DNA of 35,145 nucleotides from a virus. Position 1 is the stretch's first letter; every line of letters starts with the position of its first letter. The translations under genes and the position numbers were made by a program. This document shows positions 1 through 35,145 of the stretch, piece after piece. Location of the stretch: positions 1 to 35,145 of IMG/VR virus record IMGVR_UViG_3300031566_000194; one strand, given 5' to 3'. The notes below the pieces were generated by a model. That model was not told the DNA's origin. It did not search any database and saw only the letters and a program-made list of their open reading frames with translations.

Positions 1-390
1 ATCCTCTGCGGCAGGGCGGCCTCCGAGATGCACCACATCATCCCCCGCGGCCACATCTCGGGGAAGTGCTCCGAGGATTGGCCCCTCAACCTGGCCCCGC
101 TATGCAAGTCATGTCACCAGCGCCAACACGTCGTCGGCGGGCACCTCGAAGTCCTGTGGCTCCGTAAGGGGTACACGGTGAAGGAACTGTTTTTACTCGT
201 GCTCCTCGGGGAGCATCCGAAGGCGACGTACTACCCGCTGGTCGGGAGGCGGGCGCGGTGGGCTTGGGGGCAGCTGACCGGGGAACAGGCTATGGATTGC
301 CGGGAATTGATAGGCGGGTTGAGAACCCAAGCGGATTACCGGGCTTTAGCGGAGCGGCTTGGGCCGAAGCCGACGTCGGGGTGGATTTGA
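1..390 (+). CDS. HNH endonuclease, 5'-truncated by the window edge
   Basis: The reading frame is open from base 1, so the true start lies upstream; 129 residues are visible. An HNH-type zinc nuclease core is recognisable: the pair of histidines in MHHIIPRGH, an asparagine in the DWPLNLAPLC stretch, and the distal CKSCHQRQH with the paired cysteines and histidines. A further cysteine lies just inside the window (ILCGR). HNH proteins nick or cut double-stranded DNA. In phages they occur as homing enzymes or as terminase-associated packaging nucleases. Here the terminase is about 8.6 kb downstream, so a packaging role is not supported by position. The C-terminal 60 residues are family-unspecific. 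The stop overlaps the next start (TGATG). The domain call is confident; the role is not. Confidence 0.8.
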   Translation: MLCGRAASEMHHIIPRGHISGKCSEDWPLNLAPLCKSCHQRQHVVGGHLEVLWLRKGYTVKELFLLVLLGEHPKATYYPLVGRRARWAWGQLTGEQAMDCRELIGGLRTQADYRALAERLGPKPTSGWI

Positions 391-749
391 TGAGAGATAG
401 ACTCAGGGTATACGTTGCCGGGGCTTACTCTGCTAAAACTGCTATTGGTATATTTGATAATATGCAACGCGGAATAGCTGGGGCGGCGGCTGTATTCAAG
501 GCCGGATTTGCCCCGTATGCGCCGTGGCTTGACTATCAATATATCCTAAGCGGGGAAGTACGGGCGGAAGCGGACTTTTACGAGTTGGGCATGGCTTGGC
601 TTATCGCCTCCGATGCTATATTGGTAATTACCGAGGGATTAAAGGAAAGCAAGGGAACACAAGCGGAAATAAAACGGGCCGAAGAGCAGGGAATACCGAT
701 ATTTTATAGCTTGCGGGATTTAAACGACTGGGCGCAGGCGAGGAGCTAA
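390..749 (+). CDS. DUF4406 / nucleoside 2-deoxyribosyltransferase-like protein
   Basis: 119 residues starting at the ATG that overlaps the upstream TGA. The N-terminal beta strand and glycine turn (VYVAGAYSA), the mid-protein PYAPWLDY segment, the ELGMAWLIASDAILVI strand and the late ESKGTQAEIKRAEEQGIPI helix-strand are the pattern of the DUF4406 / nucleoside 2-deoxyribosyltransferase-like fold. In that fold the ESxG-type motif near the end supplies the active-site acid and binds the nucleotide. Such proteins in phages are predicted to act on nucleosides or nucleotides. Its placement next to a base-glycosyltransferase-like gene and a DNA methyltransferase fits nucleotide metabolism, but the substrate is unknown. 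Codon use begins to turn AT-rich here. An upstream in-frame start at 258 would lie wholly inside the HNH gene and is not needed. Confidence 0.7.
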   Translation: MRDRLRVYVAGAYSAKTAIGIFDNMQRGIAGAAAVFKAGFAPYAPWLDYQYILSGEVRAEADFYELGMAWLIASDAILVITEGLKESKGTQAEIKRAEEQGIPIFYSLRDLNDWAQARS

Positions 750-750
750 A

Positions 751-1149
751 ATGGGAAAACAGCTTGACATGATAGGTGGGCCTAGCGCTGAGTTAGATAG
801 TAAGTATTCTAAAAAGATTGCTACCCCTATATATCAGGTCAAGGGTAGGAAACCCTTTTTAGTTGAGATGTTAAATGAAACAAAGGCTCTAGAATTAATT
901 AAAGAAATTGAGGAATCGGATATTACAGAAGAGGAAAAACACTTTTTAATCGAGGCGGCAAAGCGTCATAATGTATTTAATTATTCTAAGATAGCCGATT
1001 ATTATGCGCATTCAGGTCCGGAGATGCAGGCCCTTATGGAGCGGTCCGCCTTGGTAATAATTGACATAGGTAAGGCGATAGAGTGGGGGTATGTCAAACT
1101 CGCGGAAGAGATAGCAGCGCAGTATTTAGAGGATAGTAAAGATGAATGA
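751..1149 (+). CDS. Conserved phage-type protein of unknown function
   Basis: 132 residues, ATG preceded by AGGAG with 5-nt spacing. I do not recognise a named domain, though the layout looks like that of a conserved phage protein. After a polar lysine-rich N-terminus there is a helical stretch (residues about 45-70, rich in Glu/Lys, EEEKHFLIEAAKRH), then a histidine/tyrosine-rich segment (FNYSKIADYYAHSGPEMQ), and a hydrophobic strand (ALVIIDIGKAIEWGY). The gene is strikingly AT-rich against its GC-rich surroundings and overlaps the TAGT-like gene by 8 nt. The two probably arrived and are translated together. A role as partner of the modification enzyme next door is inference from adjacency only. 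Confidence 0.75.
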   Translation: MGKQLDMIGGPSAELDSKYSKKIATPIYQVKGRKPFLVEMLNETKALELIKEIEESDITEEEKHFLIEAAKRHNVFNYSKIADYYAHSGPEMQALMERSALVIIDIGKAIEWGYVKLAEEIAAQYLEDSKDE

Positions 1150-2008
1150 TAATTTTTGTGCGTTTATTCTATCGCACGGTCGGGCCGATAATGTAATTAC
1201 ATACCGGACCTTACGCAAGCAGGGCTATACTGGTAAAATCTATATTATAATTGATGACGAGGATAGCCAAGCCGATAAGTATTATGAGAATTATCCCGGC
1301 GAAGTAATAATGTTTAGCAAGGCGGATTATGAGGGTAAAATAGATAAAATGGATAATTTTGGCAATCGAAAGGTAATTGTTTATGCTCGTAATGCTTGTT
1401 GGGATATAGCGGAAAAGCTAGGTATAGAATATTTTATACAATTAGACGACGATTATACAGAAATACAATGTAAAGTAAACGAAAGGCTAGAATATAAATA
1501 CTCGCTCCCTAATATAGATAGTATATTTGATGTATTATTAAAGTATTATAAAAATATAAATGTTTTGTCGGTAGCTATGGCGCAGTGCGGAGATTATATC
1601 GGTGGGATAAAGGGTGGGGGCGGTGATATTATAAGAAAACAACCGAAGCGTAAATGCATGAATTCTTTTATATGTTGTACTAAAAACCGCTTCTGGTTTA
1701 GGGGAACTATGAATGAAGATGTAAATACATATATTGAACTAGGGGGTCGTGGAGGAGTATTTTTGACGATACCATATTTAGCGGTAAATCAAACCGCATC
1801 CCAGAAAGGCCGGGGAGGGATGACGGATATTTACTTGGGGAGCGGAACGTACCGGAAGAGTTATTATACAGTAATGTGCGCGCCCTCTTGCGCCCGTGTT
1901 GCGGTACTCCACGATAGATATAGTCGGTTACACCACTTAATATCATGGAATAATGCCGTACCATGTATTATAAGAGAGGGGCATAAAAAGAGTGGTTATG
2001 ACCTTTAA
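1142..2008 (+). CDS. TET-associated glycosyltransferase (TAGT)-like protein
   Basis: 288 residues. The N-terminal SHGRADN, the IIDDED strand-turn, the VYARNACWDIA helix and the FIQLDDDY strand form a GT-A-type nucleotide-sugar binding core. SHGR plus IDDED plus ARN plus LDDDY is the arrangement I associate with the TAGT/GREB1-like family, described in phages as predicted glycosyltransferases for modified DNA bases. DDD of LDDDY would be the metal/nucleotide-sugar motif; RGTMNEDVNTY later in the protein may be the catalytic acid region. No TET/JBP dioxygenase is visible in this window, so the base it would decorate is unknown. The gene is very AT-rich, overlaps the previous gene by 8 nt and the methyltransferase by 17 nt. 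An ordinary GT2 acting on glycans is the main alternative. Confidence 0.7.
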   Translation: MNDNFCAFILSHGRADNVITYRTLRKQGYTGKIYIIIDDEDSQADKYYENYPGEVIMFSKADYEGKIDKMDNFGNRKVIVYARNACWDIAEKLGIEYFIQLDDDYTEIQCKVNERLEYKYSLPNIDSIFDVLLKYYKNINVLSVAMAQCGDYIGGIKGGGGDIIRKQPKRKCMNSFICCTKNRFWFRGTMNEDVNTYIELGGRGGVFLTIPYLAVNQTASQKGRGGMTDIYLGSGTYRKSYYTVMCAPSCARVAVLHDRYSRLHHLISWNNAVPCIIREGHKKSGYDL

Positions 2009-3500
2009 CCACCGCCTTGGGGACGTGCGCGAGGTCCTGGCCGCCGAGCCGGACAACTCCTTCGACGCCCTCCTCTGCGACCCGCCCTACGGCCTCTCGT
2101 TCATGGGTAAGGAATGGGATACGGCGGTTCCCGGCGTGGAGGTCTGGCGCGAGGTGTACCGGGTGCTGAAACCGGGGGCCTTTGGGCTGGTATTCGGGGG
2201 GACGCGGACCTTCGACGTGCTGGGGGTGAGCCTGCGGCGGGCGGGGTTCGAGCGGCGGGACTGCCTCTGCTGGCTGTACGGGTCGGGGTTTCCGAAGTCA
2301 ACGGCGATTGGAAAAATGATTGACAAGGCGGCGGGGGCCGAGCGGGAGGTGGTGGGGCGGCGTATCCGTTTTGGAGACCGACGTGATTATGAAACGCGGG
2401 GCGAGTCGGTTTTTGCGGGCCAAGAAACGGGACAAGCAACCGCCCCCGCCACGCCGGAGGCCGCGACCTGGGAGGGTTATGGCACCGCGCTCAAGCCCGC
2501 CTGGGAGCCCGTCCTGGTAATTCGCAAGCCGCCGGAGGGAACCAACGCGGAGAACTGCCTCAAGTGGGGCACCGGGGCGCTGAACATTGACGGGGGGCGG
2601 ATAGCGGCCGAACCGTGGAGCCGGGACCGGCAAAATGATTTGTCAGATAAGGGTGATGGGTGGGGATTTAAAAACGAGATACAAGAATCGCACCCCGCCG
2701 GTCGCTGGCCCGCTAACGTGGTCCTCTCACACACGCCGGAGTGCCGGTTGAGGGGCGTCAAGCGGGTGAAGGGGGCCGGGTGGACGGAGGAGGACACGAC
2801 TGCTTCTACTTCGTTTTTTAGGCGTGAGGGGGTGGGGAGCAAACACTACGTCGACGCCGACGGCCTGGAAACGGTGGAGGACTGGGATTGCTCGCCAGAT
2901 TGCCCGGTACGGCTCCTGGACGAGCAGAGCGGGGAGAGGCCAAGCGGGGGGGCGGGTGAACCGGAGACCCAGACGGCTAATTGTTACTGGAAGTTTCCTC
3001 GCCGGGTGGGGGGCCAACAGCAGCCGAGCACCGGCGGGGCCTCGCGCTTCTTTTACTGCGCTAAGGCGTCCCCGGCGGAACGGAACGCGGGGTGCGAGGG
3101 GCTGGAGGATGTAAGCTGCGGAACGGGTGCGCTCCGAGACGGCTGTCGCGGGAAAATTGCCCGCAACCACCACCCGACGGTAAAACCCGTTGACCTCTGC
3201 CGCTGGCTGGCGGCCCTCCTCCTGCCGCCCGCAAGGGAGCCGTCGGCTCACCCCCGCCGCCTCCTCGTCCCCTTCGCCGGGTCGGGCTCCGAGATGATAG
3301 GGGCGCACCTGGCGGGCTGGGATAGGATAGTCGGGATTGAATTGAACCCGGAGTACGTTGAAATCCAACGCCGCCGGTGCGCGTGGTGGGCCGAGCACGG
3401 GGCCGCCGGGCCGGACCCCGCCGTGGTGCTCGCCGAGGGGAAGGCCCGCGACGAGGAACGCGCCGCCGGGCAACTGGAAATGCTGGAGGTGGACGAGTGA
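1992..3500 (+). CDS. DNA methyltransferase, N6-adenine/N4-cytosine type (DPPY)
   Basis: 502 residues. The catalytic motif CDPPYGLSFMGKEWD lies near residue 30 and the SAM-binding motif PFAGSGSEMIGAHL lies near residue 435, followed by IVGIELNPEYVEIQRRR. The order catalytic motif, target-recognition region, SAM motif is the beta-class arrangement of amino-methyltransferases acting on adenine N6 or cytosine N4. The long middle part (about residues 110-400) contains a typical KPAWEPVLVIRKP segment and, near residue 390, HHPTVKPVDLCRW, both seen in phage orphan methyltransferases. No restriction endonuclease is adjacent, so self-protection or regulation is likelier than an R-M system. Start is GTG 1992 (10 nt after GAGAGGGG); ATG 1998 is an alternative. 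GC content jumps back up here relative to the upstream gene. Confidence 0.92.
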   Translation: MVMTFNHRLGDVREVLAAEPDNSFDALLCDPPYGLSFMGKEWDTAVPGVEVWREVYRVLKPGAFGLVFGGTRTFDVLGVSLRRAGFERRDCLCWLYGSGFPKSTAIGKMIDKAAGAEREVVGRRIRFGDRRDYETRGESVFAGQETGQATAPATPEAATWEGYGTALKPAWEPVLVIRKPPEGTNAENCLKWGTGALNIDGGRIAAEPWSRDRQNDLSDKGDGWGFKNEIQESHPAGRWPANVVLSHTPECRLRGVKRVKGAGWTEEDTTASTSFFRREGVGSKHYVDADGLETVEDWDCSPDCPVRLLDEQSGERPSGGAGEPETQTANCYWKFPRRVGGQQQPSTGGASRFFYCAKASPAERNAGCEGLEDVSCGTGALRDGCRGKIARNHHPTVKPVDLCRWLAALLLPPAREPSAHPRRLLVPFAGSGSEMIGAHLAGWDRIVGIELNPEYVEIQRRRCAWWAEHGAAGPDPAVVLAEGKARDEERAAGQLEMLEVDE

Positions 3501-3573
3501 ACGCTGTGCTCCGTGGTGATGGGGTGAGACTCCCCGCCGCGTTCGGTTCATGCCCGGTAAACGGAGCCGAGGT

Positions 3574-3615
3574 GGCCGGCCCTCGACGGGGTGATACTCC
3601 TCCCCCAAGCCGGCC
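3574..3615 (+). repeat. Stem-loop after the methyltransferase gene
   Basis: GGCCGGC (3574-3580) pairs with GCCGGCC (3609-3615). A short inner GGGG/CCCC pairing at 3588-3591 with 3602-3605 is possible. There is no T-run, so it is not a classic intrinsic terminator; it may stabilise the 3' end of the upstream message. The 3501-3676 gap otherwise holds the repeated hairpin element at 3630. A 40-codon GTG frame at 3497-3619 is not supported. Confidence 0.4.
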
Positions 3616-3629
3616 CTAGAATGCCCTAC

Positions 3630-3658
3630 TTGCCCGAAAACAACCGTATTTTACGGTT
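3630..3658 (+). repeat. Repeated intergenic hairpin element, copy 1
   Basis: TTGCCCGAAAAC (3630-3641) is followed by AACCGTA (3642-3648), loop TTT, and TACGGTT (3652-3658), a 7-bp stem. The first 19 bases match a second intergenic site at 19984 with one difference (TTGCCCGAAAACRACCGTA). It lies just upstream of a strong Shine-Dalgarno (GGAGGA at 3665) for the small gene at 3677. The TTG at 3630 also opens a 16-codon frame beginning M-P-E-N-N-R. Confidence 0.6.
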
Positions 3659-3676
3659 AAAACCGGAGGAAAAGAA

Positions 3677-3856
3677 TTGAGCAGGGGTAAACTACTATCC
3701 ACAACGGTAATAGCCAGAGAAATAGCCTGGAGGGTATGCTTGGAGGTAGCCCAGACGCTTGACTCATGTTGGTATTATATTTTTGGTCCGATTTTGCGGG
3801 TGGCGTCGGCGATAATCCGTGCTATGTTGCGGATGGATTTAAGGAGGTGGCGGTGA
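3677..3856 (+). CDS. Small amphipathic/membrane-leaning protein, TTG start
   Basis: 59 residues from TTG 3677, preceded by GGAGGA at 3665-3670 with 6-nt spacing, which is strong evidence for translation. The sequence is basic at both ends with a hydrophobic middle (WYYIFGPILRVASAIIRAML), so it may associate with membrane as one segment. The stop overlaps the next start (GTGA at 3853), and the SD of the next gene (AAGGAGG) lies inside its last codons, so the pair looks translationally coupled. No family recognised. A role in expression or export of the downstream secreted protein is only a guess from coupling. Confidence 0.55.
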   Translation: MSRGKLLSTTVIAREIAWRVCLEVAQTLDSCWYYIFGPILRVASAIIRAMLRMDLRRWR

Positions 3857-4431
3857 GATACGTTGACTTGTTCCGGGTGATGCTGGCGGCGGTGGCCGGG
3901 ATTGTCCTCGGCCCGTGCCGGGCGGCGGCGGTTGAACTGTTTTGGGATGATTCTACAAGCCGGGAGGTCGTTGTCGAAGGGTATAATCTGGCGGTGCTCT
4001 TCTGCGATGCCCCCGAAGGGACGCCGGGGGATACTGGCGGGCAGCCTGGGATTGTGTCGAGCTTCAAGGTCCTGTTCGACTGGTTTAACCCGGTGTACCG
4101 GCCCGAACTTTATATCTACTCGGTAGATGGGGACCCAGGGGAACCGCTGGCTGGCCCGTTGAACTATACCGACTCTGAGTGGCGCACCTGGCTAGTTTTA
4201 ACGCTCGACGAGCCGGTGGAGGTTCCCGGGGAGTTCTACATCCTGGTGAAGCCGGGGAGCAGCCGGTTGACGAAGGACGGGACGCTTGACTGGGGTATCC
4301 ATCATAGCCGGTACTACGAAGCCGGAGCCTGGCGGCAGTGGGATGATGATTTGCGTATCCGGGTCGAGTGGGAACCCCAGGAGCCGTCCGTCGAGGCGGT
4401 GTCCTGGGGGTGGATAAAGGCGGGTCGGTGA
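3853..4431 (+). CDS. Secreted beta-sandwich protein with signal peptide
   Basis: 192 residues from GTG 3853, chosen because AAGGAGG lies 6 nt upstream and the start overlaps the previous stop. An earlier in-frame ATG at 3766 sits inside the preceding small gene and would bury the signal peptide. The N-terminus is a typical export signal: MRYVDLFR, then a hydrophobic run (VMLAAVAGIVLG), then CRAAA as a plausible cleavage site. The mature part reads as a beta sandwich: ELYIYSVDGDPGEPL, then WLVLTLDEPVEVPGEFYILV, then a late YYEAGAWRQWDDDLRIRVEW. This is like the carbohydrate-binding/adhesin-like modules in secreted proteins of uncultured bacterial phyla. It would be exported by the host and may alter the cell surface. 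It could be a moron gene. The function is not established. Confidence 0.65.
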   Translation: MRYVDLFRVMLAAVAGIVLGPCRAAAVELFWDDSTSREVVVEGYNLAVLFCDAPEGTPGDTGGQPGIVSSFKVLFDWFNPVYRPELYIYSVDGDPGEPLAGPLNYTDSEWRTWLVLTLDEPVEVPGEFYILVKPGSSRLTKDGTLDWGIHHSRYYEAGAWRQWDDDLRIRVEWEPQEPSVEAVSWGWIKAGR

Positions 4432-4694
4432 TGGCGAAAAACAAAAAGCGGAAACACCCTCGGGCTCGATACCGCTGTGGAAATTGCCGCAAGCCAATTT
4501 ACAACCCGAAGCCCGACGGCGTTGTGCCGGTTGACCGGGCGGCGTGTTTCCCCCGGCTCCGCGAACTCTGTAAACCCGGTTCGCAGCCGTGCCCGTGTTG
4601 GGTTCCTCTGTGTGAGGAATGCCTTGACACACTGGACCTGACTAGCGGCCGGTTTATCGCAAGGCCGGACTTGGCCCCGAGGGGGGAAGGTTGA
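4431..4694 (+). CDS. Small zinc-ribbon protein
   Basis: 87 residues, ATG overlapping the upstream TGA. A basic N-terminus (MAKNKKRKHPRARYR) precedes CGNC (residues about 16-19), then further cysteines including PCPCWVPLCEECL near residues 53-65. The CxxC...CxxC pattern suggests a structural zinc site and nucleic-acid or protein binding. No specific family can be named. It overlaps the metallopeptidase gene by 4 nt. Confidence 0.65.
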   Translation: MAKNKKRKHPRARYRCGNCRKPIYNPKPDGVVPVDRAACFPRLRELCKPGSQPCPCWVPLCEECLDTLDLTSGRFIARPDLAPRGEG

Positions 4695-5035
4695 GGCGGA
4701 AGACAATTATGGTAAACAAAAACCCGTTTGGCGTGCCCGATATGATAGAGATATTGGGGGCGAGATATACCATAAAAACGGTAGAGAAGCTGAATAAGGC
4801 GGATGATGTGGGGGAATGCAATATAATGAATAAAACGATAACATTAAAATACGCGGGTAATATATGCCGGGAATCTTACAGGGACACGCTGATACATGAG
4901 TTGACCCACGCCTTGTTAGATAGATTGGGGTTGAATAATGTTATACCGCGTAATGTCTCGGAGGTACTGTGCGACGCGCTGGGGCAGCAGATATTTATAC
5001 TAATGTCAAATAATAAATGGCTATTAAAGGTATAG
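4691..5035 (+). CDS. Small HExxH zinc metallopeptidase-like protein
   Basis: 114 residues from TTG 4691, which overlaps the upstream stop; ATG 4709 is an equally workable start giving a protein 6 residues shorter. HELTHALLD (residues about 69-77) is the HExxH zinc-binding helix; a further acidic site in VSEVLCDALGQQI may give the third ligand. The small size and topology resemble phage ImmA/IrrE- or SprT-like proteins. In the ImmA/IrrE type such enzymes cleave repressors; a SprT-like role in DNA-protein turnover is also possible. The gene is AT-rich compared with its neighbours, like the island at 390-2008, suggesting separate acquisition. Confidence 0.75.
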   Translation: MRRKTIMVNKNPFGVPDMIEILGARYTIKTVEKLNKADDVGECNIMNKTITLKYAGNICRESYRDTLIHELTHALLDRLGLNNVIPRNVSEVLCDALGQQIFILMSNNKWLLKV

Positions 5036-5039
5036 GTAT

Positions 5040-6065
5040 ATGAAACGGGAGACAGTTAAGCGTGGGCGCGGAAAACGGGAACGGCTGGTAACTCTGGCCG
5101 TTCCCGGCGGTGATGAGGTCCAGCCGAACTACACCGGCCAGCCCCTTGACGGGAAGAGCCTACTTGTCACCCGGTACGGGGGTGGGGGAGACCACTTGTT
5201 CTTGACGGCGGTGGTCGCCGAGTTAAAACGCCGATACCCGACGGCGCGGGTGAGCATCGGGGGGGCGAAACCGTGGAGAGAAGTCTGGCGGGGTTCGGGG
5301 CTCCTGGAGGCTTACATACCCTACCCGGTCCCGGTGGTCGAGATTCAGAAGCGGGACTACTACCTGAACTTCGAGGGGACGTTGGAGGGGCGGAAGGAGC
5401 CGGGCCAGGAGGAAGTCCCCCGGCGGGAAAACGTCTATGACCTGTTCTTCGACCTCGCCGGGATAGGGGACGCGCCTGACAGCCGGAAGATTCCAGTTCT
5501 CGGGACGACCCCGGCGGGAGAGGCTTACGCCGACCGCGTGTTAAAGGAGTGCCGGCGCCCGGTTATCTGCTACCAGTGGGAGGCGTCGGTCGCGCATCGG
5601 ACGTACCCCCACAGTCTCTCGCTCAAGCTCCTGTTCGAGTTGGTAAAGCTCGGCCAGGTGCTCCTTCTTGGGAAGAGGCTCCCGAAGCCCGAGCACGTTC
5701 CCCGAGGGGTGTTCGGGTTGAATACCCCAAGGCTGGAGCAGGCGTTCGGGGTACTTGCCCGGTCGGACCTGCTCATCGCCCCGGACTCGATGTTCGTTCA
5801 CGCGGCGGCGGCCTTCGGGGTGCCGACGGTGGCAATTTACGGGCCGATAGCGGCGGAGGCCAGGGTCAGGACGTATCCCAAGTGCTACCCGGTGGAGGGG
5901 ACGGCGGACTGCGGGCCATGTTATACTCACTCCGTAAGGCCCTGTTCTACCCCAAGTTACGAGCGGCAAATGGAGACGGGGAAGGTGCTCGGGGTCTGGT
6001 GTAAGCGGATGATTATCGGGACCGATGTCGTGATGCGAACCGTGAAGAAGGTGCTCCGTGGATGA
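5040..6065 (+). CDS. GT9 (heptosyltransferase-like) glycosyltransferase
   Basis: 341 residues. SLLVTRYGGGGDHLFLTAVV near residue 40 is the N-terminal Rossmann start of GT-B enzymes of the ADP-heptose:LPS heptosyltransferase (GT9) type. APDSMFVHAAAAFGVPTVAIYGP near residue 247 is the C-terminal nucleotide-sugar site with the conserved D-x-x-x-x-H-x-A-A pattern. GT9 enzymes transfer heptose or related sugars from an ADP-activated donor. Near the end GPCYTHSVRPC, with two cysteines, resembles the cysteine-containing tail of many phage and bacterial GT9 proteins. It leads a five-gene block with two more glycosyltransferases and a methyltransferase, so it probably acts on a multi-sugar decoration of virion, host surface or DNA; which one is not shown. 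Confidence 0.85.
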   Translation: MKRETVKRGRGKRERLVTLAVPGGDEVQPNYTGQPLDGKSLLVTRYGGGGDHLFLTAVVAELKRRYPTARVSIGGAKPWREVWRGSGLLEAYIPYPVPVVEIQKRDYYLNFEGTLEGRKEPGQEEVPRRENVYDLFFDLAGIGDAPDSRKIPVLGTTPAGEAYADRVLKECRRPVICYQWEASVAHRTYPHSLSLKLLFELVKLGQVLLLGKRLPKPEHVPRGVFGLNTPRLEQAFGVLARSDLLIAPDSMFVHAAAAFGVPTVAIYGPIAAEARVRTYPKCYPVEGTADCGPCYTHSVRPCSTPSYERQMETGKVLGVWCKRMIIGTDVVMRTVKKVLRG

Positions 6066-6393
6066 CTGGGAAACGCTTGAAGAGTACCTTGAAAAGCTCG
6101 ATGGCCAAATCGCCGAGCTTGAGGAGAGATTCCCTGGGCCGGGGTACGCCAAGGTGACGATTAAGCCGATTGTTGACGCCATGTGGCAAGACCCGGCTCC
6201 CCTCTGGCGGTTAAGGCTTCTCCATTACTGGTACATGAAGAAGTGCGGCCGGGCACCTCGGGTAATTGAAGATTTTATGCACCGGCTGGGGGAGGACGAA
6301 AGGTTAGATGAAATCCCGATTGAGGTCCTGATACGATACATAATTCGGCGGTTTCCCCCGGTGAGGGAGGGTGAAGTTGAAGCGAAGGTCTAA
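6058..6393 (+). CDS. Unknown helical protein within the glycan cluster
   Basis: 111 residues from GTG 6058, overlapping the glycosyltransferase stop by 8 nt. The N-terminus is acidic and coiled-coil-like (WETLEEYLEKLDGQIAELEE). The middle is aromatic and basic (WRLRLLHYWYMKKCGR), and the end is predicted helical (DEIPIEVLIRYIIRRF). No family recognised. Tight overlap on both sides indicates co-translation with the glycosyltransferase and the methyltransferase. A scaffold or adaptor role is possible but not evidenced. Confidence 0.7.
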   Translation: MDDWETLEEYLEKLDGQIAELEERFPGPGYAKVTIKPIVDAMWQDPAPLWRLRLLHYWYMKKCGRAPRVIEDFMHRLGEDERLDEIPIEVLIRYIIRRFPPVREGEVEAKV

Positions 6394-7105
6394 GTGCCCG
6401 CTGTGCGGAAACGCGGCCCGGAAGTTTTTCAGGGCACCCCGGCCCGGTGAGACGTTCTTTCGCTGCCAGGCTTGCGGGCTGGTGTACCAGACTCTCGTCG
6501 CCTCACGCTCGGAGCAAGCGTTGTGGTATAATCAGTCGTGGAGAGCCCCGTCGGATGCAGTCGAGCAACAGAACCGGGACTACGCTCACAAGTACCTCAA
6601 GCCGAAGGTCAAAGGGATGCAGCTCTTAGAGATAGGGTCGAACTCGGGGGCGATGCTGGAGGAGCTGAGAGGCTTCGGTTACCAGGTCCTCGGGGTGGAA
6701 CCGGCGGCGGACCTGGCGGCGTTGCGGCCCGACCTCCCCGTGGTAGTAGGATTTTTCGAGACGGCGCCCGAGCTCGAGGGGCGCCTTTTCGACGTGATAG
6801 TGAGCTTTCACGTCCTGGAGCACGTCGAGTTCCCGGTGAGGTTCGCCAAGCTCGTGCGGCGTCGGTTGAAGCCGGGGGGTATCTGGTTCAACTTCATGCC
6901 GAATCTCGACACTTGGCTTGAGGAGCGGGATGGCGTGGCGAAGTTCCGGGAGCGGTGGATTCACGTCGAGACGAAGCACGTCCAGGAGCATATCCAGTTT
7001 TTCAACGCGGCGACGGCGCAACTCCTTTCGCGGATTGCAGGGTTCGACTTATTCAAGGCTGGGTTCCAGGGGTGCGACCTCTGGTTTTACGCGGCGGTGA
7101 ACTGA
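6377..7105 (+). CDS. Zinc-ribbon class I SAM methyltransferase
   Basis: 242 residues from TTG 6377, chosen because GGGAGG lies 6 nt upstream; GTG 6371 directly abuts that SD. An N-terminal zinc ribbon (CPLCGN ... FFRCQACGLVY) precedes a Rossmann methyltransferase: motif I LLEIGSNSGAMLEEL near residue 82, the acidic strand VLGVEP, motif IV FDVIVSFHVLEHVEFP, and LKPGGIWFNFMPNLD. The ribbon-plus-domain layout is that of Methyltransf_12/23-type enzymes found in sugar and glycan loci, where they methylate sugars or lipids; a SAM-dependent sugar methyl-capping enzyme would fit between glycosyltransferases. The acceptor cannot be read from the sequence. Confidence 0.85.
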   Translation: MKRRSKCPLCGNAARKFFRAPRPGETFFRCQACGLVYQTLVASRSEQALWYNQSWRAPSDAVEQQNRDYAHKYLKPKVKGMQLLEIGSNSGAMLEELRGFGYQVLGVEPAADLAALRPDLPVVVGFFETAPELEGRLFDVIVSFHVLEHVEFPVRFAKLVRRRLKPGGIWFNFMPNLDTWLEERDGVAKFRERWIHVETKHVQEHIQFFNAATAQLLSRIAGFDLFKAGFQGCDLWFYAAVN

Positions 7106-7818
7106 TGCGCGTTGTCGCTGTGATGCCGATATACGGGAGACCCCAAGTGACCGGGTTCAGCCTCCAAGCGGCGAAGGCCCTCCGCGGGGTTGACCGGCTA
7201 ATTGTAGTCGGGTCAACGGCCCAGGACGAGGATACCGCCCGCCGCGCTGGGGTGGAGTTCAAGCGGCACCCTAACAAGCCTCTCGGGGGGAAGTGGCAGT
7301 CGTGCTTTTCGGAGGCGTTGTGGGGCGGGGCTGACCGGGTGCTCTTCCTCGGGAGCGATGACTGGTGGGAGCCGGACCTGTTGAAGCACCTTGAACCCTA
7401 CGCCGAATTCGACCTTGTGGCGCCGCACTTCTGGGGTGTCCTGGACGTTGAGAACCGGAAGGCGTACTACCAGCACTATAAAATCCGGTATGACGGGGCC
7501 GGAACCGGGCGGCTCTACAATGCCCGCTTTATCCGGGACCGGCTAGGGAATACCCTTTACAAGCCCGACGCGCCGTTGAGGGGGATGGACTGGTACGCGA
7601 CCCGGCGGATTGAGGAGGCGGGGGGAAGGGTAATTACCAGCCCCGAGGCTCGGGTCGTGAGTCTCAAGGGGTGCTCAGAAGGGCAGCAGATTTACCAGGT
7701 CGGCGAGCTGGTAGACTCAGGGAATATCATCACGGAACGGGTGCCGCTTAAGACGGCTTGGGTGGCGCACGTACTTCACGAGTGGGAAAAATGGGTCTCC
7801 AAGACCTCACAATCATAA
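7105..7818 (+). CDS. GT-A fold glycosyltransferase (GT2-like)
   Basis: 237 residues, ATG overlapping the upstream TGA. The N-terminal VVAVMPIYGRPQVT strand, the DRLIVVGSTAQDEDTARRAG second strand-helix, GGKWQSCFSEALWGGADRVLFLGSDDWWEPDLL (with DD as the metal site near residue 89) and a late GMDWYATRRIEEAGG segment make up a GT-A nucleotide-diphospho-sugar transferase. An extended upstream frame from 6955 merely overprints the methyltransferase. It overlaps the next glycosyltransferase by 28 nt. Donor and acceptor are unknown. It could also add a sugar to a tail or capsid protein. Confidence 0.82.
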   Translation: MRVVAVMPIYGRPQVTGFSLQAAKALRGVDRLIVVGSTAQDEDTARRAGVEFKRHPNKPLGGKWQSCFSEALWGGADRVLFLGSDDWWEPDLLKHLEPYAEFDLVAPHFWGVLDVENRKAYYQHYKIRYDGAGTGRLYNARFIRDRLGNTLYKPDAPLRGMDWYATRRIEEAGGRVITSPEARVVSLKGCSEGQQIYQVGELVDSGNIITERVPLKTAWVAHVLHEWEKWVSKTSQS

Positions 7819-8501
7819 TCCCCACGGCCGGCCGACGCTGGTCGGAGTTGGAGCGGTGCCTGGATTCCATCTGGGACCAGGTGGACCTCCCCTACGCCGT
7901 GACGGTGGTCCACAACCACGAGCGGCCGATTCCCAAGGTGATACAGGACCACGAGGTCGGCCACCTCCGGGTTGAGGGGCCGATTTACCGCGGCTTCAAC
8001 GCCGGGGTGAGGTCCGCCCCGACGAAGTGGGTGATGCTCCTCGGGGACGATGACCGGCTACCGCACGACACCTGGCTCAAGGGGATTGCCCGGTACTTGC
8101 GGCCGGGGGCGCCGTGGAACTACGTTTACCACCTAGTCATCCCGGTCGAGCGCAAGGGTGAGGTTCGCCGGGGAACCCTCCCGAGCTTCCAGGGCCGGGA
8201 AAGTGAGCTTCCTGGTGCTATACTTGCTCACGGACGCGGGCTCGTTTCACACTCGGGGGCGGCGTACCTCAAGAGCCTGCACCGGACGGTCGGGTGGTAT
8301 CCCGAGCACCTGCGGAGCCAGGGGGATACCTGGTGGATGTGCAAGGCGGCGTTGAAGGGGGCTCTCAAGGTGAAGGCTTACCAGGGCGACGGGCCGATAG
8401 TCGGGGCCGATGATAAAGAGCGCGTGTCAGGGGTGAAGGACGAGCGGGCGCGGACGTTTAAGCTGATTGAGAGGATGGCGGAACGGTATGGGAAAAGGTA
8501 A
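7791..8501 (+). CDS. GT2 family glycosyltransferase
   Basis: 236 residues from ATG 7791; the earlier in-frame GTG at 7758 gives a less typical N-terminus. LTIIIPTAGRRWSELERCL is the GT2 opening strand and helix, VMLLGDDDRLPHDTWL near residue 85 is the DxD-type metal/nucleotide motif, and RSQGDTWWMCKAA near residue 180 is a candidate acceptor/catalytic segment. This is the third glycosyltransferase in a row, and the stop overlaps the short frame at 8488. Together the cluster looks able to build a short, possibly methylated glycan. Confidence 0.85.
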   Translation: MGLQDLTIIIPTAGRRWSELERCLDSIWDQVDLPYAVTVVHNHERPIPKVIQDHEVGHLRVEGPIYRGFNAGVRSAPTKWVMLLGDDDRLPHDTWLKGIARYLRPGAPWNYVYHLVIPVERKGEVRRGTLPSFQGRESELPGAILAHGRGLVSHSGAAYLKSLHRTVGWYPEHLRSQGDTWWMCKAALKGALKVKAYQGDGPIVGADDKERVSGVKDERARTFKLIERMAERYGKR

Positions 8502-8688
8502 TAAATCCCGTGATTTGGAGAGGGCGGCCGGGAAAGGGGTGGGCGATAAACGGAGAGTCGCTCACCCTGGCGGGGAAGGAAACAGCCGGGGTGGATACAT
8601 GATGCCTAGTATTCACCCCGGCGTTGGGGGGAAGGGGATAACACCGGCCCGTAAAAATGCCGCCTTTGTGAAGGTGGCGGGGGACTAG
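8488..8688 (+). CDS. Doubtful 66-residue basic ORF overlying structured RNA
   Basis: An ATG frame that overlaps the glycosyltransferase stop by 14 nt. The product is glycine/lysine/arginine-rich and without recognisable domains. The same DNA folds into three long stem-loops (8536-8568, 8585-8622, 8659-8678), which would account for its base composition better than protein coding. It may be a real small basic protein, but I favour a structured untranslated leader. Confidence 0.3.
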   Translation: MGKGNKSRDLERAAGKGVGDKRRVAHPGGEGNSRGGYMMPSIHPGVGGKGITPARKNAAFVKVAGD

Positions 8689-8752
8689 GTGAAAGGTACA
8701 AGGCCGTGTACCTCTTCTCAGGTTCTAAGATAATACAGCGGCAAAACGCTGT
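8536..8752 (+). ncRNA. Structured leader: five tandem stem-loops before the packaging operon
   Basis: Five hairpins follow one another. H1: GGGGTGGGCGA 8536-8546 with TCGCTCACCCT 8558-8568 (11 bp, two G-U). H2: GCCGGGGTGGATAC 8585-8598 with GTATTCACCCCGGC 8609-8622 (14 bp, one G-U, loop ATGATGCCTA). H3: GCCGCCTT 8659-8666 with AAGGTGGC 8671-8678 (8 bp, one G-U, loop TGTG). H4: AGGTACA 8694-8700 with TGTACCT 8707-8713 (7 bp). H5: ACAGCG 8735-8740 with CGCTGT 8747-8752 (6 bp). The run ends 18 nt before the first packaging-operon start at 8771. No tRNA or known riboswitch consensus is recognised. It may be a cis-regulatory leader, an ncRNA, an RNA-processing region or a packaging signal; the role is inference. 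Confidence 0.5.
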
Positions 8753-8770
8753 CAAACAGGATGGAGTTTT

Positions 8771-9016
8771 ATGAAGGCCAAGATTAAGGTGGGCACACCG
8801 ACCCTGGATGAAGTGCAGGTACTTTTTGAGCGGTACAGGGACCTACAACGTGAAAAAAAGCTTGCGATGAATGAATACGATGAGATGGCCGCGGCCCTTC
8901 ACCCTAAACGGGATGTCCTTGGGGACCTCGGACGTAAGACGCGGGATGCCTGGGATAGTTACACCTCCGCTTTTAACGCTTGGGCTGTGTCCCAGGTTAA
9001 ACGGGGGGATGTGTGA
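8771..9016 (+). CDS. Small helical protein preceding the terminase genes
   Basis: 81 residues, ATG with a modest ATGGAG SD at 8761. Predicted almost entirely helical with heptad-like charge (FERYRDLQREKKLAMNEYDE), as in small proteins encoded before terminase subunits. No family recognised. It overlaps the small terminase start by 4 nt (GTGA), so the two are probably coupled. It follows the five-hairpin leader directly and so is the first gene that leader could regulate. Confidence 0.7.
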   Translation: MKAKIKVGTPTLDEVQVLFERYRDLQREKKLAMNEYDEMAAALHPKRDVLGDLGRKTRDAWDSYTSAFNAWAVSQVKRGDV

Positions 9017-9561
9017 AAATAGGCCAAGCCAAGCGTAAGGCCGTAATTGAACGTCTAGCGGCGGGCCAAACGATAACGGCGGCGGCAGAGGCGGAAGGTA
9101 TCGCTCGCCGGACGGTGGTTTATTGGCTTGCTGAGGATGATGATTTTAGGGGGCGGGTTGACCAACGGAGGCAGGAACACCTTGACCAGTTGACAACGCT
9201 CCTTTCAATCGCCGGACCACAGGCGGCTCAATTCTTGACTGACGTGGCGGCTGGAGTGCAGAAGGCAACAACGACAGAACGGCTCCGGGCTGCGAATTAC
9301 CTTTTAGAGCACCTTGGCCGGTGGAGTGCATCGTCTGAGGTATTAGTCTGGGCGCAACGCGCAAGTGAGGCTTTGCAGAAAGCTCTTTCGAAACTGGTCC
9401 CCGAGGATGCCTTTGAAGTGCGGACGGTGTTTACAAATGAACTTTATAGAGCGCGCGTCCCAACTGATAGCGTGGCGCCTTTCACCCGTGAGGGCGGGCG
9501 GCGTAGGGAAGGCCCCGGAGCAGGTGGGGATAATCCTGACACCCACTCAGGCGGAGATTAG
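9013..9561 (+). CDS. Terminase small subunit candidate
   Basis: 182 residues from GTG 9013. A helix-turn-helix near the N-terminus (TITAAAEAEGIARRTVVYWL, residues about 20-39) is the type used by small terminase subunits to recognise the packaging site. It is followed by a helical core (QLTTLLSIAGPQAAQFL, ERLRAANYLLEHLGRW) suited to oligomerisation. The assignment rests on the HTH plus position immediately before the large subunit. The last 40 residues are low-complexity (rich in Gly and Arg) and are overprinted by the large-subunit N-terminus in another frame. Confidence 0.75.
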   Translation: MKIGQAKRKAVIERLAAGQTITAAAEAEGIARRTVVYWLAEDDDFRGRVDQRRQEHLDQLTTLLSIAGPQAAQFLTDVAAGVQKATTTERLRAANYLLEHLGRWSASSEVLVWAQRASEALQKALSKLVPEDAFEVRTVFTNELYRARVPTDSVAPFTREGGRRREGPGAGGDNPDTHSGGD

Positions 9562-10741
9562 GGCGCTGCTGGAGCAGGGAAACAAGGCAATCGTGCCGAA
9601 AGGGAGACGCGCCGGCGGAACCCGCCTCGGCGGTCACCGTTTCGTCGAAGCCCTCCAGGATAAAGAAGGGGGCCGGGGGTATCTCCTAGTCGCCCCGACC
9701 CTTGAAACCTGCCGCCGTGTGTTCGATGAGACCAAGGATATTGCCCGCGCTTGCGCACTGCACCTGGGCGAGAAGCAATCCCCCTACCCCACGCTCTACT
9801 CCCCGACGGGTTCCTGGCTCACCGCTCGCTCCGTGACGAGTTCCGTTGACCTCGGCCTCCAGCTTCGAGGGTTGGGGAAGCATATCTACGGGGTGATGGT
9901 GGACGAGGGGGCGTTCCTGCCGCCTTGGGCTTGGAAGGTTATCCGCCCGGTGATGACGGATAACGACGCCTGGCTCTACTTCACCGGGACGACCCACGGC
10001 GAGGGTCTCTTTAAGATGCTCTACGACTGGGGGCTAGACCCGGGGCGCCCGGATTACTACTCCCGGCGAATGCCGACCAGCTCTAATACGTTCCTCTCGG
10101 AGGAACAGATACGGGAGTTGACCGAGGACGTGCTACCCGAGGACCGGCCGGCGGAACTGGACGCCCTGTTCGTTCCCCGGTCGGGCCTCGTGTTTATCCA
10201 CTTCCGCCGGGATGTCCACACGCGGGTCGCCTTCACCGAGGGCCAACCGATGTACGGGGTGGACTGGGGGTTCACGAATCCGGCTGTGGTCCTGGCGATG
10301 GTCCAGGGCGGGGACCGGGTACAGGTGCTCGGGGAGTTCTACCGCTCGGGGTGTACCCCGGACCAGCACGTCGAGGCGGCGAAGGCGATGCAGGAGCGGT
10401 ACGGGCGGGGGTTGTGCTACTGCGATCCGTCGAGGCCCGAGATGATTACGGCGTTCCAGCGGGCGGGGATACCGGCAACCGGGGCGAAGAATGAACTGCT
10501 CCCTGGGCTCGACCACCTCCGCAAGCTCCTCGGGAACTACGAGGGGGTGGAACCCCGGCTTTTCGTGTCCCCGGAGTGTACGAACCTGCTCCGGGAGATG
10601 GCTGAATACGCTTATCCTGAGCGGGGCGGCGAGGAGCCGAGAAAAGAAAACGACCATGCAATTGACAGTTTACGGTATGCGTGCTATTCTTCTCGTGGTG
10701 GTGTTTCGCGTCAGGTGAGGTCTAGGAGGTACAGGGAATGA
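9437..10741 (+). CDS. Terminase large subunit (ATPase/nuclease)
   Basis: 434 residues from ATG 9437; GTG 9488 and GTG 9524 are alternatives, all inside the small-subunit gene. The ATPase is marked by a Q-like LTPTQAEIRALL, a deviant Walker A (KGRRAGGT), Walker B with catalytic Glu (YGVMVDEGAF) and a coupling motif (FTGTTHGEG). The RNase H-like nuclease is marked by YGVDWGFTNPAVVLAM, CYCDPSRPE and NDHAIDSLRYACY, whose aspartates would hold two metals. It cuts concatemeric DNA and pumps it into the prohead through the portal encoded next door. Walker A lacks the usual GKT/GKS and instead has arginines before GGT, a deviation seen in many phage terminases. Confidence 0.95.
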   Translation: MNFIERASQLIAWRLSPVRAGGVGKAPEQVGIILTPTQAEIRALLEQGNKAIVPKGRRAGGTRLGGHRFVEALQDKEGGRGYLLVAPTLETCRRVFDETKDIARACALHLGEKQSPYPTLYSPTGSWLTARSVTSSVDLGLQLRGLGKHIYGVMVDEGAFLPPWAWKVIRPVMTDNDAWLYFTGTTHGEGLFKMLYDWGLDPGRPDYYSRRMPTSSNTFLSEEQIRELTEDVLPEDRPAELDALFVPRSGLVFIHFRRDVHTRVAFTEGQPMYGVDWGFTNPAVVLAMVQGGDRVQVLGEFYRSGCTPDQHVEAAKAMQERYGRGLCYCDPSRPEMITAFQRAGIPATGAKNELLPGLDHLRKLLGNYEGVEPRLFVSPECTNLLREMAEYAYPERGGEEPRKENDHAIDSLRYACYSSRGGVSRQVRSRRYRE

Positions 10742-10744
10742 GAC

Positions 10745-12898
10745 TTGCCGACTGACACGAGAGAAGTTAGGTGGGGAGCGCCGCCGCGGGACGTTCCGGG
10801 GTGGCTTCAGTATTTTTCCCACCTTCCGAATCCCGACGAGGTGCTACGAGACGCGGGCCTAGATGTCCGGGCCTATTTTAGTATCCTCCGGTGGGCTCAC
10901 ACTCAGGCCGTAGCGGAGACCCGCCAGCGGAACGCCCTACGCCGCGCCGTGATAGTCCAGCCTCGGGACAAGACCGACGCGGACTGCAAACGGGCGGCGA
11001 TTCTCGTAAATGACGAGTTCGCCCGGCTCAAGGTCAACCGGCTCCGTGAGGAGCTGTGGTGGGCGGCCTGGGTCGGGTTCTCCCTTGGGGTGCTGGAGTG
11101 GGAGCAGGCGAAAATCGGCTACCGGGTGAAACGGTGGGCCGTGGCCCCGCAGCACCTTGTCAAGCTTGGGTTTGACAAGCAGCCGACGGTGGCCGGGACC
11201 CCGCTCGAAGATGACCGTTTCGTGATGTGCAAGACGGGCGGGTCGTCCGTGTTCGACTTGTACGGCCGGGGGTGCGCTCAAGGCGCCTTCTGGCCTTCGA
11301 TGTTCCTGCTGGCTGACTGGAAGTTCTGGGGGGACGATGTTGAGAAGTTCGCCGCTCCCCGCGCCCTTGCCGTCTATGACCGGGGTGGGGTTTCAACGCC
11401 AGAGGGCCAGGCTTACGTTGCGAAGGTAATGGAAGCCCTGGATAACCTGGTACGCGGTGGGTTGGCCGCTGTGGATGCTGACCCAAGTTTTAAGTTGATT
11501 GAGCTTCAACACGTCGCCGCAACGACCTCGACGGTCCACGAGAAGTTCCAGGAGGCCGGGGACGAGCTGATTTCCAAGGCCGTGCTCGGCCAGACCCTCT
11601 CGACCGACGGGGGGACCATCGGAACCGGGGCGGAATCCCTGGGGCGGGTTCACGCGGAGACGGGGTTGCTCCCTCGGATTGACGCTGACCTTGAGATGCT
11701 GGACGAGCCCCTGCAGAAGCTCGCCGACCTGATATGCCGCTGGAGGTACTTCCGGGATGACCTCTCGCCGGTGATAGGGCACGCCGGGCCGCGAATCCAG
11801 ACTCAGGAACTCTCGGTGATAGTCAACGACCTCGGGCTCAAGGTGAGCGAGGCCGACGCCTACGAGATGTTGGGGATTTCCCAGCCCGAGCCCGGGGCGC
11901 CCCTCGTTCCGGGCAAGCCAGTGGCCGCTGCTCCTGTTGGAATGGGGAGCTTCCCGTCGAGCCGGATAGGGCTCTCGGAGGGGAAGCAGCTCGCCCTTGC
12001 CGACGCGAATAACCCCCTGGACAAGCTCGAAGGGAAGTGGCGTAAGCGGCTGGTGGACGAGTACCGGCTGATGGGTGAGGCGATGCTGCGGACGGTCAAG
12101 GGGGTGGACTGGAAACCCCAGGAGGCCCCAGGGCGTCAACGGGTGCTGGCGAAGGTGCTTCGGGACATGATACTGGACGCACAGCTCACCGGGGCCGACC
12201 AGATACTCGCCCAGGCGAAGGGGGCCGGGGTTGAACTCGACGACGAGGTGACGGCCGAGGCCCTGGCTGGGGTGAATGCCGGTTTTGAGGTTCCGCTGGA
12301 CAATGAGGCGGCGAGGCGGGTTCTGGTGGCGAAGCAGGTCCTCCCGTACATCGAAGCCCAGGCCCGGAGCATCGAGCAATACGCCTTCACTGTCGCGGGC
12401 GTGGAGGACATGCGCCTGGTGGAGTACGCACGGGGCGAGGTCGAGAAGGCCGCTCAGGGGAGCCTCACTCTCCCCGAGTTTCGCCAGAGCCTTGAAACGG
12501 CTTTTTTTGAGGCCGGGGCCAGCCCCATCTCGCCTGCGCACGCTGAGACGGTTCTGCGGACTAACCTCGCGTCGGCTTATGAAGGGGCCCGGTACGACGC
12601 GGTGATGACCCCCGCTTTGGCCGAGGTGTTCCCTGGGTTCCAGCTTTTCACCGTTGGGGATTCGAGGGTGAGGCCGGAGCACGCGGAACTGAACGGGACG
12701 TACTTCGAGCGTGACGATCCGAGGCTGGGGGAATACTGGCCGCCGATGGATTATAACTGTCGGTGTACCATGCTCGCCCTGTCCCCCGAGGATATTCACG
12801 CCGAGGGGCTGGACACCGCTCCGGCTCCTGAGCTTGACTGGCAACCGCCTGAGTCATTCCGGGCGGCGCCGGGTTCAATCCTGAGAGGTGAGGGATGA
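10745..12898 (+). CDS. Portal protein fused to a Mu gpF-like head morphogenesis domain
   Basis: 717 residues. The N-terminal about 450 residues match the DUF935/Mu gp29-type portal in layout (FSILRWAHTQAVAETRQRN early; ELQHVAATTSTVHEKFQEAG and SKAVLGQTLSTDGG in the middle). The C-terminal part has the gpF-like minor head domain: ISPAHAETVLRTNLASAYEG near residue 593 and PPMDYNCRCTM near residue 667, including the CRC signature. In Mu these are two proteins. The start is odd: TTG 10745 is 14 nt from a perfect AGGAGGT, which is instead well placed for an out-of-frame ATG at 10738 that opens only five codons. Losing one T at 10745/10746 would give a continuous M-R-L-P-T-D start. Confidence 0.9.
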   Translation: MPTDTREVRWGAPPRDVPGWLQYFSHLPNPDEVLRDAGLDVRAYFSILRWAHTQAVAETRQRNALRRAVIVQPRDKTDADCKRAAILVNDEFARLKVNRLREELWWAAWVGFSLGVLEWEQAKIGYRVKRWAVAPQHLVKLGFDKQPTVAGTPLEDDRFVMCKTGGSSVFDLYGRGCAQGAFWPSMFLLADWKFWGDDVEKFAAPRALAVYDRGGVSTPEGQAYVAKVMEALDNLVRGGLAAVDADPSFKLIELQHVAATTSTVHEKFQEAGDELISKAVLGQTLSTDGGTIGTGAESLGRVHAETGLLPRIDADLEMLDEPLQKLADLICRWRYFRDDLSPVIGHAGPRIQTQELSVIVNDLGLKVSEADAYEMLGISQPEPGAPLVPGKPVAAAPVGMGSFPSSRIGLSEGKQLALADANNPLDKLEGKWRKRLVDEYRLMGEAMLRTVKGVDWKPQEAPGRQRVLAKVLRDMILDAQLTGADQILAQAKGAGVELDDEVTAEALAGVNAGFEVPLDNEAARRVLVAKQVLPYIEAQARSIEQYAFTVAGVEDMRLVEYARGEVEKAAQGSLTLPEFRQSLETAFFEAGASPISPAHAETVLRTNLASAYEGARYDAVMTPALAEVFPGFQLFTVGDSRVRPEHAELNGTYFERDDPRLGEYWPPMDYNCRCTMLALSPEDIHAEGLDTAPAPELDWQPPESFRAAPGSILRGEG

Positions 12899-14133
12899 TA
12901 CCGATTCTGATGAGCGGCGTACATGGCGCCTCGGGGAAGGTCGTCACTCCCGAGATGGTCCGGGCGGCCTGGAGGTCCGGCCAGGGCCGGAAGGTCCCCG
13001 TGGTAGTCGGGCACCCCGAGGATAACCCCGCCGAGGACGACGAGAAGGCCCTGGGGACCGTAACCTTGGAGCGCCTTGTGTCCCCCTTCGTGGACGAGAC
13101 CGGGACGAAGCGCGAGGTGGCGATTCTCGGGCGACCGGACCTGAACGAGCGCGGAAAGAAGGCCGTCAAGGAGCAGGAGTTTATCTACTACTCGCCCGCG
13201 TTGAAGCAGGACGCCGGGGCGGGGTACGTCATGCGCCATGTCGGGTTTACAAACGACCCGGCCCAGGCGGGCCTCCCTGCGCTCCAGGACCTCATCATCC
13301 TGTCCGACAAGGGGTTCCGGCTGGCCCTGTACGACAAGGCGCCCGAGGAGACGCCCTGGGACTTCCAGGGGGCGGATTACGACATTCAGCAGCTCGTCCG
13401 GGCTTCGGCGGTGGTGGACGGCTTAGATGGGAACCCCCACACGGCGGCGGTGCCGGAGGGGTTGACCAAGGAAGCCTGCCACCTTCCGCATCACAAGCCG
13501 GACGGGACTCTCGTTTGGAGAGGCGTCGCCGCGGCTGCCGCGGCCCTCGCAGGTTCCCGTGGTGGAGTTAAAATATCCGATGATGCGAAAACAAAGGCAC
13601 ACGCTCACCTGGCCAAACATTACGGAGAGTTCGGCCGACAACTCAAGGATGGAGAGATGCCGGATACTAAGTTGTTCGACGAGGAAAGCCTGGGGCAGCT
13701 CAAGACCGTATTCCAGGAGACCATCACCGCGGCCCTTGCGCCTCTCCTGGAGAAGCTGACCCCCGCAGGGGAGCCGACGGAGCCCGCCGACGAGGGTAAC
13801 GCCTCCGACGAGGGCAAGGCCGAGCTGTCCGACCTGCGGAAGAAGGTCTCGACGCTGGAGGGGCAGGTAAAGTCCCAGGCTGGCGAGGTCACCGCGAGCA
13901 AGTTCCTGGCCGAGGCCGTGGACAAGGGGTGTCCGCGGGAGCAGGCCGTGATTCTGTCCGAGATGGTCAAGGCGGACCCGAAGGTGCTCTCCAACGCTGT
14001 GAAGCTGGCGGACCAGGCGGCCGCCGGCCAGAAGCTCCTGGGGGGTATCACCGTGAACCTGACTGACGAGGCGGTCAAGAAGGGTGAAGCGGACTACAAC
14101 GCCGGCGCGAAGGCCGGAGCGAAGGTCAAGTAA
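12895..14133 (+). CDS. Mu gpI-like prohead protease with scaffold
   Basis: 412 residues, ATG overlapping the portal stop. The N-terminal about 180 residues have the Mu I protease appearance (VPVVVGHPEDNP, KEQEFIYYSPALK, HVGFTNDPAQAGLPAL). Residues about 195-250 form a module with HLPHHKPDGTLVWRGVAAA and HAHLAKHYGEFGR, known to me as a segment attached to many phage prohead proteases and capsid-maturation proteins. Residues 255-412 are acidic and helical with a coiled coil (ELSDLRKKVSTLEGQVKSQ), as expected for a scaffold that is proteolysed during maturation. An internal in-frame ATG at 13657 could give the scaffold alone. The inserted module is slightly AT-richer at the DNA level, suggesting exchange. 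Confidence 0.88.
   Translation: MIPILMSGVHGASGKVVTPEMVRAAWRSGQGRKVPVVVGHPEDNPAEDDEKALGTVTLERLVSPFVDETGTKREVAILGRPDLNERGKKAVKEQEFIYYSPALKQDAGAGYVMRHVGFTNDPAQAGLPALQDLIILSDKGFRLALYDKAPEETPWDFQGADYDIQQLVRASAVVDGLDGNPHTAAVPEGLTKEACHLPHHKPDGTLVWRGVAAAAAALAGSRGGVKISDDAKTKAHAHLAKHYGEFGRQLKDGEMPDTKLFDEESLGQLKTVFQETITAALAPLLEKLTPAGEPTEPADEGNASDEGKAELSDLRKKVSTLEGQVKSQAGEVTASKFLAEAVDKGCPREQAVILSEMVKADPKVLSNAVKLADQAAAGQKLLGGITVNLTDEAVKKGEADYNAGAKAGAKVK
13657..14133 (+). CDS. Nested scaffold product from an internal start (gpZ-like)
   Basis: 158 residues in the same frame as the protease. ATG 13657 follows AAGGATGGAGAG, giving an AAGGA SD at 7-nt spacing. The start coincides exactly with the protease/scaffold boundary, as for the Mu I/Z pair, where scaffold is made from an internal start. 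The product begins M-P-D-T-K-L-F-D-E-E. Expression is inferred, not shown. Confidence 0.45.
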   Translation: MPDTKLFDEESLGQLKTVFQETITAALAPLLEKLTPAGEPTEPADEGNASDEGKAELSDLRKKVSTLEGQVKSQAGEVTASKFLAEAVDKGCPREQAVILSEMVKADPKVLSNAVKLADQAAAGQKLLGGITVNLTDEAVKKGEADYNAGAKAGAKVK

Positions 14134-14156
14134 CTTTTTAACCGAAAGGAGGGTAC

Positions 14157-14594
14157 GTGGCGAAGAACCCGTACTCCCAAGGCATTTTCGACGGAACGGC
14201 GGCCGGGAGCAACGTGTTCGCCTCCGTCGTGCCCGAGCCGGAGTGGGCGTCGTGCGTCTTTGACGAGGCGACGGCGGACGCGACCGGCGACATCGGGCCT
14301 TACCGGACGGTTGGAATCATAGACGCCTCGGGGCTTGATTCCGATGGTCGGTACACGGTCGGTGTCCACGAAACTGACGCCAGCGACGGGCGGGAAGTCA
14401 TCTTTGGCGTCCTGGCCGTCAAGGTCGAGGACGTGGACCCGAGCCGGAGCCCGAACGTGGATTGCCCGGTGCCGGTGATAATCGGCGGGCACATCTGGCG
14501 AAACATCATCTCCGCTGACGACAACCTGGCGGAAACGGCGAGGATTGTCCTCGAAAAGAAGGGCAAGATTCGCTTCGAGGGGGGTGAGTCCTAA
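14157..14594 (+). CDS. Head decoration-like protein
   Basis: 145 residues from GTG 14157 with AGGAGG at 14148-14153. It lies between the scaffold and the major capsid gene, the classic place of a capsid decoration protein (lambda gpD-like). The sequence is beta-rich with small residues and no long helices (GPYRTVGIIDASG, REVIFGVLAVKVEDVD, ENVDCPVPVIIG-like strand before HIWRNIISADD). Identity is based mainly on size and position; a direct family match cannot be confirmed by eye. It would trim the prohead surface and stabilise packaged heads. Confidence 0.6.
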   Translation: MAKNPYSQGIFDGTAAGSNVFASVVPEPEWASCVFDEATADATGDIGPYRTVGIIDASGLDSDGRYTVGVHETDASDGREVIFGVLAVKVEDVDPSRSPNVDCPVPVIIGGHIWRNIISADDNLAETARIVLEKKGKIRFEGGES

Positions 14595-15682
14595 TGCCGA
14601 GCACCTTCACTGACCCCGGCATCCGGTCCTTTGACTGGTACGTCGGGATGCTCGATGCGCTCCCCCCGACGCAGTACCCGGCCCTGATGCGGGCCATGTT
14701 CTTCAACGGGGAAACCCCGGTAGTGGGCGACTTCGTGAACTGGGATACCATCGGGCAGTTCACCGCCGAGGGCGCGGAGCCGAACGACCCGAACGCTTCT
14801 CCCCACCCCGTCGCGCCGGTTCTCAACCAGGCGAAGCAGGTGCAGTTGACGTACTTCTCCGAGGAGTATCCGCTGCCCGCGTCCCTGCTGAACCAGCGTC
14901 ATCCGGGGATGCAGCCGAGTGACCAGAACGTCGGAGCCCTCACCCGTGCGGTTGACGAGATAATCAGCCGCCACGCCCGCGACCTGCGGGACAGGGTGGT
15001 AACCCGGCTCCAGGCTGCCGGCTGGGGGCTTGCCGTGGACGGCACATACGCCTACAGCGGCAAGAACTACCAGATGGCCCTTGACTCCGGGCGAAACGCG
15101 AACCTGGACGTGACCTCGGGGACGGCCTGGGATTCGACCGGCGGGGGCTCGCCCTACGGGGACCTCCAGGCGATGCTCGATACCGTGGCGCAATACGGCG
15201 GGGTCCGGCCCGATGCGTTCATTTTCGGCGGGACCGCTTGGACCTACGCGATGGCAAACGAGGTGTTCCGTGAAGCTCTGACTCCGAGCCAGGGCGGGCC
15301 GAGCATCCTCTACACCGCCCAGGCCGGCGGGCAGATAACGCCCAACACGACCCAGGCGGGGTACACCCCGACGCTGCTAGGGCGGTTCATGGGGGTTGAC
15401 TGCTACATCTGCAACGAGTTGACCAGCGACGGCACGACTCCCTATCCCTACCTGGCCGCGACGAAGGTCCTGGCCGTGAACAAGGGCGCCTGGGGCGGCC
15501 CGACCTACTACGGGACCATTCAGAACTTCAAGGCCTTCGCCGGGAACCAGCTCCTCGTCCCGTGGTACGCCTACGACGTGGAGGACAAGTACGGCAAGGT
15601 CCGGGAACTGGTCTTGGAAACCCGGCGAATCTGGCTGCCGCGCAACGTGAACGCGTGCGGGGTGCTGGACACGGCCGGTTAA
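14594..15682 (+). CDS. Major capsid protein, lambda gpE-like
   Basis: 362 residues, ATG overlapping the upstream TAA by 1 nt. It has the lambda gpE (Phage_cap_E) pattern: an N-terminal TQYPALMRAMFF segment, a long helix (RAVDEIISRHARDLRDRVVTRL), then a D-S-G-R-N stretch leading to VTSGTAWDSTGGG, YGDLQAMLDTVAQYGGVRPD and FGGTAWTYAMANEVF. The C-terminal part has FKAFAGNQLLVPWYAYDVEDK. It forms the icosahedral HK97-fold shell. Its gene is followed by three tandem hairpins (15686-15756) without a gene, as expected for a highly expressed transcript end or processing site. Confidence 0.9.
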   Translation: MPSTFTDPGIRSFDWYVGMLDALPPTQYPALMRAMFFNGETPVVGDFVNWDTIGQFTAEGAEPNDPNASPHPVAPVLNQAKQVQLTYFSEEYPLPASLLNQRHPGMQPSDQNVGALTRAVDEIISRHARDLRDRVVTRLQAAGWGLAVDGTYAYSGKNYQMALDSGRNANLDVTSGTAWDSTGGGSPYGDLQAMLDTVAQYGGVRPDAFIFGGTAWTYAMANEVFREALTPSQGGPSILYTAQAGGQITPNTTQAGYTPTLLGRFMGVDCYICNELTSDGTTPYPYLAATKVLAVNKGAWGGPTYYGTIQNFKAFAGNQLLVPWYAYDVEDKYGKVRELVLETRRIWLPRNVNACGVLDTAG

Positions 15683-15685
15683 GCG

Positions 15686-15756
15686 ACCACCGAACTCCTC
15701 CCGGTGGTAAGACCCCAAGGGGGTCTGGGAAGCGGGGGGCGGGAGTTCACCGCCCC
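15686..15756 (+). terminator. Three tandem hairpins after the capsid gene
   Basis: ACCACCG 15686-15692 pairs with CGGTGGT 15702-15708. AGACCCC 15710-15716 pairs with GGGGTCT 15720-15726 (3-nt loop). GGGGCGG 15736-15742 pairs with CCGCCCC 15750-15756. No T-run follows, so this may be attenuation or mRNA 3'-end protection rather than a strict terminator. Confidence 0.5.
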
Positions 15757-15781
15757 GCCCCCCAACATGAAAGGACTTGAG

Positions 15782-15973
15782 ATGGCGAAGAGACCGTACC
15801 GTGTGCTGAGGGCAAACACCTTCGGGGGGTTACTCCAGCGCATCGGGACAATCATCATGGTTGAGGAGGAGCAGGCGGCGGACTGGGTGAAGGGCGGTAT
15901 CCTTGAGAAACTGCACTCCGGGGGCCGCGGTAAGAAGAACATCGACAAGACCGGACAGAAGAAGGCCGTGTGA
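15782..15973 (+). CDS. Small protein between capsid and connector genes
   Basis: 63 residues from ATG 15782 with AAAGGA 5-10 nt upstream; ATG 15767 lacks an SD. Basic ends and a beta-hairpin-like centre (FGGLLQRIGTIIMVEEEQA). A gene of this size is common at this site in myovirus head modules. No family named. Confidence 0.6.
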   Translation: MAKRPYRVLRANTFGGLLQRIGTIIMVEEEQAADWVKGGILEKLHSGGRGKKNIDKTGQKKAV

Positions 15974-16422
15974 GCGAGTTCATAGACGCAACGAACCTCG
16001 AAGCCGAACTCGGGGAATACAAGTACGACAAGCTGTTCTGCTGGTCGCAGGACGGGACTGTCGTTGCTGATTCGACCTTTGTGGAGCACATCATCGCCTC
16101 CGCGGAGGCGGAGATAAAGGCCGAGCTTTACCGGCTCTACAACTACACCCCCGACGGGACGAATATCCCCCCGGCCCTCTCGGAGTGGGCGCTGAACCTA
16201 GCCCTGGCGAATGCTTACCGGGCGAGGGGATACGAGGAGATAGGGGCGCCGTACCGGAGCCGGGCCGACGGGTTTATGAAGCTCGCACGGGAGGGAAACC
16301 TGGGGCCGGAATGGGAGGCGGCGGGGGTTGTGATTCTGGCGCCTCGGAGAATGCCGGTGCAAACGACGACCCGAGCGCGGATAATCGGCGGGGTCACAGA
16401 CTCGGAGTACGGGATTGGGTGA
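15970..16422 (+). CDS. Head-tail connector, Mu gp36 / DUF1320-like
   Basis: 150 residues from GTG 15970, overlapping the previous stop by 4 nt. The helical pattern EHIIASAEAEIKAELYRLYNYT followed by PPALSEWALNLALANAYRARG is typical of DUF1320 (Mu gp36) connector proteins, which form a ring under the portal. A late GPEWEAAGVVILAP and a proline-rich end complete the usual length. Position after the capsid gene and before the tail-completion gene agrees. Confidence 0.75.
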   Translation: MSEFIDATNLEAELGEYKYDKLFCWSQDGTVVADSTFVEHIIASAEAEIKAELYRLYNYTPDGTNIPPALSEWALNLALANAYRARGYEEIGAPYRSRADGFMKLAREGNLGPEWEAAGVVILAPRRMPVQTTTRARIIGGVTDSEYGIG

Positions 16423-17056
16423 GACGGTAACACTTAAGGAAGCAGCACGGCGCATCCGTAACCTGGCGAAGACTTACGGTACGGGGGCGGTATTTGACCC
16501 TGTGGCGAAAACCTTTGCCGAGGGTGCAGTCAGGCGGATTGTACGCGGGATAGGGCCGGACGGTACACCTCACCCGCTCCGCTCACCGTTGACTGCCTCC
16601 ATCTCGGGGGGGCCGAAACCCGGCCGGGACACGGGGAAGATGCAAAAAGGTATCCACGGCATCGCTCAGGGGGACGGAAAGAGCGTTCGTATTATCTGGG
16701 GCTCACCGGAGCCTTACGCCCTGACCTACGACCAGGGGGCGACCATTACTCCGATTCCGCCCCGGCGGATGCTGGCGGTTCCAATGACCCCGGAGGCGAA
16801 ACGATTTAAGAGTCCTTGGGACTACGCCCGCGCTCATCAGGTAAAACTTCACTGTTTCCCCTTCGGGCGGCGTGAAAGGCCGCGTAGTCTCGTTGAGTTC
16901 ACACTTCGGGGGGTTATCCCGGTTTACGCGCTGCTGACGAAGGCGGTTATTCCCAAGCGGCCGTTCCTCGCCCCGGACCAGAAGGACATCGGCTCGTTCT
17001 GGCGGTATGTCAAAGGCTTGACCCGTGAAACCCTGGAGGGCAAGCGTGGCGGTTGA
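16415..17056 (+). CDS. Virion morphogenesis / tail completion protein (Mu gpG-like)
   Basis: 213 residues from TTG 16415, overlapping the previous gene by 8 nt. A helical opening (LKEAARRIRNLAKTYG) precedes RDTGKMQKGIHG, the GATITPIPPRRMLAVP loop and a terminal IPKRPFLAPDQKD. The D-T-G-K-M and R-P-F-L elements are characteristic of the Phage_tail_S/gpG virion morphogenesis family, which joins the head connector to the tail tube. It is a little longer than usual because of an insertion near residues 130-170. Confidence 0.75.
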   Translation: MGETVTLKEAARRIRNLAKTYGTGAVFDPVAKTFAEGAVRRIVRGIGPDGTPHPLRSPLTASISGGPKPGRDTGKMQKGIHGIAQGDGKSVRIIWGSPEPYALTYDQGATITPIPPRRMLAVPMTPEAKRFKSPWDYARAHQVKLHCFPFGRRERPRSLVEFTLRGVIPVYALLTKAVIPKRPFLAPDQKDIGSFWRYVKGLTRETLEGKRGG

Positions 17057-17750
17057 GACGCTTGACCAGGCGATTATCCGACACCTCAAGCTCCGCTTGG
17101 GGCGGATGACGAATGACTACGGCTCGGGGAGCCGGGCGTGTCTGGCTTCGGAGGATATTCGCGTCGAGGACGTAGCGGGGCAGGCCGACCTTTTCCCTAC
17201 CTCGGGGCGGCCGGTGGCGATGCTGGTCCAGCGGGATACCCAGCAGACCGACATAGGCGCATATACCTCTCTAGGACAGCAGGTGGTAGTGGGCGGCGGG
17301 GAAAAGATATATCGACGGTACTTCGCCTCCGATGGTACGCTGGTCGAGGTCAAGGCCGTGGCGCGGATAACGCAGATTTACTCGGTGGAGTTCCAGGCGA
17401 CCCAGGATGACAAGGCCCTGGGGCGGTACGGAAGAGAGCTGATACGGTGTCTCGTTCAACCTCGAAGGTTCGCTTACCACGCGCTGGACTTGGAGACGGT
17501 CCTCGAGGGTACAGAGGAGATATTCGAGGTTGTGAGTGTGAGCGTGGGGAACGCCCAGCGGAGAGCCTTGGAGCGGTACAGGCCGACGGGAGAGCAGGAC
17601 CCGATGGGGCAGGCGCTTTACGTCGTAGAGCAGGTCGGGGCGATGTGGACGGCGGAAGTCGAGTTCAGGACTCATATCATCGGAGCATCGAGTCAGAAGG
17701 CGACGGCGGGAGCCGTCGTTACCGAGATGGAGGTTGAGAGTGGTACGTAA
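17046..17750 (+). CDS. Putative tail terminator / Mu gp37-position protein
   Basis: 234 residues from GTG 17046 with GGAGGG at 17035, 5-nt spacing. The product shows an alternating beta pattern (IYRRYFASDGTLVEVKAVARI, GAMWTAEVEFRTHIIG). No family is recognised with certainty. The place between the gpG-like gene and the sheath gene is where Mu and related phages encode gp37 (DUF1834) or the tail terminator, so this is assigned by context. Confidence 0.6.
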   Translation: MAVETLDQAIIRHLKLRLGRMTNDYGSGSRACLASEDIRVEDVAGQADLFPTSGRPVAMLVQRDTQQTDIGAYTSLGQQVVVGGGEKIYRRYFASDGTLVEVKAVARITQIYSVEFQATQDDKALGRYGRELIRCLVQPRRFAYHALDLETVLEGTEEIFEVVSVSVGNAQRRALERYRPTGEQDPMGQALYVVEQVGAMWTAEVEFRTHIIGASSQKATAGAVVTEMEVESGT

Positions 17751-17952
17751 AAAGCTGACGTTCCACGAGTGGGCGCGGAAGTTCGGCGATACCTGGTGGC
17801 GCGGAGCGATGAAGGCCGCCGGGTACTCGAATGAGAGCCGGGTCCCCGAGGAAGCTTACAAGGACGCGACGGGGAGGGGCAAGCCCGCCCCCCTGCCGAA
17901 ACCGGAAGAGAAGAGGGAGGTAAAGAATGCCGATAACGGTCAGCGTGCATGA
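17740..17952 (+). CDS. Small basic protein before the sheath gene
   Basis: 70 residues from GTG 17740; GGAGG at 17729-17733 is 6 nt upstream, which favours it over TTG 17734. It opens with a tryptophan-rich segment (FHEWARKFGDTWWRGAMKAAG) and ends in a Lys/Pro/Glu tail. It overlaps the sheath start by 26 nt, placing the sheath SD (GGGAGG) inside it. Function unknown. A small DNA- or protein-binding accessory is possible. Confidence 0.6.
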   Translation: MVRKKLTFHEWARKFGDTWWRGAMKAAGYSNESRVPEEAYKDATGRGKPAPLPKPEEKREVKNADNGQRA

Positions 17953-19459
17953 CCGGGGCCGGCGAAGCCTCGGAGGGAGTACCCGGTTCGGCATGGCCGG
18001 GGTGTGCTCCGGGGTGGACGACGGCTCTGTGGTCGAACTGCTCAAGACGAACTTCGAGACGACGCTTGAGCGGGGACCTGGGCTTGTCCAGGCGAGGGAC
18101 TTTTTCAACCACGGCGGCGAGCGGCTGGTGTTCTGCGGAGTGGACCAGACGGGCGCCGCGGACGGGACGATGGGGACCTGCACCCTCGTCGACGGCTCGG
18201 GGCTGGCCACGGTCGTTGAGGACGCGACGGACGTTCCTCTGTTCACCCGTAGCCCGGCTCTGAAAATATCCAGGGTGCTCAACGAGACGGGGCGCCCAGG
18301 GTCGACCCTGGCCAAGTTCGCAGTGGACGGCTCGACCTACTCCGAGGCCGAGTTCCTGCTGGCCGTCACGGAAGGGGACGGGGACGCGACAAGCCCCTAC
18401 AAAACGCGGGTCTACATCGAGGACCTGCAGCCCGGGGGGATTCCCTTCGTGGGGACCACCGGCAAGGGTCCATTCTGGGAGTTCACCGAGGACGCGACGA
18501 CACCGGCCAACTCGTTCCTCGTGGACGACATCTGGCAGGGGGACACCGCAGCTTACACCCCGACCCAAGCCCTGATACTCACCGCCGCCGAGTCCCTGGT
18601 GGACTGGAGGGATGCTTACGGCCTCCAGGTCAGCGAGAGGCAGGGGGCTCTCATCGGGGTATGCCCCGAACTCGACGCGACGAGTTGGGATGACCTGAAC
18701 GGCATCGGCCAGGACGCCTACGACAACACCTCAAATCAGTCCTTCGTGGCGTTCCTGGGGGTAGCGAACCAGGCCGACCAGACTGCGGTACAGGATGACG
18801 TGGACCGGGTGACGACCGAGGTTGCCGCCTACCGCGCCGCCCTGGGAACCGACAAGCCCTGGACGGAGATTCTGTGGACCTGGAGCAAGGCCGACGACGG
18901 GTACGGCAACATCACCCCCCGGCCGGCGGTGGGGTACATCCTCGGAACCCTCGCGGCCGACGGGATTCACGTCGAGCGGTCCTTCGCTTGGCGGGCCGCA
19001 AACCGGGCCGTGAAAAACGGTATCGCCGTCGAGCCTTCGGGGTTGACGGTGGACCAGCTCGAACAGCTCTCCTCGAACCGTGTCCCGGCGATGGTCCTTG
19101 AGCCGGGCCTGGGGCTCTACGCATACTGCGATTACCTCCCCGCCCAGCCCGACTCGAAGCTGCTGAACCTCCGGTATCTGCGGAGCGTCAACTACGCCGC
19201 GACGGTGTGCATCCTGCGGAGTCGGACGTGGGTATTCGCGCCGGGGACGGACGGGAAAGCGAAGGCCGACCAGGAGAATTACGTCAACGACGAACTCCGG
19301 CGCCTGGTCGAAGCGGGCGTGTACCAGGAGGCGTCTTTCACCCTCGGGGATGCTCTCGACCCTGAGGCCGAGCGGCTGACCTTCGCTGGCACCATCACGG
19401 TCAAGCCCGTGGGGTCCAGGGAAGCATACGCCTATGACCTTTACCTCGAACTGAGCTAG
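17927..19459 (+). CDS. Tail sheath protein
   Basis: 510 residues, ATG with GGGAGG about 7 nt upstream. The length and layout fit contractile sheaths: an early variable beta domain, the middle QALILTAAESLVDWRDAYG, and a conserved C-terminal domain with FAWRAANRAVKNGIAVEPSG, LLNLRYLRSVNYAATVCIL, RTWVFAPGTDG and ENYVNDELRRLVEAGVYQ. The last part carries the handshake strands (TFAGTITVKPVGSREAYAYD). Sheath subunits stack around the tube and contract on infection. It is followed by the tube gene after 13 nt. Confidence 0.9.
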   Translation: MPITVSVHDRGRRSLGGSTRFGMAGVCSGVDDGSVVELLKTNFETTLERGPGLVQARDFFNHGGERLVFCGVDQTGAADGTMGTCTLVDGSGLATVVEDATDVPLFTRSPALKISRVLNETGRPGSTLAKFAVDGSTYSEAEFLLAVTEGDGDATSPYKTRVYIEDLQPGGIPFVGTTGKGPFWEFTEDATTPANSFLVDDIWQGDTAAYTPTQALILTAAESLVDWRDAYGLQVSERQGALIGVCPELDATSWDDLNGIGQDAYDNTSNQSFVAFLGVANQADQTAVQDDVDRVTTEVAAYRAALGTDKPWTEILWTWSKADDGYGNITPRPAVGYILGTLAADGIHVERSFAWRAANRAVKNGIAVEPSGLTVDQLEQLSSNRVPAMVLEPGLGLYAYCDYLPAQPDSKLLNLRYLRSVNYAATVCILRSRTWVFAPGTDGKAKADQENYVNDELRRLVEAGVYQEASFTLGDALDPEAERLTFAGTITVKPVGSREAYAYDLYLELS

Positions 19460-19472
19460 GAAGGAGGGAGAC

Positions 19473-19973
19473 GTGGTAGATTACCTCGGACAAGGGCAGG
19501 TTTCCGCGAACGAGGGGCGTTGGACCCTCCTACTCGGGGGCACCATCCACGAGCTGACCACCGTTGACATCTCGGACGGCCCGCAGGGGGAAACCCTCGG
19601 GGAAGTCGTGAGACGGCGCGGGAAGGCCATCGGATACCAGCGGACCAACGAAAGCTCCGCCTCGGGCGGGGGCGGCACCTTCACCATGCAGCTTGAGAAG
19701 TGGGAGTACGACGCCATCTTCGGCGTTATCGTCATGGCCGGGAAGAGCCTTTACTCGTTCCCGTTCGGCCTGACCCACTACCTACCAGTGAAGGAACTCG
19801 ACGACGACACCGGCGAGGAAACCCTGGACTACGGCGCGGAGCGGATGATTAACTACCTCGACTGCCGTGTCCTGAGCGACCCGCAGCCGGCAAACGCCGC
19901 CGACGGGACCATGACCGTCAGCCTGCCGTGCGGATACCTTCGGATGGGCGAAGTGGTCAAGGATTACTCCTGA
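19473..19973 (+). CDS. Tail tube protein
   Basis: 166 residues from GTG 19473, with AAGGAGGGAG just upstream, one of the strongest ribosome sites in the window. Beta-rich throughout (WTLLLGGTIHELTTVDISDG, GGGTFTMQLEKWEYDAIFG), of the size usual for contractile-tail tubes. Direct adjacency to the sheath gene is the classic sheath-tube pair. It forms hexameric rings around the tape measure. Confidence 0.85.
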   Translation: MVDYLGQGQVSANEGRWTLLLGGTIHELTTVDISDGPQGETLGEVVRRRGKAIGYQRTNESSASGGGGTFTMQLEKWEYDAIFGVIVMAGKSLYSFPFGLTHYLPVKELDDDTGEETLDYGAERMINYLDCRVLSDPQPANAADGTMTVSLPCGYLRMGEVVKDYS

Positions 19974-19983
19974 GAGGTCCACA

Positions 19984-20012
19984 TTGCCCGAAAACGACCG
20001 TAAAACGCGGTC
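19984..20012 (+). repeat. Repeated intergenic hairpin element, copy 2
   Basis: TTGCCCGAAAAC (19984-19995), then GACCG (19996-20000), loop TAAAACG, CGGTC (20008-20012). It shares 18 of 19 bases with the element at 3630. The TTG opens a 13-codon frame (M-P-E-N-D-R-K-T-R-S-K-S-R). A second hairpin follows at 20026-20064. Confidence 0.6.
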
Positions 20013-20025
20013 AAAATCGAGATAA

Positions 20026-20064
20026 CTTTTCAGGGGAGGGTTAGGATACCCCTCACGAGAAAAG
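20026..20064 (+). repeat. Composite stem-loop in the tube-chaperone gap
   Basis: CTTTTC 20026-20031 pairs with GAAAAG 20059-20064, and AGGGG 20032-20036 pairs with CCCCT 20049-20053; the two sections are separated by a short bulge on one side. It lies about 10 nt before the chaperone SD (AGGAGG). Confidence 0.45.
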
Positions 20065-20085
20065 GCCCGGAAAACAGGAGGAATC

Positions 20086-20634
20086 GTGGAGGAGAAGAAG
20101 GAAGTCAAGGTACTCGACGTTGAGGGGCGCCGGCTGACGTTCCGGCGCCCTTCCGTTCAGCAGCGGGACCGGATGGCGAAGGACCTGTGCGATGCCTCGG
20201 ATGCGAGGCGCCCGGCGATTTACAAGAGCGTCCTGACTGCCCTGGTAGAGGAAAAGGCCAAGCTCGCCGAGGTCCTGGACCTCAAGAACGGGAAGGCGCT
20301 CGCCGCCGGCATGATAAACGAGCTGACCGGGTGGTTTGGCGAGCCCGAGATAGGGCCGGACTACGAAAAGCCCTACGCCGTCCTGGTCCGTGGAAAGAGC
20401 CTCGGGTTCCGGCCCCCGACCGATGAAGAGGCGTTGAAGGCCGCCCAGGAGTTCCAGGTCGGGTCGAAGCTCAAAGCGTCGAAGGAGATATGCCTGGTGT
20501 GCGCCTTGAACCCCGGCGAGGTCGAGAAGCTGGTCCAGGAAGCCGGGCCGTTGACGTACTTGACAATCGCCGTCGGGTTGCTCCTCGACCGGGAGCCCGA
20601 GGTGCTGAACATTAAGGTCGTCACGCCGGACTGA
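20086..20634 (+). CDS. Tail assembly chaperone, zero-frame product
   Basis: 182 residues from GTG 20086, with AGGAGG at 20076 and 4-nt spacing. Lies between tube and tape measure, the position of the tail assembly chaperone in long-tailed phages. Sequence features include FRRPSVQQRDRMAKDL, then KASKEICLVCALNPGEVEKL and a hydrophobic end (YLTIAVGLLLDREPEVLN). These chaperones coat the tape measure during tail assembly and are commonly extended by a programmed ribosomal frameshift. Here a -1 frame with clear coding character opens right at the stop (see the next entry). Confidence 0.78.
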   Translation: MEEKKEVKVLDVEGRRLTFRRPSVQQRDRMAKDLCDASDARRPAIYKSVLTALVEEKAKLAEVLDLKNGKALAAGMINELTGWFGEPEIGPDYEKPYAVLVRGKSLGFRPPTDEEALKAAQEFQVGSKLKASKEICLVCALNPGEVEKLVQEAGPLTYLTIAVGLLLDREPEVLNIKVVTPD

Positions 20635-21041
20635 CCGGGCTCGTTCGGGCTGTCACCGAGATAGGGCTGTCCGGCGCGGGCGAGCAGGTCAAGGCGGTCC
20701 TCGAAGAGCTTGACGCGCACGGGGATTACGGGCAACGGGTAGCGTACTTCCGGGAGGTCCACAAGGCGATATACGGGACTGAGCCGGAAGGGGTCGAAGG
20801 GATAGCGCGGGCCATAGGGATGTACGCCGGATTCTTCGCCGAGATGAGCAAGGTCGTGATGAACGGGGTTACGGCCGGAATCGCAAAGGCTTTAGGTGGA
20901 CGACCTTCGCGCAAAGTTCGAGCTGGAGTTCCGGGCCGACGGGTCGCTGATAATCAAAACCGGCGACCAGGTGGCGACAATCGGAACGAAGGCGGACAAG
21001 GCCAAGAGCAAGGTCGACCTTCTCACGGCCCGCTTGGATAA
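20631..21041 (+). CDS. -1-frame extension of the tail assembly chaperone
   Basis: The -1 frame is open from 20616 (after a TAA at 20613-20615) through 21041. Its first 63 codons (20631-20819) contain no ATG, GTG or TTG yet read as protein: GLVRAVTEIGLSGAGEQV, VLEELDAHGDYGQRVAYF, EGIARAIGMYAGFFAEM. It can therefore be made only by shifting within 20616-20634 or by starting at the CTG of the CTGA overlap at 20631. I see no X-XXY-YYZ slippery heptamer in that stretch (AAG GTC GTC ACG CCG GAC TGA). The last about 48 codons overlap the tape measure and are low-complexity. Confidence 0.6.
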   Translation: MTGLVRAVTEIGLSGAGEQVKAVLEELDAHGDYGQRVAYFREVHKAIYGTEPEGVEGIARAIGMYAGFFAEMSKVVMNGVTAGIAKALGGRPSRKVRAGVPGRRVADNQNRRPGGDNRNEGGQGQEQGRPSHGPLG

Positions 21042-23184
21042 ACTCGGCAAGGGGCTGAACAGGGCAGCAGGGATGACGGGGCGGTTGACCCTTGGGTTTA
21101 CCGCCCTTCTCGCTGGCCTGGCGATGGTGCTCAAGAAGGTCGTCGACGCGGCGATGGAGGTTGAGTCGGTCCACACCCGGTTGCTCACCGTGTACCGGGG
21201 CAATCAACAGATGGCCGATGACATGCTGGAGTGGGCGAAGGAGTTTGCCGCCACGACTCCTTACCAGCTCCAGCAGGTGTCGAGCGCGACGGCGACGCTT
21301 GAGATGCTGGGCCTCTCGGCGAAACGGTGGCTCCCCCTGGTAGGTGACCTGGCCGCGGCGATGGGGAAGGACATCGAGGAGACGGCGATGGGGGTCGGGC
21401 GGGCCGTCGCCTCGGGCGGGGCGAGCCTGTCTATCCTGTCCCGTTCCTACGCTATCACCGCCCAGCAGTTGAAGGAGGCCGGATGGAGCGGGGTTCGGTC
21501 GGTTGACGCCGTGGGGGACGCCCTGGAGAGGTTGCTGAAAAGCGGGCGTACCGCTGGCGGCATGGAGAGGCTGTCGCACACCTTCGAGGGCATGGTGTCG
21601 AACCTCAAGGACCAGGTATTCATGCTGCTGTCCGAGGTCGGCCAGCCGCTCCTTGAAATTCTCCGGGATGACATCGGGGCGCTCCTGGCCCGGATAAACG
21701 AGATGAAGCGCACCGGGGAATGGGATAAGTGGATTAAAAAAATATCAGGCTTCTTGGAGCGGTTCCTGGATTCTGCAAAGACGGTCGGGGCGTGGCTCGG
21801 GAAGCTCCTCGTCCAGGTGGTCGAGTTTATAGACAAGAACCCGCAACTGGCGGAGTTCGCGGTAAAACTGGCGACCATCGGACCGATTGCCGGCGGGGTG
21901 ACGACGGCGGTACTCCGGCTGGCCGGGGCCGCGGTTACGTTGACGAGCAACCTAATTAAAGCGACGAAGGCCGGGGGCGCCCTCTCGAAGCTCGGGGGAT
22001 ACCTAAGCGGTGGAAAGGTCGGTGGGGCCGGGGCCGGCTGGCTCGGGGCTGGGGCCGCCGCGGTAGGAATAATCGCAGTCATCGGGACCATCGCAAAAAT
22101 CGCCAGTATGATTACGTCCTGGGCCGAGGCCGACGCGAGGCGGGCGGAGACAGCGAAGGCCCTGGCCTCGATGGAGCAGACGTATAACCAGATTCAGCAA
22201 GACCGGCTCACCCATGAGCTTGAGATGCTGCGGGTGAAGGAGAGCATCTTCGGTCGGGAGAGCGCGTCGTTGATTGCCCTCTCGGGGCAAAAGAAAATCC
22301 TAGAGGGTGTCAACCGCGAGGAACAGGCCCGGCTTGAACTCCTGCAGAAGCAAGCCGAGGCGGGATTGCAGGGAATGGAAGGGGCGCGGCTGGAAATCAG
22401 CCGGCTCGCCGGCGAGATGCAGGGGGCCGTTGGGTTCGGCGAGTTCGGGCCGATAGGTTCCCTGGTCGCCCAGGACCTTGCGCGTCGGGCTGAGGTTCTG
22501 GCGACCCAGGGGGACCTCGAAGGGCTCCTTGACCTCGGGAAGCGCGTGTCGGCCGAGTTCGGCGGTGAATCCTGGGCTCCGACCCTGATAGGCTACCTCC
22601 AGCAGATGACTCAGGCCGCCGAGGGATATTCCAACGAGATGCTCAAGGCTGGGCGCACAGGATTTGATATTGCGCGGCTCGCTGACCAGCAGAAGTCCGC
22701 GATGGACGCCATCTCGAAGATTCAGCAGGCCCTCACCAACGCGACCGGGACCGAAAAGCGGGACCTCAAGGCCCTACTTGAAACGCGGCTCGCGGACCTT
22801 CGGGCGAGGAGCGGGGCGCTGCAGATTCAGGCTCAACTCCTCGAAGCGCAGCTCGCCGAGATGAAAGCCCTCTACATCAGCAAGTACATGCGAGAAGGGC
22901 TGGCGATGGGGGAGGGGGCGCTGGAAGCCCTGTACGGTCAAATCTCCGACATCGAGGGGTTCTTGAAAAACGCCGTCCCGGACCTCTCCTTCGACACGAC
23001 CAACGAGGTCACAAACGAAACGGCGAAGTCCGGCGGGGATAGCCGACCGGCGATACAAATACGAAACGATTACCGCTACATCACCGTCCAACGGGCGGTC
23101 CTGGACGTGAAACGGGGGACCGAGGATGAGGTTGTAGAGCTATTCTCCGAGCTGGCCAGTTCGGGAGGTAGAAGTGCTGGGTGA
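20896..23184 (+). CDS. Tape measure protein
   Basis: 762 residues from GTG 20896, inside the chaperone extension. The N-terminal FELEFRADGSLIIKTGDQ then long helices (SKVDLLTARLDKLGKGLNR) are typical. The PhageMin-tail-like block follows: YQLQQVSSATATLEMLGL, TAMGVGRAVASGGASLSIL, RLSHTFEGMVSNLKDQVF. Hydrophobic segments occur near residues 64-80, 327-350 and 376-405 (GAAAVGIIAVIGTIAKIA), which may insert in the host membrane during DNA entry. The rest is coiled coil (EQARLELLQKQAEAG, KALLETRLADLRARSG). It sets the tail length; 762 residues would predict a tail of about 110 nm by the usual 0.15 nm per residue rule. Confidence 0.92.
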   Translation: MDDLRAKFELEFRADGSLIIKTGDQVATIGTKADKAKSKVDLLTARLDKLGKGLNRAAGMTGRLTLGFTALLAGLAMVLKKVVDAAMEVESVHTRLLTVYRGNQQMADDMLEWAKEFAATTPYQLQQVSSATATLEMLGLSAKRWLPLVGDLAAAMGKDIEETAMGVGRAVASGGASLSILSRSYAITAQQLKEAGWSGVRSVDAVGDALERLLKSGRTAGGMERLSHTFEGMVSNLKDQVFMLLSEVGQPLLEILRDDIGALLARINEMKRTGEWDKWIKKISGFLERFLDSAKTVGAWLGKLLVQVVEFIDKNPQLAEFAVKLATIGPIAGGVTTAVLRLAGAAVTLTSNLIKATKAGGALSKLGGYLSGGKVGGAGAGWLGAGAAAVGIIAVIGTIAKIASMITSWAEADARRAETAKALASMEQTYNQIQQDRLTHELEMLRVKESIFGRESASLIALSGQKKILEGVNREEQARLELLQKQAEAGLQGMEGARLEISRLAGEMQGAVGFGEFGPIGSLVAQDLARRAEVLATQGDLEGLLDLGKRVSAEFGGESWAPTLIGYLQQMTQAAEGYSNEMLKAGRTGFDIARLADQQKSAMDAISKIQQALTNATGTEKRDLKALLETRLADLRARSGALQIQAQLLEAQLAEMKALYISKYMREGLAMGEGALEALYGQISDIEGFLKNAVPDLSFDTTNEVTNETAKSGGDSRPAIQIRNDYRYITVQRAVLDVKRGTEDEVVELFSELASSGGRSAG

Positions 23185-23782
23185 GCCGCTGTTTGAGCCG
23201 CTGGAGCCGAAACTGTCCGGGACGTTCTTATACGTTCCCTCGGTGCAGCTCGGGACGCTCACTCTCCCGGAGCCGGTGGAGATTGTCGTAACTTCACCGG
23301 TGGGGGTTACGGTTCACCCGAAGCTCGGGTCCGGGAGTGCGACCGGGGCCGACTCGGGCGACCCGGTGGTGGAGTACCTGGGACCGCAGGGAAAGCGGGT
23401 CGAGATACGGTTCTTGTCCGGGAACTTCGCCACAAATGCCTTTGACGACGCCCTGGAAGGTCTTGGGGATATTCGAGACCTCCCTGGGGTGGAGCAACTG
23501 GCCGACATCATCTCCAGCGGGGCCGGGCTCCTCTCGGTGTGGACGATGCAGCTTGATGAGTTCATTCCGCAGCTTGACGACTTGTTTTACAGCATCCCCC
23601 CCCCCTGGCCGATTGCGGACGCCGACGGGCAGCTCCTCCAGCACGGGATAACCCATGTATCCCCGGCGGGGGACTGGACGATGAACCCGGCCTCGGCGCT
23701 GTGGACCTACGAAATAAATATCCCCCTGATACGGCAGTCCCCCGAGACGGTGAGCATCTTCCGGAAGGTGCCGATTGATTAG
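23174..23782 (+). CDS. Tail/baseplate protein of unknown family
   Basis: 202 residues from GTG 23174 with GGGAGG upstream, overlapping the tape measure end by 11 nt. It begins with beta strands (GTFLYVPSVQLGTLTLPEPV) and has a mid helix (FDDALEGLGDIRDLPGVEQL). Located between tape measure and LysM protein, where other phages encode a tail-tip adaptor. Ten consecutive C residues (23596-23605) encode a proline run and are prone to slippage. No family named with confidence. Confidence 0.7.
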   Translation: MLGEPLFEPLEPKLSGTFLYVPSVQLGTLTLPEPVEIVVTSPVGVTVHPKLGSGSATGADSGDPVVEYLGPQGKRVEIRFLSGNFATNAFDDALEGLGDIRDLPGVEQLADIISSGAGLLSVWTMQLDEFIPQLDDLFYSIPPPWPIADADGQLLQHGITHVSPAGDWTMNPASALWTYEINIPLIRQSPETVSIFRKVPID

Positions 23783-24203
23783 CATAACCGCGCCAGCCCT
23801 GCACCGGGTTCAGACGGGGGACACCCTGCTCTACCTGTCCTGGCTCTACTACGGGACGGGGAACGGGGTCCCGTGGATATGGCTGGAGAACCGGGCGGTT
23901 ATCGGAGGGGACCCGGATAACCTCGTTCCGGGTCAGGTTCTCGTCATCCCCCCGGTGGAGGTCAAACGGAAGGTCCAGCGGGTGTACCCTCGGGCGGTAC
24001 GGGTCGGGGAGCCCCACGTCGGGGACCGGCGCATCACCGCCTCGATTCACGAGTACGGGGAATCCTGGCGCTGGCAGGTGTTCAAGGTCATCGAGATAAA
24101 CGCCCGGCCCTGGGCAATGGCGGACTTGACCATGCCGGGCCGGGGTGAAGGGTATCCGCTGGACTCGGCTTCGACCCTTCGGAGGGAGCTAGGGCGTGTT
24201 TAG
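23775..24203 (+). CDS. LysM-domain tail protein
   Basis: 142 residues from TTG 23775. Residues about 9-58 form a LysM domain (HRVQTGDTLLYLSWLYYG at the start; LVPGQVLVIPP at the end). LysM binds N-acetylglucosamine-containing polymers. In contractile phages a small LysM protein (phage T4 gp53 / Mu-side analogues) sits at the baseplate and joins the tube to the hub. The C-terminal half has beta strands (ITASIHEYGESWRWQVFKV). It overlaps both neighbours, as in a baseplate operon. Confidence 0.82.
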   Translation: MISITAPALHRVQTGDTLLYLSWLYYGTGNGVPWIWLENRAVIGGDPDNLVPGQVLVIPPVEVKRKVQRVYPRAVRVGEPHVGDRRITASIHEYGESWRWQVFKVIEINARPWAMADLTMPGRGEGYPLDSASTLRRELGRV

Positions 24204-25206
24204 GACCATCATACCAGCTTGGTCTATCTCGGTCGGGGGGCGCGAGTTGGCCTGTCTCCACGAGGTCCAGGTTAAAAGTTCCCATCGGTACGAGTCCGAC
24301 CGATGCACGTTGAGGGTGCCCCGGACACCGGAGCTAGATACGCTTCTACCGGGGGACCAGGTGGTGGTTGGCTTGGGAAATGGGGAGATCGGTGTGCGCT
24401 TCGTATTTTACGGCATTGTGGAGGAGGTCGGCCGTGACGGAGTTATCGGTACAATCACCGCCCGAGACAGACTCGAAGACCTTAAAGGGGTCGCGTTCAC
24501 CGGTGGCTGGAAAGAAGGGGATAGTCTCCTTGTCGCCTGCGGCGAAGTCCTTCTTGCGGCTGGTCTGGCGGGCGTTGGATTCGACCCGTGGAATGAGACG
24601 CTGCCGAAAGATGTGACCGCGAAGGACGCCGATTCCTGGGACCTGCTGCGGCGGCTCCTGGACTTTCACGGCTGGGAGTGTTGGGGGCTTCCGGGGGAAG
24701 GCTCGATTTACTACGGGCCGCCGTTGCCGTACCAGATAGGGGAGTCATGGCTGATACAAGAAGAGGCTTACGCCTTCGACCTGCGCTCTGTGGAGGTATT
24801 CGACGCGAAGATAGAGCGCAAGACGACGCCGCTGTACCAATCATGTACGGTTTACATCTACGACGGGGAGTTCAATGGAGAGGAAACGGTAGTCGGCGGG
24901 GCGGTCTGGACGCCCACGGGCGCAGAGGCCGGGGTCGGCGGTTTAGCGCCGGTTTTAATCATCCGCCAGGCCGGAAAGCCTGACATCGAGGAAGCCAACA
25001 ACAAGGCCGTCGAGGCCCTGGATGATGCGAACTTTGACCGCGTTTCGGGTACAATCGAGGCGCCGCTCAACCCGTTCATCCACCACTCGCAGCGGGTCAG
25101 GATTGATGATACCACCGGGAACGAGCTGGTCCCCGTGACCGCAATCACTTACCGCCTGTCCGCCACGGACGGCTCGATGATGGAGTTGCAAATTGCGGGG
25201 AAGTAA
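24196..25206 (+). CDS. Baseplate hub protein (P2 gpD / Mu gp44 / gp27-like)
   Basis: 336 residues from GTG 24196. The course of the protein is that of hub proteins: a beta barrel opening (WSISVGGRELACLHEVQVKSS), RCTLRVPRTPELDTLLPGD and FVFYGIVEEVGRDGVIGTI, ITARDRLEDLKG, a helical DSWDLLRRLLDFHGWEC segment, then a second barrel with PLNPFIHHSQRVRIDD. The trimeric hub caps the tube and holds the spike. Position between LysM and spike genes agrees. Confidence 0.85.
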   Translation: MFRTIIPAWSISVGGRELACLHEVQVKSSHRYESDRCTLRVPRTPELDTLLPGDQVVVGLGNGEIGVRFVFYGIVEEVGRDGVIGTITARDRLEDLKGVAFTGGWKEGDSLLVACGEVLLAAGLAGVGFDPWNETLPKDVTAKDADSWDLLRRLLDFHGWECWGLPGEGSIYYGPPLPYQIGESWLIQEEAYAFDLRSVEVFDAKIERKTTPLYQSCTVYIYDGEFNGEETVVGGAVWTPTGAEAGVGGLAPVLIIRQAGKPDIEEANNKAVEALDDANFDRVSGTIEAPLNPFIHHSQRVRIDDTTGNELVPVTAITYRLSATDGSMMELQIAGK

Positions 25207-25831
25207 ACTTGACCATATAAGGCGGGGCCTACTCGCTGTAACCCGGAGCGACACGGGGATATACTTCGGGAGTGTTGTCACCGTTGACCCTGTGAAGCAC
25301 GTCGTTGACGTAATGCCTGAGATGGAGGAGGGGCAGGTCTGGACCGACGTACCGTACCAGCCGCTCACCGGGAAGGTTGAGGGCGAGTGGCATGACCCGG
25401 CGGTCGGGGCTGCGGTGGTCGTGCTCCAGGACGCCCTCGGACGCCGGCGGGTCATCGGCCCCCCGGAAGCCTTCGTAGAGTGGCACTTGGTCTCGTCGTC
25501 GGCGAGGGTCAGGCTTGACCTCAAGAAAAATCAGTTTACAATCATCGTGGACGGCGGGGTTTCAGTTACGGTCAACGGCTCGGAGGTCACGGTTGACAAC
25601 GCGACCAAGACCCAGATAAACAGCGGCGAGGTCCATATTGACAAGGCGAGCCTCGTGCAGATAAACGGGGGGAGTCACCCGGCGATGCGCGGAGATACGT
25701 TTCAAGCCTGGTACACCACAGTCAAGACGGTATTCGATGCTCACGTACAGGCCGGCCCGAGCGGGCCACCGACGACACAGTTACCGGCCTTTGATGGTGA
25801 TATACTTGACCCGACGGTCCTGTTGGACTAG
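25193..25831 (+). CDS. Baseplate spike protein (gpV / Mu gp45-like)
   Basis: 212 residues from TTG 25193 (TGGAG 8 nt before). An N-terminal OB-fold (TGIYFGSVVTVDPVKHVVDV then VGAAVVVLQDALGRRRVIG) precedes repetitive beta strands (SVTVNGSEVTVDNATKTQIN, SGEVHIDKASLVQINGG), the intertwined spike that pierces the outer membrane. A terminal HPAMRGDTFQAWYTTVKTVF segment resembles the C-terminal part of gpV-type spikes. No PAAR domain or tip histidines are visible, so the tip may be a separate subunit. Confidence 0.85.
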   Translation: MRGSKLDHIRRGLLAVTRSDTGIYFGSVVTVDPVKHVVDVMPEMEEGQVWTDVPYQPLTGKVEGEWHDPAVGAAVVVLQDALGRRRVIGPPEAFVEWHLVSSSARVRLDLKKNQFTIIVDGGVSVTVNGSEVTVDNATKTQINSGEVHIDKASLVQINGGSHPAMRGDTFQAWYTTVKTVFDAHVQAGPSGPPTTQLPAFDGDILDPTVLLD

Positions 25832-25839
25832 GGGGAACC

Positions 25840-26100
25840 GTGGCGATTAACTGGGCGACATTCACGGCGGCGGTTCAGTCATCGGTAGAGTCGGCACTCG
25901 CAAGTGCCTTTGCCGAGGAGGACTGGGCCACTGCGGCGTCAGTTGCAGCCACCGCCATAGCCTCGGGGTTGACATCCGCCCTTCAAACGGCAATCGCCGC
26001 CGCAGTCGTTAATGGTTCCGCAGGGTCCGTAACAGGTACGGCTCCTCCCCCGCCTTACTCGATTGTAAACGGAACCCTGACGAATGCGAAGATAACATGA
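25840..26100 (+). CDS. Small alanine-rich protein of the spike-baseplate junction
   Basis: 86 residues from GTG 25840. Nearly half is alanine and small residues (TAAVQSSVESALASAFAEED, VAATAIASGLTSALQTAIAA), with a proline-rich end (TGTAPPPPYSIVNG). No motif for an enzyme. It overlaps the following baseplate gene by 4 nt. It could be a tip or trimerisation accessory; not recognised. Confidence 0.65.
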   Translation: MAINWATFTAAVQSSVESALASAFAEEDWATAASVAATAIASGLTSALQTAIAAAVVNGSAGSVTGTAPPPPYSIVNGTLTNAKIT

Positions 26101-26471
26101 GCTACTTACAAGACCTCCAGTTCACCCGCGGCTCAGACGGCTCTCTCGACTGTGAGATAGTGGAGACTGACGTACCGCTTGCCGTGGACCAGGAGGCCGT
26201 GAAGCAGCGGGTCGAGAGCCGGTGTTTCGCCCGGCTGTCCAAGTGGTCGAGTGATTCCTGGTTCGGGTCGAAAATGGCGGAATTGCACTTCGCCACGTTG
26301 ACCCCGCTGAAAAATGCCGAGGCCCGGCGGGACATTTTTCGGTCCCTGCAGATGGAGCCGTGGATTGTGCGAAACCGTATCCGGGTCCAGGTAGCAAACA
26401 ACGTGAAAGTCGAAGTAACCTATCTCGACGGGCAGCCGCAGTCGTTCGAGTTCACGCTGGCGGAGGTGTAG
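26097..26471 (+). CDS. Baseplate wedge protein (Mu gp46 / P2 gpW-like)
   Basis: 124 residues. QDLQFTRGSDGSLDCEIVET, VDQEAVKQRVESRCFARLSK, and RIRVQVANNVKVEVTYLDG are the characteristic opening, middle helix and beta end of gp46/W-type wedge proteins. Wedges radiate from the hub and support fibre attachment. It comes directly after the spike gene and before the J-like gene. Confidence 0.78.
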   Translation: MSYLQDLQFTRGSDGSLDCEIVETDVPLAVDQEAVKQRVESRCFARLSKWSSDSWFGSKMAELHFATLTPLKNAEARRDIFRSLQMEPWIVRNRIRVQVANNVKVEVTYLDGQPQSFEFTLAEV

Positions 26472-26472
26472 C

Positions 26473-27015
26473 ATGGCGGAGTTTGTACCACGGAACGCGG
26501 GCGAGTGGCTGACCGTCCTGTTGTCGAACTTCAACACGCAAGCGGGGTTCACCCCGGCGGAGGGGACGAATCTGTACGCGATGCTCTACGCCCTCGCCGT
26601 CGCCCTGGCCTCGTCGGACGTTCAGCGCGCGATGATTTACTGGGAGGTTCACCCCGAGCTGGCGACCCGCCTTGGCCTGGAACTCCTAGCCGACGACTTG
26701 GGGGTCAGCTACTCCTCCTCGACGACGATAGGTTCCCTCCGGGCGGCGGTGAGACTGGCCCGGTTGACTGCGGTAGGGACGAAGGCTTGGTATGAGGGAC
26801 TTCCGCCGCTTCTGTACCCGAAGAAAATCACGTCCGCGCTGGTGTCGAAAAACTACCGCGGACCGGGGAGCGTTCGGGTAATGGTCTATTACAACGGCGG
26901 CCCGGTGGATGACGACACGGTAGACGCGCTCCAGGTCAACTTTAACGGGGACGATTACCGGCCCTTGACGGACCGGGTGACGGTTGAGACGCCCTTCCCC
27001 GGTGGGGTAAGATGA
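26473..27015 (+). CDS. Short baseplate J-like protein
   Basis: 180 residues from ATG 26473. The N-terminal two thirds are like the opening of baseplate-J/Mu gp47 proteins (FTPAEGTNLYAMLYALAVAL, LGLELLADDLGVSYSSST). A full gpJ is usually twice as long; this may be a shortened J, with functions shared with the next gene. The end has RVMVYYNGGPVDDDTVDALQ. It overlaps the following gene by 4 nt (ATGA). Confidence 0.65.
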   Translation: MAEFVPRNAGEWLTVLLSNFNTQAGFTPAEGTNLYAMLYALAVALASSDVQRAMIYWEVHPELATRLGLELLADDLGVSYSSSTTIGSLRAAVRLARLTAVGTKAWYEGLPPLLYPKKITSALVSKNYRGPGSVRVMVYYNGGPVDDDTVDALQVNFNGDDYRPLTDRVTVETPFPGGVR

Positions 27016-28076
27016 GCGAGTTCCTGACAGACCAGACAGGCCTTGACCAGCACGAGCCGATGAGCCGGTTCACCGGCAACGCGGCGGATGTCTGGGAGGG
27101 CTTGCGGACCGGGGTCGCCCTCGACTCGACCGAGAACGAAAACCTGTTTGAGAGCCAGTTTATCTCAACGGCGGACGGAACGAATCTCGACGCCTGGGGA
27201 GATGACTACGGGCTGGACCGGTCCTCGGGGGAGTCTGATACGGACTACCGGGCGCGGCTGATAACACTCCTTCGGGCGGCGGAGAAGGTTGGGACGCGGG
27301 GGGCAATCCTCGCGGCTCACGAGGTTGACGCCTCGGCTCCGGCGCCGGGGTTGACGGTATTCTCAGACCGGCTCGGGCGGGAGGGGGCGATTCTGGCCCC
27401 AGAAGGTGTTATCCACCCGTTGTCGGCGGGGGCGCTTTTCGGCGGGGCGCTGTACCTCTATCCGGGGCTGGACTCGACGACGCTTGACTCCATGGTGGCG
27501 CGGTTGGAAACCGTTGTTTTTGCTAGGGACACTATCCAGCTTGCCGAAGTGGACGGTACGAGTATCACGCCGGTAACGATTGACGGGACGGCAACGGCGA
27601 GTTCCTACGACGGGACGGGGTTCGAGCCGGACCTGGCGATTGACGGGACGCTTGGGGGGCTCCTGGGGAACAACGCATTTTACTGGGACGCGACCGACGT
27701 TCCGAACGAGGATGACCCGCCCTGGTGGAGCGTCGAGTTGAACTCGGGCCGGTACGCCGACCTGCTGATGATTGCGCAGCAGACACGGGCGGACGTGAAC
27801 CGGCTCCGGCGAATCCGGGTTACGATAACCCCTCCGGCGAGCTGTACCCTGGACCTGGGGTATACCTACGAGGCGGAACTGTACGACCCTGGGCTTGGGG
27901 ACTATGACCGGCATTACTTCCCGCTCCCGAGGCCGACGCTGGTAGGGACGCTCAAGATTGAGGTCCTGTCGGCGTGGCCGAACGGGTTGACCTATCACTC
28001 CCTCGCGGAGGTTGAGATTTATCCCCCGTCCGCCTGGACGCGGGACTGGAAACGGAGGCTTCACCTTGGCACTTAG
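27012..28076 (+). CDS. Baseplate protein (Mu gp48/J-like) with F5/8-type C domain
   Basis: 354 residues. The N-terminal half has the J/gp48-like block FISTADGTNLDAWGDDYGLD followed by SGESDTDYRARLITLLRAAE, with a basal YDAVM-less helix, as in baseplate assembly proteins. From about residue 190 a discoidin/F5-8C-type beta sandwich is likely: ATASSYDGTGFEPDLAIDGT, PPWWSVELNSGRYADLLMI, RLRRIRVTITPPASC. Such domains bind sugars or phospholipid head groups. The fusion places a surface-binding lectin module directly on the baseplate. It overlaps the RBP gene start by 11 nt. Confidence 0.72.
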   Translation: MSEFLTDQTGLDQHEPMSRFTGNAADVWEGLRTGVALDSTENENLFESQFISTADGTNLDAWGDDYGLDRSSGESDTDYRARLITLLRAAEKVGTRGAILAAHEVDASAPAPGLTVFSDRLGREGAILAPEGVIHPLSAGALFGGALYLYPGLDSTTLDSMVARLETVVFARDTIQLAEVDGTSITPVTIDGTATASSYDGTGFEPDLAIDGTLGGLLGNNAFYWDATDVPNEDDPPWWSVELNSGRYADLLMIAQQTRADVNRLRRIRVTITPPASCTLDLGYTYEAELYDPGLGDYDRHYFPLPRPTLVGTLKIEVLSAWPNGLTYHSLAEVEIYPPSAWTRDWKRRLHLGT

Positions 28077-29523
28077 AACGCGGTTTCGCTCGGAGGACAT
28101 CGCCTTCCGGGGCGACGGAACGGATTACGCCGGCGACGTGCTCCAGAACCAGCAGTATGCCAACGACCAGGCGTACAGCCGGGGGAGTTACTTCGACCAC
28201 CTGGCCGACTTTCACGAGCCGCCGGTAATCGTCCGGGGCTGGGAAGTGTCGGCGGACGCCTCGACGGTCGGGGCCTTCCAGGTCTCGGCGGGGGTCGGGG
28301 TGTGCCTCGACGACACCGGCGAGGCCAAGCGGATTGAGACGCTGGCCGCGGTCGAGGGTCTGCTGCCGGTAGACACCTCGGCGGGGGTAAAGAATTACAT
28401 CATCGCCCGGTGGTCCCCGGTGGACTCGACGGCGGAGCAGTCCTGGCTTGACGCGCACGAATACGCCAAGGACCGGACGGATGGCTGCGCTATTACCGTG
28501 GCGACCTCCTACGACTCGACGGCGGACGTGGTGCTCGGGGTGATATTCCCTGGTGCTGCGACGATTGCCAACGTGGTGATGACCCAGCCCTGGAGGAGCC
28601 CGGACCTCTCGGGGCCGACGGGGAAGGCCGGTGGTGGGATAAACCTTGCCCCGAACTCGCGGCTTATTTGCACGACGATAATGGGAGGGGGAATAGACCG
28701 CCCCGATTGGTGGTCTGCACACGGTGACAACCCCACTGCCTGCGCGCTTCAAACCGGTGGGGTAGATATGCCGGACTACCTCAAGGTCAAAATGTACGAC
28801 GGCGAGGGGTTACGTTTAGATATGCCTTCCGAGTCGGTGCGCGTGATAACGACGTGTCAGAAGGCGGTGTTAAGTTTTGAGATTAAAGGGCTTTCGGGAA
28901 CCGACCCTCTAATCGCTGAGGTTCTGGCCGAGGCTGGAGGATGGTCAATCCTCGGCACCACGACTCTTTATCCGCAGTACATAACCTCGTTGGCTAGGAT
29001 TGCATTGAGAATCCCAACAGGGGGAACGGCCTGGCAGCAGTATCGGATAGTGTTTAGGAACGGCGCGGGGACGGCCGGGTTTACGGAGTTCGCCCTTGCC
29101 AACGTCTGTATCAACGCCGGGGACTACGCTCCCTCAATGCCCCTCCCCTCCGGCCTTTACACCCCGGAGACGCTGCGGTTTTCGCACTCGGGGGGGCTCT
29201 CCGGGCCGGCGGTCTACTTCTATGGTGAGAACATCAACGGCGACGACTTCCCGATTGAGACGCCTTGCTACATCGGGCGAATCTGGGTCCACGACAGAAC
29301 GGCTGCAAGCGGCGGTGATACCAGCATCGAGATACGGGTTGACGGTGCGGGAATTAAAACCTGCGTCCTGCCTAACGGGGCAACATCGGCCTCGTTCTTC
29401 TACGGGGGGACGTCAGTTTACCGGCCCGGCAAACGCATCTCGGTGTTCGGTACGGGGCCGATTGCTAATGGGCCACAGTACCCAGCCGTGACGGTGGAAT
29501 TACTACACCTCGCGGGGGGTTAA
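28066..29523 (+). CDS. Candidate receptor-binding / tail fibre protein
   Basis: 485 residues from TTG 28066, with GGAGG 8 nt upstream; an upstream in-frame start at 28012 would overprint the previous gene. The first half is a virion attachment part (GTDYAGDVLQNQQYANDQAY, PVIVRGWEVSADASTVGAFQ). From about residue 195 beta-rich segments follow (VLSFEIKGLSG, QYRIVFRNGAGTAGFTEFAL, RIWVHDRTAASGGDTSIEIR), like a sugar-binding sandwich. Around 28640-29050 codon use is less GC-biased than before, suggesting an exchanged tip. It is the last baseplate gene, as expected for the host-range determinant. Confidence 0.7.
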   Translation: MALRTRFRSEDIAFRGDGTDYAGDVLQNQQYANDQAYSRGSYFDHLADFHEPPVIVRGWEVSADASTVGAFQVSAGVGVCLDDTGEAKRIETLAAVEGLLPVDTSAGVKNYIIARWSPVDSTAEQSWLDAHEYAKDRTDGCAITVATSYDSTADVVLGVIFPGAATIANVVMTQPWRSPDLSGPTGKAGGGINLAPNSRLICTTIMGGGIDRPDWWSAHGDNPTACALQTGGVDMPDYLKVKMYDGEGLRLDMPSESVRVITTCQKAVLSFEIKGLSGTDPLIAEVLAEAGGWSILGTTTLYPQYITSLARIALRIPTGGTAWQQYRIVFRNGAGTAGFTEFALANVCINAGDYAPSMPLPSGLYTPETLRFSHSGGLSGPAVYFYGENINGDDFPIETPCYIGRIWVHDRTAASGGDTSIEIRVDGAGIKTCVLPNGATSASFFYGGTSVYRPGKRISVFGTGPIANGPQYPAVTVELLHLAGG

Positions 29524-29524
29524 A

Positions 29525-29809
29525 ATGAGCTGGCGCTGGGCTCACGACGACTGGGATAAACCGGACAAGCTCGGGCACCTTATCGGCGGGGCCGTCTGGG
29601 TTCTGGTACTCGGCGCCCTCTGGGGGCCTTGGCAGGCATTCCTCTCGGGGCTCGCCTTCTGGTGGGCCTGGGAAGTCAAGGACGCTTTCGTGCGCTGGGA
29701 GGATGCTGGCTGGTTCGGTGGCGACGGCTTCTCCTGGAAGGACGCGGTGGCGTCAAGCGCCGGGTGCGCCCTGGCCCTGGTCGCTTACCTAATCGGGGGG
29801 GCGGTATGA
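29525..29809 (+). CDS. Small membrane protein, YfiM/DUF2279-like motif
   Basis: 94 residues. DKPDKLGHLIGGAVWVLVLG, then AFLSGLAFWWAWEVKDAF, and a third hydrophobic segment (ALALVAYLIGGAV) indicate two or three membrane helices. The K-L-G-H-L-I-G-G opening and following W-E-x-K-D resemble DUF2279/YfiM-type proteins. It heads the lysis cassette, so a holin or holin-regulator role is plausible, not shown. Confidence 0.6.
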   Translation: MSWRWAHDDWDKPDKLGHLIGGAVWVLVLGALWGPWQAFLSGLAFWWAWEVKDAFVRWEDAGWFGGDGFSWKDAVASSAGCALALVAYLIGGAV

Positions 29810-30057
29810 CCTGGAAGTCCTTCGCCGGTCGCCTCGGAGCCAAGCTCACCTCGCGCAAGCTGTGGGGGTTCCTGGTCGTTGTCGCCCTGGTGGTGTTCGT
29901 CGGTTATAAGGGCTCCTGGGCCCTGGCCGTTGACCTGGCAGTGGTAGTGGTCCCCGTGGCGATTGTCTCCTTGGTAGGGGGGGTGGCGTATGAAAAACGG
30001 CAAGAAGTCCAGCGGTCCCTTCAAGCCCCCCCGGTCGACGACCCAAGGGAGGGTTGA
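29806..30057 (+). CDS. Holin candidate, two membrane helices
   Basis: 83 residues, ATG overlapping the previous stop. Basic N-terminus (MTWKSFAGRLGAKLTSRK), then two hydrophobic helices (LWGFLVVVALVVFVGY and ALAVDLAVVVVPVAIVSLVG) and a charged, polar C-tail, a class II holin-like layout. It is followed after 1 nt by the M15 peptidase start. An earlier in-frame GTG at 29629 is inside the previous gene. Confidence 0.6.
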   Translation: MTWKSFAGRLGAKLTSRKLWGFLVVVALVVFVGYKGSWALAVDLAVVVVPVAIVSLVGGVAYEKRQEVQRSLQAPPVDDPREG

Positions 30058-30058
30058 C

Positions 30059-30571
30059 TTGGATAAAACGACGCCGATTCTTTTCATCGAGCAGGGCCTT
30101 GTCCCGTTTCCCGAGGGGCTGGCAAAGCCGCGTAACCTCGGGGTGACAATGCTCGCCGCCCCCGAGGTGGTGGAGCACCTGGAAATCTGGCACCGGCTGA
30201 TGGTCGAGGCTGGAGGGGACCCGTCGGGTGTCCTGGTCGTGAACTCGGCGTACCGCCGCCGAGGGACTACCTGCGAGAAGGACAAGGACGGGAAGGTTGA
30301 CCTCTCCGACATCAACGGCCACTGGACCGGACGGGCGGTGGACTTCTCGGCGGAAAAAACCGCGAACTCGTTTTGGAGTCCGGTCGCTCGGGCGAGCCGC
30401 CGGGACATCGTAAGGGCCAAGCTCCACGAGGCCGGGTTCTTTTTCCCGTGGTACTGGAAAGGCGGAGTCGTCGGGGGGACCGTCCTTGAACACTGGCACA
30501 TCGGGGTCGAGGTCCAGCCGTGGGCCCAGACCAAGGCATTCCGCGGCGACCCGCCGCCCTGGTACACTTAG
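30059..30571 (+). CDS. Endolysin, M15 peptidase (L,D- or D,D-carboxypeptidase-like)
   Basis: 170 residues from TTG 30059, chosen for the strong AGGGAGGG at 30046-30053; ATG 29990 gives 193 residues but overprints the holin tail. VVNSAYRRRGTT, HWTGRAVDFS (the S/G-x-H-x-x-G-x-A-x-D zinc motif) and HWHIGVEVQ (the last zinc histidine) define the Peptidase M15 family. These are zinc enzymes that cut peptide stems in peptidoglycan. The C-terminus is short with no cell wall-binding domain, as in Gram-negative phage lysins. Confidence 0.85.
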   Translation: MDKTTPILFIEQGLVPFPEGLAKPRNLGVTMLAAPEVVEHLEIWHRLMVEAGGDPSGVLVVNSAYRRRGTTCEKDKDGKVDLSDINGHWTGRAVDFSAEKTANSFWSPVARASRRDIVRAKLHEAGFFFPWYWKGGVVGGTVLEHWHIGVEVQPWAQTKAFRGDPPPWYT

Positions 30572-30580
30572 GAGGCTACG

Positions 30581-30772
30581 ATGCACGACTACCTGATTTA
30601 TACCGTGATGGGGCTCCTCGCCCTGCTCGGGGTCCTAGTCGCAGTGAACAAACCCAAACACGAGGCCGGGGAACGCTGGCGGTACATCACGCTCGGGCTC
30701 GTGGTCGTCGCTGAGGTGGTCTGCCTGCTCCTCGTCGTCGGGGTCCTGAGCCTACTCTTCGGGGGGTGCTAG
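30581..30772 (+). CDS. Small two-helix membrane protein in the lysis cassette
   Basis: 63 residues, ATG with AGGAGG upstream (30571 area). Two hydrophobic helices (YLIYTVMGLLALLGVLVAV and LGLVVVAEVVCLLLVVGVL) with a charged loop between. The stop abuts the next start. Could be the holin or an antiholin; the sequence alone does not decide. Confidence 0.6.
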   Translation: MHDYLIYTVMGLLALLGVLVAVNKPKHEAGERWRYITLGLVVVAEVVCLLLVVGVLSLLFGGC

Positions 30773-31009
30773 GTGCCCGAGAAAAACAACGGCGAGAAGG
30801 CATGGCTCCGCTGGGCGCTGCGGGCGCTCCTCGTGGGGAGCATCGCCTTGGCAACAACGCTCGTGACGACGGCCCTGAACCGGCTCACCGACGAGGTGGC
30901 GGTGCTCCGGTGTGAGGTCCAGGGAATACGGGTTGAGAGCATCGAGGCCCGGTCGCTCTTGGCGAGCCGGATTACTCGGCTGGAAGCGAAGCTCAACCTG
31001 GCCCCGTAG
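30773..31009 (+). CDS. Membrane-anchored coiled-coil protein (spanin- or XhlA-like)
   Basis: 78 residues from GTG 30773, directly after the previous stop. Basic head, one membrane segment (ALRALLVGSIALATTLVTTA), then a helical coiled-coil tail (LTDEVAVLRCEVQGIRVESI, LLASRITRLEAKLNL). The layout fits an inner-membrane spanin (i-spanin) or XhlA-type lysis accessory. No lipoprotein o-spanin partner is visible nearby. It is the last gene before the terminator at 31039. Confidence 0.55.
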   Translation: MPEKNNGEKAWLRWALRALLVGSIALATTLVTTALNRLTDEVAVLRCEVQGIRVESIEARSLLASRITRLEAKLNLAP

Positions 31010-31038
31010 GACCGTAAATTATTTTCAGTGATTTTGCT

Positions 31039-31061
31039 AACCCCCGTATTATCGGGGGTTT
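31039..31061 (+). terminator. Intrinsic terminator ending the late operon
   Basis: AACCCCCG (31039-31046), loop TATTAT, CGGGGGTT (31053-31060), an 8-bp stem followed by a T and then ACGTTATAAA. CGTAAA (31013-31018) can extend it with TTTACG (31059-31064). It lies between the last late gene and the next promoter. Confidence 0.75.
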
Positions 31062-31088
31062 ACGTTATAAAATACTTTGAGGTAATAC

Positions 31089-31117
31089 TTGACAAACTGG
31101 AAAAACTAGGCTATAAT
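31089..31117 (+). promoter_or_regulatory. Consensus sigma70-type promoter
   Basis: TTGACA at 31089-31094, a 17-bp spacer, and TATAAT at 31112-31117: a perfect match to the consensus -35/-10 at the best spacing. A transcript would begin near 31124 and run to the small genes from 31174. Such a strong, host-type promoter suggests early expression by host RNA polymerase. Confidence 0.88.
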
Positions 31118-31173
31118 ATGGTCGAAAGGTTGAGGCGCGGAAAAAGAAAAACCGGAACCTAACAGGAGGAGAG

Positions 31174-31467
31174 ATGGATGTGAATAAGGCGGCAATACAC
31201 CGGAGCGCGTTGTTAGAGTGGAGCCTTGCCGAGAGGGAAGTCTTAACCCGGCAGCTCCGCACGACGGCTGAAACCCTGGCGTCCCAGGCCGATGCTATTG
31301 ACTTTGCCGCAGGCGCCCGTAGCTGGGATGACGTAAGGACGGCCCTTGCCCGTATCCTTGCTCGGCTGGAAAGTACCCCCACCGCCCCTCCGCTGGTTGA
31401 GAAACTGAATGAGGCTTACCACAAGGTGAGTATGCAATCCGTGTTGTTAAAAGCCTACGAAAGCTAG
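31174..31467 (+). CDS. First gene of the promoter-driven operon, unknown
   Basis: 97 residues, ATG after the AACAGGAGGAGAG cassette. Mostly helical (ALLEWSLAEREVLTRQLRTT, VRTALARILARLES). No family recognised. Being first after a perfect promoter it should be abundant and early; host-takeover function is possible but unproven. The stop is followed by the 31476 hairpin. Confidence 0.7.
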   Translation: MDVNKAAIHRSALLEWSLAEREVLTRQLRTTAETLASQADAIDFAAGARSWDDVRTALARILARLESTPTAPPLVEKLNEAYHKVSMQSVLLKAYES

Positions 31468-31475
31468 TAGCCGAG

Positions 31476-31512
31476 ACGGGGGCCTAGCCCCCGTCGCCCG
31501 GATAAACCGGGC
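31476..31512 (+). repeat. Intercistronic double hairpin module, copy 1
   Basis: ACGGGGGC 31476-31483 pairs with GCCCCCGT 31487-31494 (loop CTA), followed by GCCCGG 31496-31501 with CCGGGC 31507-31512 (loop ATAAA). The same order of two hairpins recurs at 31814-31854. The first arms are identical in both copies. Confidence 0.65.
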
Positions 31513-31524
31513 CTGACGAGGCTT

Positions 31525-31544
31525 AACTAACAGGAGGAGAGATG
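31525..31544 (+). promoter_or_regulatory. Shared translation-start cassette (four copies)
   Basis: AACAGGAGGAGAGATG precedes starts at 31174, 31542, 31886 and 32083. The copies at 31542 and 32083 are identical over 27 bases extending upstream into GAGGCTTAACTAACAGG. The cassette places AGGAGG about 5 nt from ATG, giving strong and equal translation of these small genes. Confidence 0.75.
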
Positions 31545-31808
31545 GCAATAGGAACGATTCGCAGGGCTACCGACGAGGACTACGCGAGGCTGAATGCCGC
31601 CGCGCTTCGGTTCGCCAAGCTGCACAACCTCAAACTGATGGCGGATGAAACCGGGGTGCCCGCGTACGCCGCGGTGGAAACCGAGGTGGACTGGTCGGGA
31701 AATCGGCACCTCCGCCAGTTATGGCTTCGGTGCTTCCGCCGGGCCACCCGCGAACCGCAGGCTGATACCGTGGCCTACGGTTACGTGGGGTGGTCTGCGA
31801 AATCATAG
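31542..31808 (+). CDS. Unknown small protein of the early operon
   Basis: 88 residues with the shared SD cassette. It opens with a helical basic stretch (YARLNAAALRFAKLHNLKL) and has tryptophans later (VDWSGNRHLRQLWLRCFRR). No family recognised. The hairpin module follows its stop. Confidence 0.7.
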   Translation: MAIGTIRRATDEDYARLNAAALRFAKLHNLKLMADETGVPAYAAVETEVDWSGNRHLRQLWLRCFRRATREPQADTVAYGYVGWSAKS

Positions 31809-31813
31809 CCGAA

Positions 31814-31854
31814 ACGGGGGCTTAGCCCCCGTCCGACCGGGGATGGTTTCCCGG
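31814..31854 (+). repeat. Intercistronic double hairpin module, copy 2
   Basis: ACGGGGGC 31814-31821 pairs with GCCCCCGT 31825-31832 (loop TTA); CCGGG 31837-31841 pairs with CCCGG 31850-31854. Flanks on both sides of the first hairpin also match copy 1 (TAGCCGARACGGGGG). Confidence 0.65.
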
Positions 31855-31885
31855 CGTTGAATAAGGCAGACCAACAGGAGGAGAG

Positions 31886-32071
31886 ATGATAGTAGAAAGA
31901 GAAAGCGAATTTGCTAAGTATCGGATATTAAAAACCAATGCAATTTTTAGGGAGGGTCAGATTGTAACTGTTTTTAGAACGAGTGAGAACGGGAAGGCCG
32001 CAGTTGAAGAGAAACCGGGCTCACCGTTCCGTTGGCTATTGTCTTGGGATAAGCTAGAGAGGCTTAACTAA
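31886..32071 (+). CDS. Unknown small protein, AT-rich
   Basis: 61 residues with the shared SD cassette. The N-terminal half is AT-rich and shows a beta pattern (YRILKTNAIFREGQIVTVFR). It ends R-L-N at a CTTAACTAA that matches the sequence before the 31542 gene, suggesting the upstream gene once had the same kind of end. Function unknown. Confidence 0.65.
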   Translation: MIVERESEFAKYRILKTNAIFREGQIVTVFRTSENGKAAVEEKPGSPFRWLLSWDKLERLN

Positions 32072-32082
32072 CAGGAGGAGAG

Positions 32083-32331
32083 ATGATAGACGTAACGGAG
32101 AAGATGGTGCAGGGCTGGACCTGCGGGGACCTTGAGGCGTTCCTGGATGCTCGGGAAACCGGCTGCTACGGCTTTTTCTGCGGATTCCGGGCGCAGTTCG
32201 AGGAGAGGGCGCTGGAGGCATTCGAGCTTCTGGCCGCCAGGTGCGGTAAGATGCGCGTTGTGGTGGAGAAGATGAGCGTCGGGGATGAGGCCGTGATGCT
32301 GTACCCCGGCGACGGGAAAATTCAGCCGTAA
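32083..32331 (+). CDS. Unknown small protein of the early operon
   Basis: 82 residues, fourth gene with the shared SD cassette. Helical centre (LEAFLDARETGCYGFF, RALEAFELLAARCGK) and a basic end (KMRVVVEKMSVGDEAVML). No motif I can name. Confidence 0.68.
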   Translation: MIDVTEKMVQGWTCGDLEAFLDARETGCYGFFCGFRAQFEERALEAFELLAARCGKMRVVVEKMSVGDEAVMLYPGDGKIQP

Positions 32332-32342
32332 GAGGAGGAGCG

Positions 32343-32558
32343 GTGAAAACATGCCACTGGTGTGGACGGGAGTTAATCTGGGATGGCCGCTGGGTCCACA
32401 AGGACGGCGGGGGGCTCTACTGGATGGAGTGCCCCGACTGCGGGTGGGAGGGAGCCCCTTTGGGTTACCCGGCCCCGGTCAAGTGCCCGAAGTGCGGGAG
32501 TAAAAAGATTCGAGACCACCACTGCGCGTTGCCGCAGGAACCCCAGGGGGAGATGTGA
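32343..32558 (+). CDS. Zinc-ribbon protein
   Basis: 71 residues from GTG 32343 with AGGAGGAG upstream. CHWCGRELIW, MECPDCGWEG and VKCPKCGSKK give three CxxC knuckles, and an HHC pair follows, so it should hold one or two zinc ions. Probably nucleic-acid or protein binding; no precise family. It overlaps the next start by 4 nt. Confidence 0.7.
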   Translation: MKTCHWCGRELIWDGRWVHKDGGGLYWMECPDCGWEGAPLGYPAPVKCPKCGSKKIRDHHCALPQEPQGEM

Positions 32559-32902
32559 ATTACTACTGGCTGAATGACGGCGGCGAGGTCGAGGACCCCG
32601 ACCACGCGGAGCTAACCTGCCACTACAAGCCCGGCGAGTTGGTGGCGCCGGAAATCGAGGACGAGTTGATGGAGAGCATCCCCGGCCCCCCGGTCCTGGT
32701 GAAAGAGGCGTCAGGTGGATTCGACGCAGAGTACGAGGACGGCGGGGAGACCCGGAGGCTCGGAGCCTGCCAACTCTACCTTAACGCCCTGCAATGGGAT
32801 GAGGGACGCGGGGTGTACGTGGCGACGTACCACGAGAAGGGCCGGGTCGGAGATACCGGCGAGTTCCTAGTTTTACCCCCGGCGCGGAAGCGTCAGAACT
32901 GA
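32555..32902 (+). CDS. Unknown acidic protein of the early operon
   Basis: 115 residues from GTG 32555 (GTGA overlap). Strongly acidic (GGEVEDPDHAELTCHY, APEIEDELMESIP), beta-like later (GVYVATYHEKGRVGDTG). No family recognised. An acidic small early protein may be a DNA mimic or an inhibitor, but no specific evidence supports that. Confidence 0.65.
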   Translation: MNYYWLNDGGEVEDPDHAELTCHYKPGELVAPEIEDELMESIPGPPVLVKEASGGFDAEYEDGGETRRLGACQLYLNALQWDEGRGVYVATYHEKGRVGDTGEFLVLPPARKRQN

Positions 32903-32911
32903 GGAGGAGCG

Positions 32912-33304
32912 GTGGAGAAGGACTACATGACTGTTGGAGACCTGGGGCGGCTGCTGGACTTCCTGCGGAAGGATGGCCTGCAGGACGAGTCGCCGGTAAT
33001 CATCGTGGCGGGAAACCCGCACGTTACCTCGAAGGGGGCACTCATGGCCCGCCAGGGCGGGTACTACTCGGCCTGGGTTACACAGCGCACCGGGCAGGCT
33101 GAGGCGATGTACCTGTCAGTGCAAGACCCGTGCATTCCGTCAACGGTGGAGTGGGACGAGTTCTCATCTCAAGTCATCGCTGAGAGGCGGGATGCTAGTG
33201 ACGCCCCGCAGAACAGGACCGAGGCGGAGATGCAGAACTGGGAGCGGTTGTCAGACGAGACGTTCCGGCTGGCGAATGCAGTCGTAAGCCGAAAGGGGGC
33301 GTAG
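32912..33304 (+). CDS. Unknown protein of the early operon
   Basis: 130 residues from GTG 32912 with GAGGAGCG upstream. The N-terminal part (TVGDLGRLLDFLRKDGLQDE) is helical, with a beta strand (ESPVIIVAGNPHV) and a later acidic helix (NRTEAEMQNWERLSDETF). It overlaps the next start by 1 nt. Confidence 0.65.
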   Translation: MEKDYMTVGDLGRLLDFLRKDGLQDESPVIIVAGNPHVTSKGALMARQGGYYSAWVTQRTGQAEAMYLSVQDPCIPSTVEWDEFSSQVIAERRDASDAPQNRTEAEMQNWERLSDETFRLANAVVSRKGA

Positions 33305-33438
33305 TGGACGACTACGCAATCCACGACATCGAGCAGAAGGTTTCGGACTTACAACGGCAAATCTGGGACCTAGCTCAACGGGTTGACCGGGAGATTGAGA
33401 ACCTGCGGAATCTTATCAATGAGGGGAGGTATAAATGA
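33304..33438 (+). CDS. Tiny coiled-coil protein
   Basis: 44 residues from GTG 33304, read directly from the bases; its stop TGA lies at 33436-33438 and overlaps the next ATG. The whole sequence is a single coiled coil with heptads (IEQKVSDLQRQIWDLAQRVD, REIENLRNLINE). It lies between two supported genes without gap, which backs coding. Probably a dimerising adaptor; function unknown. Confidence 0.55.
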   Translation: MDDYAIHDIEQKVSDLQRQIWDLAQRVDREIENLRNLINEGRYK

Positions 33439-33758
33439 GAAACCGGGAACTTGACGCGATATTCCTCGGCTGTGAGGTGTACGGTATCCCGTTCCACGAG
33501 GTCGCGGCCCTGGCCGGGGTAAGTGAAAAAACGGTCTGGCGTGTCCGGGAGATGACCCGCGCAAAGGCGAGCACCGTCCGGGCGTTCCTGGTGATGGCGG
33601 ACAAGCTCGCCGCCGAGGGGAAGCTGGTACGGGAGGCCGGGGAGAAGGCGTTGCGGTTGATACCCCCGGAGTTCATAGCTAACATGGCCGAGCGGTACGG
33701 GTTCGTGGCACCCGACGCGAGGCGTATCCTGGAGGAGGTCAACGGTGAACCTGCCTGA
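33435..33758 (+). CDS. Helix-turn-helix DNA-binding protein
   Basis: 107 residues. The HTH is clear: PFHEVAALAGVSEKTVWRVR near residues 19-38, followed by basic AKASTVRAFLVMADKLA. Likely a small transcription regulator or DNA-binding accessory. Its operon starts at a strong promoter; no operator-like palindrome is obvious at 31089-31117. It overlaps the nuclease gene by 14 nt. Confidence 0.75.
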   Translation: MRNRELDAIFLGCEVYGIPFHEVAALAGVSEKTVWRVREMTRAKASTVRAFLVMADKLAAEGKLVREAGEKALRLIPPEFIANMAERYGFVAPDARRILEEVNGEPA

Positions 33759-34737
33759 GACGCGCCCGACGGTCCTGCACCAGACGGGAGTAAACGACCT
33801 GCGGACCTGCGCCCGAAAATACTACAACTCCCAGGTGCTCGGGATCGAGCAGCGCGAGGTCTCGGACGCGCTCAAGGACGGCCAGGCGCTCCACAAGGCG
33901 CTCGAATCCGCCGCCGGCGAGCCCGACCTGGACAGCCAGCGGATGGCCGCCTTCGCCCAGGTCGCCGCGGACCTCGGGGTCGGGAGGATACAGCCCCTCA
34001 ACGCGGCACGAGTCCGGGCGATGCTCGTTGGGTATTTCGCCCGGTGGGGGAAGCTCCAGACGTGGGCCAAGGAATACACGGTCGAGGGGCCGATTCCAGG
34101 GGTGGAGGGGATGACCTTCACCGGCCGGATTGACCGGGTGGTCCAGGTCCCCGGCGGGTTCGCCGTCGTGGACTACAAGACGGCCTCGAAGGTGGACGGG
34201 AGCTACCTCGAAAGTCTCCAGCGTCAACTCCAAGGGCCGCTTTACGCTCACTACCTCGAACAGGAGCGGGGGATGGAGGTCGTCGAGATAATCTACGACC
34301 TGATAGTCAAGCCCCCGTCGGGGATGGTTCCGAAGATGGTAGACGTGGACCACGACAACGAGGTGCCGGGGTCGCATCAAATGAAAAGCGGCCCGGCGAA
34401 GGGTAAGTGGCGGGAGAGCCGCCGTGAGAACATGGACGAGTTTGAGCGCCGGTTACAGGGGCTCTACCAAGACCGCCTCGACGAGATGATTCTACGCCCG
34501 AGCTTGCTTATCACGCGGGAGCACCGGGCCGACGCGCTGAATGAGCTGACCTTAGCGGCCCGTGAGGTGTTGTGGCGGCTGGACACGGGGAACTGGGGCG
34601 AGAACCGCCGGGCCTGCGAGGGCACGTTCTACCCTTGCCCGTTCCGCCAGCTCTGCTACTCGCGGTACTCACCGCTTGTCATGCAGAACGAGTACCGGCG
34701 GCGCGAGGAAACCCTTGACACGGCTGAGGAAATTTAG
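33745..34737 (+). CDS. PD-(D/E)XK nuclease, Cas4/RecB-like, probable Fe-S
   Basis: 330 residues from GTG 33745. The nuclease core is visible: FTGRIDRVVQVPGGFAVVDY with D and then DYKTA (D-x-K), followed by a helix with QRQLQGPLYAHYLEQ (Q motif). N-terminal C (LRTCARKYYN) together with ACEGTFYPCPFRQLC (C-x6-C-x5-C) would make the four-cysteine Fe-S cluster as in Cas4 and AddB, though the usual spacing before the last pair is C-x2-C-x5-C. Such enzymes process DNA ends in recombination and replication. No helicase or CRISPR array is adjacent here. Confidence 0.8.
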   Translation: MNLPETRPTVLHQTGVNDLRTCARKYYNSQVLGIEQREVSDALKDGQALHKALESAAGEPDLDSQRMAAFAQVAADLGVGRIQPLNAARVRAMLVGYFARWGKLQTWAKEYTVEGPIPGVEGMTFTGRIDRVVQVPGGFAVVDYKTASKVDGSYLESLQRQLQGPLYAHYLEQERGMEVVEIIYDLIVKPPSGMVPKMVDVDHDNEVPGSHQMKSGPAKGKWRESRRENMDEFERRLQGLYQDRLDEMILRPSLLITREHRADALNELTLAAREVLWRLDTGNWGENRRACEGTFYPCPFRQLCYSRYSPLVMQNEYRRREETLDTAEEI

Positions 34738-34750
34738 TAAAGTCTGCGTA

Positions 34751-34845
34751 GGGTAGGGTGGGGCGAAAAAGTTTAAGCTGGCCAGCGCCCCGCCGTCAAC
34801 CGCCCCTCCCTACCCAGGAAGGCAACAGACGGCGGGGCTTTATTT
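34751..34845 (+). ncRNA. Interlocking stems: attenuator or pseudoknot candidate
   Basis: GGGTAGGGTGGGGCG (34751-34765) pairs with CGCCCCTCCCTACCC (34801-34815), 14 of 15 positions. GCCCCGCCGTC (34787-34797) pairs perfectly with GACGGCGGGGC (34828-34838), followed by TTTATTT (34839-34845). The order A-B-A'-B' means that they either form a pseudoknot or exclude each other; GGGGCG in A can also pair with CGCCCC in B. The second stem with its T-rich tail is terminator-like and ends just before the SD for the 34859 gene. Confidence 0.55.
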
Positions 34846-34858
34846 AACCGGAGGAGAC

Positions 34859-35047
34859 ATGACTGCAGCCGACCTCGTGAAAGAAATCCAGGACCTCATC
34901 TTCCAGGGCACGACACAGCCCACCGCCGAAGTCGAGGTAGACATACCGGCTGACTTCATAAACCGCGAAGAATACGGGGCGGGATTCAAGATAGGGCGGG
35001 TATTTGCTCCCGCCCACGGACAAGTCTTATACCTGGAGGAGAAGTGA
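34859..35047 (+). CDS. Small unknown protein after the interlocking stems
   Basis: 62 residues, ATG with GGAGGAG upstream. Helical start (ADLVKEIQDLIFQG), then beta strands (AEVEVDIPADFI, FKIGRVFAPAHGQVLYLEE). No family named. The structured region directly upstream could attenuate its transcription. It overlaps the next gene by 4 nt. Confidence 0.65.
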   Translation: MTAADLVKEIQDLIFQGTTQPTAEVEVDIPADFINREEYGAGFKIGRVFAPAHGQVLYLEEK

Positions 35048-35145
35048 AAAACCGCACCCGAGGCCAAGCAATCGCGGCGAAGTGCAAGGACTGCGCCTAC
35101 GACCCCTTGGCCGGGGGCACCTGGAAACAGCAGACCGAGGGATGC
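35044..35145 (+). CDS. Conserved phage protein, 3'-truncated by the window edge
   Basis: 34 residues visible from GTG 35044. RTRGQAIAAKCKDCAYDPLA and GGTWKQQTEGC form the N-terminus of a short cysteine-rich phage protein I have seen in many tailed-phage genomes without an assigned role. CKDC and the following C suggest a zinc site. It is cut by the window end. Confidence 0.7.
   Translation, partial: MKNRTRGQAIAAKCKDCAYDPLAGGTWKQQTEGC

Follow-up and report, generated by a model that had tools for sequence, protein, structure and literature searches.

The window analysed here (the whole stretch of virus record IMGVR_UViG_3300031566_000194, 35,145 nt, from an uncultured phage) carries its densest run of perfect hairpins in a 269-nt non-coding gap that separates the last glycosyltransferase gene from the first open reading frame (ORF) of the packaging operon. 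This hairpin run is probably part of the late mRNA, and we tentatively interpret the gap, at somewhat less than an even chance, as an element of the late (+ strand) mRNA that is structured and acts in cis at the packaging-operon boundary, most likely as a barrier in mRNA processing or stability. The gap and its neighbours are arranged as follows:

7758–8501, + strand: glycosyltransferase gene (Glycos_transf_2, Pfam match)
8502–8770, + strand: non-coding gap of 269 nt (ORF list, coding score and a fold energy z of −4.4 for 8500–8780)
8757–8773, + strand: Shine-Dalgarno-like AGGATGGAG and the ATG of the 81-aa ORF, of ordinary accessibility
8771–9016, + strand: 81-aa ORF of unknown function, the first after the hairpin run
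9013–9561, + strand: small terminase subunit, helix-turn-helix, Sf6-like (family searches)
9365–10741, + strand: large terminase subunit (ORF list and family searches)

All genes neighbouring the gap lie on the + strand, and the large terminase is followed by a Mu-type portal fused to a MuF domain, a Mu-like protease and a capsid protein of the lambda E type. The listed GTG of the large terminase gene overlaps the small subunit gene by 197 nt and is therefore probably too far upstream. The first-pass annotation placed the end of the hairpin run 18 nt before the first packaging gene; the distance is correct (8752 to the ATG at 8771), but the gene found there is the 81-aa ORF, whose best PHROG and Pfam matches (E of 0.11 and 0.058) are without significance at any cut-off, and the small terminase gene begins only at 9013. 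Upstream of the packaging genes, 1142–8501 (+) is occupied by a glycosyltransferase/methyltransferase cassette with a TET-associated glycosyltransferase (PF20691, E 3e-33), a DNA methyltransferase, glycosyltransferases of families 2 and 9 and a methyltransferase, a content which suggests that the phage DNA is hypermodified and glycosylated.

The stems of 11, 14, 8, 7 and 6 bp that had been claimed for this region are all present at the positions given for them, and the description of the second, 14 bp with a single G-U pair and a 10-nt loop, is exact:

8537–8547/8557–8567, + strand: stem-loop 1 (S1), 11 bp, 9-nt loop; mean pairing probability 0.99
8585–8598/8609–8622, + strand: stem-loop 2 (S2), 14 bp with one G-U pair, 10-nt loop AUGAUGCCUA; mean pairing probability 0.999
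8659–8666/8671–8678, + strand: stem-loop 3 (S3), local, 8 bp; cannot form together with the 3′ strand of helix P1 (below)
8694–8700/8707–8713, + strand: stem-loop 4 (S4), 7 bp; longer in the full fold
8735–8740/8747–8752, + strand: stem-loop 5 (S5), 6 bp, GCAAAA loop

S1 reaches 12 bp if the terminal G-U pair 8536/8568 is counted. The run is real and non-random by two kinds of measurement. The five best perfect hairpins of the gap have a summed length of 48, which ranks first among all 269-nt segments on both strands (the runner-up, at 44, overlaps coding sequence), and when the gap was dinucleotide-shuffled 1000 times, no shuffle contained a stem of at least 14, two stems of at least 11 or the same summed length. 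The minimum free energy (MFE) of 8536–8752 is −96.4 kcal/mol as compared with −73.9 ± 4.7 kcal/mol after shuffling (z of −4.77; 0 of 200 shuffles). In the genome-wide fold scan the segment at 8561 (+) was 6th of 876, beneath some coding segments and a hammerhead region near 31.7 kb; since energy alone is thus matched or beaten elsewhere in the window, the stem run is the stronger argument. Against the RNA reading, improbability is the one sign that selection maintains the structure.

The region had been described as “five tandem stem-loops”; the stems exist, but a row of independent hairpins is probably not how the region as a whole prefers to fold. When 8502–8770 is folded with its full flanks, a predicted long-range closing helix, P1, displaces S3, whose mean pairing probability is then 0.02:

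8507–8527, + strand: 5′ strand of P1 (MFE pairs, prediction only)
8660–8681, + strand: 3′ strand of P1 (MFE pairs)

P1 has 17 pairs with internal loops in the predicted MFE structure of the whole gap, and it reaches back to 8507, outside the 8536–8752 limits that had been set for the run. The predicted full fold is a branched domain closed by P1 and holding S1 and S2, then an extended S4, then S5. Predicted energies are −112.3 kcal/mol with P1 and −108.6 kcal/mol with S3 forced, and because the two folds differ by merely 3.7 kcal/mol a switch between them is possible; the P1 and S3 forms may both exist, the difference being too small to pick one. With P1 formed, the element would begin at about 8507, directly past the glycosyltransferase stop codon, and ribosomes terminating there might disrupt P1, its outermost helix. 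By eye, loop 2 may also form a pseudoknot (GCCUA with UAGGU at 8689–8693), a match that is within chance expectation.

The first three stems overlie an open frame on the same strand:

8488–8688, + strand: 66-codon open frame (ATG at 8488, stop at 8688), judged not to be a gene from codon score, GC3 and shuffles

It seems very improbable that a genuine small gene occupies this frame, with the stems as its by-product. It is open, has an ATG and overlaps the end of the upstream gene with its start, but, as the first-pass annotation held, it is weak. Its codon score of −0.08 (0.23 for in-frame and −0.39 for off-frame windows) lies between coding and off-frame values, since about 94% of in-frame windows score higher and so do 14% of off-frame ones; its GC3 is 0.59 versus 0.76 in genes; and a stop-free run as long as the 61 codons within the gap occurs in 38% of shuffles. 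Protein and family searches gave no credible relative of the 66-residue product, and the frame was rejected as a protein-coding gene on codon use and conservation.

The five stems contain four non-Watson-Crick positions, every one a G-U when read on the + strand and none an A-C, which, with four positions only, is weak evidence for an RNA read from the same strand as the neighbouring genes, as against a palindrome in DNA. The gap could instead be a DNA-level element, a cos- or pac-like site of terminase recognition and packaging initiation in which the inverted repeats act as duplex dyads; many phages have their cos sites just upstream of the small terminase region. Its position directly upstream of the ORF and the small terminase gene agrees with this, as does the fact that the dyads also fold on the − strand, although the + strand folds better. 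However, in addition to having G-U rather than A-C imperfections, S1 and S2 are long looped hairpins unlike short protein-size dyads, the rest of the window repeats no motif of the gap except in short matches at chance level, and packaged DNA ends are not visible in the contig. We consider a DNA site unlikely, though the first in probability among the alternatives.

A scan of 8300–9100 found no promoter-like site on the + strand, in keeping with an element that lies inside a longer transcript, and the terminator scan found no intrinsic terminator around the run. Both results count against a separate trans-acting or packaging RNA, with its own transcript or processed from another (such as a regulatory RNA or an analogue of pRNA), even though a closed multibranch fold with 3′ hairpins recalls self-contained non-coding RNAs; we place this possibility second among the alternatives and likewise regard it as unlikely. 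The gap is similar in size to the phi29 pRNA and also lies near packaging functions, but pRNA is known solely from phi29-type packaging, where it serves the motor, whereas this phage has a TerS/TerL pair; with no Rfam match in addition, the gap was rejected as a phi29 packaging RNA. Staphylococcal phages do release a structured RNA, cabRNA, from the terminase region (PMC10686824), and it was the only structured RNA of that region to surface in a literature search for RNA motifs before terminase genes. The gap element would be like it in being a structured RNA of the terminase region, but cabRNA arises within coding sequence of terS/terL, and what defines it is that it binds a CBASS cyclase (PMC10686824).

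The − strand does have a promoter-like sequence at the end of the run:

8727–8755, − strand: promoter-like site TTGACA-17-TATCTT (10/12 consensus match only), facing away from the packaging genes

A − strand RNA of about 65 nt could run from this site (8755–8727) through a mismatched, terminator-like hairpin to an ATTTTTA near 8655, but promoter-like sites as good as this one occur inside genes too, the fold of the stretch is ordinary (z of −1.2), and the putative terminator stem is imperfect and was missed by the terminator scan; this is the least probable of all the explanations that we consider.

Nascent hairpins might alternatively bind RNA polymerase and cause read-through of the long late operon, in the manner of a put-like, RNA-only antiterminator. 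The put RNA of HK022 is about 70 nt long, consists of two adjacent bulged stem-loops near the early promoters, binds the zinc-binding domain of the RNA polymerase β′ subunit and suppresses termination (PMC9378689). The gap heads a long late operon on the + strand and offers, in what would be a phage transcript, two strong neighbouring stem-loops of similar total size (S1 plus S2, about 86 nt), but these stems are uninterrupted and 17 nt apart where those of put are bulged and side by side, put lies downstream of early promoters and not amid late genes, and there was no Rfam match at E values up to 5. We rank such an antiterminator third among the alternatives, and also as unlikely; on shape (S1 and S2 continuous, with 17 nt between them) the gap was rejected as a member of the HK022 put family.

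Under the preferred reading, a processing or stability barrier at the operon boundary, the P1 helix would close a domain with two very stable hairpins, and two smaller hairpins would end just before the packaging-operon ribosome-binding site, so that a ribosome-free double-stranded block would separate the glycosyltransferase cassette from the packaging operon. A double-strand-specific nuclease would cut this block, or the block would halt exonucleases, and the packaging mRNA might thereby gain stability and be expressed independently of the genes before it. The Shine-Dalgarno sequence of the packaging operon would remain ordinarily accessible (accessibility at the start of the 81-aa ORF is 0.43, against a mean of 0.39 for the other starts tested). 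In this scheme we infer transcription of the + strand, cleavage or protection, and any effect on expression; an RNase III site is not recognisable from sequence alone. Intercistronic mRNA hairpins of phage T7 are processed by RNase III, and the gap has, as predicted structure, the non-coding double-stranded RNA between co-directional genes that characterizes hairpins of this type. It is like the T7 hairpins in having long, ribosome-free double-stranded hairpins between co-directional genes and close before a gene start, and unlike them in having more stems, and branched ones; the likeness is one of description, processing being putative here. RNA-level processing of transcripts is plausible in this phage because it also has two hammerhead-type elements between small genes (below).

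No known RNA consensus had been recognised in the run, and the Rfam 15 covariance models bear this out: 8400–8900 gave chance matches only, the best at an E of 0.97 and far under the gathering threshold. A descriptor for HDV-like ribozymes (nested double pseudoknot; home-made and of uncalibrated sensitivity) had 0 matches on either strand. Searches for homologous loci, which may omit records very near the window's own, found relatives of the large terminase at 13 loci in IMG/VR (best segments 24–39% identical, with one of 47% over 41 residues) and 2 loci in genome_contigs (27–31%); the small terminase and portal had no relatives in the collections searched, and the capsid search gave a single match of 24 residues. 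For the TET-associated glycosyltransferase, 80 loci were kept (47–53%). Besides the glycosyltransferase, just two kinds of match turned up in the fetched loci as a whole: the terminase, at 53 loci, and a methyltransferase, weakly and at 2 loci. Judged from these comparisons, the phage is an orphan without a close relative in the collections searched.

The gap itself showed, by blastn against the fetched loci, similarity no better than chance; blastn found one 36-nt chance match in phages and none in plasmids. A single-sequence covariance model (R1) run over 97 sources and 39 whole records returned the window itself only, and because a model built from one sequence is insensitive, such negatives say little about distant homologues. 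As a DNA pattern in IMG/VR, loop 2 had 3 matches, all without the flanking stems, and two other 18-mer patterns of the gap had none. Among the upstream gaps of at least 130 nt in the 53 distant terminase-bearing loci, 0 of 10 were unusually structured (lowest z of −1.5), so a structured gap is not general to such packaging operons. The run thus keeps the standing of a candidate undescribed structured RNA; that it represents a new class of phage RNA of about 250 nt, in which a closing helix can switch against a local hairpin and which, placed first in the packaging operon, controls or joins in DNA packaging, we think distinctly improbable. Should the gap act in processing or regulation, it would illustrate how expression of the late packaging genes is kept apart from that of the sugar-modification genes upstream in an uncultured phage. 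Should relatives prove to conserve it, a new family of phage RNAs adjoining terminase genes would be at hand, in a neighbourhood where host immunity can also sense structured RNAs, as it does cabRNA. At present it is one well-formed, unexplained example.

Other putative RNA elements are present toward the end of the window. Two type II hammerhead ribozyme-like elements, 31469–31527 and 31807–31875 (+), flank a small gene at 31542–31808; the downstream one scores 39.9 bits, above the Rfam threshold, and the upstream one 28.3 bits (E 0.001), below it. The upstream copy keeps CUGACGA and has GAGA in place of GAAA, while the downstream copy keeps GAAA and has UUGAAUA in place of CUGAUGA; since each deviates from the core, at different places, their activity is doubtful. 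Gene-flanking hammerheads have been described in prophages (PMC3088659). An identical ribosome-binding block, AACAGGAGGAGAGATG, occurs four times in 31150–32085 (+) before successive small genes, and two of its copies, one preceded by a hammerhead and the other not, have 27 identical nt in common (GAGGCTTAACTAACAGGAGGAGAGATG). Upstream of these blocks lies a perfect sigma-70 promoter, TTGACA-17-TATAAT (31089–31117). Finally, a leader at 34715–34858 (+) with a fold z of merely −0.9 and no Rfam match has a promoter-like TTGACA-17-TAAAGT, then an 11-bp hairpin (GCCCCGCCGTC/GACGGCGGGGC) and then CTTTATTT. Within it an upstream GGGTAGGGTGGGGCG could pair with CGCCCCTCCCTACCC inside the 11-bp hairpin, and the leader, which precedes the ORF at 34859, resembles an attenuator of the terminator/antiterminator kind.

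Follow-up and report, generated by a model that had tools for sequence, protein, structure and literature searches.

What might two interlocking stems do in the 121-nt gap between an exonuclease gene and a 62-aa ORF of a viral genome, and would an RNA made from them act as a regulatory switch, as a terminator or as a molecule in its own right? The gap belongs to the IMG/VR virus record IMGVR_UViG_3300031566_000194, the whole of which (35,145 bases, ~62% G+C) was analysed here and is referred to as the window. Based on the sequence and on modelled folds, we favour, at roughly even odds (about 0.5), a promoter-proximal and conditionally terminated leader, that is, an attenuator in which one of the two helices would compete with the terminator stem.

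Genome setting of the element

Nearly every gene of the window is carried on the + strand, in the order terminase, portal, tape measure (mid-window) and lysis-like genes. The lysis-like genes are followed on their 3' side by a terminator-like hairpin at ~31040, a promoter at 31089-31117, a run of small genes and finally the exonuclease gene that ends at 34737. The hairpin (CCCCCGTATTATCGGGGG, directly continued by TTTA) and the promoter, a perfect TTGACA-17-TATAAT match, occupy 31030-31117 and probably mark where the block of late genes gives way to that of early genes. A terminal repeat that would speak for circularity of the contig was searched for, and none was found.

The gene upstream of the element (33745-34737, + strand) encodes a PD-(D/E)XK exonuclease (PF12705, E 1.3e-21; phrog_1218). 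Downstream lies the 62-aa ORF (34859-35047, + strand), which is preceded by the Shine-Dalgarno (SD) motif GGAGGAG (34850-34856) and starts with ATG at 34859; its product matched no family.

Two crossing stems beyond chance expectation

The first-pass annotation had described two interlocking stems ordered A-B-A'-B' in this gap, and both were recovered on the + strand. Arm A (GGGTAGGGTGGGGCG, 34751-34765) pairs with arm A' (CGCCCCTCCCTACCC, 34801-34815) at 14 of 15 positions, with a single T-T mismatch and 35 nt separating the arms, and arm B (GCCCCGCCGTC, 34787-34797) pairs with arm B' (GACGGCGGGGC, 34828-34838) at all 11 positions across 30 nt, a loop that contains A'. The order along the strand is thus a crossing one; in agreement with the earlier description, TTTATTT (34839-34845) and the SD motif come next, and then ATG. 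The third pairing choice proposed there is also real: within 34757-34794, GGTGGGGCG (34757-34765) and CGCCCCGCC (34786-34794) match at 8 of 9 positions. Moreover, the segment CCCCTCC of arm A' (34803-34809) is complementary to the SD motif at 6 of 7 positions, and a possible consequence of such pairing is a further control on translation.

Chance pairing, which had been put forward together with a plain terminator as an alternative, was rejected for the stems by shuffling. The 121-nt gap was subjected to 5000 dinucleotide shuffles: 2 of these contained a stem of at least 14 pairs, 18 contained a perfect 11-bp stem, and 3 contained two stems of at least 10 pairs each that crossed; when B/B' was held fixed, a crossing partner of at least 14 pairs appeared in 4/20000 shuffles. 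A scan of the whole window returned one further crossing pair of at least 10 pairs, which is located in the portal gene and has long loops, and when 1.1 Mb of fetched DNA from other phages was scanned (2.24 Mb over both strands), the crossing stems with a T tail were mostly A+T-rich or of long span. In nested folding the gap shows an unremarkable minimum free energy (z -0.94 on the + strand and -1.27 on the - strand), since such a fold leaves no place for the second stem.

A promoter-like site with a predicted start at arm A

The strongest clue to the element is one that the first-pass annotation had missed, namely a sigma-70-type promoter match at 34715-34743 on the + strand, with the -35 box TTGACA (34715-34720), a 17-bp spacer and the -10 box TAAAGT (34738-34743), in agreement with the consensus at 10 of 12 positions. 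Over both of its strands the window contains four sites of the form TTGACA-N16..18-TANNNT, compared with 0.12 expected; the four include this one and the perfect promoter at 31089. From the -10 box we infer initiation at ~34750, seven bases further on and at the base preceding arm A. The predicted transcript would accordingly read A-B-A'-B'-UUUAUUU, followed by the SD motif and the 62-aa ORF, and the coincidence of the promoter start with arm A is the best evidence that these parts form one transcript unit. The match may itself be fortuitous, since its -35 box falls in the final codons of the exonuclease coding sequence.

Further TTGACA-17-TANNNT sites are present at 10662-10690 (+ strand), close to where the terminase gene ends, and at 8727-8755 (- strand) in a gap. 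A weak divergent promoter-like site, TTGACG-18-TAAACT (9/12), was also noticed on the - strand at 34799-34770, inside the element; RNA from this site would be antisense to arm A.

Computed folding order and coexistence of the helices

The best nested structure was computed for prefixes of the transcript beginning at 34750, using this single sequence. For the prefix ending at 34797, the best fold is a hairpin that joins B to the 3' part of A and contains the third pairing (-21.1 kcal/mol); at 34815 it has given way to A-A' (-33.8 kcal/mol), and at 34838, where B' is complete, B-B' becomes the best fold (-39.9 kcal/mol). In the full leader the B state lies at -41.0 kcal/mol versus -39.8 kcal/mol when A is forced, a gap of 1.2, and B has a mean base-pair probability of ~0.9, A one of ~0.1. 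A direct nested path from A to B has its saddle at -1.7 versus -35.1, a climb of more than 30 kcal/mol, so that the order and speed of synthesis would set the outcome unless a pseudoknot forms.

The topology for such a pseudoknot is present: B' could pair with B inside the A-A' loop, giving an H-type arrangement with linkers of 21, 3 and 12 nt in which A-A' and B-B' could coexist. The duplex energies of the two helices are -30.5 and -25.3 kcal/mol.

A terminator-like end with two weak features

The description of the element's end as terminator-like holds in part. Its 11/11 stem is G+C-rich and is directly followed by TTTATTT, as in an intrinsic terminator, but the loop is 30 nt long rather than 3-8 nt, the U-tract is broken (UUUAUUU), and a standard terminator scan did not include B-B' in its list. 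An unrelated viral contig (L116) has a short-loop terminator whose 3' side is a 20-nt exact copy of B' plus tail. As this contig was selected by an exact search for the B'-plus-tail pattern, the copy has little statistical weight; it does show that terminators can have a 3' side of this kind. We consider the L116 site an ordinary terminator and not a relative of the element. The match retrieved by an exact search for the arm A pattern was dismissed as well, as a chance match in which the other arms are missing.

Search for relatives and RNA families

The first-pass annotation had called the arrangement attenuator- or riboswitch-like. A riboswitch identity found no backing, as an Rfam search of the element matched no riboswitch or other RNA family, the best hit being a meaningless one to mir-197 (18.2 bits, E 2.6). 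A hammerhead reading of the element was rejected by the same search and by geometry. HDV-like ribozymes share the crossed order P1-P2-P1'-P2' with the element, but an HDV-like fold was discarded too: Rfam gave no match, and the P3 hairpin is absent, with AAC (34798-34800) alone separating B and A', 3 nt into which P3 does not fit once A-A' is fully paired.

Relatives were equally scarce at the DNA and protein levels. A DNA search of phages and plasmids found none that is close, and neither the exonuclease, searched against IMG/VR and GTDB genomes, nor the 62-aa protein retrieved a close relative; the best terminase matches in IMG/VR and GTDB genomes reached 39% on a segment, plus 47% over one 41-residue stretch. 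Searching IMG/VR with the TET-associated glycosyltransferase (TAGT) of the window returned 80 loci at ~50% identity that have essentially only the ParB-like/TAGT cassette in common with it, and an exonuclease match was absent from all 80. Exonuclease homologues in named phages (20-27% identity) have no comparable element beside them, and their next gene either overlaps or starts within 53-86 bases. Judging from these element-free loci, the exonuclease family is not regularly accompanied by the element.

A proposed conditionally terminated leader as the best explanation

From these observations we infer termination and regulation along the following lines. RNA polymerase would start at ~34750 from the promoter at 34715-34743, and the 3' half of A would pair first with B in a transient hairpin. 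A' would then oust B to build the long A-A' helix, leaving B in its loop. B', the last arm to emerge, would either pair with B and create the terminator-like stem ahead of UUUAUUU, or come too late. Should A-A' block the terminator-competent B stem in time, polymerase would continue through the 62-aa ORF and past it; formation of B-B' would instead release an RNA of ~95 nt. The choice might be biased by a protein, a small molecule or polymerase speed, or by nothing at all.

Sequence and computed folds by themselves place competing helices between a promoter-like site and a gene, as in an attenuator, and the consensus-like promoter starting at arm A supports the attenuator-like topology more strongly than was first claimed. 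We prefer the leader reading because the stems exceed chance, the promoter start hits the first base of the element, the folding of A-B-A'-B' is ordered, B' plus tail is the exact end of the L116 terminator, and the SD motif and ATG lie directly 3'. The reading is weakened by the absence of homologues, and hence of covariation, in the collections searched, by the 30-nt loop and the UUUAUUU tract, both of which are weak for an intrinsic terminator, by the named-phage exonuclease loci that have no such element, and by the 62-aa ORF, which is without known function and hence gives no hint of a regulated pathway. It is rather unlikely, in our estimation, that the element represents a new class of phage leader that opens with the antiterminator arm, exchanges strands through three helices in turn during synthesis and serves as a timed or ligand-sensing pseudoknot switch before the 62-aa ORF.

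Alternative explanations

The reading that we rank next, and consider clearly less likely, is a stand-alone phage small RNA of ~95 nt with its own promoter and a B-B' end, folded into a stable H-type pseudoknot and acting in trans or binding a protein. The promoter start and the terminator-like end bracket the structured segment exactly, the three linkers do not preclude both helices at once, and the summed helix energies go beyond either nested fold (-41 kcal/mol) even when a typical pseudoknot penalty is charged to the sum. Nevertheless, the SD motif and ORF immediately 3' are a better fit to a leader, and among exact antisense matches in other parts of the window the longest has 13 nt, is G+C-rich and makes no convincing target. 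Ranked below this, and improbable to our mind, is an ordinary terminator plus promoter at the boundary of operon segments, where A-A' would merely stabilise or delay without any regulation. Such a boundary would account for the terminator-like B-B' with TTTATTT, and the perfect-consensus promoter at 31089-31117 shows that promoters of this type stand elsewhere in the window; it leaves the additional crossing 14-bp stem as an event with a chance probability of ~2e-4 given B-B', and the order found here is promoter, terminator, gene, whereas a simple boundary would have the terminator before the promoter.

Two further accounts appear highly improbable. At the DNA level, the gap might be a replication origin, an alternative also named in the first-pass annotation, in which a G-rich transcript forms an R-loop, or a protein-binding site near recombination genes; it does adjoin the exonuclease gene, and the start of the transcript is G-rich, but a GC-skew switch is absent from the window and neither iterons nor an A+T-rich unwinding stretch were seen in the gap. 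Close to this in rank, and the last that we would choose, is an RNA akin to the put RNAs of phage HK022, which would bind RNA polymerase and make it ignore later terminators. Like putL, which sits at promoter +1 (PMC9378689), the element is a structured RNA right at the start of a predicted transcript in an early gene region. The put RNAs, however, are ~70 nt long and consist of two stem-loops with conserved residues (PMC9378689), while the element consists of crossing stems and has no known sequence similarity to them.

Comparison with known switches and significance

Among known systems, terminator/antiterminator attenuators and strand-exchange transcriptional riboswitches (PMC10907184) come closest to the leader reading, with a promoter-proximal leader, competing helices and a later G+C-rich helix that is followed by U residues, an SD motif and a gene. 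In contrast to these, the phage element is without a known aptamer, ligand or conserved family, and its competing A-A' helix encloses B in the loop instead of pairing directly with the terminator arm. The guanidine-IV riboswitch features a pseudoknot that involves the terminator loop (PMC10907184), and in the element, too, the upstream arm A pairs with A' in the loop of the terminator-like B-B'. The phage element differs in having no Rfam match and in its 14-bp A-A' helix, which probably competes with the terminator rather than decorating it.

Should the leader reading be true, the locus would represent an orphan attenuator of phage origin that works by a simple three-step strand exchange, and phage genomes without close relatives would harbour regulatory RNAs that are missing from family libraries. 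A terminated small RNA, if that is what is made instead, may act as a new regulator encoded by the phage.

Other features of the window

Neighbouring small genes carry two type II hammerhead ribozyme motifs in their leaders: the one at 31807-31875 exceeds the Rfam gathering score (39.9 bits), and the one at 31469-31527 stays below it (28.3 bits, E 0.001). Since their catalytic cores deviate, with UUGAAUA for CUGAUGA in the former and GAGA for GAAA in the latter, they may be inactive or degenerate. In addition, a 27-nt leader, GAGGCTTAACTAACAGGAGGAGAGATG, is repeated at 31518-31544 and 32059-32085 before two small genes, and a shorter one, AACAGGAGGAGAGATG, precedes other small genes, which suggests duplicated gene-leader units. 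At the other end of the window, a ParB-like gene and the TAGT gene form a pair at 751-2008, in a region whose G+C content (~40-52% in 1-kb windows) departs from that of the remaining genome. Nearly every one of the 80 viral contigs fetched by the TAGT protein carries this pair too, with ~50% identity, and the pair looks like a mobile DNA-modification cassette.
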